Positions 1 through 64,000 of a DNA stretch of 64,000 nt are shown piece by piece. Numbering within the stretch: position 1 is the stretch's first letter; the number at the start of each line of letters is the position of its first letter. A model generated the notes under the pieces. It ran no database searches and was not told where the DNA came from. It worked only from the letters and a program-made list of their open reading frames with translations. A program made the position numbers and the translations under genes. Origin of the DNA: Fibrobacterota bacterium (GTDB lineage: Bacteria > Fibrobacterota > Fibrobacteria > UBA11236); NCBI GenBank assembly GCA_947482115.1, contig CANKII010000001.1, positions 372,001 through 436,000 of the forward strand, written 5' to 3'.

Positions 1-355
1 CCACGTGCCAATTCTCTTGAAAGGTGACATAATCATAATCCACGTGAAACAGGGTCTTGGATTTGAGATTGGTAAGGGGCATGTCCAGTGCATTGGCTTG
101 TTTTGCCTTTGCCTGTATGCTGTCCGTGTAATATCCGTATTCAAATTGAAAAGTGACGGGACAAGCCTTGCTGAGTATCGCGGAATCGTTGGCCGGCGTT
201 GCCAGATAAAAATCCCGGGCTGAGGGGGAAACCACTGTTGTGACAAACACATCTTTCGCCGTTCCGGTGCAATCTTCGTTCTTATCGCATCCGATAAAGA
301 GAAGGAGTGCGAATAATGAACCGTATTTGATGAAGTTTGGAAGGGAAGAATTCAT
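1..355 (-). CDS. Lipoprotein, partial (3' end outside window)
   Basis: The reading frame opens at ATG 355 behind a good AAGGAG site and runs off the window edge without a stop, giving 118 codons. The N-terminus MNSSLPNFIKYG is followed by a hydrophobic stretch and the lipobox LFIGC, so the product should be a lipoprotein with the lipidated Cys near residue 22. The mature part (KNEDCTGTAKDVFVTTVV and onward) has no motif I recognise. Function is unknown. The 137 bases between it and the next gene presumably hold its promoter. Confidence 0.75.
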   Translation of the reverse strand, partial: MNSSLPNFIKYGSLFALLLFIGCDKNEDCTGTAKDVFVTTVVSPSARDFYLATPANDSAILSKACPVTFQFEYGYYTDSIQAKAKQANALDMPLTNLKSKTLFHVDYDYVTFQENWHV

Positions 356-492
356 GGCTGGCTCCTTGAAAAAGTTCTCCAATCAGTTGTTTAGCAGTCT
401 CACCGCTTTTATGAAAACCATCGGCCTTAAAATCCAGAATATAATTCCCTCACCACTGAGTTTACCTTGGATGCAATGAAAAACCAGACGTA

Positions 493-1032
493 CTACCTCA
501 AAGAAGGCTTCCTTCGGCCATTGATCCAATAACCTTTAATAATCCCCAAATGATCCATGGGCGAAATTCGAGGCGGAAGGCCCGATTGTTGGGGCAGCAA
601 GGAAGAGCCTTCCATCGCTTGCAGCGTATCCACCAGTTTTGGTTGGACAGCCACAAGACATCGTGGATTGGTGTATTCACATGCCAAATGCTGCACCGCA
701 TATACCGGATACTTTCCAACCTTCAATGTCCGAACATCATACGACGGTCCATAAGGTCGGATATCGGCCACGCACACCCGCTCCGGATGGCTCTCCACCA
801 CAAAGGACAAATAGAGAGAATGAGAACCCGTGTCCAAAGAGGTGTGTGTGAAACTTGTCTGACAGTTACCGTAAGCATAGCTGAGTAACTGTAGGGTAAA
901 GGGTTTGTTCGCGGGAGTCTGTTTGGGCTGGATAAACCAACCGCTGTCTTTTACAGGAGGCGCAGTGGTTTGCGCAAGAAGAAATTGTCCACCGAGGAAA
1001 AAACACACCGCCAGAACCGGAAGTTTCAACAT
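493..1032 (-). CDS. Secreted hypothetical protein
   Basis: A 179-aa protein with a clear signal peptide (MLKLPVLAVCFFLGGQ, cleavage near LLAQ-TTAPP). I chose ATG 1032 because it follows a GAGGTGA ribosome-binding site; a GTG three codons upstream (1041) is the alternative. The mature part contains four cysteines (YGNCQTSF, ERVCVADI, LACEYTNPRC) that could form two disulfides in the periplasm. I recognise no family. The flanking intergenic stretches (356-492 and 1033-1234) show no gene. Confidence 0.65.
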   Translation of the reverse strand: MLKLPVLAVCFFLGGQFLLAQTTAPPVKDSGWFIQPKQTPANKPFTLQLLSYAYGNCQTSFTHTSLDTGSHSLYLSFVVESHPERVCVADIRPYGPSYDVRTLKVGKYPVYAVQHLACEYTNPRCLVAVQPKLVDTLQAMEGSSLLPQQSGLPPRISPMDHLGIIKGYWINGRRKPSLR

Positions 1033-1234
1033 CGGACTCACCTCATTTCATACATGTTTCCCTTTTTTGGCTGTGGAAACCCTTTTATGAAAGGAGAGTA
1101 AACTGAACATCTTGTGGGTTTCCCTCCTTCGGGCTTCCACAGCGTTTATCAATAATATATCGCATTTAAGTTTCGGGACAAAGTCATTTAAAGGTCAAAA
1201 ATGCCCCGAAATAACATGCATTTGAAACCGCTAT

Positions 1235-2845
1235 TTAATGCCTGAAATGCCGTGTTCCGGTGAACACCATGGCAATGCCCAGTTCGTTCGCAGTCGCAAC
1301 TACCTCTGCATCGCGAAGGCTGCCTCCCGGCTGAACTATGTACCGGATTCCACCCTCATGAGCCGCACGAACATTGTCGTCAAACGGAAAGAAGGCGTCC
1401 GATGCCATCACACATCGACCCATGGCTTCGCGGACAAAGGCTTCGACATCCGCAAAACCTTTGGACTCCGCAATACGGGCAAGATTTTCCCGCGCCCGCG
1501 GCTGGCACAATTTCAAATTGGAATCGATGCGGTTCGGCTGACCCGGACCCATTCCCACCAAGGTGTAACATCCCGCCTCGTATTCATAACCCATCACAAT
1601 GGCATTCGACTTCACATGCTTGCAGGCTCTCCATGTGAAGCCAGCTAGCGGACGCACTTCATTGGGGAAACTCAATGTGGTCGCGGTTTCCCATTTGCGC
1701 CAAAGCTCCACATCGCGATCCTGTTCCAGCATTCCACCGAGAATGTGCTTGTAAACTTTCCGCGGTTGCGGAGCGATCAAGGTTCCCAAATCCAACAGAC
1801 GGATGTCCTTGCTTTTCTTTTGCAGAAAATCCAAAGCGTCCGGTTCGAATCCTGGAGCCACAACCGCTTCGACGAAGCGGCCTTTGAGCAACTCCGCCGT
1901 AGCCATGTCCAGCTTGCGTGAAACGGCAATGACCGAACCAAATGCGGAAACCGGATCGGCTTGCCACGCGGACTCAAAAGCCTGCGCGAGAGTTTTTCCG
2001 GTGGCGTAACCGCAGGGATTGGTGTGCTTGATGATGGCGACTGCAGGAACTTCATGAAGATCCCGAACGGCTTCAAGCGCCGCATCGGCATCCACGAGAT
2101 TGTTATAGCTCAATTCCTTGCCGTGCAATTGGCGGCAAGAACCCAGATTCGCTTCCACTCCGGGATACTCCGGATAGAATGTCGCCTTTTGATGATCGTT
2201 TTCACCATAACGCAAAGCCTTGCCGGGTTGAAAGCTGAGACGCAATACCGGCTCTTCGAACATGGCCTTGGACAAATACGTATCGATGGCGGAATCGTAA
2301 TCCGCCGTATGGCGAAAGGCTTTCACGGCCAGACGACGGCGGGTTTCCAAAGTCGTGGCACCTGAGGATTTCAACTCAGACAAAACGGTTTCATAATCCA
2401 CCGGATCGCAAATCACCGTGACATCGTTGTGATTCTTGGCCGAGGAGCGCAGCATGCTCGGACCGCCGATATCGATGTTCTCAATCACTTCTTCCAGGGC
2501 AACACCGGGTTTGGCCGCAGTTTCGCGAAAAGGGTAGAGATTCACTGCGACGATATCGATGGGATCGATTTTTTGTTCGGCGAGTTGTTTGACGTGTTCG
2601 GGCTGACCACGCATCGCGAGAATGCCGCCGTGAATGTGCGGATGCAGGGTCTTCACCCGGCCGTCAAGAATCTCCGGGGAGCCGGTGTGTTCGGAAACCT
2701 GCACTGCGGGAACGCCGTTGTCCTGCAAGTGCTTGAGCGTGCCGCCGGTGCTGAGGATGCGCCAGCCGAGTTGGGTGAGGCCTTGTGCAAATTCCAGCGT
2801 GCCGCGTTTGTCGGAGACGCTTATAAGGGCTGTTTTAGTCGACAC
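1235..2845 (-). CDS. purH: Bifunctional AICAR transformylase / IMP cyclohydrolase
   Basis: Catalyses the last two steps of de novo IMP synthesis: formylation of AICAR using 10-formyl-THF, then ring closure. The N-terminal cyclohydrolase (MGS-like) domain shows ALISVSDKRG, LSTGGT and LDGRVKTLHPHIHGGIL; the transformylase domain shows the catalytic IIKHTNPCG and ends SLRDAEVVATANELGIAMVFTGTRHFRH. The frame stays open upstream, but homology begins at GTG 2845 (V-STKTALISVSDKRG), which has AAGGA five bases before it. That start gives 536 aa, normal for PurH, and overlaps the purC stop by 11 bp, so the two genes are probably translationally coupled. Confidence 0.97.
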   Translation of the reverse strand: MSTKTALISVSDKRGTLEFAQGLTQLGWRILSTGGTLKHLQDNGVPAVQVSEHTGSPEILDGRVKTLHPHIHGGILAMRGQPEHVKQLAEQKIDPIDIVAVNLYPFRETAAKPGVALEEVIENIDIGGPSMLRSSAKNHNDVTVICDPVDYETVLSELKSSGATTLETRRRLAVKAFRHTADYDSAIDTYLSKAMFEEPVLRLSFQPGKALRYGENDHQKATFYPEYPGVEANLGSCRQLHGKELSYNNLVDADAALEAVRDLHEVPAVAIIKHTNPCGYATGKTLAQAFESAWQADPVSAFGSVIAVSRKLDMATAELLKGRFVEAVVAPGFEPDALDFLQKKSKDIRLLDLGTLIAPQPRKVYKHILGGMLEQDRDVELWRKWETATTLSFPNEVRPLAGFTWRACKHVKSNAIVMGYEYEAGCYTLVGMGPGQPNRIDSNLKLCQPRARENLARIAESKGFADVEAFVREAMGRCVMASDAFFPFDDNVRAAHEGGIRYIVQPGGSLRDAEVVATANELGIAMVFTGTRHFRH

Positions 2846-3725
2846 GGAAATCCTTCCCGGTGAGAATACGATGGGCTTCGAGGTATTTGTTGCGCGTGTT
2901 TTCCACCACTTCAGGTGGCAACTCCGGACCCGGATCGGTTTTGTCCCAGTCGAGGGTTTCGAGATAATCGCGCAGATATTGTTTGTCAAAACTCTTTTGA
3001 TCCCGGCCCTCTTCATAATCGGAGGCGGGCCAGAAGCGTGAAGAATCGGGCGTCAGAACTTCATCAATGACAATGGTTTGTCCGTCGACTCCACCGAATT
3101 CAAACTTCGTGTCGGCAAGAATCACACCGCGGGTAAGCGCGTAGTCACGCGCGCGCGAATAAATTTCCAGACTGCGATTGCGCAATTCAATGGACGCATC
3201 CTCGCCGATCATGGCAACCATGGTTTCAAAGGAGATGTTTTCGTCATGGCCGATGTCATTTTTAGCAGCGGGAGTGAACAGGGGCTTGAGCAGCCGGGAG
3301 CTTTGTTTCAAGCCCGATGGCAATTTGAGCCCGCACACAGTTCCCGTGCGCTGATAATCTTTCCAACCTGAACCCGCCAGATAACCTCGCACGACGCATT
3401 CCACGTCAAAGCGTTTCGCTTTTTTGACCAGCATGGATCGGCCGCGCAGCCAATCCGAATAAGGTTTGAGCGCTGCGGGAAACTGCGACACATCCGCTGT
3501 CACTAAATGACAGGGCTCTTTCAAATAATCAAACCAGAAAAGGGATATCTGCGTGAGGATTCTCCCCTTGTCCGGAATCGGGGTGGGGAGGATGACGTCG
3601 AAGGCGGAAATGCGATCCGAAGCCACGATGAGCAGATGTTCTCCCAAATCGTACACGTCACGAACCTTGCCGCGGCGGAAGAGGGGAAATTCGGTGATTG
3701 TGGGTTCGGAGGGGTTGATTTGCAC
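2835..3725 (-). CDS. purC: Phosphoribosylaminoimidazole-succinocarboxamide synthase
   Basis: SAICAR synthase, which joins CAIR and aspartate with ATP in purine synthesis. At 296 aa it is the longer ADE1-like form. Visible motifs are RRGKVRDVYDLG near the N-terminus, ASDRISAFDVILPTPIPDKG, VECVVRGYLAGSGWKDY and the DTKFEFG motif followed by VIDEVLTPDSSRFW. Translation starts at GTG 3725 with no obvious Shine-Dalgarno. It heads a two-gene purC-purH unit, with purH starting inside its last codons. Confidence 0.97.
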   Translation of the reverse strand: MQINPSEPTITEFPLFRRGKVRDVYDLGEHLLIVASDRISAFDVILPTPIPDKGRILTQISLFWFDYLKEPCHLVTADVSQFPAALKPYSDWLRGRSMLVKKAKRFDVECVVRGYLAGSGWKDYQRTGTVCGLKLPSGLKQSSRLLKPLFTPAAKNDIGHDENISFETMVAMIGEDASIELRNRSLEIYSRARDYALTRGVILADTKFEFGGVDGQTIVIDEVLTPDSSRFWPASDYEEGRDQKSFDKQYLRDYLETLDWDKTDPGPELPPEVVENTRNKYLEAHRILTGKDFRVD

Positions 3726-3776
3726 GGGCCAAAGTTAAGAAAACCCAAACTTTTATTAACGGGATAATGTCCTGTT

Positions 3777-3804
3777 TTGACATCTTTAAATTGTTTTGGA
3801 TACT
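3777..3804 (+). promoter_or_regulatory. Candidate sigma70-type promoter for the lipoprotein at 3838
   Basis: TTGACA at 3777-3782 is a perfect -35. After a 16-base spacer comes GATACT at 3799-3804, a 4/6 match to the -10. Transcription would begin about 25 bases before the ATG at 3838. It lies in the 112-bp divergent region between purC and the lipoprotein. Assigned by sequence match only. Confidence 0.5.
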
Positions 3805-3837
3805 TTGCTGGAATAAAACCCGACTGAAAGGGAAAAA

Positions 3838-4692
3838 ATGATTCAAACACGGCTTCTCATTGTTTTCATTGCACTCGCGTACCTTGGATGTGATAAATCC
3901 ACCGGCCCGTCCTCGACACCGACACCCAACCCCCTGTTTGCCTTCGCCACTGTTTCTGCCAAAGACGGATCAGGTAACGGTATTTTCCGCTGGACTTATA
4001 CGGGACAGGACTCGTTAACCCGAATAAAATGGGAGAACACATCCACAACACCCGCTACTCTGGTTGCTGACATTCCGGATATCACCTATACCGGTGGCCA
4101 TTTGTCCAAAATCGAAGTCAACCTGAAAGACAATCAACAAGTCAGCTTTAAATACACTTATTCGGCAACCTACAACGCTGCAGGTGGGCTGGTTAAAATC
4201 ACATGGCTGGATTCACGATATCCCACCCGACTCTGGAATTACGACTTGGAATACGAAGGAGGCCGGGCCGTCCAGTTCAACAAATACCGTACAACCAACG
4301 GCGTTCCAGATGCCGGAACGAGCCGGATTTTTGCCTTTACCTACAACTCCGATGGAAATATCACCCAGGCCGTCGAATCCGGGTCAAACAGCCGGACGCA
4401 CACCTTTAAATACGACGACAAGCTGAACAAGGGTTTCGGAAACGAGGCACTGGCCTTCATCTCGATGGGGGAGGTTTCCAGCACATTGAATCATTTTTGG
4501 GGGCAAACATTTATGCTGACCCTGACCAAAAACAATGTGACTGAAGATGTCATTACCACTACAACCACCACGGAAAAGCATGCCTACGATTATACTTATG
4601 CCGCCGATGGAAGCATTACCGCAGTTGCGGATACATGGACCTTGGTCAATGGGACCCAATCCACCTCCAACTGGATTCTAACCGCTCCCTGA
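3838..4692 (+). CDS. Lipoprotein of unknown function
   Basis: 284 aa. The signal peptide MIQTRLLIVFIALAYLGC ends in the lipobox AYLGC, followed by a Ser/Thr/Pro linker (DKSTGPSSTPTPNP). The rest is rich in Thr, Tyr and Asn with repeated strands of the type KIEVNLKDNQ, SFKYTYSATYNAAGGLVKI and FAFTYNSDGNITQ. This pattern, short sentences around YNxxG, resembles RHS/YD-type or DUF4595-like beta repeats in Bacteroidota lipoproteins; that resemblance is an impression, not a tested assignment. It is probably exposed on the envelope. The gene starts about 25 bases after a TTGACA promoter. Confidence 0.75.
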   Translation: MIQTRLLIVFIALAYLGCDKSTGPSSTPTPNPLFAFATVSAKDGSGNGIFRWTYTGQDSLTRIKWENTSTTPATLVADIPDITYTGGHLSKIEVNLKDNQQVSFKYTYSATYNAAGGLVKITWLDSRYPTRLWNYDLEYEGGRAVQFNKYRTTNGVPDAGTSRIFAFTYNSDGNITQAVESGSNSRTHTFKYDDKLNKGFGNEALAFISMGEVSSTLNHFWGQTFMLTLTKNNVTEDVITTTTTTEKHAYDYTYAADGSITAVADTWTLVNGTQSTSNWILTAP

Positions 4693-4714
4693 TATTTGGA
4701 AAGGATGATTGCTC

Positions 4715-5263
4715 ATGCCCGTAACTGAAGACGCCCGATTCCTGACTTTGGGACCCGAAGTGGCTGCCCGCATCCAGTCACGGGAATTCGTTCTGTTGTC
4801 CTACATGGCTCTTGCGGGGACACTGTTATCCGCCGCCCTGACGACGGATGATCATGTGGAACTTTCCCTGGCCATTCCCTATATCGCCCTCGCCAGTTCG
4901 TTGCTCACTATGCATCATGACTTGATGATCGGGGCCATTTCGGATTTTATGAAGGAGCTTACCAAGGATTCCCCCGGCCTGCTCTGGCATCATGATCCCC
5001 GATTCCTGCCGCGCGGACTTCGCTACCGTACCATTCGCGATGTGGGGGCGGGCTTCTTCAAGATTTTTACCGTGGCTTCATCGCTCTTTTTAACCCGCGA
5101 ACACATTTCCCGACATGCTTCCGTCAATCTACCCGTAGTGATTTGGTGGGGGGGACTGATTTGCGGCCTGGGAGTTCTCGGAGTGATGCTTCTTACATGG
5201 GGCATCCGGAACGAGAAGCCCTTCGCCAAACGATTCTGGTTCGTGGAAACCCTGATCGGTTAA
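4715..5263 (+). CDS. Small integral membrane protein
   Basis: 182 aa. I chose ATG 4715 because GGAAAGGA lies nine bases upstream; a TTG two codons earlier is the alternative. Likely membrane spans are residues about 28-45 (LSYMALAGTLLSAAL), 50-66 (LAIPYIALASSLLTM), 112-124 (FKIFTVASSLFL) and 140-162 (VIWWGGLICGLGVLGVMLLTW). Between the second and third is a polar loop rich in His and Asp (MHHDLMIG, LLWHHDPRFLPRG). No family recognised. It follows the lipoprotein by about 20 bases in the same direction and may be co-transcribed with it. Confidence 0.7.
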   Translation: MPVTEDARFLTLGPEVAARIQSREFVLLSYMALAGTLLSAALTTDDHVELSLAIPYIALASSLLTMHHDLMIGAISDFMKELTKDSPGLLWHHDPRFLPRGLRYRTIRDVGAGFFKIFTVASSLFLTREHISRHASVNLPVVIWWGGLICGLGVLGVMLLTWGIRNEKPFAKRFWFVETLIG

Positions 5264-5286
5264 CCGATTTCGAATTCAAAATTTAT

Positions 5287-6171
5287 TCAGGGAATCAGCA
5301 CACCAGTGGCGGTGGCGTTCACTGTAATCTGACCGACCTTGCCGATGAGCACGGAAAGGCTGGCCTTTCCAGTAGTGGGCCCCACCCAATTCAAGGTGAG
5401 CGGGATGGATGCATCCAGACCGGAAGTGGCGGTAAAGGTCGTAGAACCGTCGAACAGCTGGCTTGCCGGAGTTATGGAATTCACAATCCCGTAAGCTTGC
5501 AATTCAATGGTATGAACCTGGTTCACCGTCACGTAATCATATTTCAAATCCACCGTGGAATTGGGAATGAAATACGTTTTGGAAGAATCGACCACAATCT
5601 TTCCATCCACCTTCAAGACAATGCGATTGATGTGCAGGGCCTGTTTGGCAGTTCCCGTGGCGGAGCCGATGCTGTCGGGAATATTCAGAAATTTGACATC
5701 GTACATGCTGAATCTCGAGCCCAGATTCAGGGAAACATTGGACGTGTCTCCTGCGTAGAGCAGGGGAGTGCTGGCAGAATCCGCGTGAATGACGCTGTCT
5801 TTCATGTCCTGTGTCAGCGCGATCACTTTCCATAAACGCAGCGGAGTCAGGGCATAGTCACGGAAAATATTTTGATCCCCCGTCGCTGAAGTATTCAGGG
5901 CGGGACTTGTTGCAGTGGTTACGGTGTCCACCAAAGTGTCTTTGGCATCCGAGATCAAAACAATGACGAGTCGTTTCAATGAAATCGTGGAGGTCTTAGC
6001 CAGACTACCCACGCGCGCAACACCCACAGTCAGCTTCAAATGGCTGGCAGGGCTGGAAGAACCCGGGTGATCATACTGTGTGTTTACCGCAGAATCACAT
6101 CCGGTGAATCCCGCCAAACAAATCAGAAGAAGACCGGATACTGCGGCTTTTTTAAAAGACGACAGGGACAC
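5287..6171 (-). CDS. Paralogous lipoprotein, copy A of three
   Basis: 294 aa from GTG 6171, two bases after the stop of copy B; GAAGGA lies nine bases upstream inside copy B's end. The signal peptide ends in the lipobox LAGFTGC. The body shares an architecture with copy C (6691-7578): a segment with SISLKRLVIVLIS and a D-T-x-x-D-T motif, then LRLWKVIALTQDMKDSVIH, then LLYAGDTSNVSLNLGSRFSMYDVKFL, and a C-terminal strand block ending GPTTGKASLSVLIGKVGQIT. It looks like an all-beta surface lipoprotein. Function unknown; it is the last gene of a three-gene operon. Confidence 0.8.
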   Translation of the reverse strand: MSLSSFKKAAVSGLLLICLAGFTGCDSAVNTQYDHPGSSSPASHLKLTVGVARVGSLAKTSTISLKRLVIVLISDAKDTLVDTVTTATSPALNTSATGDQNIFRDYALTPLRLWKVIALTQDMKDSVIHADSASTPLLYAGDTSNVSLNLGSRFSMYDVKFLNIPDSIGSATGTAKQALHINRIVLKVDGKIVVDSSKTYFIPNSTVDLKYDYVTVNQVHTIELQAYGIVNSITPASQLFDGSTTFTATSGLDASIPLTLNWVGPTTGKASLSVLIGKVGQITVNATATGVLIP

Positions 6172-6173
6172 GA

Positions 6174-6632
6174 CTACGATTCCTTCAAACTCAGTGTGAG
6201 ATGTTCCGTTCCGGAAATTTTCAGCAGCGTGGTGGTGGCGGAGTCGACATGCAGGATGTGATGCTGGTTGTCCATCGTTTTGGCAACCACTTTCCACACA
6301 CGCAGAGGCTCCAGATTGTAGGCCATGTTGAACGTCTGCAGCTTTGCCCCGTCCGGATTCAAAGCCGGAGAAGTTTTGGCGGTGATCGTTTCCAAAATGG
6401 TGTCGTTCGCGCTGGAAGTCAGACAGATGACGATGGCATGTATGGATGCGGATGAGGAACGCGGATAATCCGTGTTCACCACTCCGACTTTGACTTTCAG
6501 ATGCGCATCCTGAAGGGGATCCGAGGATTCCGTGTGCCCGAAGCATCCGACAACCAAAAGCGAACCGGTTACGATGGCACCCAGTGCCAGGGTGCCGGTT
6601 GCAATGAGTTTGTTGAAGTTCAGGTAGGCCAC
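6174..6632 (-). CDS. Truncated paralogous lipoprotein, copy B of three
   Basis: 152 aa with lipobox SLLVVGC. Residues about 40-150 align with copies A and C: AIVICLTSSANDTILETI, LEPLRVWKVVAKTMD, VDSATTTLLKISGTEHLTLS. It then stops at LKES, exactly where its paralogs continue with SMYDxKFL and another 150 residues. Copy A's start codon follows two bases after the stop, so no remnant of the missing half remains. The frame is otherwise clean with a normal start, so it may still make a stable one-domain protein. Same operon as its neighbours. Confidence 0.75.
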   Translation of the reverse strand: MAYLNFNKLIATGTLALGAIVTGSLLVVGCFGHTESSDPLQDAHLKVKVGVVNTDYPRSSSASIHAIVICLTSSANDTILETITAKTSPALNPDGAKLQTFNMAYNLEPLRVWKVVAKTMDNQHHILHVDSATTTLLKISGTEHLTLSLKES

Positions 6633-6690
6633 GAGTCAATCCTCTTTCAGTTCTTCAGTTTTTTGATTTGATTCAGAGAGTTACAGGGCG

Positions 6691-7578
6691 TTAGTTAATC
6701 TGGTTCGTTGCCGAAGTTGCATTGACGGTAACCTTGCCTACCTTGCCGATGACTGCCGAGAGGTGACCGGTACCGGTCGTAGGACCAACCCAAGCCAAAG
6801 TCATCGCCACCGTGGAATCCGAACCGGCTCCGACGTTAATCGTCTGCGTGCCGCTGAACAGCGGGTTCGCAACATCCCAGGAATACATCGGACCATAAGC
6901 AAGCAACTGAATCGAATGACTTCCCACCGTCACGTAGTCGTAGGACAAAACCGCAGTAGCAAGCTTGGTGAAATACGGACCAGGAGCCACAGTCGAGTCC
7001 ACTTTGGTCACGCCGTCCACCTTGAGAACCAAACGGTTCAGGTTCAATACCTGCTTCGAAGTACCGACCACCGAAGAGTTGATGCTGTCGGGCAAAGTCA
7101 GGAATTTGGCATCATACATGCTGAAGTGAGAGGACAAGCTCAGGGAGATGAATGCCGTATCCGCGGCATAAAGCACCGTGGTCGTTGCCGAGTCCTGGTG
7201 GATGACGCTGTCCTTGGTGTCCATCGTGGTGGCAACCAGTTTCCAGGTGCGCAAGGGCTTCAGGGTGTAATCCTTGGCGATGGTCTGGGCCGAGGTGGAC
7301 GTCGCGCTCAAGGACGGGGTCGTGCTTGAAGTGATGGTGTCCCGGATGGTATCACTGGTATTTGAGGTCAGCACTATAATCAGCTTGGACAGCGAAATCG
7401 TGTTGGACTTGGCCAGCGTCACGACGGGATCCATGCCGACGCGCATTTTGATGGCAGTGCCCTGGTCATTCTTGATTGCGGGAGCAGAGCTGCTCTGTTC
7501 CATGCAACCGACGAAGTTCAGGCCGGCGGCCAGAAGGGCGGTCATTCCGAGATTTTTGAGAGTTGAGGTACCGAACAT
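6691..7578 (-). CDS. Paralogous lipoprotein, copy C of three
   Basis: 295 aa from ATG 7578, six bases after AAGGAG. The signal peptide MFGTSTLKNLGMTALLAAG ends in the lipobox LNFVGC. The domain order matches copy A: N-terminal NTISLSKLIIVLTSNTSDTI, central LRTWKLVATTMDTKDSVIH, then FISLSLSSHFSMYDAKFL and a C-terminal block ending GPTTGTGHLSAVIGKVGKVT. It is the first gene of the operon and probably the parental copy. Likely an outer-membrane or surface lipoprotein; I do not know its function. Confidence 0.8.
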   Translation of the reverse strand: MFGTSTLKNLGMTALLAAGLNFVGCMEQSSSAPAIKNDQGTAIKMRVGMDPVVTLAKSNTISLSKLIIVLTSNTSDTIRDTITSSTTPSLSATSTSAQTIAKDYTLKPLRTWKLVATTMDTKDSVIHQDSATTTVLYAADTAFISLSLSSHFSMYDAKFLTLPDSINSSVVGTSKQVLNLNRLVLKVDGVTKVDSTVAPGPYFTKLATAVLSYDYVTVGSHSIQLLAYGPMYSWDVANPLFSGTQTINVGAGSDSTVAMTLAWVGPTTGTGHLSAVIGKVGKVTVNATSATNQIN

Positions 7579-7636
7579 TTGGGCTCCTTGTTGTGTTGCT
7601 TTTTTGTGAAAGTTTTTTGGCGTTTGTCTGACAGAA

Positions 7637-7665
7637 AGAATACGGTGATACGGAGTCTGGGTCAA
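7637..7665 (-). promoter_or_regulatory. Candidate promoter of the three-lipoprotein operon
   Basis: Read on the minus strand, TTGACC (7665-7660) is a 5/6 match to the -35. After a 17-base spacer comes TATTCT (7642-7637), a 4/6 match to the -10. Transcription would start near 7630, about 50 bases before ATG 7578. Upstream, at about 7676-7775, is a very A+T-rich stretch that could act as an UP element. Within the remaining 7579-7849 gap I see no gene. Confidence 0.55.
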
Positions 7666-7849
7666 CGGTTTTTTGGAAAATTGAATTAAATATTGTGACT
7701 AATTATAATTTTAAACTATTAAAAACCTATTATTTTAATTAAAAAACGATTTATTTACCTTAAATTTTATACATAGTACGTATCAATTTCCGGAATTGAA
7801 ACGAGAGATCGAAGTGAAATTTGGGGGGATTTTTAGGGCAAAAATCCGT

Positions 7850-10800
7850 TTACGGAGGAGTGATGACGCCTATATTGACCGTGGTTGAGGAAGAGCCACC
7901 GGTGTTTTGAGCCGTGATGGTATAATCCTTTGCCGACGACAAAGCCGTTGGCGTTCCCAGAATGAAGCCCGTGGTTTGATCCAGAATGATTCCGGCTGGC
8001 AATGCGGGAGTGACCGAATAAAGTGTCACAATACCGTGTACCACCGGAGTATTGGGGGGCGAGATGGTGCTGAATATGCCGTAGGTTGGCGCGTCATCTG
8101 CATAGGAAAGATTGGAGGGCGGTCCCACCACAGTGATATTGATTGTGGTTTGGGCTTGTCCGGCGGCGTTGGAACCCGTGACGGTGTAATTCACTGCGAA
8201 GGACTGGCGCGTCGTGGCTGTGCCGGAAATGACACCAGTCACCGAATCCAGAACCAAGCCCGGAGGCAGGGGAGGGCTCACAGTAAAGCGGGAAACCGAT
8301 CCACTGAAAGACGGGTTATTGGGGGTGGCGGCTACTCCAAGCACATAAGTGGTCGGATCATCCACATAGGAAAGATTGGAGGGCGTGGTGATCACACGGA
8401 TGTTGACGGATGCTGCAGTGGAGCCGGCAATATTCGAGGCCACAACGAGATAACCGGTTGCAGCAGAAAGGACGGTGGGGGTACCGGAGATCACCCCGGT
8501 AACTGTATCCATATGCAAACCAGTGGGAAGCGCAGGGCTGATGGAGTAATGCGTTGCAGTGCCGGTAAGAATGGGATTATTGGGGGTGATCGCCACGTTG
8601 AGTCCATAGGTAACCGGTGTGGTGGAATAATGCAGTCCCGTAGGAGTCGCCAGAATCGTAATGCTCATGGCAGCTGAAGTCGAACCCGCCACATTTCTGG
8701 CCGTAAAGGTATAGGAAGCAGCTGCCGAAGCCGCAGTGGGCGTTCCGGAAATAATACCGGTCAAAGTGTCGAGCACAAGTCCGGCGGGAAGCCCGGGATT
8801 TGCAGAATAACTCGTGATGGTTCCCGTAACCGTGGGTGTATCGGGAGTAATGGCGACACTGACTCCATAAGTAAATGTTGAAGCCTTATAGGAAAGGCTG
8901 GTTGGGGGATTGAGTATGGTGATGTGCAGCGTGTCGCTAACCGATCCTGCCACGTTTGTTGCCGTAATGACATAATCCGTTGAAGCTTGTGCCGTGGTGG
9001 GAGTACCAGTGATGATACCGCTGTTCGTGTTTAAAACAAGTCCAGCGGGTAAGGCGGGAACCGAAACATATTGGACTGACGATCCACCCACGGTAGGAGT
9101 GTCCGGAACAATAACCACTGACTTGCCGTAAACCACGGTTCTTTGGGAATAGGCAAGGCTTGTGGGAACCGCAAGCACAGTAATATTGACCGTGGCATTT
9201 GCGGAGCCGGCCGGGTTGTATACCGTAACCGTGTAAGCGGTGGATGCAGAGGACACCGTGGCTGTTCCGGAAATGATTCCGGTTGTCGTATCCAAACCGA
9301 GTCCGGCGGGAAGGGGGGGTGAGATGGAATAATGCGTCGAGGAGCCGACAAGAATCGGGGTGTTGTTGGAGATGGCGACATTGATTCCGTAAACTGCAGT
9401 GGGGGTCGAATAGATGAGACTTTTCGGCGCGGTGTCCTGCACGGCAATATTCACCACGGTGTTCCCCGTTCCGCCAATTCCCGTTGCAATGACCGTATAG
9501 TTGGCTGCCGCGGTGTTTACCGTGGGCTTACCTGAAATAATTCCTTTAATGGTATCCAAGGCGAGACCCGCAGGAAGCAGCGGACTGACTGAATACTTTG
9601 TGACAGGACCGCCAGTGGAATTGATCGAATCAGGGGCGATGAACAAACCCTTAGTCCCTAATATGTTGGGCTGCTTGTATGCAATCGAAGGTGGAGGCGG
9701 AATGGTTGTGAATTTTCTGATTAAAGACCATTCACTGGTTCCTCCCTGATTCTTGGCGTTCACGCGCCAATAATAGGTCGTGCCTGTAGATAAGGATTCG
9801 ACATAGGTCGTCGCTGTAAGCAACGTGGAATCATCATACACAACATTAGCGAAAAGGGAATCAGTAGCGGCTTGCGTCCTGTATGTGTCTTTATATGGAA
9901 TCACACCCCATGCCAGGCTAAGAGATGTCGCAATATTCGTGGCATTTTGAGCTGGGCTGGTTAAAGTGGGGGTGGCTGGAGGGATAAAAACATGTTTATA
10001 AAAATGCGCCAGATGATCTCCACTATTAGAACCCACGGCATAACCCGTAATGGCATCTGTAAAAAACAGCGAATAAATATCAGCAAAATTTGCACCGGTG
10101 GCGGATTGTGCTGTCCAAGTCGTACCGCTATCAACGGTTTTACCCACGCCTGAATAGTATCCCATATAACCCGTACTACGGTTAACGAAGTATATGCTGT
10201 GCGCCTCGTAAATGCTGTAGGGTGGAATTTGTTGAGTCCACAAAGCGCCTCCATTGGAAGTTTTCAGAAGACCACTGTTTCCCAAAGCATAGCCGGTATT
10301 GATATCCAGCATAAACACAACGTTGAACCCTCCCACTCCTACAGGATTTGTTTGCGGATTCCAGGTGGCGCCTCCATCGGTAGTTTTAAAAATTGAGGCA
10401 TTCGTAGTGTTATTCGCAATAGCGCTTCCAACAGCATAGCCGTTGAGTGTATCCACCATTTGAATGGAATGAAGGTAACTCGTAATTCCCGTGCTCAAAG
10501 ACGTCCAATTTGTTCCACCATTGGTCGTCTTTAAAATGGTTCCTAAGTCTCCTGCTGCATAACAGGTGTTAAAAACCGGACAGGAAATAGACCATAAATT
10601 TTGTGTAATACCGCTGGCTTTGGGAACCCAGGAATTTCCAGCATTGGTCGTTTTTAAAATAACTCCGCCAGATCCAAGAGCATATCCATTATTTGCATCC
10701 GTGAAACGCGTATAAAAAAAAGTGTTTGACACCCCGCTGATTTGCGCAGTCCAAGAAGAACCGGAATTCGTGGTTTTGAAGATATAACCGCTATCTCCTA

Positions 10801-10954
10801 CAACATATCCTGTAGTCGCACTTGTAAAATACAGCGAGTAAAAATTCACATCTCCGCTTACGGAAGGAGCCGACACGGGAAGCCACTGTTCCTGGGCTTC
10901 AACCTTGGTCGTCAACACAAACAAAACCGCAATCAACGCCAGATATTTTTTCAC
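7850..10954 (-). CDS. Secreted YCF48-propeller / FN3 / He_PIG multidomain protein
   Basis: 1034 aa with a signal peptide (MKKYLALIAVLFVLTTKVEA). Residues about 20-330 are YCF48/BNR-type repeats of the form IFKTTNSGSSWTAQ...GYVVGDSGY, which should fold as a beta-propeller. Residues about 330-420 look like a fibronectin III domain (TPTLTSPAQNAT...TYYWRVNAKNQGGTSEW). Residues about 425-1034 are seven He_PIG immunoglobulin-like domains, each carrying a form of PALPAGLxLDxxTGxISGTPT. There is no sortase motif or DLxGR tail. It is the smaller paralog of the 2246-aa protein upstream; their last two He_PIG domains match closely (SNLSYADDAPTYG vs SNLSYADDVPTYG). Likely a cell-surface or secreted adhesion protein, by inference. 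Confidence 0.88.
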   Translation of the reverse strand: MKKYLALIAVLFVLTTKVEAQEQWLPVSAPSVSGDVNFYSLYFTSATTGYVVGDSGYIFKTTNSGSSWTAQISGVSNTFFYTRFTDANNGYALGSGGVILKTTNAGNSWVPKASGITQNLWSISCPVFNTCYAAGDLGTILKTTNGGTNWTSLSTGITSYLHSIQMVDTLNGYAVGSAIANNTTNASIFKTTDGGATWNPQTNPVGVGGFNVVFMLDINTGYALGNSGLLKTSNGGALWTQQIPPYSIYEAHSIYFVNRSTGYMGYYSGVGKTVDSGTTWTAQSATGANFADIYSLFFTDAITGYAVGSNSGDHLAHFYKHVFIPPATPTLTSPAQNATNIATSLSLAWGVIPYKDTYRTQAATDSLFANVVYDDSTLLTATTYVESLSTGTTYYWRVNAKNQGGTSEWSLIRKFTTIPPPPSIAYKQPNILGTKGLFIAPDSINSTGGPVTKYSVSPLLPAGLALDTIKGIISGKPTVNTAAANYTVIATGIGGTGNTVVNIAVQDTAPKSLIYSTPTAVYGINVAISNNTPILVGSSTHYSISPPLPAGLGLDTTTGIISGTATVSSASTAYTVTVYNPAGSANATVNITVLAVPTSLAYSQRTVVYGKSVVIVPDTPTVGGSSVQYVSVPALPAGLVLNTNSGIITGTPTTAQASTDYVITATNVAGSVSDTLHITILNPPTSLSYKASTFTYGVSVAITPDTPTVTGTITSYSANPGLPAGLVLDTLTGIISGTPTAASAAASYTFTARNVAGSTSAAMSITILATPTGLHYSTTPVTYGLNVAITPNNPILTGTATHYSISPALPTGLHMDTVTGVISGTPTVLSAATGYLVVASNIAGSTAASVNIRVITTPSNLSYVDDPTTYVLGVAATPNNPSFSGSVSRFTVSPPLPPGLVLDSVTGVISGTATTRQSFAVNYTVTGSNAAGQAQTTINITVVGPPSNLSYADDAPTYGIFSTISPPNTPVVHGIVTLYSVTPALPAGIILDQTTGFILGTPTALSSAKDYTITAQNTGGSSSTTVNIGVITPP

Positions 10955-11103
10955 AGAATCCCCCAGCCCAATAGAACCATTTGTGATGAAATCGAAGAGG
11001 AATTTAGATCAAAAACGGAAATCCTGTGAAAAGCCGTTATTTTTCCCGCCTTCTCCCGTTTTGAACAACAACCACGTTGATAAAACCATGCCCTTTTGGA
11101 GCT

Positions 11104-14100
11104 TTACGGAACATTCACAACGCCGAGAGTAATGGTCGTGGAAGAAGAACCGCCGGGATTGTGGGCGGAAATGGTGTAATCCTTCGATGCAGAGAGAGCC
11201 GTGGGGGTTCCAAGGATATAGCCCGTGGTCTGATCCAAAATGATTCCAGCAGGTAACGACGGAGTAATCGAGTAAAAAGTCACGATGCCTTGAACCGTGG
11301 GAATATCCGGTGGGGAGATAACCCGGTTAAGTCCATAAGTGGGCACATCATCCGCATACGACAAATTCGATGGAGGACCGACGACGCCAATGTTGATGGT
11401 GGTTTGTATTTGTCCCGCTACATTCTTCGCAGTAAGGATGTAATTCACAGAAAAGGATTGCGAACCCGTGGGTGTGCCGGAGATGGATCCATTGCCGGCG
11501 TTCAAAGTTAATCCGGGGGGCAGGGGAGGAACCGAGACGAAACTGGAGACCACACCCGTAATGGACGCTGTGTTTGGAGTAATGGCGATGCCCAAAACAT
11601 AAATCGAGGGATCATCCGCATAGGAGAAGTTGGTGGGAGGATTGAGAACCGTGATGCGCAAGGTGTCAAGGACAAAGCCACCCACATTGCTGGCAATCAC
11701 TACATACGCGGTTAAAGCTTTTGCCACGGTGGAGGTGCCGGAAATAATGCCGCTCACCGAATCGAGTATCAATCCGGGGGGAAGCGCAGGGGATATCGAA
11801 TAACGAGTCACTGTTCCTGTCACCGTAGCCGAATCGTTGGCGATGGTAATGTTTTTTCCATACACTGCCGACTGAAGGGCGTAAGAAAGATTGGTGGGCG
11901 CAGCGAGCACCGTGATGCGCACGGTTTCCGTATCCAACCCCGCAATGTTGCTTGCTGTGACCAGATAATTGGACACGGCGCTTGCAAGAGTGGCGGCTCC
12001 AGAAATCACACCGGTATTCGAATCCAAAGCAAGTCCTGCGGGCAATGCAGGGGACACGGAATAATGGGTCACGGTTCCCGTCACTGCGGGCGTATCGTTC
12101 ACAATGGAAACCGCCACTCCATAAATAGCAGGGTTAGGAGAGTAGGTGAGGTTGGTAGGTGCGGCCAGCACGGTGATATGAAGCGTGTCCGTGACTGATC
12201 CACTGGCATTGCCCGCAGTGATCACATACGCAGCGGAAGTTTGCGCAGCCGTCGGAGCGCCGGAGATGATACCGCTCGACGCATCAAGCGCAAGACCTGC
12301 GGGAAGCACAGGAGACACGGAATACAGCGTCACGGTTCCCGTCACTGCGGGAAGGTTGTTCGCAATGGCGATGTCCTTGCCATATACAGCGGATTGAGCG
12401 GAGTAGGACAGATTCGTGGGTGGCGCGAGCAGCACCGTGATGCTCACCGTTTCCGTATCCGATCCGGCGGGATTGCTTGCCGTGATCAAATAATTCGTCG
12501 CGGCAGCCGCAATGGTGGGAATTCCCGAAATGATTCCTGTGTTGGAATCAAGCAGGAGTCCAGCAGGCAATGCGGGGGACACCGAATAATGTGCGATGAT
12601 TCCGGTGACAGTGGGCGAGTCGTTCACAATGACAACACCGCCGTTGTAGATGACCGGGTTGGCGGAGTAAGTGAGATTCGCCGGCGAACCACTTACAGCG
12701 AAGCTCAGCACGCGGGAGGCACTTGACGCGGCAATGTTGTGCACTGTAACAGTGTAATTCGTCGCTGCATGCAATATTGTCGGAGTTCCCGAAATCACAC
12801 CCGTCGATACGTCCAAACTCAAACCGGCAGGAAGTGAATCCACCGTGTAAGATACCGGCAAATAAGGTGCGGTACCCGTAACCGTGGGATTGTTGGTGGG
12901 AATGGGTGCGTTGACGGCAAACACCGCGCTGTTCGCGGAATACGAAAGCCCGGTGGGAGGATTAATCACCGTGATGTCGAGTGTGTCCTTCACGCTGCCT
13001 GCGGCGTTCGTAGCCGTAATGATATAGCTCGTAGACAAATTTCCCACGGTCGGAGTTCCCGAAATCGTGCCGGTCGCCGCATCAATGTTCAAGCCTGCCG
13101 GAAGCCCGTTTGCCGTATAGGTTACGGGAGTAAACGGCGCAGTCCCCATCAGTATCGCGGTGTTGCTGGAGATCGGAACTCCCACGCCGTACACCGCATT
13201 CCCCGTACCCGTGTACTTGAGAATCTTCCCAAAATTGTCGGCGATCCAGCCATGGTTCACATCCACAAAGGCAAAATCATTCACGACCAGTGAATCGATA
13301 TTTTGAAAGTTCCAGGTGTTCCCACCGTCTGTTGTATGAAGGAGCCCTGTATTGGATTGAGTTTCATTGGAGTACCCAGACATCCAGCCCTCGTTTACAT
13401 TCACAAATGAAACATTAGAAGGGTGGTATTGCGAAGCGTTGCTGACCTGCTCACTCCAGGTCGTCCCTCCATTGGTCGTATGAAGAACAAGCGTTTTACC
13501 GACTCCGTTAGCCTGAAGGTTATACCCAAGAGTCCAACCATTGTTTGCATCCACAAAAGAAACTCGGCTCACAGACGATGAATCGCCGATGGTTTGCGCG
13601 TTCCAGGTTGTCCCGCCATTGGTCGTATGAAGGAGCGTCCCAGTCGGTACATTACCCGCATTCCCATAACCAGCAACCCACCCCTGATTCGCATCCACGA
13701 AAGAAAGGCCAAACATGGACTGGAAAGAGTTCGTGGTTTGGACGCTCCAAGTTACCCCACCATTGGCGGTATGAACGATTGCCCCGTTATTCCCGCAGGC
13801 CCAGCCATGGTTTGCGTCCGCAAAGAAAACGCGACTCAAAAATTGCGATGTGTTGCTGGTTTGGGCATTCCAGGTTATCCCGCCATCGGTTGTATGGTAT
13901 ATGGCGCCCACCTGCCCCACGACCCAACCCTGATTTGCATCCACAAAGGAAATATCAAAAACAAATGTCGGCATGCTTTGGGTTAGGATATTCCAGCTTG
14001 TTCCACCATCGGTAGTGTGAAGGAGCGTCTGGGCTCCAGCAGCCCAACCCTGGTTCACATCTACAAACGAAACGCCCAACATGGATTGGAAAACGTTGCC

Positions 14101-17100
14101 AGCCACTGGTGGAAAGGCCTTGCTGATTTGAACTTTCCAACCGGGCGCCTCATGCGACGGCACGCCAAACGCATGCGCGAGGGCCGCGGGCGGATTCACC
14201 ACCGCAATGTGAAGCGTATCCTTGACCGATCCGCTCAGGTTGCTCGCAGTCACCACATAAGCCGTTGATGTTTGCGCCACCGTCGGCATACCCGAAATGA
14301 TTCCGGTGATCGTGTCGAACACAAGCCCAGCGGAAAGTGCGGGGCTCACGGAATAATGGGTCACCGTTCCCGTCACAGTGGGCGCATTGTTTGCAATCGC
14401 AACATTGATTCCATAAACGGGGGACGGGATCGAATAAGAGAGATTTGTCGGTGGCGCAGGTTGGACGGTGATGCGCACCGTTTCCGTATCCGATCCCGCA
14501 ACGTTGCTTCCTGTGACCAGATAGTTTGACACGACACTTGACATTGTGGGTGTTCCCGAAATTTTTCCGGTAATGGAATCGAGTGCAAGCCCGGTGGGAA
14601 GCACCGGACTCACGGAATAATGGGTCACGGTTCCCGTTACGGTGGGGGCATTTTGGATGATGGCCGCACCGGCAACATAGGTTGCGGGATTACTGGAGTA
14701 AGTGAGGTTCACCGGCGCCGCCAGCACGGCAATGCTGATGACATTGTTGGTGGAACCTGCGAGATTGAAAACCGTGACGGTATAGGTCGCAAGGGACTGC
14801 GGCGCAGTCGGAATTCCGGAGATTATTCCCGTGATCGTGTCGAAGACGAGATCGGTGGGAAGGGCGGGAGAAACGGAATAATGAGTCACCGTTCCCGTGA
14901 CTGTCGGAGCGTTGTTCGCAATGGCGACGCCCACACCGTAAATCGCGGAACCGAGTGCATAGGAAAGGTTGCCAGGAGGAGCCAGCACTGTGATATGCAC
15001 AGTCTCCGTGTCCAAACCGGCCAAGTTTCCCGCCGTGACCAAATAATTTGCCGCGGCGCTTACCACGGTGGGCGTTCCCGAAATAATTCCGGTGTTCGCA
15101 TTCAAAACGAGACCCTCGGGAAGAGCGGGGGATACCGAATACTGCGTGATGGTTCCGGTGACGGAAGGAACATTGTTCGCGATGGCGGCATTCGTTCCGT
15201 ACACGACCGGATTGGAGGAGTAAGTGAGATTGGCGGGCGGGGCCACCACCGTAATATGCAAGGTGGTGGTGATGGAGCCGGCCGAATTGGAAGCGGTCAC
15301 GATATAATTCGTCGAAGATTGGGCAATCGTCGGCGTACCCGAAATAACTCCGGTGGTCGCATCCAGTAAAAGCCCTACGGGCAATGCGGGACTGACGGAA
15401 TAACTGGTTGCAATTCCAACGGTCGCGGGAACGTTGTTCGAAATGGCGATATTCCTGCCATATACTGAGGACGGTGTGGAATAGGAAAGACTGGTCAATT
15501 GAAACGCCACTGCGCTGACGATGGTTCCCTGTCCCCCCACAACCCAACCTTGACTCGCATTCACAAAATAAACGGAGTTCAGGTTATTCGCGCCACTGAA
15601 AAACTGATAGGTCCAGCCGATGCCACCATTGGCGGTTTTAATGATTGTTCCACCGTCACCCGCAACCCATCCGTTGTTCACATCCGCGAAATGAATCGAG
15701 TTGCCAACGTAGTTGTTCTGCGAAATCCAGTTTGCGCCACCATTGGTGGTCTTCAGGATTTTAGAACCCACGGCCCAACCCGTAAGCGTATCGACAAAAT
15801 CAATTCCCAGCAATGGATTAGCCTGGCCGCTTGAATGCCCGCCCCAATTGACGCCGCCATTGCTGGTCTGGAGAATGACACCGTTATTGGGAGCACCTGC
15901 AGCCCAGCCGTGATTCGCGTCCACAAAATCCACCGCGTTGATATTTGTGCTTGTGCCGCTGCTTTGTGCAATCCAGTTGGCGCCGCCATCCGTGGTCTTT
16001 AGGATGACGCCACCCAAACCCACCACCCAGCCCGTGTTCGCATCCGCAAAAGACACGGACTTAAAGTAGGTGCTGCTCCCGGTGATGGATTGATTCATCC
16101 AATTGGCGCCGCCATCACTGGTTTTGAGAATGGTGGCCCCAACCCCAACAGCCCAGCCAGTGCTGGCATTCACAAAATAAACCGAGGTCAAGGTACGAGG
16201 CACCGGCATATCCACAGGTTGCGCCACCCAGTTGCCACCTCCGTTGGTTGTCTTGAGAATGGTGGCGACATCGCCGACGACCCAACCCGTATTCGCATCG
16301 ACAAAATAAACCGAGTACAGGGTATTGGTCGTGCCGCTTGTTTGTGTGGTCAAAAGCAAAGTCGAGGGCAGAGGATATACCGTGATGGTAATATCCGTCG
16401 AGATGGAACCCGCGGCATTGGAACCCGTCACCGTATAAATTGTTTGCGCTGCCGCAGTGGTAGGAGTCCCTGAAATCCATCCCGTATTCGAATCCAACAC
16501 CATTCCCGCCGGAAGCGGAGGATTCACGGAATAGTGCGTGATGGTTCCCGTTACGGCGGGCTTGTAGGTGAGATTCTGGGAGTTGACGTCAACACTGATA
16601 GATGACGTGTACGACAGGCCCTCGGGCGCGGCCACCACCGCGAAATTCAACTGGGTCGTGGCCGCACCAGAGGAATTGACGGCGCTCACGGTATAGGTTG
16701 TTTGTGAGGACACCGTCATGGGTGTTCCGGAAACAATACCCGTCATCGGCTCCAATACGACTCCATCGGGAAGGGCGGGACTCACGGAATAATGCCCGAC
16801 AATTCCGGTAACCATCGGCACATCATTGGCCATGGCCACACCGACGCCCAAGGTGGCTGTGCTTGTGGCATAGGACAGGCCGGTCGGAGTTGCAGGCGGA
16901 GTTATCGTGCTGACGATGACGGGAAGATCCGCGCTGCTATTGTAACCCACCGTCCAAACCGTGCTGGCATCCGCGGATGAAACGGAATAGAGGAAAGCCG
17001 ACTCGCCGCTGGTTTGCGCCACCCAATTGGTTCCGCCATTGGTCGTCTTCAGAATGACACCGGAGGCTCCCGTCGCCCAGCCCGTATTCGCATCCACAAA

Positions 17101-17844
17101 AGAAACCGAAAGCAAGATTTGAGTCGTACCGCTGGTTTGCGCCACCCAATTGGTTCCGCCATTGGTCGTCTTCAGAATTTTACCGCTTTGTCCCACGGCC
17201 CAACCCGTATTTGCATCCGCGAATGAAACCGAATAGAGGAAAGTCGACACGCCGCTGGTTTGCGCCACCCAATTGGTTCCGCCATTGGTCGTCTTCAGAA
17301 TTTTACCGCTTTGTCCCACAACCCAGCCTGTATTCGCATCCACAAATGAAACCGATTGCAACGAAGTTGTGATACCGCTAGTTTGTGCAACCCAATTGGT
17401 TCCGCCATTGGTTGTCTTGAGAAGGGTACCCGCTCCTCCCGCTGCCCAACCCGTGCTTCCATCCACAAAATGAACTGCTTGCAATGCATTCGTAGTGCCA
17501 CTGGTTTGCGCATTCCAATGGGAACCGCCATCACCCGTTGTCAAAATCGAACCGGAAGTGCCAACGATCCAACCCGTATTGGCACTCACAAAATCAACCG
17601 ATACAAGGTGATCAAATTGTAAGCCGCACGTTTGCGTCACCCAACTGATTCCGCCATTGCTCGTCTTCAGGATATAACCACTGTAACCCACGGCCCAGCC
17701 TGTGGTAGTATTCACAAAATCACTCGCGAGCAAGCCGCCGCTGGCAACGGGATTAATGACGTTCCCGGTTTGCGCCGTCCAGGTTTCCGCATGCGATGTC
17801 GGGGCAAAAGCAAGCAACAACAAAAATGTAAGCCACCGTTTCAT
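11104..17844 (-). CDS. Giant secreted protein: three YCF48 propeller blocks alternating with He_PIG arrays
   Basis: 2246 aa with signal peptide MKRWLTFLLLLAFAPTSHA. Approximate order: YCF48 block A (20-315, ILKTTNGGTNWVAQTSG type), two He_PIG domains, YCF48 block B (505-800), five He_PIG domains, YCF48 block C (1240-1545, with the variant LLHTTDGGTSWN), then eight He_PIG domains. That makes 15 He_PIG domains of about 87 residues and three probable propellers. YCF48 is named after a photosystem II assembly factor, but in non-phototrophs such repeats occur in secreted proteins. No C-terminal sorting tail is visible. Near-identical 41-residue units in block A show recent duplication. A surface filament or adhesin is the simplest guess. 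Confidence 0.88.
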   Translation of the reverse strand: MKRWLTFLLLLAFAPTSHAETWTAQTGNVINPVASGGLLASDFVNTTTGWAVGYSGYILKTSNGGISWVTQTCGLQFDHLVSVDFVSANTGWIVGTSGSILTTGDGGSHWNAQTSGTTNALQAVHFVDGSTGWAAGGAGTLLKTTNGGTNWVAQTSGITTSLQSVSFVDANTGWVVGQSGKILKTTNGGTNWVAQTSGVSTFLYSVSFADANTGWAVGQSGKILKTTNGGTNWVAQTSGTTQILLSVSFVDANTGWATGASGVILKTTNGGTNWVAQTSGESAFLYSVSSADASTVWTVGYNSSADLPVIVSTITPPATPTGLSYATSTATLGVGVAMANDVPMVTGIVGHYSVSPALPDGVVLEPMTGIVSGTPMTVSSQTTYTVSAVNSSGAATTQLNFAVVAAPEGLSYTSSISVDVNSQNLTYKPAVTGTITHYSVNPPLPAGMVLDSNTGWISGTPTTAAAQTIYTVTGSNAAGSISTDITITVYPLPSTLLLTTQTSGTTNTLYSVYFVDANTGWVVGDVATILKTTNGGGNWVAQPVDMPVPRTLTSVYFVNASTGWAVGVGATILKTSDGGANWMNQSITGSSTYFKSVSFADANTGWVVGLGGVILKTTDGGANWIAQSSGTSTNINAVDFVDANHGWAAGAPNNGVILQTSNGGVNWGGHSSGQANPLLGIDFVDTLTGWAVGSKILKTTNGGANWISQNNYVGNSIHFADVNNGWVAGDGGTIIKTANGGIGWTYQFFSGANNLNSVYFVNASQGWVVGGQGTIVSAVAFQLTSLSYSTPSSVYGRNIAISNNVPATVGIATSYSVSPALPVGLLLDATTGVISGTPTIAQSSTNYIVTASNSAGSITTTLHITVVAPPANLTYSSNPVVYGTNAAIANNVPSVTGTITQYSVSPALPEGLVLNANTGIISGTPTVVSAAANYLVTAGNLAGLDTETVHITVLAPPGNLSYALGSAIYGVGVAIANNAPTVTGTVTHYSVSPALPTDLVFDTITGIISGIPTAPQSLATYTVTVFNLAGSTNNVISIAVLAAPVNLTYSSNPATYVAGAAIIQNAPTVTGTVTHYSVSPVLPTGLALDSITGKISGTPTMSSVVSNYLVTGSNVAGSDTETVRITVQPAPPTNLSYSIPSPVYGINVAIANNAPTVTGTVTHYSVSPALSAGLVFDTITGIISGMPTVAQTSTAYVVTASNLSGSVKDTLHIAVVNPPAALAHAFGVPSHEAPGWKVQISKAFPPVAGNVFQSMLGVSFVDVNQGWAAGAQTLLHTTDGGTSWNILTQSMPTFVFDISFVDANQGWVVGQVGAIYHTTDGGITWNAQTSNTSQFLSRVFFADANHGWACGNNGAIVHTANGGVTWSVQTTNSFQSMFGLSFVDANQGWVAGYGNAGNVPTGTLLHTTNGGTTWNAQTIGDSSSVSRVSFVDANNGWTLGYNLQANGVGKTLVLHTTNGGTTWSEQVSNASQYHPSNVSFVNVNEGWMSGYSNETQSNTGLLHTTDGGNTWNFQNIDSLVVNDFAFVDVNHGWIADNFGKILKYTGTGNAVYGVGVPISSNTAILMGTAPFTPVTYTANGLPAGLNIDAATGTISGTPTVGNLSTSYIITATNAAGSVKDTLDITVINPPTGLSYSANSAVFAVNAPIPTNNPTVTGTAPYLPVSYTVDSLPAGLSLDVSTGVISGTPTILHAATNYTVTVHNIAASSASRVLSFAVSGSPANLTYSANPVIYNGGVVIVNDSPTVTGIIAHYSVSPALPAGLLLDSNTGIISGIPTIAAAATNYLITASNPAGSDTETVSITVLLAPPTNLSYSAQSAVYGKDIAIANNLPAVTGTVTLYSVSPVLPAGLALDASSGIISGAPTAAQTSAAYVITAGNASGSVTDTLHITVLAAPTNLTYSPNPAIYGVAVSIVNDTPAVTGTVTHYSVSPALPAGLALDSNTGVISGAATLASAVSNYLVTASNIAGLDTETVRITVLAAPTNLSYALQSAVYGKNITIANDSATVTGTVTRYSISPALPPGLILDSVSGIISGTSTVAKALTAYVVIASNVGGFVLDTLRITVLNPPTNFSYADDPSIYVLGIAITPNTASITGVVSSFVSVPPLPPGLTLNAGNGSISGTPTGSQSFSVNYILTAKNVAGQIQTTINIGVVGPPSNLSYADDVPTYGLNRVISPPDIPTVQGIVTFYSITPSLPAGIILDQTTGYILGTPTALSASKDYTISAHNPGGSSSTTITLGVVNVP
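17006..17620 (-). repeat. 123-bp in-frame tandem repeat within the giant protein gene
   Basis: The segment beginning CCGCTGGTTTGCGCC recurs at 17006, 17129 and 17252, and in slightly changed form at 17375 and 17498: five copies with an exact 123-bp period. Each copy encodes one 41-residue YCF48 unit (NGGTNWVAQTSG...DANTGWxVGQSG). The first four are nearly identical at DNA level over long stretches, so copy number is probably unstable and may vary between strains or be mis-assembled from short reads. Confidence 0.9.
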
Positions 17845-17955
17845 CGGGACGCTCCTTCCAACATGTGCGCAATGCGAAAAGAGGGAGGGACCCGATTTTA
17901 AGCAGAACGAATTTACAGAATGTTTTACGCGGCAGAAATAATAGAATGATCCGGA

Positions 17956-18849
17956 TTACTTTTTCGTGCCTGACACCGGGGAATTATTTGTCCCGAATTG
18001 ATAAAACCCTTGCAAACACAAGCGCAACGAACTCAACGTCCAGTTCGCAGAAGTGGCGGGGGCATCCGCGATCACCTTTGTCCAAGGTGACGTGCTTTCG
18101 AATGACAAAGTGGTATAAGCCAATCCACCCGTCCATGTCCATCGCTTGCTGAAATCCTGTTGAAACCCGACTTGAATTTCCGAACCGACTCCGGCGGGAT
18201 TCATTTTCGCCCGCACACTTCCATGACTCGAATAAAGTCCCGTGGGACCGAAACTCCAAAAGCGCGTGTAGGCCGCATAGAGTCCCGCCTGTCCGTTCAC
18301 GGAAAGCAGGGATACGGGAATGAGATAGCGCGCACCCACACCGGCGAGATTTCCCTGCATCACGTACCAGTATTCCTTCGTGCTTTGACTCGCATGATCC
18401 CGGGAGAGACCTGAAGAGCGATTCCAGAAACTCTCCGTGCGCAGCCAGAGATCGAGATAGGGGAGTACAGGAAACGCAACGAGCAATCCCACGGGAAAAT
18501 AAATCGCCACCGGATCCAGCGGTTGCAAAACGCTTGCCGAAGTGTCGGCGTTCATGTGGTTCACAAAAAGTTCGCGCGCCGAAAGATTTGCGAAGGCAAA
18601 AGAGCCGGTAAGCCCAATCAAGGGATGGCGATGGCGCAGTTTTGTTTCCAGGCTGTCGGCATTCCCCACAGTAGGCGCAGGGCTCGCACCCATCGCGGAT
18701 CTCCCGGCTTCAAGAGCACGGATGGTGGCCGTCTTCAAGGAGTCCTGTTTGAAAGCGGGAAGGGAATCGGCGGCCGAAGGCGCGGGAACATTCTGCGCAT
18801 GCACGGAGCATAGCGCAAGGACTAGAACGAGGTACGCAGAGAGTTTCAT
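17956..18849 (-). CDS. Putative outer-membrane protein
   Basis: 297 aa from ATG 18849, which overlaps the nadD stop by 4 bp (ATGA). It has a signal peptide (MKLSAYLVLVLALCSVHA-QN) and a low-complexity Ala/Ser/Pro region to about residue 60. Alternating aromatic/polar strands follow (FWNRSSGLSRDH, KEYWYVMQGNLAGVGARYL, RWTWTGGLAYTTLSFES), ending LCLQGFYQFGTNN. This is the look of an outer-membrane beta-barrel, but I recognise no named family. Last gene of the cpoB-like/bamD-like/nadD operon. Confidence 0.7.
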   Translation of the reverse strand: MKLSAYLVLVLALCSVHAQNVPAPSAADSLPAFKQDSLKTATIRALEAGRSAMGASPAPTVGNADSLETKLRHRHPLIGLTGSFAFANLSARELFVNHMNADTSASVLQPLDPVAIYFPVGLLVAFPVLPYLDLWLRTESFWNRSSGLSRDHASQSTKEYWYVMQGNLAGVGARYLIPVSLLSVNGQAGLYAAYTRFWSFGPTGLYSSHGSVRAKMNPAGVGSEIQVGFQQDFSKRWTWTGGLAYTTLSFESTSPWTKVIADAPATSANWTLSSLRLCLQGFYQFGTNNSPVSGTKK

Positions 18850-19439
18850 GAGGGATGGGACTCCGGAGAAATCCCGTACAATCCATGCTTGCGAATATAA
18901 TTCGCTACCGACACGGGAAGCTCTGCAAGCGTTTCCCTGGAATTCAATTGCAATCGTTTCCGGAATTGCGAAGACTCCATGGGAATCTCCGGGCAATTCA
19001 GCAGGGTCACGTTGGATGGCAAACCTGCAAGAGAAATTCCATCCCGCGGGTAAACAGCCAGCGAGGCTTCCGCCAGAACCGCCTCCGGTTGATGCCACTG
19101 TGGAAAAATATTCCAGTTGTCCGCACCGATGATGAGATGCCACGAAGAATCAAGTCCATGGATCTTTTTCAAAGCGAACAACGTTTGCAATGTGTAGGAG
19201 GGGCGGGGAAGGGAAGCTTCCACATCGGAAACTTCGGCTTTGGAATCGGCGGATGTTAATGCCTTCACCATGCCAAGGCGATGTTCAAACGGAGTCGCGG
19301 GAATATTTTTATGGGGAGGCTCAAACGCCGGAACCCAAATCACCTTGTCCAACTTCAATTGCTCACGGGCTGCAGCGGCCACCTGCAAGTGGGCCTCATG
19401 GGGAGGATCGAAAGAACCGCCAAAGACGCCTATTCGCAT
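18846..19439 (-). CDS. nadD: Nicotinate-nucleotide adenylyltransferase
   Basis: Transfers AMP from ATP to nicotinate mononucleotide to make deamido-NAD. 197 aa, normal for the family. The nucleotidyltransferase signature GGSFDPPHEAH (residues 7-17) carries the HxxH pair, followed by WVPAFEPPHK and the LIIGADNW motif. The C-terminal segment (PMESSQFRKRL) occupies the place of the usual ISSTxIR motif. It starts 13 bases after the bamD-like gene and overlaps the next gene by 4 bp, so it is embedded in an envelope operon. Confidence 0.94.
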   Translation of the reverse strand: MRIGVFGGSFDPPHEAHLQVAAAAREQLKLDKVIWVPAFEPPHKNIPATPFEHRLGMVKALTSADSKAEVSDVEASLPRPSYTLQTLFALKKIHGLDSSWHLIIGADNWNIFPQWHQPEAVLAEASLAVYPRDGISLAGLPSNVTLLNCPEIPMESSQFRKRLQLNSRETLAELPVSVANYIRKHGLYGISPESHPS

Positions 19440-19452
19440 AAAGGCAGGAGCC

Positions 19453-20316
19453 TCACATCGCTTTGGCGGTGGAGTCGGCCTGCTTTGCTTCCTTATCTTC
19501 TTTCTTCTCCTGCGCCCTTTTTTTCTCGTACTTAGCCTGGGCCACCTGAAGCTTGTGTTGCGCTGCCTTCACATTTTCACGGAAAGGATCATCCTTGGCA
19601 ATGCCGTCGAATTGGGCAAGCTGGGTCTCAGCTTCCACAAACTGCTCCAGCTTGATATAGCACTCGGCCAGTTTCAAAGTGATTTCACGACGCGGAACCC
19701 GATCTCCGTATTCCTTCAAGATGTGCTTGTAATAAATCGCCGCCGCAAGAGGTTCATCCATGCGACTGTAAAGCCGGGCGATGCGCGAATCGCGATCCGC
19801 CAGCAGACCGCGCAGGATTTCCAGTTCCGCTTTCGCGCTATCGACGCGGGGGGATTCGGAAAACTCGGCGACATAGGATTCAAATTCGCGAATGGCTTCG
19901 AGGGTCTTGCTTTGATCCCGTGTGGATGGCTGTGTTTGCCGGGACATGCTGATGGCCATTCTGTAATGAGCCGGCTCGGAGAATCGTCTCGAACTGGGAT
20001 ACTCCTTGAGGAAGGATTCGTACTCCTGCTCGGCTTCCATCCATTCTTTGAGATAAAAATGCGACTCGGCCAGTTCGAAATAGGCTTCCTCGGAGAATTC
20101 CGTTCCGGCGCATTCGGTGACGAAGAGATCGTAACCTTCCTTGGCGGCGGCGTATTTTCCTTTTTCAAACTTGGTGTGGTATTTGTCGTAGCTGATCTTG
20201 CAGTCGGCGGCCAGATTCTTGGGCTTGCTCGAACAGGCGGAGAAAAAGATCATGGAGAGCAGGCTTGCAGCCACAAAACCGATAAGGGAAAAAGAGAAGG
20301 ATTTCATGAATTTCAC
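19453..20316 (-). CDS. BamD-like TPR lipoprotein
   Basis: 287 aa from GTG 20316, which overlaps the upstream stop as GTGA; ATG 20307, three codons later, is equally possible and gives a cleaner signal peptide. The lipobox is FFSAC, then a tetratricopeptide solenoid: YFELAESHFYLKEWMEAE, EYPSSRRFSEPAHYRMAIS, LKLAECYIKLEQFVEAE. The C-terminus is a charged Lys/Glu/Ala tail (KKRAQEKKEDKEAKQ). Length, lipobox and repeat layout match BamD/ComL, the periplasmic lipoprotein that helps the BAM complex insert outer-membrane proteins. Other TPR lipoproteins cannot be excluded. Confidence 0.85.
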   Translation of the reverse strand: MKFMKSFSFSLIGFVAASLLSMIFFSACSSKPKNLAADCKISYDKYHTKFEKGKYAAAKEGYDLFVTECAGTEFSEEAYFELAESHFYLKEWMEAEQEYESFLKEYPSSRRFSEPAHYRMAISMSRQTQPSTRDQSKTLEAIREFESYVAEFSESPRVDSAKAELEILRGLLADRDSRIARLYSRMDEPLAAAIYYKHILKEYGDRVPRREITLKLAECYIKLEQFVEAETQLAQFDGIAKDDPFRENVKAAQHKLQVAQAKYEKKRAQEKKEDKEAKQADSTAKAM

Positions 20317-21122
20317 GGGTTTGAGGATTCCAATTTGGCCAGTTCAGCCTTGGCTTTTTCAAGGTATTCGCTGTCAGGGTACAAAGATACAACCTTGCGA
20401 AACTCCGCCACCGCCTGCTTGCGGTTGTTCATGCGCAAATAGGAATAGCCCAACTTGAGCTGCGCATCATCGGCTTTTTCGGTTTCCTTGAATTCCAACA
20501 CCTTGCGGAAGGAAGCGATGGCCTGCTCGTAATTTTTAAGTGCGAACTGGCATTCTCCGATCCAGTACAATCCGTTGTCGGAATATCCGCCCTTGGGATA
20601 TTGGGATTCCAGTTCCCGATACACGGCAATGGCGTCCGCGTACTTGTGTGCAAAATACAGGTTGGAGGCCTTCTTGTACAACGCCGCTTCGGCGGGGGAG
20701 ATTTTTGCACGGACAACCGTTGCAGCAGGAAGCGTTCCGGCGGTACGCGCAGGATCGGGAAGCGGTTCAACGGGTGTGACGGTGGAAGAACCTGCCTGTG
20801 AAATACGGACTTCAGCGCTGCTCAAGCGGCGGCGCAGGGAATCCAGTTGCACATCGTAATCGTGAAGTTTGTCCAGAGGCGCGGCTTCCAGTTGTTCCGA
20901 AAGCATTTGAATGCGTCCGTCCATTTCCCGGATGCGCGCGGAAAGCGTCTGCAACTCGAGTTTGTTTTCCTGAGCCAGCTTGAGAGCCTCTTCGACATCC
21001 TCCTGGGAGGGGGGAATTCCAGGTGTGGAACGGGTTGTCGACACGGGAGCCGAAGGGGGCGGCGCGGAAGCGCAACCGATCATCCCGATTACGGCAAAGA
21101 GAAGGAGTATCGCGATTGGCAT
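20313..21122 (-). CDS. CpoB/YbgF-like coiled-coil TPR lipoprotein
   Basis: 269 aa. An in-frame stop five codons upstream fixes ATG 21122 as the start. The signal peptide ends in lipobox VIGMIGC. Residues about 40-110 form a coiled coil (ALKLAQENKLELQTL, LDSLRRRLSSAEVRI), then a Pro/Thr linker and a C-terminal TPR domain (LYKKASNLYFAHKYADA, LYWIGECQFALKNYEQAI, KLGYSYLRMNNRKQAV). This is the layout of CpoB/YbgF, which works with Tol-Pal and coordinates outer-membrane constriction with peptidoglycan synthesis; no tol gene is in the window. It heads a leftward operon and is divergent from lptF with overlapping 5' regions. Confidence 0.85.
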   Translation of the reverse strand: MPIAILLLFAVIGMIGCASAPPPSAPVSTTRSTPGIPPSQEDVEEALKLAQENKLELQTLSARIREMDGRIQMLSEQLEAAPLDKLHDYDVQLDSLRRRLSSAEVRISQAGSSTVTPVEPLPDPARTAGTLPAATVVRAKISPAEAALYKKASNLYFAHKYADAIAVYRELESQYPKGGYSDNGLYWIGECQFALKNYEQAIASFRKVLEFKETEKADDAQLKLGYSYLRMNNRKQAVAEFRKVVSLYPDSEYLEKAKAELAKLESSNP

Positions 21123-21145
21123 GGAGCGTATTATTATTCAATCCA

Positions 21146-22561
21146 GTGGTCATTACAAGATACATCCTTCGCGAACACATCGCCCCGTTCTGTTACGCGC
21201 TTTTCGTCATCACCTTCCTTTTTTTGGTGGACTTTCTCATCCGCATCCTGTCCTCCATCCTCAGCAAGGGGCTGGAATGGAAGGTGGTGCTGGAAATCAT
21301 CGTTCTCAATCTGGCCTGGATGCTGGCCCTGTCCATTCCCATGGCGGTGCTGGTGGCCACCTTGATGGCCTTTGGACGGCTTTCCGCCGACAACGAATTT
21401 ACGGGTTTGCGTGCCCTCGGCATATCCCCGTTGCGGGTGCTCACACCCGTGTTGCTGGTAGCCGGGATTCTCTGCGCGGGTCTGGTGTGGTTCAACGACA
21501 GAGTGCTGCCGGAATTCAATTTCAGGGCGGCGGCCTTGCGCAATGACATCGGACGCAAAAAACCCACGGCGCTGATTTCCGCCCACCGCCTCATCCGGGA
21601 TTTCAACGGGTATCAGATCTGGATTGACGATGTCAATGATCGCACGGAAATGTTGCACGGTGTGCGGGTTTATCAACCCGATCCCGGCAAACCCTTGCGA
21701 TATACCTATGCCGATTCCGCGTCGATGGAATATGTGGACGGTGGAAAAAATCTGCTCATCCGGTTACAGCGCGGAGAAAATCATGCGGTCGAATCCCGCA
21801 ATCCCAAAAACTATGCCCGCATCCGTTTCGTCTCGCAAACCGTCGCGCTCGAAAATGTCGACGCCTCCCTGAAACATCAGGACCGCACCTACCGCACCGA
21901 TCGCGAAATGACCCTTCATGACATGCGCGAAATCGTGAAAGGGAGTCGGGACCGCCTGGCACAGGTGCAGCAGGAATATGTCGCCAAGGTTTTCGACGAC
22001 ATGCGTGTGTTGGATCTGAGATTCTCGGCGGATACCAACCCGCTGCCGCCCCGTTTGCTGGAAACCCCGTGGATGAAACAGACGAACATCACGCAAGCCA
22101 CTTATGCCGAGGTGCTGCGGCAGGAAAACGAAAAGCAATACCACATCGAACGCTATGAAACCCGCGCACGAAATGAAGAGACGGAGATCAGCCAGTATTC
22201 TGTGGAGATTTACAAGAAGTACGCCATCCCAGTGGCCTGTCTGGTTTTCGTGTTGATTGGAGCCCCGCTGGGTGTGATGGCACGACGCGGCGGAATTGGA
22301 ACAGGCGTACTCTACAGTCTCTTTTTCTTTCTGCTGTACTGGGTGGGAATGATTCGCGGAGAAGCCCTCGCGGATCGCCTTTTGATTCCAGCGTGGCTTG
22401 CCATGTGGGGCTCGGACATTGTTGTAGGCGCGGGTGGTGTGTGGTTGGTATGGCGGATGGTTCGCGAGAAATACGTTCCGAACCGCAGGCCGTGGCAATG
22501 GTTTGGATTCTTTCGCAAGCTCTTTCAAAAACGCAAGGCTGAAGCGAGTCCTGCGCCATGA
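21146..22561 (+). CDS. lptF: LPS export permease LptF
   Basis: Inner-membrane subunit of the LptB2FG transporter that extracts LPS for transport to the outer membrane. 471 aa from GTG 21146 (VVITRYILREHI), the point where LptF proteins normally begin. A TTG at 21116 has a better ribosome-binding site (AAGGAG, eight bases before) and would add ten residues. The N-terminal spans include LFVITFLFLVDFLIRIL and IVLNLAWMLALSIPMAVLVA. A large periplasmic beta-jellyroll region follows (about 130-370), then C-terminal spans (IPVACLVFVLIGAPLGVMAR, LYSLFFFLLYWVGM). It overlaps lptG by 4 bp. Confidence 0.93.
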   Translation: MVITRYILREHIAPFCYALFVITFLFLVDFLIRILSSILSKGLEWKVVLEIIVLNLAWMLALSIPMAVLVATLMAFGRLSADNEFTGLRALGISPLRVLTPVLLVAGILCAGLVWFNDRVLPEFNFRAAALRNDIGRKKPTALISAHRLIRDFNGYQIWIDDVNDRTEMLHGVRVYQPDPGKPLRYTYADSASMEYVDGGKNLLIRLQRGENHAVESRNPKNYARIRFVSQTVALENVDASLKHQDRTYRTDREMTLHDMREIVKGSRDRLAQVQQEYVAKVFDDMRVLDLRFSADTNPLPPRLLETPWMKQTNITQATYAEVLRQENEKQYHIERYETRARNEETEISQYSVEIYKKYAIPVACLVFVLIGAPLGVMARRGGIGTGVLYSLFFFLLYWVGMIRGEALADRLLIPAWLAMWGSDIVVGAGGVWLVWRMVREKYVPNRRPWQWFGFFRKLFQKRKAEASPAP

Positions 22562-23634
22562 AAATTTACACCCGGCATATTCTCAAGAGTTTTCTCGGCT
22601 TGTTCCTGCTGTGCTTTCTTTCCGCCGTATTGATTTTTACCATCATCGACTTCGTCGGCAACAGCCGCGTCTGGCTGACCCGTCCCGCTGCGGATCGCTA
22701 CCAGTATTATGTGAACTATCTGCCTTACATCGCCTATCTGGTTTGTCCCATCGCCATTTTGCTGGCCTCGGTTTTTTCCGTGGGCAAGCTGGCCAAACAA
22801 TTGGAACTGGTGGCCCTGCGTTCCGCCGGAGTTTCCATTCTGCGTATTCTCGCCCCGGTGATTCTCTTCGGAGCATTGCTGAGCGTGGGGATGTTCGTGT
22901 TTCAGGATCGCGTCCTTCCCGACGCCAATCACCGGCGTTTTCAAATCAACGAACCCGGAACGGATGATTTTAGCGGGGGAGACCCAAAGGATCGGACCAA
23001 CTATGCCTACATCGGGCAGGACGGGACCTTGCTTTACTTTCAATATTATAGCGGCGTGCGCAAGGAGGGGGACAATGTCACCGCCCTGCGCCTCAAAAAC
23101 GGACGTCCCGTTTTCCGTGTGGACGCGGTATCGCTGCGCTGGGTGAAGGATTCCGGCTGGACTTTTTCCAACGGCATGTGGCGCGAATTCAGCGGGGATT
23201 CCGTTCGCGCCACGGAATTCCGGGAATGGCGGTTCGCGGGTTTTCAGGATCGTCCGGAGGATTTGCTCGACGATCGTTCCTATCCCGATGAAATGTCCAT
23301 GAAGGAATTGCACAAGCGCATCACCGTGTTGTTGCGCAACGGCGAAGCGGCCCACGCCTTGCAAACCCACTGGCATTTCCGCATCGCCAGCGCGCTGGTG
23401 AATTTTTTCATGACGATCATGGGTGCGGCATTGGCGGTGAATGCCGTGCGGACGGGACTGGCCCGCAACTTCGGCGTCGCCCTGCTCATCACCTTCCTGT
23501 ACTATGTGGCGCTGAGACTCGGTTTGGTGATGGGGGAGAACGGAAGTCTGCCGCCGGTGACCGCCGCGTGGTTCGGCAATCTGGTTTTTGCGCCATTGGG
23601 AATTTTTCTTTGGTGGAAGGCCGCACGGGCATGA
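22558..23634 (+). CDS. lptG: LPS export permease LptG
   Basis: Partner of LptF in the LPS exporter. 358 aa with the typical start MKIYTRHILKSFLGLF, three N-terminal spans up to about residue 120 (including YIAYLVCPIAILLASVFSVG and ILRILAPVILFGALL), a periplasmic domain, and C-terminal spans (ALVNFFMTIMGAALAV, FGVALLITFLYYVAL, LGIFLWWKA). It starts at the ATGA overlap with lptF and ends in an ATGA overlap with tadA. The ATPase LptB is not in this window. Confidence 0.93.
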   Translation: MKIYTRHILKSFLGLFLLCFLSAVLIFTIIDFVGNSRVWLTRPAADRYQYYVNYLPYIAYLVCPIAILLASVFSVGKLAKQLELVALRSAGVSILRILAPVILFGALLSVGMFVFQDRVLPDANHRRFQINEPGTDDFSGGDPKDRTNYAYIGQDGTLLYFQYYSGVRKEGDNVTALRLKNGRPVFRVDAVSLRWVKDSGWTFSNGMWREFSGDSVRATEFREWRFAGFQDRPEDLLDDRSYPDEMSMKELHKRITVLLRNGEAAHALQTHWHFRIASALVNFFMTIMGAALAVNAVRTGLARNFGVALLITFLYYVALRLGLVMGENGSLPPVTAAWFGNLVFAPLGIFLWWKAARA

Positions 23635-24179
23635 TGATTTCGGAGAATGAAAACGCAGACAACATGCAACAAGCCTTGGATCAACGCTTTCTCAATCTCG
23701 CATTGGGGGAGGCGCAACGCGGCGCGGAAGAAGGCGAGGTTCCCATAGGCTGCGTGCTGGTCAAGGATGGCCGCATTCTCGGCCGGGGTTACAATCGCAT
23801 GGAAGCCCTGCGCGATCCCACTGCCCACGCCGAAGTCCTTGCCATCGGAGCAGCGTGTCAGGCGTTGGAGAATTGGCGATTGGATGGCTGCACGCTTTAT
23901 GTGACTCTGGAACCCTGTCCCATGTGCGCCGGCGCCATTCTCAACAGCCGCATTGGCCGGGTAGTTTTTGGCGCAAGGGACAAACGTCTGGGTGCTTTGG
24001 GTTCGACTTATAACATTCTTGAGAAAAACCCCATAAACAGGGAAGTTCAAGTCGATGGTCCGGTCATGGAAGAAGAGTGTTTGGGGATGTTGCAGGATTT
24101 TTTCCGCGAAATCCGGGCCCGTAAAAAAGCCGTTCCGGGTGAAATCATCGAAGATATTGCGGATGATGTCGCCATTTGA
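23631..24179 (+). CDS. tadA: tRNA-specific adenosine deaminase
   Basis: Converts adenosine 34 to inosine in tRNA-Arg(ACG). 182 aa if started at ATG 23631, which overlaps the lptG stop; ATG 23664 would give a more usual N-terminus (MQQALDQRF). The zinc-binding and catalytic motifs are intact: HAEVLAI (His66, Glu68) and PCPMCAGAI (Cys96, Cys99). The following stretch GRVVFGARDKRLGALGS is also family-typical. Third gene of the lptF-lptG-tadA run, after which the SRP RNA follows; tadA and SRP RNA often lie near each other in bacteria. Confidence 0.95.
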   Translation: MMISENENADNMQQALDQRFLNLALGEAQRGAEEGEVPIGCVLVKDGRILGRGYNRMEALRDPTAHAEVLAIGAACQALENWRLDGCTLYVTLEPCPMCAGAILNSRIGRVVFGARDKRLGALGSTYNILEKNPINREVQVDGPVMEEECLGMLQDFFREIRARKKAVPGEIIEDIADDVAI

Positions 24180-24220
24180 TGTTGAGGATGGACGGAACCT
24201 CGAGTAACTTTGCGTTCGCT

Positions 24221-24339
24221 CATCCCGGGAAAGGCAGGCCCCACGCAATGGGCGCGATCCGAACCCCGCCAGGACGAAAGTAGCAACGGTAGGCATTTAG
24301 CCTCATGTGCCGTGTCCAGGCTTGATTAGTACCGGGATG
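24221..24339 (+). ncRNA. ffs: Signal recognition particle RNA (4.5S type)
   Basis: The terminal stem is CATCCCGG (24221-24228) pairing with CCGGGATG (24332-24339). Inside, GGCGCG (24251-24256) can pair with TGTGCC (24306-24311). The apex is the domain IV signature GAACCCCGCCAGG (24261-24273) and AGCAACGGTAG (24282-24292), the Ffh-binding internal loop. The apical stem is only A-C/G-T closed by a GAAA tetraloop, whereas the usual form is three base pairs with GGAA. A short extra pairing (GAACC 24196-24200 region with GGTTC near 24340) may extend the transcript to about 24195-24345. Confidence 0.85.
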
Positions 24340-24362
24340 GGTTCTATTACACAGCAGGTTTT

Positions 24363-24488
24363 TCACCCCGCCATTTGCTTCCTCCCCTCTTGAGGGGAGG
24401 AAGTTTCACGTTAGTTTCCTTCGTGTTCGCTATGACCCATGTGAAAGCCCTTCCCCTCAAGAGGGGAAGGGTCAAACGGATGGGGTGA
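24363..24488. repeat. 126-bp REP/MITE-like element with imperfect terminal inverted repeats
   Basis: The ends are TCACCCC (24363) and GGGGTGA (to 24488). About 31 bases at each end are imperfect inverted copies. Inside are two perfect hairpins: CTTCCTCCCCTC-TT-GAGGGGAGGAAG (24378-24403) and CCCTTCCCCTC-AA-GAGGGGAAGGG (24448-24471). The right end covers the last codons and the stop of prmA. It has no coding capacity. The layout resembles paired REP (BIME) or MITE elements; the hairpins may also end transcription from both sides. The remaining 24180-24471 gap holds only the SRP RNA. Confidence 0.75.
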
Positions 24489-25317
24489 CAGCAAATCCCC
24501 ACCATTCGTCCAGCGTCACTTCCTCAAACGGTTTCAATCCTTTTTCCTGAAACCAGACATTCCAATGCGGTTGATCTTCAACCCGCTGCCCGGATAGAAT
24601 CAATCGACCACCGGGATTCAACCGTTCCAAAAAGGCGTCGAGATAAGGCCATGCCTCGGTGCGGATCATATTGCACACGATGATATCGAAGCACGTTTGT
24701 GGAAGCAGCGAGTCCAATGTGCCCACGAAAAAAACAACCTTGGTGCCCGCAGGAATGGGATTCAATTCCAGATTTTCATGCAAACACGGACCTGTGACAG
24801 GATCGATGTCAAAGCCCACCGAAAATTTTGCGCCCAGCATGGCGGGATAGATGGAAAGAATTCCCGTTCCCGTTCCCACATCCAGCAATGTCTTTTCCTT
24901 CAAATCGATTGTTTCGAGTAGCAAAGCCGCGATACGTGTCGATTCATGCGAACCGGTTCCGAAAGCCATTTTGGCTTCCAGTCGAATCACATGCGGAATG
25001 TGCGACGGAGCTTCAACCCAGGGGGGACATACGGCCAGGGAAGAGGTGACTTCGACCGGAATCTGTCGATCCCGCCAGCTTCGATCCCAGTCTTCCCACG
25101 GATCTTCGCCCCATTCCAACCCGGATTTGTCTGCCAAAAAAGCACGGGCATGGGACCAGAGCTCTTTATCCGTGAAGTAGCCCTGCACCGCAGGAGACGG
25201 CCCTTCCAACTCCTCGGCTCCCAAAGCCCCCAATTCCATTAACTGATATTGATCTGACTCGGCGGATTCCGGGCTGGAAGGGAGGCGAATCCAGTAGTAA
25301 AGGGAGGGGGTCATCAT
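24472..25317 (-). CDS. prmA: Ribosomal protein L11 methyltransferase
   Basis: SAM-dependent enzyme that trimethylates ribosomal protein L11. 281 aa. The PrmA hallmark AFGTGSHESTR is at residues 118-128 (usual form AFGTGxHxTT), the SAM loop LDVGTGTGILSI at 145-156, and the NMI that replaces the usual NI(L/V) catalytic motif appears in DIIVCNMI. The N-terminal domain (LYYWIRLPSS) is the L11-recognition part, though divergent. The last five residues (VTPSV) and the TGA stop lie inside the right end of the 126-bp repeat, so the natural C-terminus has probably been replaced. Confidence 0.9.
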   Translation of the reverse strand: MMTPSLYYWIRLPSSPESAESDQYQLMELGALGAEELEGPSPAVQGYFTDKELWSHARAFLADKSGLEWGEDPWEDWDRSWRDRQIPVEVTSSLAVCPPWVEAPSHIPHVIRLEAKMAFGTGSHESTRIAALLLETIDLKEKTLLDVGTGTGILSIYPAMLGAKFSVGFDIDPVTGPCLHENLELNPIPAGTKVVFFVGTLDSLLPQTCFDIIVCNMIRTEAWPYLDAFLERLNPGGRLILSGQRVEDQPHWNVWFQEKGLKPFEEVTLDEWWGFAVTPSV

Positions 25318-25373
25318 AAGGTGGCAAAATTTTTGAAAAATCTAACTTTGGCAACCACAATGAGGGACGTCTT

Positions 25374-26399
25374 TTGAAGGAAGTGTTGGCGAGACGCGAA
25401 ACCCGGAATCCGGATTACGCATCAGTACTGGGTGAAGCCCGCGATTTTGTTTCCGAAGGTTTGGAGCGCGTTCACGTGCACATGGAGGCCGTGGCGCAAA
25501 CTGCCCCCGGTCGCCTGTCCGGCTATTTGCAGGATATGCTGACGCGTCGTGGCAAACGCATCCGTTCCACTTTTCTTTTGCTGTTGGCGCAGTCCGGCCG
25601 CGGTTTTGACATGGATCGCGCCGCCCGAGTGTGTGCAGCGGTGGAACTGATTCATCTCGGCTCTTTGATTCACGACGACATCATTGACGGCAGCGATTTG
25701 CGGCGCAACGAAAAGACTGCGCATCAGCGCTGGGGTAATCGCATGGCCGTGCTTTTGGGGGATTACATCCTCTCCAAATCCATGGAACTCATCTGGAGTG
25801 ATTCCGATCGCCGGATCGCCCTGAGTTTGTCACGTGCGTCCAGTCGATTGATTAAAGCCGAAGTATTGGAAGTGGAACGATCGGGCCGGCTGGATTTGTC
25901 CGTGGACGAGTATCACGAGATTATCGCCGGAAAAACCGCCGCATTGTTTGAAGCCTGCGGGGAATGCGGAGCCTTGCTGGCCGGACTGGATGACAGCAGC
26001 GTTCGCAAGAGCGCGGTACTGGGCCGTGATTTCGGAATTGCCTTTCAAATTGTGGATGACTTGCTCGATTTCGGAATCGGCGGCGCTGTCCATCTGGACA
26101 AACGCACCTTCTCCGATGTCAAAAACGGTTTCCTGACTTTGCCGCTCATTCTTTTCTTCGCGGATTGCGGAGCCGATGAACGCGCAAAAATGTTGGACTT
26201 GTTGGAGAATCCCCAAATTGAAGCGAATCAAATTGCGATTCGCCGCATGCTGGAAGAACAATCCGCGTTTCAAAAAGCTCATGAAATGGCGTTTGAAAAA
26301 ATTCAGTCCGGCCAGACCTTTCTGGAATCGCTGCCGGAAACCACCGCCACTTTGCATTTGCGGCAGGTCTGCACCTTGATGGCCGAGCGCATCGTTTAG
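25374..26399 (+). CDS. Polyprenyl diphosphate synthase
   Basis: Chain-elongating isoprenoid synthase, probably making the octaprenyl or similar side chain of quinones. 341 aa from TTG 25374, six bases after GAGGGA. The isopentenyl diphosphate site GKRIR is at 60-64, the first Asp-rich motif DDIID at 101-105 followed by RR at 110-111, GKT at 186-188, and the second Asp-rich motif DDLLD at 228-232. One oddity is the segment [10 protein letters not shown], where the family normally has D-L-x-x-G-K-x-T-L-P: the Lys is Phe here. Product chain length cannot be read from the sequence. Confidence 0.92.
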
Positions 26400-26433
26400 C
26401 ATCCTCAGCATCCTTTATTTCGGGAGGCGTTCC

Positions 26434-28392
26434 CTGTCCAAAAACATCGACAGTGTCCTGCACGAGACGCGAAAGTTTTTTCCTCCCGTAGATTTCACGG
26501 CCAAGGCTGTGATTCGAACACAGGAAGAGTATCAGCAGCTATATCGCAAATCCATCGATCTACCGGAAAAATTCTGGGGCGATGTCGCGTCTGAGTTCCA
26601 CTGGTTCCGAAAATGGGATCGGGTCTTGAATTGGGAGAATCCTCCCTTCGCCAAATGGTTTGAAGGCGGCAAAACCAATCTCTCGTACAATTGCCTCGAC
26701 CGCCATCTCGCTGCACGTGGAAACAAACCCGCCATCATCTGGGAAGGCGAGCCCAACGAAGATCGACGAGTGTTGACTTATGCCGAGTTGCACCGCGAAG
26801 TTTGCAAGTTCGCCAACGTCCTTTTGAATCAGGGCGTGAAGGCGGGGGACACCATCGCCATTTACATGCCGCTCGTGCCCGAACTCGCCATCGCCATGCT
26901 GGCCTGCGCGCGCATCGGCGCGATCCACTCCATCATCTTCGGAGGCTTCAGTGCTCCGGCCTTGGTGGATCGGATCAATGATGCCTCCTCCAAATTTGTG
27001 ATCACTGCGGATGGAAGCTGGCGTCGCGGCAACTTGATCGAGCTGAAGAAAATCGTCGATGACGCTTTAAAGAACACTCCCACGGTAAAAAATTGCATTG
27101 TCCTTCGTCGTGCGGCCAATGCAATTGATATGGTTTCTGGACGCGATCTGTGGTGGCATGACGTCATGACCGGGGCCTCCGAATATTGTTCCGCAGCCGA
27201 ACTCGACTCGGAGCATCCGCTATTCATTCTTTACACATCCGGCAGTACTGGAAAGCCCAAGGGTATTCTGCATACCACCGCAGGTTACATGGTCGGAACA
27301 CATCTTACCACGAAATACGTCTTTGATCTCAGGGAACAGGATGTTTATTGGTGCACGGCAGACATCGGCTGGGTGACCGGACACAGCTATGTCGTCTACG
27401 GGCCTTTGAGTAACGGCGCAACAACCTTGATGTATGAAGGCGCGCCCAACTATCCCGATGTCGATCGCTTCTGGAGTATTGTCGAGCGTTATAAAGTCAA
27501 TGTGTTTTACACGGCTCCCACAGCCATTCGCGCGTTCATGAAATGGGGAAATGAGGCTCCGAAGAAACACGATCTTTCCTCGTTGCGCTTGCTCGGTTCG
27601 GTAGGCGAACCCATCAATCCCGAAGCCTGGATTTGGTATCACGAAATCATTGGTGGGGGGCGTTGTCCGATTGTGGATACGTGGTGGCAAACCGAAACCG
27701 GCGGCATCATGATTACTCCGTTGCCGGGAATCACTCCCACCAAACCCGGTTCGGCAACTTTTCCATTCTTTGGTGTCGACGCAGCGGTTGTGGATGATAA
27801 AGGCGAAGAGCTGCCTTTGGGACAAGGCGGGTTTCTCGTCATTCGCAAACCGTGGCCATCCATGCTGCGCACCTTGTGGGGCGACGATGCCCGCTTTCGT
27901 GAAGTGTATTGGGCGCGTTTCGCCGACAAGGGTTATTACATGGCCGGTGACGGCGCGGTGCGGGACGAAGACGGTTATTTCTGGATACTTGGCCGCATTG
28001 ATGATGTGCTGAATGTTTCCGGTCACCGCCTTTCCACGATGGAAGTGGAAAGCGCGCTGGTGGCGCATGAAGCTGTGGTCGAAGCCGCCGTGGTGGGCTT
28101 CAATCATGAAGTCAAAGGCGAAGGCGTGGCGGCTTTCGTGACCCTCGGTCCCGGATTTGAAAAGGGAACGAAGATGGCGGATGCCTTGAAGAAGCATGTG
28201 CGCGACATGATCGGCGCCATTGCGGCTCCGGATCAAATTCATTTCAGCGAGGCATTGCCCAAAACCCGTTCGGGGAAAATCATGCGACGTCTCTTGCGCG
28301 ACGTAGCCAATGGCGTGGAATCCAAAGGCGACATGACCACACTGGAAGACTTGAATGTACTGGCAAAATTACGACAACAGGAAGAGGAATAA
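26434..28392 (+). CDS. acsA: Acetyl-CoA synthetase (apparent CTG start)
   Basis: Activates acetate to acetyl-CoA via acetyl-AMP. Motifs: [14 protein letters not shown] (near residue 265), [24 protein letters not shown], and near the C-terminus [10 protein letters not shown] with the lysine that is regulated by acetylation. The first standard start codon in frame is GTG 26509, but homology to the Acs N-terminus begins earlier: from 26434 the frame reads [18 protein letters not shown]. That first codon is CTG and is preceded at six bases by GGGAGG. From CTG the protein is 652 aa, the usual Acs length; from GTG it would be 627 aa and lack the conserved start. I therefore favour CTG. Confidence 0.93.
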
Positions 28393-28394
28393 TC

Positions 28395-29243
28395 ATGAAA
28401 AAATTCATTCTGGCTATGACACTCCTTCCCGCGCTGCTGTTCGCAGAAGGCGTGGACTCCACATCCGGTTGGAAGCATACGCTCAATGGACTGGCGAACC
28501 TGTCCCAGAGTTATTTCGACAACTGGACCAAAGGCGGTTCCGATGCGTTGAACTGGGAAATTCGCTTCGAAGCATCAGCGGTAAAAGATCGCCCGGATTT
28601 CACCTGGGAATCCAAAGGCAAAGCCGCCTATGGACAATCCAAAATCGCCAATCTCGATCCGCGCAAATCCTCCGATGAACTGATTTTGGAAACCATTTAC
28701 ACCCGGAAGTTGAACGATTGGATCAACCCCTTCGCTTCCGGCCGTTTTCAATCCCAGTTTGCTCCCGGCAATAAATATGACGATGCACCGGGCAGCCTGG
28801 CTCCCGTGACCCGCGTCTCCGGAAGTTTCGACCCGTCCTATGCCACGCAAACATTGGGAGCGGGATACAACTGGCGCAAAGAGCTCCAGCTTCGCCTCGG
28901 TGGCACCCTGAAGGAAACCTTCAGCTCCACGCGTTTCGGTTATGCTGATAAAAAAAGTACGGCAAAAATCGAAACATTCAAACTGGAACCCGGTGCCAGT
29001 TTCACCGCAAACTATCAAAAGGGTTTGATGGAAAATATCCTTCTCAATTCCACGCTCGATGTCTTCGCAAATTTCAAAGGCATGGACGAGGTGGATACCC
29101 GCTGGGAAAACACCATTACCGCAAAGGTGAACAAGTATGTGAATGTGAACTTCGGCTTCGATATGCTGTACGACAAAGATCTCTCCAACAGCCGCCAGAT
29201 CAAGGAAAATCTCGCGGTGGGCATTTCCTTTCTCTCCATTTGA
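28395..29243 (+). CDS. DUF3078-type outer-membrane beta-barrel protein
   Basis: 282 aa, starting two bases after the acsA stop. Signal peptide MKKFILAMTLLPALLFA. The mature protein begins SGWKHTLNGLANLSQSYF-DNWTKGG, the W-T-K-G-G type signature of DUF3078 proteins found across the Bacteroidota/FCB group. Antiparallel strands follow (YTRKLNDWINPFASGRFQSQ, YNWRKELQLRLGGTLKETF, FGFDMLYDKDLSNSRQIKE), ending in Ile after SFLS. Predicted to sit in the outer membrane; substrate unknown. Directly downstream of acsA and upstream of mscL. Confidence 0.85.
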   Translation: MKKFILAMTLLPALLFAEGVDSTSGWKHTLNGLANLSQSYFDNWTKGGSDALNWEIRFEASAVKDRPDFTWESKGKAAYGQSKIANLDPRKSSDELILETIYTRKLNDWINPFASGRFQSQFAPGNKYDDAPGSLAPVTRVSGSFDPSYATQTLGAGYNWRKELQLRLGGTLKETFSSTRFGYADKKSTAKIETFKLEPGASFTANYQKGLMENILLNSTLDVFANFKGMDEVDTRWENTITAKVNKYVNVNFGFDMLYDKDLSNSRQIKENLAVGISFLSI

Positions 29244-29270
29244 ATCATCTAAAACCCCGGAGGATTTGAC

Positions 29271-29711
29271 ATGTTAAAGGAATTCAAAGAGTTCGCCCTC
29301 AAGGGCAACGTCATCGACATGAGCGTGGGTATCATCATCGGCGCATCCTTCGGGAAAATCGTTTCCTCTTTTGTTGCGGACATTCTCACACCGCCTCTCG
29401 GATTGCTTTTGGGCCGTGTGGATTTCACCAGCCTGTTCGTCAGCATTTCCGGGAAACAGTATGCCAGTCTCCCCGAGGCCAAGGCGGCGGGGGCGGCCAC
29501 GCTGAATTACGGTCTATTTCTGAACAACATCTTCGATTTCGTGCTGGTAGCCTTCGCTTTGTTCATGCTCATTCGCTGGGTCAATCGGTTGAACAGAGCT
29601 CCGGCACCTGTTCCTACTGCGGCACCCGCCACCAAGGAATGCCCGGAATGCCTGTCGGCCGTGCCCATCATGGCCCGCCGTTGCGCGCATTGCACCAGCA
29701 TCCTGCCGTAG
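29271..29711 (+). CDS. mscL: Large-conductance mechanosensitive channel with C-terminal zinc ribbon
   Basis: Releases solutes on osmotic downshock. 146 aa with GGAGG seven bases before the ATG. TM1 is [20 protein letters not shown], where the family's gate region lies; TM2 is [18 protein letters not shown]. After a Pro/Ala linker the C-terminus carries two CxxC pairs (ECPECLSA and RRCAHCTS), a zinc-ribbon-like tail found in a subset of MscL proteins. The last codon and TAG stop are inside a 38-bp palindrome. Confidence 0.95.
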
Positions 29712-29740
29712 GGGCGAACGGCCGTTCGCCCCTACGGCAG
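29703..29740. repeat. 38-bp perfect palindrome, copy 1 (GTAGGGGCGAA core)
   Basis: Left arm CTGCCGTAGGGGCGAACGG, right arm its exact complement, with no loop. The core GTAGGGGCGAA-N6-TTCGCCCCTAC is shared with the palindrome at 30864-30901. It covers the mscL stop codon and lies between mscL and hisE. As RNA it would form a very stable hairpin followed by GTCCTTTTCT, so it may work as a weak terminator. Confidence 0.9.
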
Positions 29741-29765
29741 GCCGTCCTTTTCTATTCTTAGGCAC

Positions 29766-30026
29766 ATGACATTCGAAGAAATCTATACGCTGGTTAAACA
29801 GCGCAAGCTGGAAATGCCGGAAGGCAAATCCACCACCGACCTTTTCAAAAAAGGCCCGGATGGCGTTGGCAAAAAACTGGTGGAGGAAGCCGCAGAAAGC
29901 TGGATGGCCGCCCGGTTTGAAGGCCGCGAAGAACTTTCCCTGGAACTTTCCCAAGTCCTGTACTACGTCGCCTGCATGATGGCGGAGAAGGGCCTCACTC
30001 TCGAAGAGGTTTACGCCAAGCTATGA
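29766..30026 (+). CDS. hisE: Phosphoribosyl-ATP pyrophosphatase
   Basis: Second step of histidine synthesis: hydrolyses phosphoribosyl-ATP to phosphoribosyl-AMP. 86 aa, the size of stand-alone HisE (not fused to HisI). The all-alpha NTP pyrophosphatase motif appears as GVGKKLVEEAAESWMAA followed by EELSLELSQVLYYV, which supplies the metal-binding acidic residues. It overlaps hisG by 4 bp (ATGA), so the two are translated together; the order of pathway steps is reversed relative to gene order. Confidence 0.94.
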   Translation: MTFEEIYTLVKQRKLEMPEGKSTTDLFKKGPDGVGKKLVEEAAESWMAARFEGREELSLELSQVLYYVACMMAEKGLTLEEVYAKL

Positions 30027-30862
30027 TCAAGGTTGCATTGCCCAACAAGGGCCAGCTTTTTGAACCCACCATGGATATCCTTGCAGCTTGCGGCTATAAG
30101 GTCAGCAAGTCGTTGCGGAGTTTGTCGACTTTGGACGGCGAAAACGGCGTCGAGTTTTTCTTTTTACGTCCCGGTGATATTCCGATGTATGTCTCTAACG
30201 GAATCATAGATGCAGGAATTACCGGCATGGATTTCGTTGCCGAAAAGGGTGTAAATCCCTCCAAACTTTTGGAACTCAATTACGGTGCTTCCAAACTCTG
30301 CGCCGCCGTTCCGCAGAACAGTCCTGTTCGTTCCCTGGATGAATTGAAGACTTCGCGCATCGCGACATCCTTTCCCAATATTGTGGGAAAGTTTTTCGGA
30401 GGACATGACAAGCTGGTGGAACTGGAAGGCGCTGTGGAGATTTCCGTGAAACTCGGAATCGCCGATGCGGTTGTGGATATCGTGGAAACCGGAACAACTT
30501 TGGTACAAGCAGGCTTGAGAATCGTGGGTGAACCCCTGTTCGTTTCGCGCTCCGCTTTATTTGCTCACACTGGTCGTGAAAATCAAGCCGAAGTGGTTGT
30601 GCTGAAGAACCGGCTCGAAGGCAAGTTGGTAGCACTAGAATACATGATGGTGGAGTACGACGCCCCGAAAGCAGTTGTTGATAGAGCTTATGATATCACA
30701 CCTGGAGTCGAGGCACCGACAGTAACTCCTTTGCAAAAACCGGATTGGTATTCAATAAAGGCTCTGGTCAAACGACGCGAGTCGCAGAAGATCATGGATG
30801 AACTGTCGAAGCTGGGTTGCAAGGGAATTCTGCTGACCTCTATCGACAGCGCACGGATTTGA
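30023..30862 (+). CDS. hisG: ATP phosphoribosyltransferase, long form
   Basis: First committed step of histidine synthesis, joining PRPP and ATP. 279 aa, so the long homohexameric form with its own C-terminal regulatory domain and no need for HisZ. Motifs: start IKVALPNKGQL, GITGMDFVAEKG, the PRPP-binding segment AVVDIVETGTTLVQAGL, and the ACT-like C-terminus (VKRRESQKIMDELSKLGCKG) that normally binds histidine for feedback inhibition. Downstream is a 38-bp palindrome that separates it from a convergent gene. Confidence 0.95.
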   Translation: MIKVALPNKGQLFEPTMDILAACGYKVSKSLRSLSTLDGENGVEFFFLRPGDIPMYVSNGIIDAGITGMDFVAEKGVNPSKLLELNYGASKLCAAVPQNSPVRSLDELKTSRIATSFPNIVGKFFGGHDKLVELEGAVEISVKLGIADAVVDIVETGTTLVQAGLRIVGEPLFVSRSALFAHTGRENQAEVVVLKNRLEGKLVALEYMMVEYDAPKAVVDRAYDITPGVEAPTVTPLQKPDWYSIKALVKRRESQKIMDELSKLGCKGILLTSIDSARI

Positions 30863-30863
30863 G

Positions 30864-30901
30864 CCCCGGTAGGGGCGAATAATTATTCGCCCCTACCGGG
30901 G
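30864..30901. repeat. 38-bp perfect palindrome, copy 2 (GTAGGGGCGAA core)
   Basis: Left arm CCCCGGTAGGGGCGAATAA and an exactly complementary right arm. It begins two bases after the hisG stop and ends just before the convergent gene at 30910. The core matches copy 1 at 29703, while the central six bases (TAATTA vs CGGCCG) and outer five bases differ by compensatory changes. It could act as a bidirectional terminator. Confidence 0.9.
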
Positions 30902-30909
30902 AATGCCTT

Positions 30910-31206
30910 TTACTCGATCTTAAAAATCTCCCTGTGTCCGCCTTGGATCAGATCGATGTAACCCTTCATAATCTCTCCGACCTCGGGCATGGAAGAAAAT
31001 GCTCTTGCCATGTTGGTGTAGCGTTCTATGCTGTCCACCTCGACTTCCGTAATGACGGTCCAGTATGCTGCCACCATGTCCGTCATGACCCGCGGATTGG
31101 AATAGCCTTCCATTCCATTCAACTTTTCATTCACCTGTTTGAAAATTTTTGCCAACGCTCCGGCCTTGCCGGGTTTTGCCTGAAATACATCGCGGACTAG
31201 AAACAT
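30910..31206 (-). CDS. Small NIPSNAP/ABM-like dimeric alpha-beta barrel protein
   Basis: 98 aa with AGGAGA before the ATG. The start MFLVRDVFQAKPGKAGALAK and the strands YSNPRVMTDMVAAYWTVITE and EVEVDSIERYTNMARAF follow the ferredoxin-like fold of NIPSNAP and antibiotic-biosynthesis-monooxygenase families, in which a strand is followed by a helix twice. The end is HREIFKIE. Reaction and substrate unknown. Single gene, convergent to hisG. Confidence 0.7.
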   Translation of the reverse strand: MFLVRDVFQAKPGKAGALAKIFKQVNEKLNGMEGYSNPRVMTDMVAAYWTVITEVEVDSIERYTNMARAFSSMPEVGEIMKGYIDLIQGGHREIFKIE

Positions 31207-31251
31207 GATCTTCTCCTGTTTGGGGTGAATGGCGGATAATATAACAGGGTT

Positions 31252-33321
31252 TCAATGCTGGTGTTTCAACGCAAAATCCGAAACGATGGAAAAATCCTGC
31301 GGACCGCGGGGGATATGGGTGCCTTTCACAATCAATTTCCATGTTCCCGCCACAATGGAATCCTTCGGAACATCCACCACTTCCACATTGTCACGGAAAT
31401 TCACGCCGCGAAAGGCCGAGTCAATATCCGCCGCGTGGATCGGATCGACTCCTCCGGTGTTCCCCTTGCCTTGGGGCAGGGGATTCAATACCCACGGATA
31501 AACCATTTTCCCTTTGGGAGAAACCAAGGTCAAATCCAAATCGTTTACTAATTGCGGATTGGAAGGATGTTCCGAATCGCCCGGCACATCATCCCAGGCC
31601 AAAGTCGCACGCAAGGATGCGGAATTTTTAGGCACAACAAAGGAATACGTTGCCGCATATCCCTGACTCAACGAGTCCTGTTTGAACCGGGAGGTGTCCA
31701 CATATGCCACGGCTTTCTCTGCATTCACCAAACCGTATCCCGTGGCAAAATCCGGTCCGCGATAATATCGCGTATAGGCATTGTTCAAAGGTTCGTTCGC
31801 AACGAGATCGGGATTCGTCACCCCGCGCGGATCGGCAGGGTCCGGATCGCGTTCGATCCAGATCGGGCCCTTCTTGATCAAATCGGTGGCGGTGTGAATG
31901 AACAATGCCTTAAGAGTGGAATTCCACGGTGCAAAATGATGAATGTCCTGACCGGGTTTCAAATATCCTTTGCGTTGATAGGATTGCAACATCAATGCAG
32001 CCACGCCGGTCACAAAAGGCGCGGCCATGGAAGTCCCGGTTTCAAAGCGGTAATTCCCCGAGGAGTTTCCCGTGGTCGTGGACGCGTAAATTCCCAGCAC
32101 CGAATCGCTCCAGATTCCCAGCCACAGACTGTCGATCCGGACGCCGGGAATCCATCGCTTTGTTTTTCCCATTTGATCGTCGGTGTAACCCCAGAGCGAT
32201 GACAAAGCGAACCGTGCCTCATGCCAGTTCGTGTCCGGCGCGGGAAGAATGAATGCAAGGCTGTCCGGATTTGCAAGACGCTTCCATGACAACCCGCATT
32301 CCAAATGGTTGAGTTTGGAGGGAATGTCGGGATGCACCAGTTTATAACCCATGATGAGGGTGTCTTCGCGTTCCGAAACAAACGGCCAGAATCCCTTGTT
32401 GGCAATATAGCTTCCGTAAAAGATTGAGTTGAAGTGAAGCATACCGTTGTTGGCGGCGAGATCATTCGTTTTAAACTCCGCGTTCCATCCTTCGTTATCT
32501 CCGCTGAAATTCCACGATTTTTTAATCACACCGTTGCGAATCACCATGGAGTCGATGTAAACGCGAAGTGGAACGGGATTTTTTTCAGGGTAGGGAAGGG
32601 AACCTCCCGGTGCCATCACATCCGGTTTGATCCGTCCGTCGAGAGTTGGACCCATGCTGCTTAAAGGCGCAAGAGAATCGTTTTCCAGGTATGTCGCACC
32701 TACGGTGATCGGATTTTTGGACTGGTTGAGAATGGAATAATATCCCTGCAATGTTCCATAGGCAGGGCGATCGCCATTGTTTCCCGCAGCATAGACAACG
32801 GTGTGTTTGTAGGCGGCATGGTTGAAAAGGATAGAGTCCACATTGCGATCCAGTCCGTTGTAAGCCCCCACATCGTTCACGCTGGAATTGTTGTTCACGT
32901 CGCCTTCACCGGCAAGTCCGTTCCCCAATCCGGCGATGAAACGGCTTTTGAAAGCCACGCCCCGCCATTGGTATCTTCGCCCTCCGCTGGAATCGCTCAT
33001 CCATCCATTTCCTCCGGCGATGGAGGCCACGAATGTTCCGTGCGCGCAGCAATGCTTTCCGCCGTAAAACTTGTCCCACATGGGAGCCCCACGAAACCGG
33101 CTGACTCCGTTGCTGTCCAGTTCCCGGAAATCATTGTTCAGGGTATCGATCGGTTCGTCGTTGATGCCGATCCAAATTCCCTCGCCGGTATTGTCCCTGT
33201 CGGCCATCCAGTTTTTGGAAGGGGGGAAAGTCGCTGTATCCACATTTTGGATGCGGTCAAGGTGCAGGGGATCGGTGAATGCGCAAGTCACTAGGAATAG
33301 GGGAAATAGGGTAGAGCGCAT
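31252..33321 (-). CDS. Secreted subtilisin-family (S8) serine protease
   Basis: 689 aa from ATG 33321, with signal peptide MRSTLFPLFLVTCAFTD. Catalytic residues: Asp in GIWIGINDEP (Asp55; the usual form ends DTG), His94 in AHGTFVAS, and Ser near residue 430 in TGTSMAAPFVTGVAALML. The oxyanion Asn is likely in VYAAGNNGDRP. A long insertion between the His and Ser motifs (about 240-400) looks like an extra beta domain. The C-terminus (LRATLAWDDVPG...NDLDLTLVSPKG...GTWKLIVKGTH) resembles a P/CUB-like jellyroll found after subtilase domains. Extracellular proteolysis is the likely role. Confidence 0.92.
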   Translation of the reverse strand: MRSTLFPLFLVTCAFTDPLHLDRIQNVDTATFPPSKNWMADRDNTGEGIWIGINDEPIDTLNNDFRELDSNGVSRFRGAPMWDKFYGGKHCCAHGTFVASIAGGNGWMSDSSGGRRYQWRGVAFKSRFIAGLGNGLAGEGDVNNNSSVNDVGAYNGLDRNVDSILFNHAAYKHTVVYAAGNNGDRPAYGTLQGYYSILNQSKNPITVGATYLENDSLAPLSSMGPTLDGRIKPDVMAPGGSLPYPEKNPVPLRVYIDSMVIRNGVIKKSWNFSGDNEGWNAEFKTNDLAANNGMLHFNSIFYGSYIANKGFWPFVSEREDTLIMGYKLVHPDIPSKLNHLECGLSWKRLANPDSLAFILPAPDTNWHEARFALSSLWGYTDDQMGKTKRWIPGVRIDSLWLGIWSDSVLGIYASTTTGNSSGNYRFETGTSMAAPFVTGVAALMLQSYQRKGYLKPGQDIHHFAPWNSTLKALFIHTATDLIKKGPIWIERDPDPADPRGVTNPDLVANEPLNNAYTRYYRGPDFATGYGLVNAEKAVAYVDTSRFKQDSLSQGYAATYSFVVPKNSASLRATLAWDDVPGDSEHPSNPQLVNDLDLTLVSPKGKMVYPWVLNPLPQGKGNTGGVDPIHAADIDSAFRGVNFRDNVEVVDVPKDSIVAGTWKLIVKGTHIPRGPQDFSIVSDFALKHQH

Positions 33322-33418
33322 GAGGAGACAATATAATCGGTGGGGAATCCGCTGGTTTGGGTGAAACAACTCCTGAAACGATGGACGATAAAAACAATTT
33401 CAGGGTTATAATAAGGGT

Positions 33419-34093
33419 ATGGTGATACGAGGGAACAGAGGGCAGAGCTTGTTGAGACCGATGATCTTAACCTCGATTCTTCTTTTGCTGGTTTCCGGCG
33501 TTAATGCAAGAGATTGGTCATTATCAAAAGACACTGTTTATGAATGGCGCCAAGATACTGTCACCTTATCTAATCAAGGAGCCGACACGCTTCGATTTTC
33601 TGCGGTTCAGCTTGAAGTCATTCGTTCAGATATGCCATTCATGCGTCTAGAAGTAATCTTTCAAATATCTTCGTTATATGCCATGTGGTTCAACAATGTG
33701 AATGGCACCTATACAAGCGGCCCTTTCACGACTATTCCGAAATATTATGCCAACGCAATCAATGCGATAACCACGGGGATAAATCAAAGCCAAAAGCTTT
33801 CAAGATTTTCTATTGATTCGACTATTGCTCCCCTAGCAAAGAGAGTCGTAATAGCGGTGTCTGGAGACACTCTGGTAACGCGTTTAATATTCCAAGCAAT
33901 GAATAACAGGGGTCAGGATACCATTATTTTGATTGGTCGGCCCGATATCAATGCAAATGCCACTTTTCTAAAAACAAATCAAGTTGATTTTTTAACTCTC
34001 GAAACGAGAAATAAATACTTCGATCTAAAGGGTAGATTACAAAAGAAATCTCTCCGCACTTACCCTTCTATCACACTTTTGCCCGCCAAATAA
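33419..34093 (+). CDS. Secreted hypothetical protein with RTYPSI C-terminal tail
   Basis: 224 aa from ATG 33419. A perfect TATAAT (33407-33412) sits only seven bases before this ATG, so either the mRNA is nearly leaderless or translation starts at ATG 33461 (MILTSILLLLVSG), which keeps the signal peptide. The mature part has a beta-rich domain (DTVYEWRQDTVTLSNQGADT, RLEVIFQISSLYAMWF) of no known family. The last 25 residues (KYFDLKGRLQKKSLRTYPSI and on) closely match the tail of the next gene. It is more A+T-rich than its neighbours. Confidence 0.7.
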   Translation: MVIRGNRGQSLLRPMILTSILLLLVSGVNARDWSLSKDTVYEWRQDTVTLSNQGADTLRFSAVQLEVIRSDMPFMRLEVIFQISSLYAMWFNNVNGTYTSGPFTTIPKYYANAINAITTGINQSQKLSRFSIDSTIAPLAKRVVIAVSGDTLVTRLIFQAMNNRGQDTIILIGRPDINANATFLKTNQVDFLTLETRNKYFDLKGRLQKKSLRTYPSITLLPAK

Positions 34094-34162
34094 AAAAGGT
34101 CCCGGAATCATGTTTTACGGTATATTTCAATCAGGCCTTCGATAACGAAGGAGGGCGGGTTC

Positions 34163-34972
34163 ATGAATCCATTCCAAAAATCTTCATCCCTTATGGTCTG
34201 GATTTGCCTTGGAATTCCGATTTTCGCAAAAGCGGCAACCGTTCCCAGCCCTCCTATAAATATGACGGGCATTATGCCGGTGGTTTCTGGAGTTCCTGTA
34301 CTTATCAGATGGACTAAACCGCTTTCAGATGGTGGCAGTCCGATAACCGGTTATACCTTAAGGGCATTGAATGATACGAGTGCACATTGCACCGTTCCCG
34401 ACACCGTATTATCCTGCAGCATTCCATCTGGGAATCCGTTTCCAGATTCCGCCTATACCGTCGTGGCATATGCCATCAATACCGTGGGTTCGAGTCCGGC
34501 TTCCGCTTCGTTAACGTTTCACACTCCGTCTTTTACCGCAACCCACCTTGCCGCTGTGGCAGGTAACGGTCAGGTCAGCGTTTCATGGGTGGGACCAAAC
34601 ATGCCGCCTCAATATCCTTGCGGAGAAAGCAAAAACTATGCCGTCAGTTCAAATCCCACGAGTAATGGCTGTACTACAAGCAGCACGAACTGTACGATCA
34701 CGGGATTAACAAATGGCATTACCTACACTTTCACCGTTCTAACCACTGAATTCTCCATACAATCGATCGGATGTGCCCCAGTGACTAGCTCATCGACCCC
34801 TTCCGCAGCAGTGACTCCGTTGGCATCATTGGCCATTGTTTTACCCCATTCCTTTCAAACGGGAAGAACTGATTATTCTTTACTTCCGGCCCAATACTTC
34901 GACTTGAACGGCAGATTGCAAAAGAACTCCATCCGCACTTACCCTTCAATTCCAATTTTACCCATCAAATAA
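34163..34972 (+). CDS. Secreted fibronectin type III protein with RTYPSI C-terminal tail
   Basis: 269 aa with GAAGGAGGG before the ATG and a signal peptide (MVWICLGIPIFAKA). Two FN3 domains: residues about 28-122 (PSPPINMTGIMPVV...GGSPITGYTLRAL...AYAINTVGSSPAS) and about 125-215 (FTATHLAAVAGNGQVSVSWV...TITGLTNGITYTFTV). Cysteines occur in pairs (CTVPDTVLSC; CGESKNY...GC), likely disulfides. The C-terminus QYFDLNGRLQKNSIRTYPSI is almost the same as in the preceding protein, pointing to a shared export or anchoring signal. Binding partner unknown. Confidence 0.78.
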   Translation: MNPFQKSSSLMVWICLGIPIFAKAATVPSPPINMTGIMPVVSGVPVLIRWTKPLSDGGSPITGYTLRALNDTSAHCTVPDTVLSCSIPSGNPFPDSAYTVVAYAINTVGSSPASASLTFHTPSFTATHLAAVAGNGQVSVSWVGPNMPPQYPCGESKNYAVSSNPTSNGCTTSSTNCTITGLTNGITYTFTVLTTEFSIQSIGCAPVTSSSTPSAAVTPLASLAIVLPHSFQTGRTDYSLLPAQYFDLNGRLQKNSIRTYPSIPILPIK

Positions 34973-34973
34973 A

Positions 34974-35001
34974 AAAGCCTGCTCTTTTCAGAACAGGCTT
35001 T
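34974..35001. terminator. Bidirectional intrinsic terminator
   Basis: AAAGCCTG and CAGGCTTT form a stem with a loop around TTTTCA. On the minus strand the hairpin is followed by TTTTTT, a textbook terminator for the peroxiredoxin gene. On the plus strand it follows the stop of the FN3 gene by one base and has a shorter T stretch. It separates the two convergent genes. Confidence 0.85.
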
Positions 35002-35065
35002 CAATTTTCGCAGAACCGGTCATCGAGCTTTCTCCGCAGGAGAATGTCGAGATGACGAGATGAGC

Positions 35066-35653
35066 TTATTTCTTCGCGAGATAGTCCGCAGTCGCAGCCA
35101 ATGTTCCCTTCATGGCCTTCTCACCCTTGTGCCAGTTGGCCGGGCAGACTTCGCCATGCTCTTCGCTGTACTGCAATGCGTCCAGCAAACGGAGGACTTC
35201 CTCCACGTTCCGGCCGATGGGACGGTGATGCACGACCTGCGCCTGAACCACGCCGTTCTTGTCGATCACGAATGAAGCACGGTAGGTGATGCCTGCGCCT
35301 TCATCCAGAACGTCATAGGCGCGGGCAACGCGCTTGTGAATATCCCCGATGATGGGGTAGGTCACGCCCTGAATGCCACCGTCGTTCTTCGGGGTGCGCA
35401 ACCATGCCATGTGGGAATGCACGGAGTCGATGGAGCAGCCGAGCAACACGGCGTTGCGGCTTTCAAATTCCTTTTTCACTTCCTCAAAGGCGTGGATTTC
35501 CGTGGGGCACACGAAGGTGAAATCCAGCGGATAAAAAAACAGCACGACGTACTGTTTGCCCTTGAACTGGGACAGGGTGATTTTCTGCTGGGTCTGGCCC
35601 ACTGCGGCGTCTTCTGTGAAATCCGGGGCTTCTTTTCCAACTAACACGGCCAT
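35066..35653 (-). CDS. Typical 2-Cys peroxiredoxin (AhpC/Prx1 type)
   Basis: Reduces hydrogen peroxide and alkyl hydroperoxides in the cytosol. 195 aa. The peroxidatic Cys49 lies in DFTFVCPTE and the resolving Cys170 in GEVCPANW, followed by the long C-terminal helix typical of the Prx1/AhpC group. YPIIGD and the RASFVID strand are also family-like. AAGGAA precedes the ATG. It lies 28 bases after the methyltransferase gene and may be co-transcribed; its own promoter would have to overlap that gene's end. No ahpF is next to it, so thioredoxin is the likely reductant. Confidence 0.95.
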   Translation of the reverse strand: MAVLVGKEAPDFTEDAAVGQTQQKITLSQFKGKQYVVLFFYPLDFTFVCPTEIHAFEEVKKEFESRNAVLLGCSIDSVHSHMAWLRTPKNDGGIQGVTYPIIGDIHKRVARAYDVLDEGAGITYRASFVIDKNGVVQAQVVHHRPIGRNVEEVLRLLDALQYSEEHGEVCPANWHKGEKAMKGTLAATADYLAKK

Positions 35654-35681
35654 GATGTTTTCCTTGTTTGGGTTCGGGTTG

Positions 35682-36431
35682 TCAATATAACAAAAGGCCC
35701 CAAACGGGTTCAGGGCCGATGATATCCGCTTTCCAGCCGGATTGTCTCAAAGAGAGGGCGGCTCCCTGCCAGAACATGGGCAATCCAATGGGTTCGAACA
35801 ACAAAACGCTTCCTCCCGGGCGGAGAAAGGATTTCCAAGCCGCAAGCTTGTCCGTAAAACCATAGCGCTGTTCCAGTTCATCCGGGTATCCGGGATCGGT
35901 GGCGTTTTCCGGTTCGCGCAGCCAGCTGTCCTCATCCGCATTCACCTCTCCCAAACTGTCTGCGGCAAGAATGAAATCGAATTGTTTTCCGGATAATCCC
36001 GGATCCAATTCGGTTGCAAAAGTTTCAAAACCCGCCGTCTGCAAATGCTTCCGACTTTCAGCCGACCAATCGGCAACAGAAACATTTGCTCCGAGCTCTT
36101 CCTTCAAATATCCTGCGAGATAACCGCCTCCTGCGCCGATATCGAGAATATTACGCTCGCGAAGAACCAATCCCGACAAGCACGCGCCAATGCGGCACAA
36201 CCTTTCAAAGCGAAAGGATGCGAGTAAATCCGACAATCCGTGGGAAACGCAAAAATCATAAAACGCCCGGCAGGTGTGTTCCACGGGATAACCGACGAAA
36301 CTCCGGTGAAGGCGTTGGAAAACAGGGAGGTTCGGGGATGCAAGTCGCGACTCGACAACCTTTAACACTTCATCCCAATTCAGGGGCTTTAAACCCTGTC
36401 GGCGGAAATAATCTTGGGGAGAGGCGCGCAT
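35682..36431 (-). CDS. SAM-dependent methyltransferase, substrate unknown
   Basis: 249 aa. The class I SAM motif I is ILDIGAGGGYLAG (residues 95-107), followed by VADWSAES at the end of strand 2 and DFILAADSLGEV at motif II/III. A helical N-terminal region of about 90 residues (RRQGLKPLNWDEVLKVV) is not a standard methyltransferase part and may recognise the substrate. The C-terminal strands include RPGGSVLLFEPIGLP. Divergent from glgP across 110 bases that must hold both promoters; I see no confident -35/-10 pair there. Confidence 0.82.
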   Translation of the reverse strand: MRASPQDYFRRQGLKPLNWDEVLKVVESRLASPNLPVFQRLHRSFVGYPVEHTCRAFYDFCVSHGLSDLLASFRFERLCRIGACLSGLVLRERNILDIGAGGGYLAGYLKEELGANVSVADWSAESRKHLQTAGFETFATELDPGLSGKQFDFILAADSLGEVNADEDSWLREPENATDPGYPDELEQRYGFTDKLAAWKSFLRPGGSVLLFEPIGLPMFWQGAALSLRQSGWKADIIGPEPVWGLLLY

Positions 36432-36541
36432 AAGTGGAAACGGCAGGAAGCAAGGTACGCTTTTGATGGCGAAAAAACGAATATTGCTACCATTGAATCA
36501 AACTCGCATTTCTTCTCTTTAACTTTTTCAAGGACGCCCGC

Positions 36542-39043
36542 ATGTCCACCGCAACCCAGGTTCAGGAACCGTCCGTAGATTCGGAATCCACCGGCTCGGA
36601 ATTTCCGAAACAACCGTTTCAAGCCGCCTTTCTCCGCCATCTCAAATATTCGCTCGGCAAGGACAAGTATTCCGCCACACCCTACGACAAATATCTGGCG
36701 TTGTGCTATGCCGCCCGGGACAAGCTGATTCAACGCTGGATCAAAACGCAGCAGACCTATTACAAACAAGATGTCCGCCGCATCTATTACCTCTCCTTGG
36801 AGTTCCTGATGGGCCGTTCGCTCGGCAACGCCCTGATCAATTTGGGTATCTGGGACGAGGCCCGTGCTGCCCTGTATGAACTGGGCATGGAGCTGGAGGA
36901 TTTGCGCGAACAGGAATTGGAGGCGGGCCTCGGCAACGGCGGTCTCGGACGCCTCGCCGCCTGTTTTCTCGATTCCATGGCCACGCTGGAACTCCCGGCC
37001 TACGGATACGGCCTTCGCTACGACTACGGAATGTTCCACCAGAAAATCCGCAACGGGTTTCAGGAGGAACACCCAGACAACTGGTTGAAGCAAACCAATC
37101 CCTGGGAAATCGGACGCCCTGAATACACGGTCACCATCCATTTCAAGGGCAAAGTGGTATCCCGCAAGAACGATCACGGTGTTCTGGTTTTTGAATGGAT
37201 TGACACCGAAGATGTGCTGGCTTGTCCGTTCGACACACCCATTCCCGGATACGCCAACCACACCGTGAACACCTTGCGTTTGTGGTCCGCCAAATCCGCG
37301 GATGAATTCGGACTGAACTATTTCAACAGCGGAGATTATCTCGACGCCAGCAAGGACATTGCGCTGGCGGAAAGCATTTCCAAGGTGCTGTACCCGAATG
37401 ACTCCTCCATGAACGGGAAGGAACTCCGGCTCAAGCAGCAGTATTTCCTCTGCTCTGCGACATTGCAGGATATTCTTCGCCGTTACAAGAAATTCCACAA
37501 GGATTGCGGACGCCTTGCGGAAAAAGTCACCCTGCAGCTCAATGATACGCATCCGGCCATTGCCATTCCCGAATTGATGCGTTTGTTGATCGACTTGGAA
37601 GGGCTTTCGTGGGAACAAGCCTGGGACATTACGACACGGGTTTTCGCCTATACCAATCACACCCTTCTTCCCGAAGCGCTGGAAAAGTGGAGCGTGGATT
37701 TGATGGGACGGCTTCTGCCGCGCCATCTGCAAATCATTTATGAAATCAACTCCCGTTTTCTGAAACAGGTTTCGTGGAAACATCCCATGGATCTGGATCG
37801 GCTGAAGCGCATGTCCCTGATCGAGGAGGGGGAACAGCGTTCGGTGCGCATGGCCTATCTGGCCGTGGTCGGTTCACATGCGGTGAACGGTGTGGCCGCG
37901 TTGCACAGCGAACTGCTCGAAACGCGTGTGCTGCAGGATTTCTACGAAATGGCACCGGAGAAATTCCACAACAAGACCAACGGCATTACGCCGCGTCGCT
38001 GGCTACTCAACGCCAACAAGCCGTTGGCCGCGCTCATCACCGAAAAAATCGGTTCGGGCTGGGCCAAGGACTTTTCCGGAATTCGCGAACTGGAAAAATT
38101 CGCCGGAGATGCCGCCTTCGCCGAACGTTGGCGCGAAGTAAAACGCCTGAACAAGCAACGCCTTGCGGACTTCATCCGTTTCACGCAGGATATTGAAGTG
38201 CATCCCGAAGCATTGTTCGACGTGCAGATCAAGCGCATGCATGAATACAAGCGGCAGGCATTGAACGTGCTGCACATCGTCCATCTCTACAACGAGATCA
38301 AGGCCGGTGGTGGCAAGGACATGGTTCCCCGCGTCTTCATCTTTGGCGGCAAAGCCGCCCCCGGCTATTTCATGGCCAAGCTGATCATCAAACTGATCAA
38401 CTCGGTGGCCGAGGTCATCAACAATGATCCGGATTCCCGCCGTCTGTTGCAGGTGGTGTTCATGGAGGATTACCGCGTCTCTGCAGCCGAAAGGATTTTC
38501 CCCGCCAGCGATCTTTCGGAGCAAATCTCAACTGCGGGAACCGAGGCCAGCGGAACGGGCAACATGAAATTCGCCATCAACGGCGCGCTAACCATCGGAA
38601 CCCTCGACGGAGCCAATATCGAGATTCGCGAGGAAGTGGGTGAGGACAACTTTTTCATTTTCGGCATGACCACCGAAGAAGTGCGGCAAAAGAAGACGGC
38701 GGGTTACAACCCCGAGTCTTGCCTGAAAAAGGACCTCCGCCTCAAGGCCGTTTTCGACCTGTTCCAGGTCGGGCATTTTTCGCCGGAAGAGCCGGGATTG
38801 TTCACCCCGTTCATCGATAGTCTGCTGCATCACGACGAATACATGCTGCTGGAGGATTTCTCCGATTACGTGGCCTGCCAGCAGCGCGTCTCGGATTTGT
38901 ACCGAAATCAGGAAAGTTGGACGCAAAAAGCCATTCTCAACGTGGCTCGAATGGGTAAATTTTCCTCCGACCGGACCATATTTGAATACAACCGGGATGT
39001 GTGGAAGGCGACGCCGACCCCCATCGCTCTGGACGCGGGATAA
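36542..39043 (+). CDS. glgP: Glycogen/starch/alpha-glucan phosphorylase
   Basis: Releases glucose-1-phosphate from alpha-1,4-glucans. 833 aa, normal length. The N-terminal half shows RIYYLSLEFLMGRSLGNAL, LGNGGLGRLAACFLDSMA and the YGYGLRYDYGMF stretch. The PLP site is EASGTGNMKFAINGALTIGT (Lys near 676) followed by LDGANIEI. VQLNDTHPAIAIPEL is represented as LQLNDTHPAIAIPEL. AAGGA stands eight bases before the ATG. It leads a rightward group with the Prs-like and kinase genes, only 18 and 3 bases apart. Confidence 0.96.
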   Translation: MSTATQVQEPSVDSESTGSEFPKQPFQAAFLRHLKYSLGKDKYSATPYDKYLALCYAARDKLIQRWIKTQQTYYKQDVRRIYYLSLEFLMGRSLGNALINLGIWDEARAALYELGMELEDLREQELEAGLGNGGLGRLAACFLDSMATLELPAYGYGLRYDYGMFHQKIRNGFQEEHPDNWLKQTNPWEIGRPEYTVTIHFKGKVVSRKNDHGVLVFEWIDTEDVLACPFDTPIPGYANHTVNTLRLWSAKSADEFGLNYFNSGDYLDASKDIALAESISKVLYPNDSSMNGKELRLKQQYFLCSATLQDILRRYKKFHKDCGRLAEKVTLQLNDTHPAIAIPELMRLLIDLEGLSWEQAWDITTRVFAYTNHTLLPEALEKWSVDLMGRLLPRHLQIIYEINSRFLKQVSWKHPMDLDRLKRMSLIEEGEQRSVRMAYLAVVGSHAVNGVAALHSELLETRVLQDFYEMAPEKFHNKTNGITPRRWLLNANKPLAALITEKIGSGWAKDFSGIRELEKFAGDAAFAERWREVKRLNKQRLADFIRFTQDIEVHPEALFDVQIKRMHEYKRQALNVLHIVHLYNEIKAGGGKDMVPRVFIFGGKAAPGYFMAKLIIKLINSVAEVINNDPDSRRLLQVVFMEDYRVSAAERIFPASDLSEQISTAGTEASGTGNMKFAINGALTIGTLDGANIEIREEVGEDNFFIFGMTTEEVRQKKTAGYNPESCLKKDLRLKAVFDLFQVGHFSPEEPGLFTPFIDSLLHHDEYMLLEDFSDYVACQQRVSDLYRNQESWTQKAILNVARMGKFSSDRTIFEYNRDVWKATPTPIALDAG

Positions 39044-39061
39044 AGAACGGAACAAAAAAGA

Positions 39062-40225
39062 ATGGCCATGCGCGATTTGATCATCATCTCCAATGTTTCC
39101 GACGACCCGTTTGCCATTGACATCGGACACGCCTGCGGACAAGTGGAGGACATGGCCGATCTCATTTCCCTGAAGGTGTACGCCAACACGGAATTCTGTC
39201 CCCGCTATCTCAGCGACGAAAACGACATGGACCATATCGGCCAGTCCCTTACAGGCAAGGTGGTGGTCATCTGTTCGACGGCCACGGATCACACCCGCGG
39301 CGCACTGGCCATGCGCACCATGGTATTAGCCCGCGCCGCCAAAGACAACGGCGCCCGCAAGGTGATTCTGGTCGAACCCGATCTCTTCTTCTCGGCGCAA
39401 GACCGCGGCCCTTTCCGTGGGGCGGATGAAGAATCCCGGTCGGTTGAGGATCTCAAGAAATTTGACGGTCAGGCCTTTACGGGAAAACTCTATGCGGAAT
39501 TGCTGCATTCCTCCGGCGTGGACGCCGTCATCACCGTTCACAACCACAGTTCCAAGGTTCAAAAACTTTTCAGCCAGACTTTCAACGGCGGTTTTTACAA
39601 CCTCATCCCCGACGAGCTCTATGCGGATTATATCAAGTATTCCGACATGGTCAGCACGGGAACCGACGGTTCCAACCTCGTGCTCTGCGCGCCCGACATG
39701 GGGGCCATACCCTTCGTCAATCAGGTGCAGAAATCCATCGGCTTGCCCAAAGTGGCCCGCATTGTGATGCAGAAGTCCCGCGCCGGGGAACGCCAGGTGA
39801 GCATGACCGTCAGCGAACAGTCCGACATCACTTTGGAGCAACTGGAGGGCAAGGACGTCATCGTATTGGACGACATGGTGCGCACCGGTTCCACCATCAT
39901 GGAATGCTGCCGCCGATTACGCGCGGGAAATCCCAACAAGATCTGCTTCGGAGTCACGCATTTTTACGCCTCACCCGAGGGCCGCGAAAACCTCAATACA
40001 CGCGAGCTGGATGAAATCCTCTCGCTGAACACCATCCCCTCCATCCTGAACCGCGACACGCAGGGGCGGTTGCGGAAAAAGATGGTGGTCTTGAAAATCG
40101 AAAAGTGGATCGCCCGCTTTCTGTTGAAGCATCTGGACCGCGACGCCTCCAAATTCGATCGCAGTTTTTATTCTGTCGACATGTCCTCCAAAAATCCGAG
40201 GTGGCGTCCGAACACCGGACGATGA
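39062..40225 (+). CDS. Ribose-phosphate pyrophosphokinase (Prs family)
   Basis: 387 aa, longer than the usual 310-320 aa of Prs. The C-terminal PRPP-binding loop VIVLDDMVRTGSTIMECC (about 265-282) is intact. The N-terminal half has LKVYANTEFCPRY (the position of the usual FxxGExxV), VVVICSTATDHTRGALAM (place of the V-x-Q-S motif) and AKDNGARKVILVEP. VDAVITVHNHS stands where Prs has the catalytic TVDLH region (here TVHNHS). These departures suggest a divergent Prs subgroup, possibly with altered regulation or activity. The start could be ATG 39062 or 39068. Three bases separate it from the kinase gene. Confidence 0.85.
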   Translation: MAMRDLIIISNVSDDPFAIDIGHACGQVEDMADLISLKVYANTEFCPRYLSDENDMDHIGQSLTGKVVVICSTATDHTRGALAMRTMVLARAAKDNGARKVILVEPDLFFSAQDRGPFRGADEESRSVEDLKKFDGQAFTGKLYAELLHSSGVDAVITVHNHSSKVQKLFSQTFNGGFYNLIPDELYADYIKYSDMVSTGTDGSNLVLCAPDMGAIPFVNQVQKSIGLPKVARIVMQKSRAGERQVSMTVSEQSDITLEQLEGKDVIVLDDMVRTGSTIMECCRRLRAGNPNKICFGVTHFYASPEGRENLNTRELDEILSLNTIPSILNRDTQGRLRKKMVVLKIEKWIARFLLKHLDRDASKFDRSFYSVDMSSKNPRWRPNTGR

Positions 40226-40228
40226 TTC

Positions 40229-41677
40229 ATGGAACTGGGACGCTACCAAATCCTCAGGCCATTGGGCCAAGGCGGTATGGCCACGGTGTATCTGGGCGAA
40301 GACCCCCTGTTGAACCGTCTGGTGGCGATCAAGGTGATTCAAAGCCATCTGTCCTCCAATGAGAAACTGATCGCCCGCTTCACAGTCGAAGCCAAAACCA
40401 TTGCGGCCCTGAGGCATGTGAACATCGTCGAGATATTCGATTTCGGCGTTCAGGAAAACCAGCAATTCCTCGTCATGGAATATATCGACGGCCAGAGCCT
40501 GCAAACGATTTGCACGGCCATGACTGGCAGACCCATGCCGGACACGGTGGCGGCCGCCATCATTTACCAGGCCGCTGAGGGGCTCACCTCTGCCGAACGC
40601 CATGGGGTCGTGCATCGCGATATCAAGCCGGAAAACCTTTTGTTCAATTCCGCAGGCGTTCTCAAAATCACCGACTTCGGAATCGCCCATATCGCCGACG
40701 AGCAATCGCGCACTCAAACCGGCGCGGTTTTGGGTTCTCCCAATTTCATGTCACCGGAACAGGTGGAGGGACTCAAACCCACGCATACCACGGATCTTTT
40801 TTCGTTGGGCGGCGTGTTTTATTCCTGTCTCACGGGAAGAATGCCCTTTACCGGCAACAGCATTCCGGCCACCTTGCGCAACATCTGTGAAAAGCCGCAT
40901 GCCCCGGTGGCGGAGCGCAACCCGGACGCGGATCCCGTTCTCATTCAAATCGTCGACACGTTGCTGCAAAAAGCCCCCGCTGATCGCGGAGAGGGGGCGC
41001 GCTGGCTGGCGCACCAACTGCGGGACTGGCTCAACAGTCACGGCATCGTCGATCCTGTGGAGCACGTTCATTCCTTCGTTGAAGGACTCAGTCTTCCTTC
41101 AAGTCCCACTCAAACCGGTTCCAAATTTCTGGGAATCGATCTTCCCCGGTTTGGATCGATCGGAGGAATTTCCAACAAATCCATTTTTTCAACGGAGAAG
41201 ACAACCTGGATCTGGATCACAATCTTCGGGTCCCTTGCAGCCGTTGTGATTTTCTTCTGGCTTTTTTTAAAGCACAATAACCCGCCGCCAGTTGCGGCAC
41301 CTCCCAATTCAGGCATAGCCGAAACTTCGGTGTTGGATTCCGGCATCAAGGCCCACAATCCGGCCAAGATTACAGGGGATTCCAAATCCGGTTCGGCATC
41401 AGGAAATTCCTCCAAAACATCCGGAAAGCGGACCGCAGATTCCAGCAGTACCTCTCCCGCCCAACCCGGTGCCGTTCTGATTGAATCTGCACCGCCTTTC
41501 GCGGCAATTAATGTGGATGGCAAGGCGGAAGGGGAGACTCCGATGAAAACCTGGCTGGAACTTCCTCCCGGCAAACATCATTTAGAGCTTGTTCATCGCC
41601 TGGCGCCCCCCTTTGACACGGACATCGTTGTATCCCCAGGATCGCGTCGAAAGTTCAAATTCAAGCTTGAACGTTGA
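40229..41677 (+). CDS. Membrane Ser/Thr protein kinase with extracytoplasmic PEGA domain
   Basis: 482 aa. Residues 1-270 are an intact Hanks-type kinase: LGQGGMATVYLG loop, Lys35 in VAIKVI, Glu54, HRDIKPENLLF (Asp131), TDFGIAH (Asp149), SPEQ. A single membrane span lies at 327-348 (WIWITIFGSLAAVVIFFWLF). A Ser/Thr/Lys-rich linker leads to a PEGA domain at about 414-482 (PFAAINVDGKAEGETPMKTW...PPGKHHLELVH). So the kinase is cytoplasmic and senses or anchors through the periplasmic PEGA part. Translational neighbour of the Prs-like gene, which may be a substrate; that is inference from position. Confidence 0.93.
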   Translation: MELGRYQILRPLGQGGMATVYLGEDPLLNRLVAIKVIQSHLSSNEKLIARFTVEAKTIAALRHVNIVEIFDFGVQENQQFLVMEYIDGQSLQTICTAMTGRPMPDTVAAAIIYQAAEGLTSAERHGVVHRDIKPENLLFNSAGVLKITDFGIAHIADEQSRTQTGAVLGSPNFMSPEQVEGLKPTHTTDLFSLGGVFYSCLTGRMPFTGNSIPATLRNICEKPHAPVAERNPDADPVLIQIVDTLLQKAPADRGEGARWLAHQLRDWLNSHGIVDPVEHVHSFVEGLSLPSSPTQTGSKFLGIDLPRFGSIGGISNKSIFSTEKTTWIWITIFGSLAAVVIFFWLFLKHNNPPPVAAPPNSGIAETSVLDSGIKAHNPAKITGDSKSGSASGNSSKTSGKRTADSSSTSPAQPGAVLIESAPPFAAINVDGKAEGETPMKTWLELPPGKHHLELVHRLAPPFDTDIVVSPGSRRKFKFKLER

Positions 41678-41742
41678 AATTTCCGCTGTTTTGGCTTCCC
41701 GGCGGAGTTATATTCCAATCTACCGTGGAGGAGCATCCCCAG

Positions 41743-42492
41743 ATGAAAATGATGAAAAAGCTTTCGCTGCAAATGGCCCTGTCCGCCTCACTGCTCATGG
41801 CCGTTTCGGCATTTTCCCAGACCGAGGTGTTTGAACAGGATTTTTCCGGTATTCACCCCTACACCGGGCTGAAGTGGAATTCCAAAATTACGCAGCCTGT
41901 GCTGGGTGTCGAATACACCATTGAAAGCCGGGCCACGCTCGGTATGCAAATGGGCATGTCCCTGAAGGACACCATGTTCTCCACGCCCCCGCATGATTCG
42001 CTGAGCGCCTCCAAAATCCACTCCTACTTCTTCAACCCCTATGCAGAATTTGAATTGCTGGAACCGGATGCCAACAGCAAACTGGCCTTCTCCATCCGCA
42101 CCGATTACATCTTCGAAAGCGCACCTTCTGACAGCGGCAGAAACAATTTTCGCCGCCACAGTTTCGGAATCGGCCCCGTGTTCGGCTATCGGTTGCATGC
42201 CAATGAAAAAATCGACGTCATCCCGCAACTGGCGGGCGAATATTTCTTCACCTCTTGGAAAAGAAACTGGCTGGGCGTGCGCCGTGCCGATGGGACCTAC
42301 ACCGCGGGAGTTTACGACGACGATTATTTCAACCAGGTGGACGTTTCCATTTCGGCTGACGTGCTGTACCGTCTCAATGAAGTCCAGGGGCTGACTGCTG
42401 AACCCAAGGTGGTTTTGAAACTGGGCCAAGGACGCAGAAGTTCCGACCTTTTGAACATCGATCTGCATATCGGCTACTATCGATCCTTCTGA
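41743..42492 (+). CDS. Outer-membrane beta-barrel protein, unknown function
   Basis: 249 aa from ATG 41743, nine bases after GGAGGAG; the frame is open further upstream but has no signal peptide there. Signal peptide MALSASLLMAVSAFSQ. The body alternates aromatic strands and polar turns (AFSIRTDYIFESAPSDSG, RHSFGIGPVFGYRLHANEK, IPQLAGEYFFTSWKRNW, LNIDLHIGYYRSF) and ends in Phe, as barrels do for BAM recognition. No named family. Sits between the kinase and larC. Confidence 0.78.
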   Translation: MKMMKKLSLQMALSASLLMAVSAFSQTEVFEQDFSGIHPYTGLKWNSKITQPVLGVEYTIESRATLGMQMGMSLKDTMFSTPPHDSLSASKIHSYFFNPYAEFELLEPDANSKLAFSIRTDYIFESAPSDSGRNNFRRHSFGIGPVFGYRLHANEKIDVIPQLAGEYFFTSWKRNWLGVRRADGTYTAGVYDDDYFNQVDVSISADVLYRLNEVQGLTAEPKVVLKLGQGRRSSDLLNIDLHIGYYRSF

Positions 42493-42525
42493 CGCTGTTT
42501 TCTCCCTCCCGCGTGGAGGCGGTTT

Positions 42526-43713
42526 TTGTCCAGAACTCTGTTATTTGAAATGTCGGCGGGGGTATCCGGGGATATGATTCTCGGAGGGCTTTTCGCGCTC
42601 GGCTTTGACCCCGAAATTCTCAATGCTGTTTTGCGCGAAACGAAACTCCCGGCTTCGGTATATTCAGAAACGGTGATGGTCCATGGGGTAAAATCCATGA
42701 GAGTCCGGGTGTTGTGCCTTGAAGCCAATCCACCTCATCGCGGCCTGAAAGATTTTCTTTCGCTTCTCGAAAAAAACCGTCTTCCTCCTGCAGTGGAGAA
42801 GACCGCTGAAAATATTTTCCGGCGTCTTGCGGAAGCCGAAGCCGAAATCCACGGTATTCCAATCGAAGAAGTTCATTTCCACGAGATCGGCGGATTGGAC
42901 ACATTCGTCGACGTGCTGGGGGCTGTTCTGGGTATGCAACATCTCGGTGTGGAGAAATGTTTGGCAACGCCTTTTCCCTTTGGACGCGGCAGCCTTAAAA
43001 TAGCCCACGGTGTTTTACCGGAACCCGCTCCGGCCACATTGCTACTTACACGGGGCTTTCCCTCCTTCCGCACCGGTTGGGAAGGGGAACATTGCACCCC
43101 GACGGGCGCAGCCATTGTGACCACCGTGGCACAACCCGTCACACCGGAATGGACGTCAATCTTGAATGCAGTCGGCCAGGGAGCCGGGTCCCGGGATCCG
43201 GTCGATCGCGCCAACGTGTTGCGCCTTTGTTTGTATGATGAAACCACCGCTGCCGATGCCGCATTTCAAATGTGTCAGATTGAATGCAATCTCGACAATG
43301 CCACTCCGGAACAGGTGGCTTATGCGGTGGAATGTCTCTTTGCAGCGGGATGTCTGGATGCCTGGCAGGAATCGATCGTCATGAAAAAAGGCCGGTTGGG
43401 AGTGAAGCTTAGCGCTTTGGCAACTCCGACTTTGCGCGATGAGGCCATGCGCATCATCGCCACGGAAACCCCGGCGGGAGGATTACGCTGGTTTCCCGTG
43501 CGCCGGCATGTCAGCCATAAAAAATCCGCAAACATCGACACCGGATTCGGCGCCGTGGAAGCCAAGGAAATTGTGTTTCCCGCATGGGGACTGCAACGGG
43601 TTCAACCCGAATATGAAAGCCTCCGCACCACGGCAAAAGAAAAATCCGTTCCCTTGCGCAAGGTGCAGGAAGCCGCAACAGAATCTATGCGCAATAAAAA
43701 GGGGAAGACGTGA
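42526..43713 (+). CDS. larC: Nickel-pincer cofactor cyclometallase LarC
   Basis: Inserts nickel into pyridinium-3,5-bisthiocarboxylate mononucleotide, last step of the nickel-pincer cofactor of lactate racemase and related LarA enzymes (family formerly DUF111). 395 aa from TTG 42526, seven bases after GGAGG. Motifs: MSAGVSGDMILGGLFALG, EVHFHEIGGLDTFVDVLG, RGSLKIAHGVLPEPAPAT, and CTPTGAAIV, which belong to LarC1; the C-terminal nucleotide-binding LarC2 part is fused in one frame (IECNLDNATPEQVAYAVE). larA, larB and larE are not in the window. GTGA overlap with the next gene. Confidence 0.93.
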   Translation: MSRTLLFEMSAGVSGDMILGGLFALGFDPEILNAVLRETKLPASVYSETVMVHGVKSMRVRVLCLEANPPHRGLKDFLSLLEKNRLPPAVEKTAENIFRRLAEAEAEIHGIPIEEVHFHEIGGLDTFVDVLGAVLGMQHLGVEKCLATPFPFGRGSLKIAHGVLPEPAPATLLLTRGFPSFRTGWEGEHCTPTGAAIVTTVAQPVTPEWTSILNAVGQGAGSRDPVDRANVLRLCLYDETTAADAAFQMCQIECNLDNATPEQVAYAVECLFAAGCLDAWQESIVMKKGRLGVKLSALATPTLRDEAMRIIATETPAGGLRWFPVRRHVSHKKSANIDTGFGAVEAKEIVFPAWGLQRVQPEYESLRTTAKEKSVPLRKVQEAATESMRNKKGKT

Positions 43714-44624
43714 ATTTTCCCGGCCTTCCCGGCAATCCGAAAAAAGGCGATTCCCATCGCCTGATGGGAAAATTGATCGCCTATGTCCGACTTGAGGGAC
43801 GCGACGATGTGAATCCCGTTTCCGAAGGGAATGATGCGGAGAACGAAGTCTCGCCTTTGGAGGGGCTTGTGCGCAATGGCATTCTCGCCGTGCAGGCCAA
43901 CTATGTGGACCAGCGCAACATCCGCGACTTCTTCAAAAAAGAATTCGGCATCTCGCTCGAAAAGGGTATTCAAGAAGTGATTGAGCAGGCCCGGGAAACC
44001 GGCGGACTTGAAGGAGCGTTGGATCCGGAAGCGGTGAAGGAACGACTGGAGTCCATGAAGAACGCCGACTTCATTCCCATTCCCGCCAAGGTGGCTTACT
44101 TTTCCTCCGAAGAGGAAATGATGGGGCAGGACGCCGATATCTATTACCTCGGTTCCTTCACCGTGCTGAGCCACGCGCATTTGTGCGTGAACGCCTTTCC
44201 CATACTGTATCAGGCTTATTATCGCGAGCAGGAACACCGCGAAGTGGAGCAGGAAATTTCCATGCTGCTGCAAACGGTGGAAGTACAGCCCAAATCCATT
44301 GTCTCCGAAGCGCGCTCCACGGACACACGCGAAGGTTGGAAGCAGCATTTGCTCAAGAACCTCATCCCGCGCATGATCTATACGCGCGGTGATGCGGAAG
44401 GACAGGCCGAACATGAAAAATCGGTAAGTGAATTCCGCGCGTTCATGGAAGAGTTTGGGTTTCCGGAGGACACCGAAGCGATCGTCAACTTGATCGAAAA
44501 CTCCACCGCTTTTGATCCGGTGGCGTTGCGAAAACTGGAATTATTGGTTGCGAAAGTCGAGGCGCTGCAAACCGAAAACTATGAACGCATTGATAGCATT
44601 AAAAAGGAACTGGATGCCATGTAA
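43710..44624 (+). CDS. Conserved-looking hypothetical protein coupled to larC
   Basis: 304 aa from GTG 43710, overlapping the larC stop by 4 bp. No signal peptide or membrane span; strongly acidic with long helices (FFKKEFGISLEKGIQEVIEQ, EQEHREVEQEISMLLQTVE, LELLVAKVEALQTENYERI). A middle beta segment reads DFIPIPAKVAYFSSEEEMMG and DADIYYLGSFTVLSHAHLCV. I recognise no family or catalytic motif. Overlap with larC suggests joint expression, and a role with it is possible but unproven. Its last two residues and stop (AM-TAA) lie inside a palindrome. Confidence 0.75.
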   Translation: MNFPGLPGNPKKGDSHRLMGKLIAYVRLEGRDDVNPVSEGNDAENEVSPLEGLVRNGILAVQANYVDQRNIRDFFKKEFGISLEKGIQEVIEQARETGGLEGALDPEAVKERLESMKNADFIPIPAKVAYFSSEEEMMGQDADIYYLGSFTVLSHAHLCVNAFPILYQAYYREQEHREVEQEISMLLQTVEVQPKSIVSEARSTDTREGWKQHLLKNLIPRMIYTRGDAEGQAEHEKSVSEFRAFMEEFGFPEDTEAIVNLIENSTAFDPVALRKLELLVAKVEALQTENYERIDSIKKELDAM

Positions 44625-44656
44625 GGGCGACCCGCCGGGTCGCCCTTACATGGCAT
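44614..44656. repeat. 43-bp palindrome supplying both convergent stop codons
   Basis: Arms of 20 bases (left ATGCCATGTAAGGGCGACCC) around the centre GCC. Reading either strand gives ...GCC-ATG-TAA, so the plus-strand gene (43710-44624) and the minus-strand gene (44646-45371) both end in Ala-Met-stop encoded by the repeat. The core GTAAGGGCGA is a variant of the GTAGGGGCGA core of the 29703 and 30864 palindromes. It may also be a bidirectional terminator. Confidence 0.9.
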
Positions 44657-45371
44657 AAGTCCGTAAAAAACATTCCCCGTTTGTCATTTCCACGTACTGC
44701 AATTTCTCCAGCCATTCCCCGGTATTGACATAAACGCCTTCGGGCACGTGCTTCACAAAGCCCGCGTGAATATGGCCGTGCATCAGAATATCCTCGCCAC
44801 CCTTGCGCAATAATTCCCGGGCAGCCACTTCGTAGCGGGGGAGATAGCGCGGGATATTTTCATTGTGATCTCTGGAGAGCTTGCCGACACTCAAAGCGAT
44901 TTTCATTCCGAGATCGGGATGGAGCAATTTGTAAAGCCAGTTGGACAGGGGATGGTGCAAGATGCGGCGAACAAAGCGATAGGCCTTGTCGTCCGGATTC
45001 AGGCCATCGCCATGAAGCAAGAGCAGACGTTTTCCCTGTAGCTCCATGTGAAAAGAACCGTCGTGGATTTCCGCGCCGATTTGATCGCGGAAAAAAGTTC
45101 CGAGATTGAAGTCGTGATTGCCGCAGACGTAATGGATTTCGACACCGGAGCGCCGCAGTTCCAACAGGGCACTGAGCACACCAAAATGATCCTTGGGGAT
45201 GTAATAGCGGTGCTCCATCCAGAACTCAAAGACATCCCCCAAAAGAAACAGGTGGCTGGCCCGGCCTGTAAGAGAACGGAGGAAGGCTTCGAATGCAACG
45301 TTGCGGTCCGGTTTCGCGTTTTTATACAGCGAACCGAGATGCAAATCCGAAACGAAGAAAGCGCTTTTCAT
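44646..45371 (-). CDS. UDP-2,3-diacylglucosamine hydrolase-like phosphoesterase
   Basis: 241 aa from ATG 45371. The calcineurin-type metal motifs are all present: SDLHLGS, GDVFEFWME, GNHDFNLG, LLLLHGDGL and MHGHIHAGF. This is the LpxH/UshA-like pattern; LpxH cleaves UDP-2,3-diacylglucosamine to lipid X in lipid A synthesis, which fits the LptFG-bearing host. The typical LpxH residue set cannot be proved here, so a different UDP-sugar or lipid phosphodiesterase is possible. Its 5' end is 46 bases from the divergent ferredoxin gene. Confidence 0.85.
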   Translation of the reverse strand: MKSAFFVSDLHLGSLYKNAKPDRNVAFEAFLRSLTGRASHLFLLGDVFEFWMEHRYYIPKDHFGVLSALLELRRSGVEIHYVCGNHDFNLGTFFRDQIGAEIHDGSFHMELQGKRLLLLHGDGLNPDDKAYRFVRRILHHPLSNWLYKLLHPDLGMKIALSVGKLSRDHNENIPRYLPRYEVAARELLRKGGEDILMHGHIHAGFVKHVPEGVYVNTGEWLEKLQYVEMTNGECFLRTYAM

Positions 45372-45417
45372 GAATTCAAAACTTACTTTCTGGCTTACTC
45401 TTAACTTGGTTATTCCA

Positions 45418-45714
45418 ATGCAAACTACCAAAACGCCTCATCCGCTTCATATTCTCGTCTGCACCAATGCCCGGCACGATGGAACGCCGTCCTGCGGGGA
45501 TTCGGGTGAGGCCCAGGGCGTGTTTGAGCAGTTGAAAATCCGCCTCAAGGAAGCCAAACTTCCGGTACGCGTTTCCCGTACAGGTTGCCTCGGCCCCTGC
45601 GCCCAAGGCCCTAATGTGATGTGCTATCCGCAAGGCGTTTGGTTTCAGGCAGTCTCGGAGCAGGATATTCCGGAGATTGAAGCACGGGTGAGAGAAATGT
45701 TAATGGATACCTAA
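45418..45714 (+). CDS. Thioredoxin-like [2Fe-2S] ferredoxin
   Basis: 98 aa from ATG 45418; a longer frame from ATG 45370 exists but would overlap the divergent gene's start. Cysteines occur in the NuoE/thioredoxin-like ferredoxin pattern: VCTNARHDGTPSCGDSG and GCLGPCAQGPNVMCYPQG, giving a C-x(10-11)-C plus C-x3-C arrangement for one 2Fe-2S cluster. The family (as in Aquifex-type Fd and related proteins) shuttles electrons in the cytosol. Partner unknown; no neighbouring redox gene. Confidence 0.88.
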   Translation: MQTTKTPHPLHILVCTNARHDGTPSCGDSGEAQGVFEQLKIRLKEAKLPVRVSRTGCLGPCAQGPNVMCYPQGVWFQAVSEQDIPEIEARVREMLMDT

Positions 45715-45735
45715 GATCCAATAATTATTGCTCCG

Positions 45736-46086
45736 TCAAGCCGCTGAAGGGGTGAAGAAAGCGTTCCAGCTTTCGGGATGCAGCAGGATCAACGTATCTT
45801 CCAAAAGCTTATGCTCTTCCATCGAAGGAATTTCCCGAATAAAAAGCCCTGCCGTTAATTCCCTCCAACGGCGATATTCACCAAGGGCCTTGGGCCGATC
45901 CGCAAGTCCGCACAATCGATCCATCAGATCCAATGCGCGAGCATAGCAGCGCCTCATTTCTTCCAAATCGCGTCTCTCCATCCAATTTCTGGCGCGATGC
46001 ATTTCTGCGGCAACAGACAGGATTCTTTGTCCTGGTGTTAAACGGGAGAGGGAATCTGCAAGGGGGGGTATAGCTGCTTCAGGCAT
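45736..46086 (-). CDS. Small hypothetical protein, coupled to DUF5674 gene
   Basis: 116 aa from ATG 46086, which overlaps the preceding gene's stop by 8 bp. Mostly helical and charged (ILSVAAEMHRARNWMERRDL, EEMRRCYARALDLMDRL, EYRRWRELTAGLFIREI), no signal peptide. Similar all-alpha proteins may act as regulatory or adaptor proteins, but I recognise no family. The tight overlap suggests it works or is expressed with the DUF5674 protein. Confidence 0.65.
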   Translation of the reverse strand: MPEAAIPPLADSLSRLTPGQRILSVAAEMHRARNWMERRDLEEMRRCYARALDLMDRLCGLADRPKALGEYRRWRELTAGLFIREIPSMEEHKLLEDTLILLHPESWNAFFTPSAA

Positions 46087-46423
46087 CAATAATCCATTTT
46101 CCGATCACGCTCAGTATTTGCTCACGCAGCACTGGATCCCGAACTTCAATTGAAGCATTACCGTGGGCGGGACGAATGTTGATGAGTGATGTGTACTCGA
46201 CGAATTCCGTGCCATTTTTTTCCGGATACAGATTGAAACCCCACAAGTCCCGTTGGCGCGAACCCTGATTCAAGAACTTACCCTCCAAATCCGCGTGCAT
46301 GTCCGCTTCAAGGGCAATCAGACCGGATTCCAGATCTACGACACCTTTGGTCATGGATTGATAGATATGGCAAAAATTTTCCAGAAGTTGTTTTTTTGTG
46401 AGAGGTTTATCCAGAATCGGCAT
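46079..46423 (-). CDS. DUF5674 family protein
   Basis: 114 aa. The pattern PLTKKQLLENF...KGVVDLESGLIALEADMHAD...QRDLWGFNLYPEKNG...VEYTSLINIRPAHGN is what I recall for DUF5674, a small protein of unknown function; assigned from memory without a search. The conserved block E-Y-T-S-L-I-N-I-R-P is its clearest mark. It starts leftward and is followed with an 8-bp overlap by a small helical protein, giving a two-gene unit with possible toxin-antitoxin-like size and layout, though nothing else supports that. Confidence 0.75.
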   Translation of the reverse strand: MPILDKPLTKKQLLENFCHIYQSMTKGVVDLESGLIALEADMHADLEGKFLNQGSRQRDLWGFNLYPEKNGTEFVEYTSLINIRPAHGNASIEVRDPVLREQILSVIGKWIIDA

Positions 46424-46452
46424 ATTGGAAAGATAAATGCTGAAGGGTTGAA

Positions 46453-47445
46453 TTACGCCTTTACAATTTGCTGAAAGATGTCGCTGCCGGTTAATGAAAC
46501 AAGGTTTTCTCGAAGCTCCTGGAACCCGGTAAAAAACGATTCCGGCAAATCGAAATCCGTTCCCTGAATCCCCTCGCCATCCGTATCGCGAATCTCCAGA
46601 TGAAACGCATGCAATAAATGATGCGGAGCGCCCAAGGCTTCGAAATCCGTATCATCCAATTCGCCTTCCAGCCGTTTGAAATAATATTTCCCATCCATAC
46701 TGTACATCTTGTCTCCCACGATTGGGAAACCAATGGCAGCGAGATGACAACGAATCTGATGTTTCCTTCCGGTCAAAGTCCGCACTAACACTAGGGATTT
46801 ATCCCCATTCACCTGCAACGGATGAAACAGCGTCTTTGCGGCCTTCCCAGCAGGATCGGGATGCATACGGCTGCGAAGAACATCTCCTGCTTTTTCCGCA
46901 ATGGGAAGTTCAATGCTTCCACCGGAAGACATTCTGCCGTGAACCACGGTGAGATAAATCTTTTTCCATTGGGACTCTACGGGAGAGAACCGGCGCAAAA
47001 TATCTGTGCCTCGAGCAAAGGCCACAATGCCGCTGGTCTCGACATCAAGTCGATTCAACGGAGTCCAATCATTCCCAAATTGTTCCCGGTAAAGATTGAC
47101 CAAGGTATGCACAAAAACTCTTCCGGTTTTATGCACCGGCTGCCCCGCAGGTTTATGCACCAAGGCCAAATCGCCCGCCCGGATGATTTCATGAAAGGAA
47201 ATCGGAACTGCGGGTTCCTCGTAACCCTCCATGCGATATTGCACATGCATTCCCAAACGGATGGTGGCGTTGGGTGCCGCCAAAGCACCGTTCAGCAGCA
47301 CACTACCGTCGCGAATGCGCAACTCCCATTCCGGTCCGGTATGATAGGGGAAACGGCGGCAAAGTAAATTCAAAAAAGAACCGCCGCTTTCGGAAGCGGC
47401 GGCGGTATGGGAAAAAGTGGTGTTGACGCGCCGGGTACCGGCCAT
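46453..47445 (-). CDS. RluA-family RNA pseudouridine synthase
   Basis: 330 aa. The N-terminus (about 20-75) is a divergent S4-type RNA-binding domain (SFLNLLCRRFPYHTG...IRDGSVLLNGALAAPNA). The catalytic motif II is LNRLDVETSGIVAFAR with Asp134; VVHKPAGQPVH is close to the family's motif I, and TGRKHQIRCHLAAIGFPIVG is motif III. Which rRNA or tRNA uridine is modified cannot be read. Eleven bases separate its start from the stop of the thioredoxin-like gene upstream, so they are likely one transcript. Confidence 0.92.
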   Translation of the reverse strand: MAGTRRVNTTFSHTAAASESGGSFLNLLCRRFPYHTGPEWELRIRDGSVLLNGALAAPNATIRLGMHVQYRMEGYEEPAVPISFHEIIRAGDLALVHKPAGQPVHKTGRVFVHTLVNLYREQFGNDWTPLNRLDVETSGIVAFARGTDILRRFSPVESQWKKIYLTVVHGRMSSGGSIELPIAEKAGDVLRSRMHPDPAGKAAKTLFHPLQVNGDKSLVLVRTLTGRKHQIRCHLAAIGFPIVGDKMYSMDGKYYFKRLEGELDDTDFEALGAPHHLLHAFHLEIRDTDGEGIQGTDFDLPESFFTGFQELRENLVSLTGSDIFQQIVKA

Positions 47446-47455
47446 GAAAAACCGG

Positions 47456-48016
47456 TTACTTCTTGGCCATGGCCAGAAGCTTCGCGTCCTTCATCAAATA
47501 CTTGGGGGTTTCGTCTTCGTTGAAGGATTTGTAGCGGATGTACTCGCCTTTTTCGTTGATGAGATAAATCACGGGAACATAACCAGTGCCGTAGGCCTCC
47601 CCGAAGGAGCGATCGTCATCCTGGAAGATGGGCAAATGGCATTTGAAATCGTTGACGAAACTGTGAATGTCCTCGTCAGTGTTGAACTTGATGGCCATGG
47701 CTACACAGGTGAAGCCCTTGGAAGTCAGGGAGTCTGCAATCTTTTGCACGTAAGGAAAGGCATGCTGGCAATGGGGGCATTTGGCGGAGAAATAAAAGAC
47801 GAGGGTTTTATGGCCCGCGAACTTGGAAAACTGCATGGCAGGATTCGAAACGGACTTGACCTTCAAATTGAAATCGATATGGGCGCGTTTTCCAGCCTTG
47901 TCCACTTCCCATGTGGGAGGCGGTTCGGGAGGCGTGGGACCTTGAACGGGGGCCTGGGCATGCAACAACATTGCTCCAAGCAGACAGACCATGGACAACA
48001 AAATGGGAGCGCGCAT
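47456..48016 (-). CDS. Periplasmic thioredoxin-like protein (CPHC)
   Basis: 186 aa. Signal peptide MRAPILLSMVCLLGAMLLHA followed by a Pro-rich linker (PVQGPTPPEPPPT). The thioredoxin fold carries FYFSAKCPHCQHAF with redox Cys80 and Cys83, and GYVPVIYLINEKGEYIRY with the cis-proline. CPHC is the dithiol of oxidising DsbA-type proteins, but overall length and the AhpC/TSA-like start (NPAMQFSKFAGHKTLVF) favour a TlpA/ResA-like periplasmic thiol protein. Probably co-transcribed with the pseudouridine synthase downstream. Confidence 0.85.
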   Translation of the reverse strand: MRAPILLSMVCLLGAMLLHAQAPVQGPTPPEPPPTWEVDKAGKRAHIDFNLKVKSVSNPAMQFSKFAGHKTLVFYFSAKCPHCQHAFPYVQKIADSLTSKGFTCVAMAIKFNTDEDIHSFVNDFKCHLPIFQDDDRSFGEAYGTGYVPVIYLINEKGEYIRYKSFNEDETPKYLMKDAKLLAMAKK

Positions 48017-48100
48017 GGGAATTCCTTCAAGTATGAACGCTGATAAGATACAAGCTTTCCCGCATTCGAGGCAACTGTGGAAGAATCAAGTCCCCTTGCG

Positions 48101-48129
48101 TGGAAAGCACTCCCGTGATTTGGTACAAT
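48101..48129 (+). promoter_or_regulatory. Candidate promoter of the galE-ddl-tsaB run
   Basis: TGGAAA (48101-48106) and TACAAT (48124-48129) are 4/6 and 5/6 matches to -35 and -10, separated by 17 bases. The transcript would start near 48136, leaving a leader of about 16 bases before GTG 48152. Consensus match only. Confidence 0.45.
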
Positions 48130-48151
48130 TGACGGGCATTCAGGAGGTCAT

Positions 48152-49159
48152 GTGAAGGTTTGGGTTGTCGGAGGAGCGGGGTACATCGGTTCCCACGTTT
48201 GCAAAGCGCTTCGGAAAGCCGGGCATACCCCCGTCATTTTTGACAACCTGTCCTCGGGGTTGCGCAAGAACCTTCCCGAAGATGCGATTTTCCGTCAAGG
48301 GGATATTCAAGATCCGGAGGCGCTGAAAAAAGCGGCGCAGGAATTCCCGTTCGATGGCGTGGTTCATCTGGCTGCGTTGAAGGCTGCCGGGGAAAGCATG
48401 CTTGTCCCTGAGTTATACAGCCGGCAGAACATCACCGGCACCCTCAATTTGCTGCAAGCCGTTTTGGAGGCGGGCATTCCCCGGTTCGTTTTCTCCTCCA
48501 CGGCTGCGGTGTATGGCAGCCCGGAATACCTCCCGCTCGATGAGAAACATCCCACGAACCCGGAGAATTATTACGGCTATACCAAACTCATGATCGAGGG
48601 ATTTCTGGAATGGTATGGACGTCTGAAAGGTTTGAAACATGTTCGCCTGCGTTATTTCAACGCGGCCGGTTATGACCCGGACGGAGAGATTCAAGGTCTG
48701 GAACAAAACCCCGGCAACCTGCTTCCCGTCGTGATGGAAACGGCCATGGGATGGCGCAAGCAGTTGCAAATATTTGGTGATAATTATTCCACGCGGGATG
48801 GAACCTGCATTCGCGATTATGTCCATGTGTCCGATCTCGCATCGGCGCATGTATCCGCTCTGGAGCATTTGATGAAGGGTGGGGAAAACCTGACCTTGAA
48901 TCTGGGAACCGGTTCCGGCATTACCGTGAAAGAGATGGTGGATAAGGCCATGGAAATCACAGGGCGGAAAATTCCCTTTGAAGTCGTGGGCCGCCGGTTG
49001 GGAGATCCCGCCTCCGTCACCGCGTCTTCAGAAATGGCCCTTGCAAAACTGGGTTGGACGGCAAAATACAGCGATGCGGAAACCTTGTTGCGTACCACGT
49101 GGAAAACCTATCAAAGCAATGGTCCCGATCGTTATTTCGAACTGAATCCCCGCAGCTAG
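48152..49159 (+). CDS. galE: UDP-glucose 4-epimerase
   Basis: Interconverts UDP-glucose and UDP-galactose for LPS or capsule sugars. 335 aa. NAD-binding loop GGAGYIGSH (7-15), catalytic Ser/Thr in FSSTAAVYG (about 115-117) and the YxxxK pair Tyr141/Lys145 in NYYGYTKLM. RYFNAAGYDPDGEIQG and TRDGTCIRDYVHVSDLA are GalE marks. It starts at GTG 48152, four bases after AGGAGG. An out-of-frame ATG-TGA start-stop pair overlaps the GTG (48150-48155), an oddity that could slow initiation. First gene of a four-gene run with ddl and tsaB. Confidence 0.95.
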   Translation: MKVWVVGGAGYIGSHVCKALRKAGHTPVIFDNLSSGLRKNLPEDAIFRQGDIQDPEALKKAAQEFPFDGVVHLAALKAAGESMLVPELYSRQNITGTLNLLQAVLEAGIPRFVFSSTAAVYGSPEYLPLDEKHPTNPENYYGYTKLMIEGFLEWYGRLKGLKHVRLRYFNAAGYDPDGEIQGLEQNPGNLLPVVMETAMGWRKQLQIFGDNYSTRDGTCIRDYVHVSDLASAHVSALEHLMKGGENLTLNLGTGSGITVKEMVDKAMEITGRKIPFEVVGRRLGDPASVTASSEMALAKLGWTAKYSDAETLLRTTWKTYQSNGPDRYFELNPRS

Positions 49160-49175
49160 GGTTATCTTTACTTCC

Positions 49176-49382
49176 ATGCCCAAATACGCCATCGCTTTTG
49201 TCACTCCCAAACCCTCCCTTATCCACAAAGTCGTGGAAATGGACTCACGGGACGCGGCGCTGCGCTTCTTCTTCCAGCAATACGGCGGCCCGAATTACTC
49301 GCGGGATGCCGAAGGTTACAGTTATTTCCTTGAGGATTTCAACAATCCCGAGGAACCTTTGGGCAGCATCGTCGAGGTTTAA
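49176..49382 (+). CDS. Small hypothetical protein between galE and ddl
   Basis: 68 aa (MPKYAIAFVTPKPSLIHKVV...QQYGGPNYSRDAEGYSYF), 16 bases after galE and 3 bases before ddl, in the same direction. It is compact with no signal peptide. The pattern of a strand, helix (MDSRDAALRFFFQQYGG) and acidic end (DFNNPEEPLGSIVEV) suggests a small alpha-beta domain. No family recognised. Position and good frame make it likely real. Confidence 0.65.
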   Translation: MPKYAIAFVTPKPSLIHKVVEMDSRDAALRFFFQQYGGPNYSRDAEGYSYFLEDFNNPEEPLGSIVEV

Positions 49383-49385
49383 CCT

Positions 49386-50498
49386 TTGCCGTCTCCGAGT
49401 CCCATCCGCGTAGCCGTTTTGATGGGGGGCATTTCCCCGGAACATCCTGTCTCTCTCGTTTCCGGCTGCGGTATTCTGGCCAATCTGGATCCGGCCAAGT
49501 ATCAGGGTTTTCCGGTTTTGATTTCCAAAAAAAATGAATGGATGTGGCCGAAAAACGTCGGGGCACGTGGCGCTTCGACTACCCATTCGACAAGCTCAGG
49601 GCGAGCGCTCAGCGACCACGAATTGCCCCTACAGGCCTCAGAAGCAGAAGCCATTTTGCAAAATCCCCCGGCAGATTGGAATCGAATCCAATTCCCTCGT
49701 TTCACATCCTTCCCTGAAGCCGATGTGTTCTTCATCGGTTTGCATGGCATCGGTGGGGAAGACGGTCGTCTACAGGGCTTTCTCGAAATGGCGGGACAAC
49801 CTTTTACGGGAAGCGGCAGCCTCGGCTCTTCGCTGTCCATGGACAAAATCCTGTCCAAGCAATTGTATTCACTGCATGGCATTCCCACTGCACCGTGGAC
49901 CATCCTTTCCCGCGAGGAATTCGGTGAAGCCGGAGCGAAACGGGTGGAAAAAGAAATCGGACTTCCCGCCGTGGTGAAACATCCCACCGGCGGTTCCAGC
50001 ATTGGCGTAGCCGTTGTTCGAACGCATGCGGAACTGATCGAAAGCATTCTGACCATCGGGCAGACCACACCGCGTTTGCTGGTGGAAACTTTTCTTGCCG
50101 GACGTGAATCGACTTGTGGCGTGCTGGAAAGTTTTGATCAAGCGTTGCCTCCCACGGAAATCCGCCCGAACCAAGACGCCTTCTTTTCCTTCGAGGCCAA
50201 ATACCAATCGGGTCGCACGGATGAAATCACACCGGCGGAATTCCCTGCTGAAATTCTGACGGAGATTCAAACGCTGGCGCGCCGCGCTCATGAGGCCTTG
50301 CATCTCTCAGTTTACAGCCGCACCGACTTTATTTGGACTGATAAGGGCCTCTTCGCGTTGGAGACCAACAACCTTCCCGGTTTTACTCCGACTTCCATTC
50401 TGCCGCAACAGGCCACATGCATGGGCATAAGCTATCGCGATTTGGTCTCGCATATTCTCGAGGAAAGCCTAAAACAGTGGCGCGCTCCCTCGGTTTAA
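49386..50498 (+). CDS. ddl: D-alanine--D-alanine ligase with in-frame repeat insertion
   Basis: Makes the D-Ala-D-Ala dipeptide for peptidoglycan. 370 aa from TTG 49386. ATP-grasp motifs: VLMGGISPEHPVSLVSG, the Walker-like FIGLHGIGGEDGRLQGFLE, GSSLSMDKILSK, VVKHPTGGSSIGVAVV, YSRTDFIW and LETNNLPGFTPTSILPQQA. Residues about 62-84 (from GASTTHSTSSGRALSDHELP) do not belong to the family. They are encoded by an inserted palindrome-type repeat that keeps the frame, in a surface loop before the central domain. The enzyme is probably still active. Overlaps tsaB by 22 bp. Confidence 0.93.
   Translation: MPSPSPIRVAVLMGGISPEHPVSLVSGCGILANLDPAKYQGFPVLISKKNEWMWPKNVGARGASTTHSTSSGRALSDHELPLQASEAEAILQNPPADWNRIQFPRFTSFPEADVFFIGLHGIGGEDGRLQGFLEMAGQPFTGSGSLGSSLSMDKILSKQLYSLHGIPTAPWTILSREEFGEAGAKRVEKEIGLPAVVKHPTGGSSIGVAVVRTHAELIESILTIGQTTPRLLVETFLAGRESTCGVLESFDQALPPTEIRPNQDAFFSFEAKYQSGRTDEITPAEFPAEILTEIQTLARRAHEALHLSVYSRTDFIWTDKGLFALETNNLPGFTPTSILPQQATCMGISYRDLVSHILEESLKQWRAPSV
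49569..49635 (+). repeat. Repeat element inserted inside ddl (TTCGACAAGCTCAGGG type)
   Basis: TTCGACAAGCTCAGGG (49586-49601) is identical over 16 bases to 60502-60517, outside any gene. The flanks GCTTCGACTACCC and GAGCGCTCAGCGACC, and the right end AATTGCCCCTAC (reverse of a GTAGGGGCAATT core), resemble the widespread GAGCTTGTCGAA-type and GTAGGGGC-type repeats. The inserted segment is read in frame as STTHSTSSGRALSDHELPLQ. Confidence 0.75.
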
Positions 50499-51112
50499 TC
50501 CTCGACATTTCCTTCGCCGGTTTCGTGGCTGTTGTGGATGCTGAGGACAAAGTCTTGGCACAACGCTGGCGTCCACCGGGAGATCGGTACGACGATGTGG
50601 GAGATTGGATCGAAGGTTGTTTGCAGGAAGCCGGAGGAAACCTTTCCGACTTAGGCTGGATCGCTGTTGGAGTCGGCCCCGGTAGTTTCACAGGCATCCG
50701 CATTGCCATGGCCTTTGCACAAGGACTGGCGATGCCGCGCAATATTCCGTTGTATGGCTTCACCGCATTCACAGCTTTGCTGTTGTCCTGCGAAACAAAA
50801 CCCGGACAACAGTTGGTTGCTGCGATTCCGTCGAACTCGGGACGTTTCTATACGGCAACGGATCTTAAAGAATCCGGAGCGTTGGTGGAAGCCGATAGAC
50901 TATCCGGTTTGGGAAATCCCGAAGCTGTTCTTGTGATTCCGAGTAAAGTCCCGGCGATGGAACCGATTCTGTCGAAGTTCAATCAGGTGCATGTGGTGGA
51001 AGGAAATTGGGACGTTCCACGTTTGGTACAGCACGCGAAGACTTCGGGGTTAGATGCTTTCAGACCGTATTATCTGCAATTGTCAGCAGCGGAAGAGAAG
51101 GCTGGCGCTTGA
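50477..51112 (+). CDS. tsaB: tRNA threonylcarbamoyladenosine biosynthesis protein TsaB
   Basis: Scaffold partner of TsaD in t6A37 formation on ANN-decoding tRNAs. 211 aa from GTG 50477, inside the end of ddl and preceded by GAGGAAAG. Family marks: start SLGLILDISFAGFVAVVD (the usual LAIDTS region, here LDIS), WIAVGVGPGSFTGIRIAMAF and AQGLAMPRNIPLYGFTAFTAL. The end is FRPYYLQLSAAEEKAGA, typical of TsaB. rimI, the usual neighbour of tsaB, lies 4 kb downstream. Confidence 0.93.
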   Translation: MARSLGLILDISFAGFVAVVDAEDKVLAQRWRPPGDRYDDVGDWIEGCLQEAGGNLSDLGWIAVGVGPGSFTGIRIAMAFAQGLAMPRNIPLYGFTAFTALLLSCETKPGQQLVAAIPSNSGRFYTATDLKESGALVEADRLSGLGNPEAVLVIPSKVPAMEPILSKFNQVHVVEGNWDVPRLVQHAKTSGLDAFRPYYLQLSAAEEKAGA

Positions 51113-51115
51113 TTC

Positions 51116-51973
51116 TTAACGCGTAATCACACACCGGAATCCGACATCCAGATTGCGATCATCTGCCGGTTCTTTACCGCGATGCCCAGCCGTCAGCACA
51201 GACGGAACATTGAACCAGCAGCCGCTCCGCAAGGCGTGAAACGAACCGGTGTCCGGCCCCTTGGGATCAATTTGGGGAAGGGAATCATATTCCCCGTACC
51301 AGTCGTAAATGCACTCATAAACATTGCCAGCCATGTCATGCAATCCAAAACTATTCGGTTTTTTTAATCCGACGGGTCGGGTACTGTCACCTGCATTCGT
51401 GGAATACCATGCGTAGGCGTCTGTACTATCCTCCGAATTCCCCCAATAGAAAGCGGTTTGTGTTCCACCCCGGTAAGCGTATTCCCATTCGGCTTCCGTA
51501 GGTAACCGATATCCTTTTTTCGAATCATCCCGACTCAGCCCATTCATGCTGTCCACGCCATCACCAGCGATACCGAATATTGCACTGTACCGATAAACGG
51601 TGTCCAAACCTTCGCGGAGACTTCGTTTGTTGCAGTAAAGAATGGCGTCAAACCAGGTGATTCTCTCCACCGGTCGTAGACTGCTTTTGAAATAGGATGG
51701 ATTTACCCCCACCAAGGTTTGATAATCCCCTTGTGTCACTTCGATGGTGTCCATGTAAAAATCGTAGGTGAAGGAGACTTGATGCACGGGCGCAGCCACA
51801 TTATTTGCGCCCATTTGAAAGCTGTGATTTTTAGAGGGAATAAGAATCATTCCTGAAAGGGAAGGGGACTTCCCTTTGTTATCATCCGATGCTCCGAAAA
51901 TGCAGCCGTAAAAAAGAGGTGGGCAAACAAAAACGGCTAACGCAAGAAAACAGGAAATTCTTTTACGAGTCAT
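51116..51973 (-). CDS. SUMF1/FGE-like lipoprotein
   Basis: 285 aa from ATG 51973, which overlaps the stop of the PL9-like gene by 4 bp. A signal peptide ends in the lipobox PLFYGC. The formylglycine-generating-enzyme-like domain shows FQMGANNV, DFYMDTIEVTQGDY, GYRLPTEAEWEYAYRGG, GLHDMAGNVYECIYDWYG and a final GFRCVITR. Such domains occur as FGE enzymes, but in surface lipoproteins they often act as C-type-lectin-like binders; I see no evidence for the catalytic cysteine pair, so binding is more likely. Last gene of the beta-helix operon. Confidence 0.88.
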   Translation of the reverse strand: MTRKRISCFLALAVFVCPPLFYGCIFGASDDNKGKSPSLSGMILIPSKNHSFQMGANNVAAPVHQVSFTYDFYMDTIEVTQGDYQTLVGVNPSYFKSSLRPVERITWFDAILYCNKRSLREGLDTVYRYSAIFGIAGDGVDSMNGLSRDDSKKGYRLPTEAEWEYAYRGGTQTAFYWGNSEDSTDAYAWYSTNAGDSTRPVGLKKPNSFGLHDMAGNVYECIYDWYGEYDSLPQIDPKGPDTGSFHALRSGCWFNVPSVLTAGHRGKEPADDRNLDVGFRCVITR

Positions 51974-53448
51974 GGATGAATGGAAATATACTCCGCACGG
52001 AGTGGAATGATTTCTGAACGGTTTTTGCCGTTTCTCACTATCGATTGATCGGCAGTCCTGCCGCGAAGATCCGTTATTTTGAATCCATCCTTCTGCCATC
52101 CCAAAACTCCGGCTCGTTTATTGTGAGCACGCAGAGCTATTCCCGTGCTCGCTCCATATTCAAACGCGCCCAGATCCGGCAAGCCACCAACATAGGGGAG
52201 CCCCACGTTCACGCCCTTGTCGATCATCGCACCCCCCACTTTCAATTTCATGAAGGCGATGTTTGGAAGAGAGCCATCAGCCTGACGCGGACCGCTCACA
52301 CCCGTCGAATCCGTGCTTTCAAAATCTGCTGCAGTAGGAGCGACTACAAGATTCCAGGAATTATTCACTGCATCCACGCCTGTGCCGGTAGTCGCATTCG
52401 ACAATGCCGTTCCCATAAAGGCGATATTGTTTCTCAAGATTCCCAAACTCGCATCACCGCTCTTGTAGCCCAGCAGATTAAAATTGGCCGCCGCGTTGTT
52501 ATAAGAGGTGTTGTTGTAGAAAAAGTTGGAGGCAAGGTGATGATTCTCGTAAAACCCCGCCGCCCGGTTGCGGAATGCCAGACAGAAGCGAACCGTATGC
52601 TGCGGAACCTTGGCGGGAACATTCGAGGGAGGTAACCCATAGCCGCCCACCTTGAATCCATTGCCATTGCCGGATGCGGTGGTGGTTCCAGCCTTATATC
52701 CGTTCAGCCACGACCAACTGTTCTCCACAGTTACTGCCGTTGCCGCCTGAATGAAATCCCACCCGTCGTCCGCATTCCACCATGCGCGGCATCCACGAAA
52801 TACGGTGCCCGAGTCCGCGATGTTGGTGCTGTGGAATCCAAAACCATCTGCATTCTGTCCGGCATCGAGAGAACCGCTGGTATAGGAGTAAGCATCCCAG
52901 TTGTCATGGGAATCGCAGTTCAAGATCAGGTTCTTCCCGCCGTTGATAATGAAAAGCCCCGGTCCCATATTGTGGTGCAGGTTCAAAAGCTCAAGGATGT
53001 TGTTGCTGCCGCCATCGACATAAATGCACCAGTCTTCATGCGCTTTGAGTGAAGCAGTCTGCGGCACGCCTTTCATTTCAAAACCCTTGAGGTGAATCCA
53101 GCTAGCTGTCAGATTCACACCCTTGATCCGCTGCGCAGCGGTCATACCATAAAAATCGAAAACAGGAAGTTCTCCGGGATAGGCCCAGTAGCGAATGGGA
53201 TTTCCTGGCGTTCCGCTTTTGTTCAACGCAATTCCGATTTGAGCCGTGGTGCTGACAAACGCATAGACGCCACCCCGAAAATAAACCGTGTCCCCGGGAT
53301 TCGCCACCGTTTGTCCTTGAGTAATGGTTTTGAACGGTGCAGCCAAAGTGCCCACAGCGGCATCATTGCCCGTAGGACTGACGTAGTACACCTTCGCCTG
53401 AACAGCGAGCAAAAGGCTCAAGGTGAGCAAAGAAATTTTGGAAATCAT
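51970..53448 (-). CDS. PL9-like right-handed beta-helix pectate lyase
   Basis: 492 aa with signal peptide MISKISLLTLSLLLAVQA. It begins VYYVSPTGNDAAVGTLAAPFKTI and shows PL9-type motifs: GFEMKGVPQTA, LHHNMGPGLFI, GQNADGFGFHSTN, and CRAWWNADDGWDFIQA, whose Asp residues would bind calcium in the lyase family. The last 40 residues (FKITDLRGRTADQSIV...ISIHP) lie outside the helix and carry a D-L-R-G-R motif like other secreted proteins here. Substrate is likely pectin or a related uronan; activity is not proved. 4-bp overlaps at both ends. Confidence 0.88.
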   Translation of the reverse strand: MISKISLLTLSLLLAVQAKVYYVSPTGNDAAVGTLAAPFKTITQGQTVANPGDTVYFRGGVYAFVSTTAQIGIALNKSGTPGNPIRYWAYPGELPVFDFYGMTAAQRIKGVNLTASWIHLKGFEMKGVPQTASLKAHEDWCIYVDGGSNNILELLNLHHNMGPGLFIINGGKNLILNCDSHDNWDAYSYTSGSLDAGQNADGFGFHSTNIADSGTVFRGCRAWWNADDGWDFIQAATAVTVENSWSWLNGYKAGTTTASGNGNGFKVGGYGLPPSNVPAKVPQHTVRFCLAFRNRAAGFYENHHLASNFFYNNTSYNNAAANFNLLGYKSGDASLGILRNNIAFMGTALSNATTGTGVDAVNNSWNLVVAPTAADFESTDSTGVSGPRQADGSLPNIAFMKLKVGGAMIDKGVNVGLPYVGGLPDLGAFEYGASTGIALRAHNKRAGVLGWQKDGFKITDLRGRTADQSIVRNGKNRSEIIPLRAEYISIHP

Positions 53449-55043
53449 TTTATTTTCCCTTCCATTTTCCTGCCGAGAAGATTGCGAAGTTCAAATCCAA
53501 CCATTCCATTTTTAAGTCCCCGCAAATGAGCGGATGAAAAGGGGAGGATCACGCTGGCCGTACCGTACTGAATGGCTCCCACATAAGGCGCCGTGGTGGA
53601 AGGCACAATGTTCCCCATGAAATCCCTGCCGCCATTATTGGCGATCACCACTCCGGTAGCAAAGGCCGGGGCTGCGGCTGAAAATTTGTAGGCCGCTCCG
53701 GTGGCAGCCATACCGTTAATATCGCTCCCAGCATTACTCAAGGGAGGTTTGGCGGTAATGGCTCTGGAGTCCGCCGGGGGCATGGTGTGATTGCCGTAGA
53801 ATACGTTGTTCTGAAAAAAATTGTGCTTGCTGAGATTCCATACGTAATGCGTGGTTCCATCCACGTAAAAGATGTTGTTGTAAAAATACGTGCTGTCGGC
53901 ATTTCCACCGCTCCATTCATTATCGGTGATAATGGGAACGTTCTGATTCGCCGCGAGATAAATGGTGTTGTTGTAAATCCAGGTATTGGTGGCTTTGCCC
54001 CCGATCTGGAAAATGCGCGAGGCATCGATACCGTCATGCACACTGATGTTGTAGCGGAAAACCGTGTTGGTGGAATAGGAATTTCCCGGGGCGCAAATCA
54101 ACAGAAAGCCACCCTCGTTGTCGTGGCTGTAATTGTACTGGAACAGGGAGCCGCGGCACTGATAATCGGCATCATAGGACATGCCGTCCATGGTACCCTT
54201 CATGCCGGAAACTTCATTGAACTGAATGACAGTACTGTCGGAAGCAAAGGGCCAAATTCCGGCAGCGTTGTCCTGCGCCCGCATCCTTCCTCCGTGAATC
54301 ACGTTGTATTCCAAAAGAGCACCGTTGGAACCCCAGGTTTTAATCCCATCGCCGCCGATGTCTTCCAGCAAATTGTTGCGGATGATGACTCGGGTGCTGC
54401 GGACACTGCCGCTGGTGTATTGACAAATGCCATTGCGGTCCGTGCGCACCAGATGGCAGTTCTCAATGATCAAATCATCGAAACGGGAAGTCCCGCTGCT
54501 TTCAAAAAGAATGCCTTGTCCTTCATTGGTATTGGATTTTACGATGTTGCCGTTCACATCGTGTACATAAAGGTTGCGAAGACGAATACCGCTGATAATT
54601 GCACTACCGGTGGAGGTAAGATGCACTCCCGTGCGGCGTGTGGTGGCCCGGGTCGCTCCGGTGTTGGTCAACTCCAAGCCATTCACAATCCAATAGGAAA
54701 CATTCTGCAACAGCAGTGCATCCGGACTGAGTCCCTGCGCTTGAATCAAAGGCGCGTTGCCAGTTCCATAAACGCCCACATAGATGGGACTAGTCGCTGT
54801 TCCGGAACCTTTGGGAATCAGGGAACCCGTATATTGCGTTCCGTTCTTGAACAGGATCGAATCGGCGGCCTGAAAGGTGAAGGCATTCACCGGCGTGAGG
54901 GATTTCCAGGCCAGGGCGTTGCTTAATCCGGTGGCGGCGTCATTTCCCGCAACGGCATCCACGTAAAAGGTTCGGGCCGGGGTAAGTGTGAAAAAGAAAC
55001 CGAGGATGGCGAAGCACAAGCTGCGCGAAGGGGATAATTTCAT
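53445..55043 (-). CDS. Secreted right-handed beta-helix protein
   Basis: 532 aa with signal peptide MKLSPSRSLCFAILGFFFTL. It starts FYVDAVAGNDAATGLSNALA and continues as parallel beta-helix coils with Asn-rich turns (LLLQNVSYWIVNGLELTNTG, RVIIRNNLLEDIGGDGIKTW, SLFQYNYSHDNEGGFLLICA). It resembles PL6/PL9-like or DUF1565 helices without a clear catalytic triad, so function is open: polysaccharide lyase, hydrolase or binding protein. The C-terminus GFELRNLLGRKMEGKIK has the N-L-L-G-R tail motif. First gene of the operon; divergent from rimI across 60 bases. Confidence 0.83.
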   Translation of the reverse strand: MKLSPSRSLCFAILGFFFTLTPARTFYVDAVAGNDAATGLSNALAWKSLTPVNAFTFQAADSILFKNGTQYTGSLIPKGSGTATSPIYVGVYGTGNAPLIQAQGLSPDALLLQNVSYWIVNGLELTNTGATRATTRRTGVHLTSTGSAIISGIRLRNLYVHDVNGNIVKSNTNEGQGILFESSGTSRFDDLIIENCHLVRTDRNGICQYTSGSVRSTRVIIRNNLLEDIGGDGIKTWGSNGALLEYNVIHGGRMRAQDNAAGIWPFASDSTVIQFNEVSGMKGTMDGMSYDADYQCRGSLFQYNYSHDNEGGFLLICAPGNSYSTNTVFRYNISVHDGIDASRIFQIGGKATNTWIYNNTIYLAANQNVPIITDNEWSGGNADSTYFYNNIFYVDGTTHYVWNLSKHNFFQNNVFYGNHTMPPADSRAITAKPPLSNAGSDINGMAATGAAYKFSAAAPAFATGVVIANNGGRDFMGNIVPSTTAPYVGAIQYGTASVILPFSSAHLRGLKNGMVGFELRNLLGRKMEGKIK

Positions 55044-55103
55044 TGCCGTTCTGACCGTCCTGAAAAATGTTTCTTCAATTTAAGGCGGAAAGGCGTTATT
55101 CAC

Positions 55104-55577
55104 ATGGCAAAACACATTCTGAGGGAGCTTCTGGAATCCGATATCCCTGCTGTCGCGGAATTGGAGCGTTTATGCAATCCCATGCCGTGGAATGCCATCG
55201 ACTTGACCCGGTTTGCCTCCCATTCCGGTGATTCCCATGATTCCGGTTCCCAACCGGTCGGCAGGGTGGCGGTGCTTGCGGACACTCACGAGGTCATCGG
55301 GTATGTCTGCGCCAATCTGGTTGGAAGCGAAGCCGAAATACTGGTGCTGGGAGTTGCGCCCGAACATCGCAGACAAGGTGTGGGTGAATCTTTGCTTATT
55401 GATTTGCGCACCGTCCTTGAACCTCTGGGATGCTACGTCCTCTTCCTGGAAGTCCGCGAAAGCAACACACCTGCAATCGCTTTATATTCCAATGTGGGGT
55501 TTGAGGAGATTGGTCTTCGCAAAGGCTATTACGCAGATACCGGTGAGGGCGCAAAAATGATGAAATGGAATGGGTGA
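55104..55577 (+). CDS. rimI: Ribosomal-protein-alanine N-acetyltransferase
   Basis: GNAT-fold enzyme that acetylates the N-terminus of ribosomal protein S18. 157 aa. The acetyl-CoA loop is LVLGVAPEHRRQGVGESLL (Q/R-x-x-G-x-G/A motif), followed by LEVRESNTPAIALYSNVGFEE and GLRKGYYADTGEGAKMM, all typical of RimI. Immediately followed (18 bases) by a cyclophilin gene in the same direction. Confidence 0.93.
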   Translation: MAKHILRELLESDIPAVAELERLCNPMPWNAIDLTRFASHSGDSHDSGSQPVGRVAVLADTHEVIGYVCANLVGSEAEILVLGVAPEHRRQGVGESLLIDLRTVLEPLGCYVLFLEVRESNTPAIALYSNVGFEEIGLRKGYYADTGEGAKMMKWNG

Positions 55578-55595
55578 CTTTGTTACATTTTCCCC

Positions 55596-56084
55596 ATGCC
55601 AAAAGCCATCATTTCGACCCGCCACGGTGACCTCGTCATGGAACTTCTCCCCGAAGTCGCCCCCAATCACGTTCAAAATTTTATGGCCCTCGCCAAAGCC
55701 GGATTCTACGATGAAACCCTGTTTCATCGCGTCATTCCCGGCTTCATGATTCAGGGCGGAGATCCCAACAGCAAGGAAAGCGATCGCCGCATGCACGGCA
55801 CGGGCGGTTCTGGTAAAAACGTGAAAGCAGAGTTCTCCAAAACCGCGCATACTCGCGGAACAGTCTCCATGGCGCGTGCGGCCAATCCGGACTCTGCATC
55901 CTCGCAATTCTTCATTGTCGTGGACGATGCGCCCCATCTGAACGGCCAGTACAGTGCCTTCGGAAAAATCGTGGAAGGCATGGACGTGGCGGACTTGATC
56001 GTGGCCGAAGCCGTGGATCACCGCGACAATCCCGTAAACGCGGTGGCCATGCGCGTTCGCATCGTCGAAGACACCGCAGCCTGA
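55596..56084 (+). CDS. Cyclophilin-type peptidyl-prolyl isomerase
   Basis: 162 aa, no signal peptide, so cytosolic. Active-site motifs: FHRVIPGFMIQGGDP (catalytic Arg), GTVSMARAANPDSASSQFFI and HLNGQYSAFGKIVEGMDV. It accelerates proline isomerisation during folding. It sits between rimI and the DUF218 gene with small gaps, probably one transcript. Confidence 0.95.
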   Translation: MPKAIISTRHGDLVMELLPEVAPNHVQNFMALAKAGFYDETLFHRVIPGFMIQGGDPNSKESDRRMHGTGGSGKNVKAEFSKTAHTRGTVSMARAANPDSASSQFFIVVDDAPHLNGQYSAFGKIVEGMDVADLIVAEAVDHRDNPVNAVAMRVRIVEDTAA

Positions 56085-56113
56085 TTCCATTGCAAGCTTC
56101 GACACGGAATCCC

Positions 56114-56878
56114 ATGGGAGCGCGTTCCCGGCCCCTGTGGAGCCGGGCGGCTGCATGGATTTATTTCCTTGTCCTTCTTCTTCTGCTCCTCATCGCCATC
56201 TTCCTCTGGAAGTCCGGGGAAATTCTGGTGCGCTCCGATCCTCCACAGCATACCCGCTGGGCGGCCATGCTGGCCGGCGAGGGAAAGGACATGGATCGTT
56301 CCGAGGCCGCATTGGCCTTGTTCCGCGATGGGCGCTTCGACAGTCTGATTTTATCCGGGCCCAGAACGTTCAAAACCCATCACGAGTCCGAATTTTCATC
56401 GGAATTTTTAATCTCGAAGGGATTTCCACAGGATCGGCTTTTTCAACTGCCGCATGAAGCCGTTTCCACAAGCACCGAAGCGATCATCCTGATACAGCAG
56501 GCGAGACTGCTGGGCATCGACACCCTGTTAATCCTCACTTCCAATTATCACTCTGCGCGCGCACGTCGGATTTTCAGAAGATTCGCACATGGAAATCCGG
56601 TGATTCGAATCGCAGCCTCGGAATCCTATTTCGATCCCAAAGCATGGTGGAATTACCGGGAAACGCGAGTACTGTGGACGATGGAATGGCTGAAGACTTT
56701 GAATACCGCTTGGGAACTGCGCAAGGAACATCCCAAAATGGAAACCGGCGGAACGATTTTGTTGGAACCCAATCCGCGTGCGATTCGCGCTCCAGTTTCA
56801 GTTCCCTTTTCCACGGATTCCATTCCCGCCGCAGCGGTTCAGGACTCGCTGAAAATGGGTCCTTACTTCGCCAGGTGA
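56114..56878 (+). CDS. DUF218/YdcF-like membrane-anchored protein
   Basis: 254 aa from ATG 56114; a TTG at 56090 would add eight residues. One N-terminal span (AAAWIYFLVLLLLLLIAIFLW) anchors it with the rest outside the cytoplasm. The DUF218 core shows DSLILSGPRTF, the STSTEAIILIQQARLLGIDT block and LLILTSNYHSARARRIFRRF, matching YdcF/SanA/ElyC proteins, which affect envelope polysaccharide and peptidoglycan. The usual E-x-x-A-x-x-T motif is here EAVSTSTEA. It runs 16 bp into the convergent GH2-like gene. Confidence 0.85.
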   Translation: MGARSRPLWSRAAAWIYFLVLLLLLLIAIFLWKSGEILVRSDPPQHTRWAAMLAGEGKDMDRSEAALALFRDGRFDSLILSGPRTFKTHHESEFSSEFLISKGFPQDRLFQLPHEAVSTSTEAIILIQQARLLGIDTLLILTSNYHSARARRIFRRFAHGNPVIRIAASESYFDPKAWWNYRETRVLWTMEWLKTLNTAWELRKEHPKMETGGTILLEPNPRAIRAPVSVPFSTDSIPAAAVQDSLKMGPYFAR

Positions 56879-59613
56879 ATCAGGTTCGCGAACATCGCGT
56901 CGGCTAGAGCGTTCTTCCCCAAACGTCCGAAAATATCGAACTGGCAGAAGACGATTTTGCCCTTGCCCAGCGGAGCCACGGCAAGATCAGCGCCCCAACG
57001 AATCTTGGATTTTGCACCCGGAGCCGTGAGGAAATTGATGCTGCCCGCGTGAACCTCGGCCTGAACCGGAAGATGATCCAGACTCCAAGACGGCTGCACG
57101 TCGGCGAAGATGGGATCCATCATGCCGGGAGCCGGAAGATCCTTGAAGGCCGGACTGGTTTTGAGATAGTGATAATTGCCCTGCGGGCCGCCCGTGGAAC
57201 GGAATGAGGCGATGTCTACGCCAAGCATCTTGAGGGCGTTGACTTTGCGCACATCCTCTTCGGTGAGCGCACCCAGAATCACGGTAGAACCGTGTACGGC
57301 GCGATCGAAAGCCTTACGCAAGGCTTCCTCGGAAACGTCCGTCATGCCGGAGACGACGGTAATCGGAGCGTCCTCGACAGTGGAGTAGGAAACGGCGTCG
57401 GGGAAGTTGCCCAACAGCGTCACTTTTTTAAGGACGGAATCCAGTTTGACTTCCGGCGGCACGAAGAAGGTTTCCTCAGTCTTGCACACTTCCTTGCCCG
57501 CACGGGTCAGGACGAGATCAAATGTGAAACGGCCTTTTTCAAAACCCACGGGAAACTTGAAACGTCCCGCAGGATTGATGCCGGCCTTGGCTTTTCCGTT
57601 CGACGATTCCTGATGCAAGGTGCGACCGTTGGGACCCTTGACGCGAAACTGGATGGTGTAATCGCCCAGATGGGCTTCATTGAACAAATGCACCTTGATG
57701 GCGGCAGAGCTGCTCACATAAGGCGTGCGATCCTCGGCCTCGGCGAACACGTGAACCGGACGGTTCACACGCTTCAGAGTTTCGAGCAATGCTGTTTTCG
57801 GTGCACGCTTCCAGTCGGAAAGCCCGGTGAAATGCAATCCCTGATCGCCCCAGTTTTCCATGAGGTAACCGGAGAACTGCGGATTGGTCAACAGGGCTTC
57901 GATTTGGCGCGACAGGGAAGCTCGGCCCAAGGCATCGGCATCCGCGAGGAACGCGGGGACATCTTTCCAGAAGGTCAATCCTTTGTCCTTCAATCCCTGC
58001 GTCAACTCCTGCAACAGTTTTTGCAGATCCTTGCAATCCTGTGTGGAAGAAAACTTCTTCGTGCCATCCAGCAATGCGGCCAGATCTCCGAAGGCGGGAA
58101 CTCCAAATCCATCGGCCAGAATCTTTCCGGCGATTTCATCCTTGAGGTAGTTATAGCGTTCCCAGTACGACTTGTTGCCGTGAATGCCATCGGTGATGAC
58201 CTTGCCTTCTTTGGAAGAGCAATAGTTGGAAATCATTGCATAGCTGCGCTGTGCCATGGGATATCCGAGGCGAATCTTGTGGCCTTCAAAAGGCGAAATC
58301 TGTGCAGGCATCGGTTCATAAACCTTGCCGAGATCGATTTTACCGCCGCCTTGTGCATCGAGATACACCGAACCGAGATTGGAGAACACGGGACGTGTGG
58401 GATCGAGATCGGCGGTGAAGCGCAAGAGCTTGTTGCCGTTCTCCAAAACCATGGACCCGTTTTCGCCGCCGACAACCCAGCCGAAGACGCAGGGATGATG
58501 TCCGTCGCGTTCCACCAAAGCCTGAAGTTGGGCCTTGATCCAGTCCACGCCTTCCTTGCTCGCCTTTTGGTTGTAGCAAGTGGTTTCCTGAAGCACGAGA
58601 AGTCCGAGTTCGTCGCACAGGTTCAACACGGCCGGCGGCAGGGGATTGCCCGTGGCGCGAATGAGATTGAAACCCGTGTCCTTGATGGTTTGCAATTCCT
58701 TGCGGAAGTCCACCGGAAAGGCGGGCATGGCATGATGGAACGGGAAATACCACGGATAGGCCACGCCGCGCACCTTGAAACTGGCATGATTTATCTTGAA
58801 ATTCCCCTTTTCCAGTTCAACACCGCGCATGCCGAATCGCACCTTGAAGGAAGCTGTTCCCGGCACATGCACCTTGAGTGTGTACAAGGTGGGGGAGGCT
58901 GGACTCCAAACCTTGCCGTTGTCGAGTTGGAGGTTCAACGCGTAAGCGCCGTTCTCCTTGTCGAGACGGACGTTCTTGACCAAAGTCCCGGTTTCACCTT
59001 CTGGATTGGTGATGTCAAACGTGATCTCGGACTGGAAACTTTTGCTGTTGAGAAAACGCATCTCGATCGTGATGCGATCGGCCTCGAAGTCGGGCAACAC
59101 ATTGATCGAACGGATGACAGCCTTGTTTCCCTGGCTGAGATCCACGGGACCCAACAAACCGGCATAAGCGCCTTTTTGAAACGGCGCTCCCAAGGGAAGC
59201 TCGGAAGCGGGTGTGTCCTGAATTTTTCCGAGGCGGTCCAAACCCTGAACTCGGATGACGAGCAAATTGGTTTCATTCGGCTTGACGGCCTTGCTGGCGT
59301 CCAAGTCAAAGCTGACGTGGCCGAAGTAACGGGTACCCAGTTCCTCGCCGTTCAACCAGACTTTGCAATGGGGATGGGCGGAGTGAACCCTCAACAGGAA
59401 CCGTTTGGCAGGCTCCTTCTTATCTATGGTGAATTCCTTGTAGTAGTAGCCGATATAGGCATTTTCAGGGTTCGCCTCGTGCACAAAAAGGTGGGGAACC
59501 CGCACCTTACGGACGGCGGCAGGCTTGCGGCGATGCCATTGATTCTCTAAACCCGAGTCGGTCGGGTCGAAGCAAAACTCCCAATCCTCTTCAAATCGCA
59601 CGATTTCAGCCAT
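56863..59613 (-). CDS. Glycoside hydrolase family 2-like protein, possibly with altered active site
   Basis: 916 aa with no signal peptide, GAGGA before the ATG. N-terminal jellyroll (IGYYYKEFTIDKKEPAKRF...HCKVWLNGEELG), Ig-like domain, then a TIM barrel: FKVRGVAYPWYFPFHHAM, DTGFNLIRATGNPLPPAVLN and LCDELGLLVLQETTCY, the R-x-x-H-x-P/E segments of GH2. At the acid/base site it reads GWVVGGENGS (Glu near 384), where GH2 has W-S-x-x-N-E: the Asn is Gly. I cannot place the nucleophile Glu. About 200 further residues form extra domains. Cytosolic beta-glycosidase or a non-catalytic relative. Confidence 0.85.
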   Translation of the reverse strand: MAEIVRFEEDWEFCFDPTDSGLENQWHRRKPAAVRKVRVPHLFVHEANPENAYIGYYYKEFTIDKKEPAKRFLLRVHSAHPHCKVWLNGEELGTRYFGHVSFDLDASKAVKPNETNLLVIRVQGLDRLGKIQDTPASELPLGAPFQKGAYAGLLGPVDLSQGNKAVIRSINVLPDFEADRITIEMRFLNSKSFQSEITFDITNPEGETGTLVKNVRLDKENGAYALNLQLDNGKVWSPASPTLYTLKVHVPGTASFKVRFGMRGVELEKGNFKINHASFKVRGVAYPWYFPFHHAMPAFPVDFRKELQTIKDTGFNLIRATGNPLPPAVLNLCDELGLLVLQETTCYNQKASKEGVDWIKAQLQALVERDGHHPCVFGWVVGGENGSMVLENGNKLLRFTADLDPTRPVFSNLGSVYLDAQGGGKIDLGKVYEPMPAQISPFEGHKIRLGYPMAQRSYAMISNYCSSKEGKVITDGIHGNKSYWERYNYLKDEIAGKILADGFGVPAFGDLAALLDGTKKFSSTQDCKDLQKLLQELTQGLKDKGLTFWKDVPAFLADADALGRASLSRQIEALLTNPQFSGYLMENWGDQGLHFTGLSDWKRAPKTALLETLKRVNRPVHVFAEAEDRTPYVSSSAAIKVHLFNEAHLGDYTIQFRVKGPNGRTLHQESSNGKAKAGINPAGRFKFPVGFEKGRFTFDLVLTRAGKEVCKTEETFFVPPEVKLDSVLKKVTLLGNFPDAVSYSTVEDAPITVVSGMTDVSEEALRKAFDRAVHGSTVILGALTEEDVRKVNALKMLGVDIASFRSTGGPQGNYHYLKTSPAFKDLPAPGMMDPIFADVQPSWSLDHLPVQAEVHAGSINFLTAPGAKSKIRWGADLAVAPLGKGKIVFCQFDIFGRLGKNALADAMFANLIHLAK

Positions 59614-59700
59614 GAAAGTCCTCGTTCCGGGCTACCAAAAGGCGGATAGCTGCACACTTGTATACTGTTGTGGGGATAGCAATAATAGAAAAATCTTGAA

Positions 59701-60210
59701 CTAAGGTGTGATGAAAATATCAGCGGGTGCGTATAGCTTCCAGCGTGTGGCCAGTCGAAATCCCTTATCCGCACTCGCCAGAATATTCAAGGACAAGCGG
59801 GACCCTACTGCAAGCAGCAAAGAATCATTGGTGAGTAAACCCCATTGCTTCTGAAATTCCAATGCCGTGGAAAAATCTTCCTTCACAACCGGCTCAATCA
59901 GCAAACCACAGGAAAGTAGACGACGTACCGCATCGGCGTAGTCTCCTAATTTTTTGACTTCAGCGGGTTTTTCCAGCAGTGTGCGATGGCCTTGAGGATT
60001 ATCCATCCCCACCTTGACACGGGCTTCCAGCGACATCAGGGTGTGGCAGATTTCAGCAAGAATATGGGCGGGTAAGACACCGCGAAGTTCACCCAATGCG
60101 CAACGTTCCAATAACCGTCCACATTCGGCGGATTGACCAAGGTGGGCATAGATCAGGATGTTTGCATCCAACAGGACTGCAGATCCCGTTGCAATTGCGT
60201 CAAGACTCAT
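59701..60210 (-). CDS. PIN-domain (VapC-like) toxin
   Basis: 169 aa. The four acidic PIN residues are visible: Asp15 in LLDANILIYAH, Glu53 in HILAEICHTL, Asp129 in LTNDSLLLA and Asp148 in ASADKGF. Such proteins are Mg-dependent RNases that cut tRNA or rRNA. Its ATG overlaps the antitoxin stop by 4 bp (ATGA), the classic toxin-antitoxin coupling. Downstream, the 80 bases to the GH2-like gene contain nothing recognisable. Confidence 0.9.
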   Translation of the reverse strand: MSLDAIATGSAVLLDANILIYAHLGQSAECGRLLERCALGELRGVLPAHILAEICHTLMSLEARVKVGMDNPQGHRTLLEKPAEVKKLGDYADAVRRLLSCGLLIEPVVKEDFSTALEFQKQWGLLTNDSLLLAVGSRLSLNILASADKGFRLATRWKLYAPADIFITP

Positions 60211-60458
60211 TGGTCAAAGGGGTCTTCGGCCAGGATGTCCTCAACCACCTTGCGTGGAAGTTTCGGCCCAGCTCCAATAAATCCTTTCAATGCATTCAAG
60301 CGCAAGTCCCGGGAGTCGCTGTTCAATGCCGGGGACTGTCCTTTGAAAAGCACAGCCTCCTCAATGAGCTGATTTAACGGCTTTCCGGTGCTTCTGGACT
60401 GCCGTTTGAGAAACACCACAACCTTGGAATCCAGAGCGGTGCCGATTTTCTGTTTCAT
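60207..60458 (-). CDS. Ribbon-helix-helix antitoxin
   Basis: 83 aa from ATG 60458, six bases after GGGAGA. The N-terminus (MKQKIGTALDSKVVVFLKRQ, then STGKPLNQLIEEAVLF) is a ribbon-helix-helix DNA-binding domain; the rest (NALKGFIGAGPKLPRKVVED) would wrap around the PIN toxin. Upstream lies a 23-bp palindrome that is the likely operator, so the complex should repress its own operon. The frame extends further upstream, but that would read through the operator. Confidence 0.88.
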   Translation of the reverse strand: MKQKIGTALDSKVVVFLKRQSRSTGKPLNQLIEEAVLFKGQSPALNSDSRDLRLNALKGFIGAGPKLPRKVVEDILAEDPFDQ

Positions 60459-60468
60459 GGGAATCTCC

Positions 60469-60491
60469 CTGTCTAGATACAATCTAGACAG
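60469..60491. promoter_or_regulatory. Operator palindrome of the toxin-antitoxin operon
   Basis: CTGTCTAGAT and ATCTAGACAG are perfect 10-bp inverted repeats around a 3-base centre (ACA), ending 10 bases before the antitoxin ATG. A candidate -10 (TAGATT on the minus strand, 60486-60481) lies inside it and a -35-like TTGTCG (60509-60504) lies 17 bases upstream. Binding of the RHH antitoxin here would block RNA polymerase. Confidence 0.82.
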
Positions 60492-60494
60492 AAT

Positions 60495-60522
60495 CCGGTC
60501 CTTCGACAAGCTCAGGGACCGG
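60495..60522. repeat. Short palindromic repeat with TTCGACAAGCTCAGGG core
   Basis: CCGGTCC (60495-60501) and GGACCGG (60516-60522) are inverted copies around TTCGACAAGCTCAG. The 16-base core matches the repeat inside ddl (49586-49601). It lies between the LamG gene and the toxin-antitoxin operon, next to the operator, and can form a hairpin after the LamG gene's stop. Confidence 0.75.
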
Positions 60523-60531
60523 GAATCCTTT

Positions 60532-62523
60532 TCAACGAAGGAGTTTCATCCTCACCACATACATTCCTGGCGATACAGGACGGCCATCCATACCACTCCC
60601 GTTCCATGAGACCACCCGGCTCTTCATCGCCATGAAATCATTTTTCCAAACCACACGGCCCATCATATCCTCAGATGTCAATCGAACAGAGGAAATACCA
60701 TCCGGAATTCGGAATGAATATGGACTTAAGCCCTTCACATGAACAACATAAGGACCCAGAATACCCGTTTCAGTAATAACGGATAATCGTGCAGACGTAC
60801 TCCCGGCTGAACCGGCCACGTTAGTCACCCAACACCTGAACAAACCCGTATCCGCGATAACCATATTGGAAAAACGAAGCGTATCCGTAGTGCTGCCTGT
60901 GAATTTACCCGTGTCAGCCAGATTCTGGGTTCCCGAAGCGCGAGTCCGACTCCACCGATAGGTGAGAGGCGCGGTTCCTGTAGCCTTCACAAAAAACTTT
61001 CCACTGTTTATCCCGGAAAATACGGAGACATTCACAGGATTCACTGAAATCACCGGTGTTGAATTGATTGTGATGCTTAAGATCGTCGTAGTCGCCCCTG
61101 CTGTACCTGTCGCTGTCACGGTGTAATTCGTTGCAGCTTGAGTAACCGTTGGCGTTCCACTTATGATTCCATTCGAAAGATTCAAGCTTAAACCTGCAGG
61201 AAGTGGTGGAGATACCGAATAACCGGTTAAGGTTCCACTTTGGATCACCGCCGTATCCGGAACCATCACTGCTGTGGTTGTCAAAACAAGAGGATTGCGT
61301 TTATAGGAAAGGCCCGTGGGAGGGACAACACCTCCCACAATCAACGATGTGGCTGCGGGTTTTTGAGTCTCATATGAGAGTTTGATCCAATCGTTAGCAC
61401 GGGGCATGTTCTCAAATCTCACTTCATCCATTACGCCATTAAAGAATCCAGAATCATTGGAAAAACTCCCGATTGTCACATCAAAATCGCTTCGAATTGT
61501 TTGTGTCAAACTCGTGCCTGAAGAGCAAGCAAATACTCCATCCACAAGCAGACGCAGGTTGCCCGGGGCTCCTACTGGACCTGCCCGTACCACAGCCACA
61601 TGATGCCATGTTCCGGCAATCAAACGGTGGTCGGCTCTTTTATAAACAGCCTGTGGCCCGTCTGAAAACAAAACGGATGGGGTATCGTTAACCGAATTGT
61701 TCGTATCCCTGAATGAGTTGTTCAGCCGTAGGTCATACTGACTTCCATTTCTTCCCTTTGATTTTGAAATAATACCCTTGCGCATGACAGCGCTATTAGG
61801 AAACTGACTCACATTGATCCACGCTGAAATAGTGTATTGAGGAATGCCATTTATTGTCGATGAATCGTCCTGAAAATTCAGCGCATTTTTAGTAAAAGTA
61901 TTGGCACCCGTTGATGTCACGATCCGGTAAGAGCCTCCATTTGAATCCGCATTGCTCCCAAGAAAATTCTTCGCTCTTCCCATCAACCCACTTACATCTT
62001 GGGGATTTTGTCCGCCTATGTTTTGCGGAATCCCTTTAAAATGTCTCGCAGTTACATCACGAGTCGTATCGTTTGTGGCCTCCGAGAGATGGAACACCCC
62101 TTGAAATCCGCGAAGCGTGTCAAACGTCGCAGCTCCATTGCTGCTGTCTACTGCCCCCGACTTTTTATGGTACATCCGGAAAGACTGAGTGCTGTTGTTT
62201 CCATACACCGAGTCCAAAAGCACCCACACAGCTGCGTTTTGATTCGTCGAGTCCCAGTTGTCTATTTGGTAAGGCAAGTGTGTTCCGTTTGCCTTAGCGA
62301 AACGAACATCCTGCCCTTTAGCTGCTGCCTGGTTGAAATTGAAATTTCCGGCGTTCAGTCGAAGCAAAATCGGGTAATACCTCTGTGTCGCCGTAATATT
62401 GGCTCCCGATGCAGACGTATTTATGGTAACCGAGCGGCAATAGCCCCATTGGGAATAATCCTCGGCGGAAAATGCGATGCCCGCACAAAAGAGGATTCCT
62501 AAAAAACTGATTTTAGCATTCAT
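60532..62523 (-). CDS. Secreted LamG / He_PIG / Ig-like protein with C-terminal tail
   Basis: 663 aa with signal peptide MNAKISFLGILFCAGIAFSA. Residues about 20-130 look like DUF2341 (SVTINTSASGANITATQRYY...VRFAKANGTHLPYQIDNW). About 140-385 is a LamG/concanavalin-like fold (QGVFHLSEATNDTTRD...ISAWINVSQFPNS...AGTWHHVAVVRAG). About 390-490 is one He_PIG domain and about 490-580 an Ig-like domain (GTAPLTYRWSRTRASG...DTGLFRCWVTN). The tail (DMMGRVVWKND...GRPVSPGMYVVRMKL) resembles FlgD-like/T9SS type-A tails. Likely glycan binding outside the cell. Its ribosome-binding site is inside a hairpin. Confidence 0.88.
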   Translation of the reverse strand: MNAKISFLGILFCAGIAFSAEDYSQWGYCRSVTINTSASGANITATQRYYPILLRLNAGNFNFNQAAAKGQDVRFAKANGTHLPYQIDNWDSTNQNAAVWVLLDSVYGNNSTQSFRMYHKKSGAVDSSNGAATFDTLRGFQGVFHLSEATNDTTRDVTARHFKGIPQNIGGQNPQDVSGLMGRAKNFLGSNADSNGGSYRIVTSTGANTFTKNALNFQDDSSTINGIPQYTISAWINVSQFPNSAVMRKGIISKSKGRNGSQYDLRLNNSFRDTNNSVNDTPSVLFSDGPQAVYKRADHRLIAGTWHHVAVVRAGPVGAPGNLRLLVDGVFACSSGTSLTQTIRSDFDVTIGSFSNDSGFFNGVMDEVRFENMPRANDWIKLSYETQKPAATSLIVGGVVPPTGLSYKRNPLVLTTTAVMVPDTAVIQSGTLTGYSVSPPLPAGLSLNLSNGIISGTPTVTQAATNYTVTATGTAGATTTILSITINSTPVISVNPVNVSVFSGINSGKFFVKATGTAPLTYRWSRTRASGTQNLADTGKFTGSTTDTLRFSNMVIADTGLFRCWVTNVAGSAGSTSARLSVITETGILGPYVVHVKGLSPYSFRIPDGISSVRLTSEDMMGRVVWKNDFMAMKSRVVSWNGSGMDGRPVSPGMYVVRMKLLR

Positions 62524-62524
62524 C

Positions 62525-62546
62525 CTTATCCTCCAATGAGGATAAG
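62525..62546 (-). promoter_or_regulatory. Hairpin covering the Shine-Dalgarno of the LamG gene
   Basis: On the minus strand the leader reads CTTATCCTC-ATTG-GAGGATAAG, a perfect 9-bp stem with a 4-base loop, and the ATG follows one base later (62523). The Shine-Dalgarno GGAGG is in the loop and 3' arm, so the folded mRNA would hide it. Possible translational switch or thermosensor-like control. Confidence 0.6.
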
Positions 62547-62621
62547 ATTACGCTGTAAAAAATAAACGGGGTTGTGTTATTTCAAGAACATCAAGAAAAC
62601 CGGATTTTTAGCCCAAAAACC

Positions 62622-63659
62622 TTAAATCGAATAATCTCCGGTGAACATCTTCACCTCGCGCGGTGTGGCAAAAGCCACATCGCCTTTCACCAATCCCAGC
62701 GCCTGAAATTCCTCGACCGGCAATTCGACTTGCAGTTGCGAACCTCCGTCCACATCCAGACTGATGCGCATGGACAAACCCGTCGTACGGATATGCGCGA
62801 TGCGCCCTTCAATGGAACCGGGGCCTTCACGATGCGGTGTCAATGCAAGATCATGCGGACGGACAAAGACTTCCCGCGCTCCGGGAACATTCACCGCAGC
62901 CGGATCAAGTTGAACCGAAGCACTACCGTCGAGTCTGCTGTGGAAAATATTGACATTGCCCAGAAACTGCATCACGAAAGCATTTGCTGGATGATGGAAT
63001 ATCTCCTCGGGGGAACCGACCTGTTCCACACGGCCTTTGTTGAGAATGGCCACGCGATCCGCGACTTCAAATGCCTCGTCCTGATCATGCGTCACAAACA
63101 CCGAGGTGATGTGCATTTCATCATGCAACTTCCGCAACCAGCGGCGGAGATCCTGACGCACTTGCGCATCGAGGGCGCCAAAGGGTTCGTCCAGCAACAA
63201 AACTTCAGGGCGAGCCGCCAAGGCACGAGCCAGAGCCACACGTTGTTTTTGTCCGCCCGAAAGCTGCGAGGGATAGCGCTCCGCCATTCCCTTCAATTGA
63301 ATCAAGGTCAATAGCTCATCGACCCGGGCGTTGATTTCTTCCTTCGGTTTTTTCTGAACCAAAAGGGAAAAGCCAATATTCTCCCGCACGGTCATGTGCC
63401 GGAACAGGGCATAATGCTGAAAGACAAAACCAATGCGCCGTTCGCGTACCGCCAAATCACGCGTGTCGCTACTGCCAAGAATCACCTCGCCTTGATCCGG
63501 AGACTCGAGTCCCGCGATGATGCGCAGCAAGGTGGTCTTTCCGCAACCGGAAGGACCGAGCAAAGCCACGAGCTCCCCGTCCGGAATGTCCAGCGAGACA
63601 TTCTCCAGAGCCTGGGTGGACTCGAAACTTTTGCTGACGTTGCGAATGTTGATTTGCAT
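62622..63659 (-). CDS. cysA: Sulfate/thiosulfate-type ABC transporter ATP-binding protein
   Basis: 345 aa. Walker [10 protein letters not shown] (35-43), signature LSGGQKQR (133-140), Walker B LLLDEP (154-159) and the switch His in [13 protein letters not shown]. The C-terminal TOBE-like regulatory domain ([20 protein letters not shown]...[20 protein letters not shown]) matches CysA; related CUT1-type importers are possible. No permease or binding-protein gene is visible within the window to either side. It starts at ATG 63659 without a clear ribosome-binding site. Confidence 0.88.
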
Positions 63660-63712
63660 GGTTTAAAAAAGATAGTCGGTTGAGGTAGTTGAGGCTGAAT
63701 CGTTCCCATTAA

Positions 63713-63747
63713 AAAGCGCCCCTCCGCTGAATGCGAAGAGGCGCTTT
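63713..63747 (-). terminator. Intrinsic terminator between the edge gene and cysA
   Basis: AAAGCGCC (63713-63720) and GGCGCTTT (63740-63747) form an 8-bp stem. Read on the minus strand it is followed by TTTTT, so it ends transcription of the gene at 63779-64000 before cysA. cysA must therefore have its own promoter in 63660-63712. Confidence 0.85.
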
Positions 63748-63778
63748 AACCCATCCGGAGGGTTGTTAGAGTGAAGGC

Positions 63779-64000
63779 TTAGCCTTCTGTTTTGACTTCC
63801 GCCTCGTCCATTTCAAAACGGGGCTTCTTCTTGATCTGGGTGCGACGGCCATGCTGCATATCGCCATCGGTGCCAACAAACGCTTCGGACCCGCCCTCGA
63901 AAGAAGGAGTCGTGGGAGTGTTGTGATTGTCATGCGTTTCAACTGTGGCAGGCAAGGGACGGCGCGGGGAAAGCGGAGCATCCTGCTGCGGCATTGAAAC
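63779..64000 (-). CDS. Hypothetical protein, possibly partial at the window edge
   Basis: The frame runs from the window edge to a stop at 63779. An ATG at 63994 gives 71 aa (MPQQDAPLSPRRPLPATV...), but only six bases before it are visible, so this may be the C-terminus of a longer gene. The sequence is disordered, rich in Pro, Thr, His and charged residues (THDNHNTPTTPSFEGGSEAF, RRTQIKKKPRFEMDEAE). No family recognised. An intrinsic terminator follows it, which supports a real gene. Confidence 0.55.
   Translation of the reverse strand, partial: VSMPQQDAPLSPRRPLPATVETHDNHNTPTTPSFEGGSEAFVGTDGDMQHGRRTQIKKKPRFEMDEAEVKTEG

Follow-up and report, generated by a model that had tools for sequence, protein, structure and literature searches.

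A 76-bp segment inside the ddl gene of a Fibrobacteria-lineage bacterium is very probably a composite of miniature mobile palindromes of the REP type that were inserted in frame. The gene lies in the window that we analysed (64,000 nt, positions 372001-436000 of contig C1), in a genome of 2.72 Mb that is 99% complete. A first-pass annotation had reported a palindrome-type repeat in frame in this essential-type gene, and the repeat families, with their copy numbers measured against controls, bear this out. It had supposed a single repeat; the segment resolves into three nested palindromes of two families (Table 1). The insert belongs to a known kind, the intragenic REPs, and resembles Rickettsia palindromic elements (RPEs) in behaviour without, in all likelihood, being one of them.

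The nested palindromes and their host gene

The ddl ORF encodes 370 aa from a TTG start codon. Its product matches the Pfam domains Dala_Dala_lig_N (3e-25) and Dala_Dala_lig_C (3.4e-43) and the TIGR01205 profile (253.6 bits; cut-off 245.65). The AlphaFold model, built from 12 sequences, has a mean pLDDT of 86.7 and was matched by Foldseek to solved Ddl structures (E 7e-35 for P. aeruginosa DdlA).

Between WMWP and LQASEAEAILQNPPADW the protein reads KNVGARGASTTHSTSSGRALSDHELP. We compared this stretch with the Ddl proteins of three congeners (G001, G002 and G003; 64-70% identity to that of the genome under study, G000). The congeners have different, shorter stretches in the loop and lack the peptide STTHSTSSGRALS, as expected if the residues are foreign; the range given earlier, about 62-84, shifts to about 58-82. 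Loop length varies among relatives; the Ddl of G009 (locus L035) carries a tandem RPERPERPERP expansion in the same loop. A contig scan for ddl relatives closer than the congeners returned nothing but the G003 species.

The only segment of the model with pLDDT below 50 comprises residues 61-78, flanked by a strand (51-55) and a helix (84-92), and the insert is thus probably a disordered loop. The placement in a loop proposed by the first-pass annotation agrees with this model and with the poor conservation of the loop in the alignment. Judging from its intact conserved columns, the enzyme would stay active with the insert.

Table 1. Positions of the ddl composite, its layers and related features (window coordinates unless a contig is named)
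Feature	Position	Strand	Description	Basis
ddl	49386..50498	+	D-alanine--D-alanine ligase, insertion host	ORF list; Pfam/NCBIfam; AlphaFold/Foldseek match to solved Ddl
Nested composite palindrome	49557..49632	+	in frame, 76 bp, ~25 codons	sequence; fold; congeners without it, except a probable decayed REP in G002
Level 1, left arm	49557..49570	+	GTCGGGGCA CGTGG (whole: GTCGGGGCACGTGG)	complementary to 49616-49632
Level 1, right arm	49616..49632	+	CCACGAATTGCCCCTAC (- strand: GTAGGGGCAATTCGTGG)	sequence; family pattern
Level 2 quasi-palindrome	49571..49617	+	CGCTTCGACTAC...GCTCAGCGACC, in level 1 apex	arrangement recurs at other loci
Level 3	49583..49606	+	CCATTCGACAAGCTCAGGGCGAGC, 24 bp, in level 2 loop between TTCGACTAC and GCTCAG	48 core copies in genome
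Second TTCGAC copy	60496..60523	+	CCGGTCC TTCGACAAGCTCAG GGACCGG, apparently intergenic	repeat search
Double-foot GTAG palindrome	29708..29735	+	GTAGGGGCGAACGGCCGTTCGCCCCTAC, complementary flanks ctgcc/ggcag	pattern search; flank analysis
Double-foot GTAG palindrome	30869..30896	+	GTAGGGGCGAATAATTATTCGCCCCTAC, complementary flanks ccccg/cgggg	pattern search; flank analysis
RAYT-like genes with GTAG palindrome, G000	L093 (C1:218482); L101 (C1:564513); L216 (C7); L217 (C10)			
RAYT-like genes with GTAG palindrome, congeners	L218 (G002); L219 (G003)			

The whole composite folds into one hairpin (-18.7 kcal/mol as DNA, z -3.3) that beats 200 of 200 shuffles; its flanks have no complementarity. 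The outer layer (level 1) is a decayed 'double-foot' GTAG REP, GTCGGGGCA...TTGCCCCTAC. Its right foot, CTAC, is intact, the left foot has become GTCG, a synonymous Val codon, and the left arm is 3 nt shorter than the right. The family-type end noticed in the first pass is confirmed here: GCCCCTAC at 49625-49632 is the opposite-strand reading of a GTAGGGGC end. Level 2 overlaps the right arm of level 1 by two bases. Level 3 contains TTCGACAAGCTCAGGG (49586-49601), identical to 60502-60517, as had also been stated.

A role that keeps this hairpin in ddl at the DNA or mRNA level, through pausing, mRNA stability or local supercoiling, in place of mere tolerance, was considered. The folding advantage over shuffles speaks for such a role, and functions of this type have been suggested for other REPs (PMC3733652), but we consider it unlikely, given that the arms at ddl are decayed (the GTCG foot and the 3-nt asymmetry), that an Rfam search gave no match and that congeners G001 and G003 manage without the hairpin.

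Near-identical copies of the level 3 24-mer are present at L001, L006 and L008. At these three loci, as well as at L014, L023 and L216, a TTCGAC palindrome sits within the loop of another TTCGAC palindrome, and at L070 and L074 the centre of a GTAG palindrome is filled by a TTCGAC palindrome. These repeats thus nest habitually, and the arrangement at ddl is no accident.

The borders of the insertion moved on closer analysis: the interval first proposed, 49569-49635, does contain an insertion, but the composite reaches beyond its left end. Its exact borders are uncertain because the closest relatives compared, the congeners, are only 64-70% identical and the loop varies in length anyway.

The ddl loop of the nearest congener, G002 (GGAGCGGATATTCATCCGCCACTAC), matches that genome's own REP GTAGGGGCGGATTTTAAATCCGCCCCTAC at 21 of 25 bases, which ranks among the best 0.5% of 4,800 background windows, a set that itself includes real REPs. 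This loop is probably a decayed REP as well, and the outer layer at ddl may thus be older than this species. The first-pass annotation had asked whether close relatives have the same residues with unrelated DNA, and the outcome favours its reading. The congeners are without STTHSTSSGRALS, and the only insert residues common to G000 and G002 are PLQ, which coincide with the probable REP foot (CCNCTAC) in G002 too; the shared residues thus appear to represent the foot of a REP and not conserved enzyme.

Two repeat families and RAYT-like transposases

The inner layers belong to a dispersed, multi-copy TTCGAC..GCTCAG family with a common core. The 15-mer TTCGACAAGCTCAGG has 48 copies in G000 (13 exact and 35 with one mismatch; reversed control, 1), and the 24-mer CCATTCGACAAGCTCAGGGC(A/G)AGC recurs within other TTCGAC hairpins. 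Within the window alone the five matches at up to three mismatches are unremarkable, as 7 of 100 shuffles reach five. Copies of the 16-mer number 0-3 per congener and tens in several other members of the class; two class relatives, G031 and G024, have 73 and 37 copies of TTCGACAAGCTCAGGG (at most one mismatch), above most relatives. Flank symmetry beyond the core is weak (4.35 vs 3.52; shuffle maximum 4.17) and comes mostly from composite copies. A literature search for the 15-mer did not find it in print.

The pattern of the outer layer, GTAGGGGC-N(4-34)-GCCCCTAC, occurs 62 times in G000 (control, 0) and 5, 17 and 27 times in the three congeners; four further class members have a few copies and the remaining 53 have none. 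These palindromes are mostly 27-29 bp long, and their interiors differ yet remain self-complementary: of 47 copies, 36 have complementary inner 4-nt arms, drawn from 20 distinct 4-mers, against 7.6% of shuffled pairs. A canonical GTAG REP, with one unpaired GTAG foot, was ruled out, since in the G000 copies GTAG pairs with CTAC at the opposite end. A literature search for GTAGGGGC gave chance matches only.

These counts bear on the possibility that the ddl segment arose by ordinary drift of a length-variable loop and resembles repeats by chance. The varying loop length in relatives, one of them with the RPERPERP expansion, would fit drift; yet the segment is made up of two repeat families, which have 48 and 62 copies where the controls are close to zero, and the 24-mer is found again in other TTCGAC hairpins. 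We regard drift as scarcely credible and count it as already refuted.

Double-foot REPs were described by Quentin et al. (2018; PMC6006769) for subclass 2.4 of the TnpA_REP (RAYT) transposases, with GT[AG]G...C[TC]AC at both ends. In that subclass a REP lies in frame inside tnpA_REP, between the HuH and Y motifs, and insertions in unrelated genes were also noted. An initial search of G000 and its genus with the Pfam profile Y1_Tnp (PF01797) gave zero hits and was read as absence of RAYTs; that profile proved too strict. With the NCBIfam profile REP_Tyr_transpos (NF047646), four RAYT-like genes were recovered from G000; they score below the curated cut-off, although E values reach 1e-16.

All four, together with one gene each in G002 and G003, contain exactly one in-frame GTAG palindrome, located about 34-57 nt past the start of the HUH motif (PNHVHG), with an interior that is self-complementary and different in each gene. 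Three of the four G000 palindromes have an identical copy of 27-29 nt elsewhere in the genome. With GT[AG]G at the 5' end and its reverse complement at the 3' end, compensatory changes in the stem and a REP-bearing transposase gene, the GTAG copies have the features of double-foot REPs; the likeness to subclass 2.4, in the feet paired at both ends and the REP in frame inside the transposase gene, is one of features, not of phylogeny. As both traits have already been described for subclass 2.4, we see here a new occurrence and not a new phenomenon; what differs is the host (a Fibrobacteria lineage), the locus-specific complementary flanks in two species (see below) and the second, nested family. 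Because the RAYT-like genes each carry such a palindrome, a RAYT probably mobilised the GTAG layer at ddl.

The first-pass annotation had likened the insert to the RPEs of Rickettsia. The comparison holds for behaviour, as in-frame palindromes occur in many housekeeping genes in both cases and are tolerated in loops, but probably not for descent. A search of NCBIfam and Pfam with the 28-aa insert peptide (a comparison at the peptide level) returned nothing at E<=10, the ends are of the GTAG type while RPE-4 and RPE-6 of R. conorii fall in the CGTC-tagged class (PMC3733652), and the element is of REP type in a Fibrobacteria lineage with RAYT-like transposase genes. That the insert is an RPE or an RPE descendant is thus very improbable.

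We favour the composite REP insertion, for which the following course of events is proposed. A double-foot REP of the GTAG type, such as RAYT (TnpA_REP) transposases serve, would have entered Ddl in the loop that joins strand 51-55 to helix 84-92. Copies of the TTCGAC..GCTCAG family would then have inserted into the apex of the GTAG hairpin and into each other. The insert may have been kept as the frame stays open and only a disordered loop is added away from the conserved ATP-grasp core. In this scheme the movement of the outer element by a RAYT, the use of apices as targets, the outer-to-inner order and the activity of the enzyme are inferred.

Insertions in other conserved genes

The ddl gene is not a special case. 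The first pass had suggested a search for similar repeat peptides elsewhere in the proteome, and they do recur: in-frame copies were found in ten further conserved proteins, SMC, AroA, QueG, PdxA, EF-Ts, RecN, ProRS, IleRS, PheA and TldD, and most congeners have shorter, unrelated stretches at the insert sites. By sequence comparison, at least eleven conserved genes of G000, ddl included, have such in-frame insertions. Among 78 examined copies, 45 lie within stop-to-stop frames of at least 200 aa, not all of which are verified genes.

Some of the same loops contain palindromes in more than one congener. In the queG loop (L098; L151 in G003; L156 in G002), G003 carries a GTAG palindrome of its own whose interior differs (GTAGGGGCGCAGCAGGCTGCGCCCCTAC), so that one loop of the QueG protein has different palindromes in different congeners. 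At the site of the G000 REP in SMC, G002 (L162) has an 18-bp perfect palindrome of another kind, CGCCGGAAGCTTCCGGCG. Near the start of aroA (L075, L165) a GTAG palindrome is located at seemingly the same place in G000 and G002 (VGAGFNPAPT and VGADFKSAPT, respectively) with different interiors, which points either to one insertion common to both, with compensatory change, or to more than one insertion. It seems that the same protein loops receive, or retain, palindromes more than once.

In-frame GTAG and CGTC REPs in recB, uvrA, dnaE, truB and other housekeeping genes were reported by Di Nocera et al. (2013; PMC3733652), who also found that a few REP families lie inside palindromes of consensus sequence. 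The G000 elements share the location in housekeeping genes and, in part, the surrounding palindromes; however, GTAG is unpaired at one end in those REPs and paired at both ends here, and the surrounding palindromes are locus-specific here. The REPINs of Pseudomonas (Bertels and Rainey 2011; PMC3116915) are likewise miniature palindromic elements tied to RAYT. They are pairs of inverted REPs, whereas the present elements are single palindromes of 27-29 bp, perhaps collapsed pairs as PMC6006769 proposes.

Flank symmetry and target choice

Outside the feet of dispersed GTAG copies the two flanks are complementary to each other, with a different sequence at each locus. The mean uninterrupted run in G000 is 5.77 bp (52 copies); shuffling the partners gives 0.61, and at most 1.29 in 1000 shuffles. 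In a later G000 set the run is 6.02 in 48 dispersed copies vs 0.5 in the four transposase-embedded ones (p 0.001; p 0.0002 with two embedded copies from congeners added). All 15 examined copies in G002 (L226-L236, L165, L171, L202, L209) have runs of 6-10 bp, with mean 8.4 vs 1.43. Nearly every dispersed GTAG element in G000 and G002 is thus centred in a private palindrome, with arms mostly of 6-10 bp. Flank symmetry is missing in G003 (23 copies, 0.83 vs 0.59) and G014 (9 copies, 1.0 vs 0.86), even around identical palindromes such as GTAGGGGCGAATAATTATTCGCCCCTAC.

To see whether a palindromic target was there before insertion, we examined 25 orthologous empty sites in the congeners, which are distant. 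Inverted repeats are not in excess overall (mean arm 4.68 vs 4.26, p 0.09), although the SMC site of G002 has the 18-bp perfect palindrome. The idea that the flank is duplicated in inverted orientation when the element inserts is unsupported in the few cases available: the net insert in AroA and SMC is 27 nt relative to G002 and the element is 28, with no room for an added arm. These net inserts fit better with entry of the element into an inverted repeat that was already present, or with a later in-place conversion that made one arm complementary to the other, than with inverted duplication.

REP transposases cut single-stranded REPs in vitro; to our knowledge, the mode of REP insertion is unsettled and little is known of target choice. 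We tentatively suggest, at somewhat short of an even chance, that double-foot REPs in G000 and G002 are placed exactly in the middle of short inverted repeats specific to each locus, without an added flank copy, which would mean that some TnpA_REP enzymes target the apices of hairpins in single-stranded DNA. If true, apex targeting would also explain palindromes nesting in palindromes, as at ddl, and the targeting rule would differ between close species, being absent in G003 and G014.

The string 'complementar' does not occur in the text of PMC6006769, and outside subscription journals and supplements we found no description of locus-specific REP flanks. As far as checked, these flanks at dispersed copies and the nesting of two families in each other's apices are new.

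With 48 dispersed copies that have flank symmetry, embedded copies that lack it and nesting in apices, G000 makes the target choice of REPs measurable. The scale of in-frame insertion, with SMC, EF-Ts, two tRNA synthetases and Ddl among the hosts, indicates that palindromes avoiding stops in most frames can remodel the loops of core proteins.
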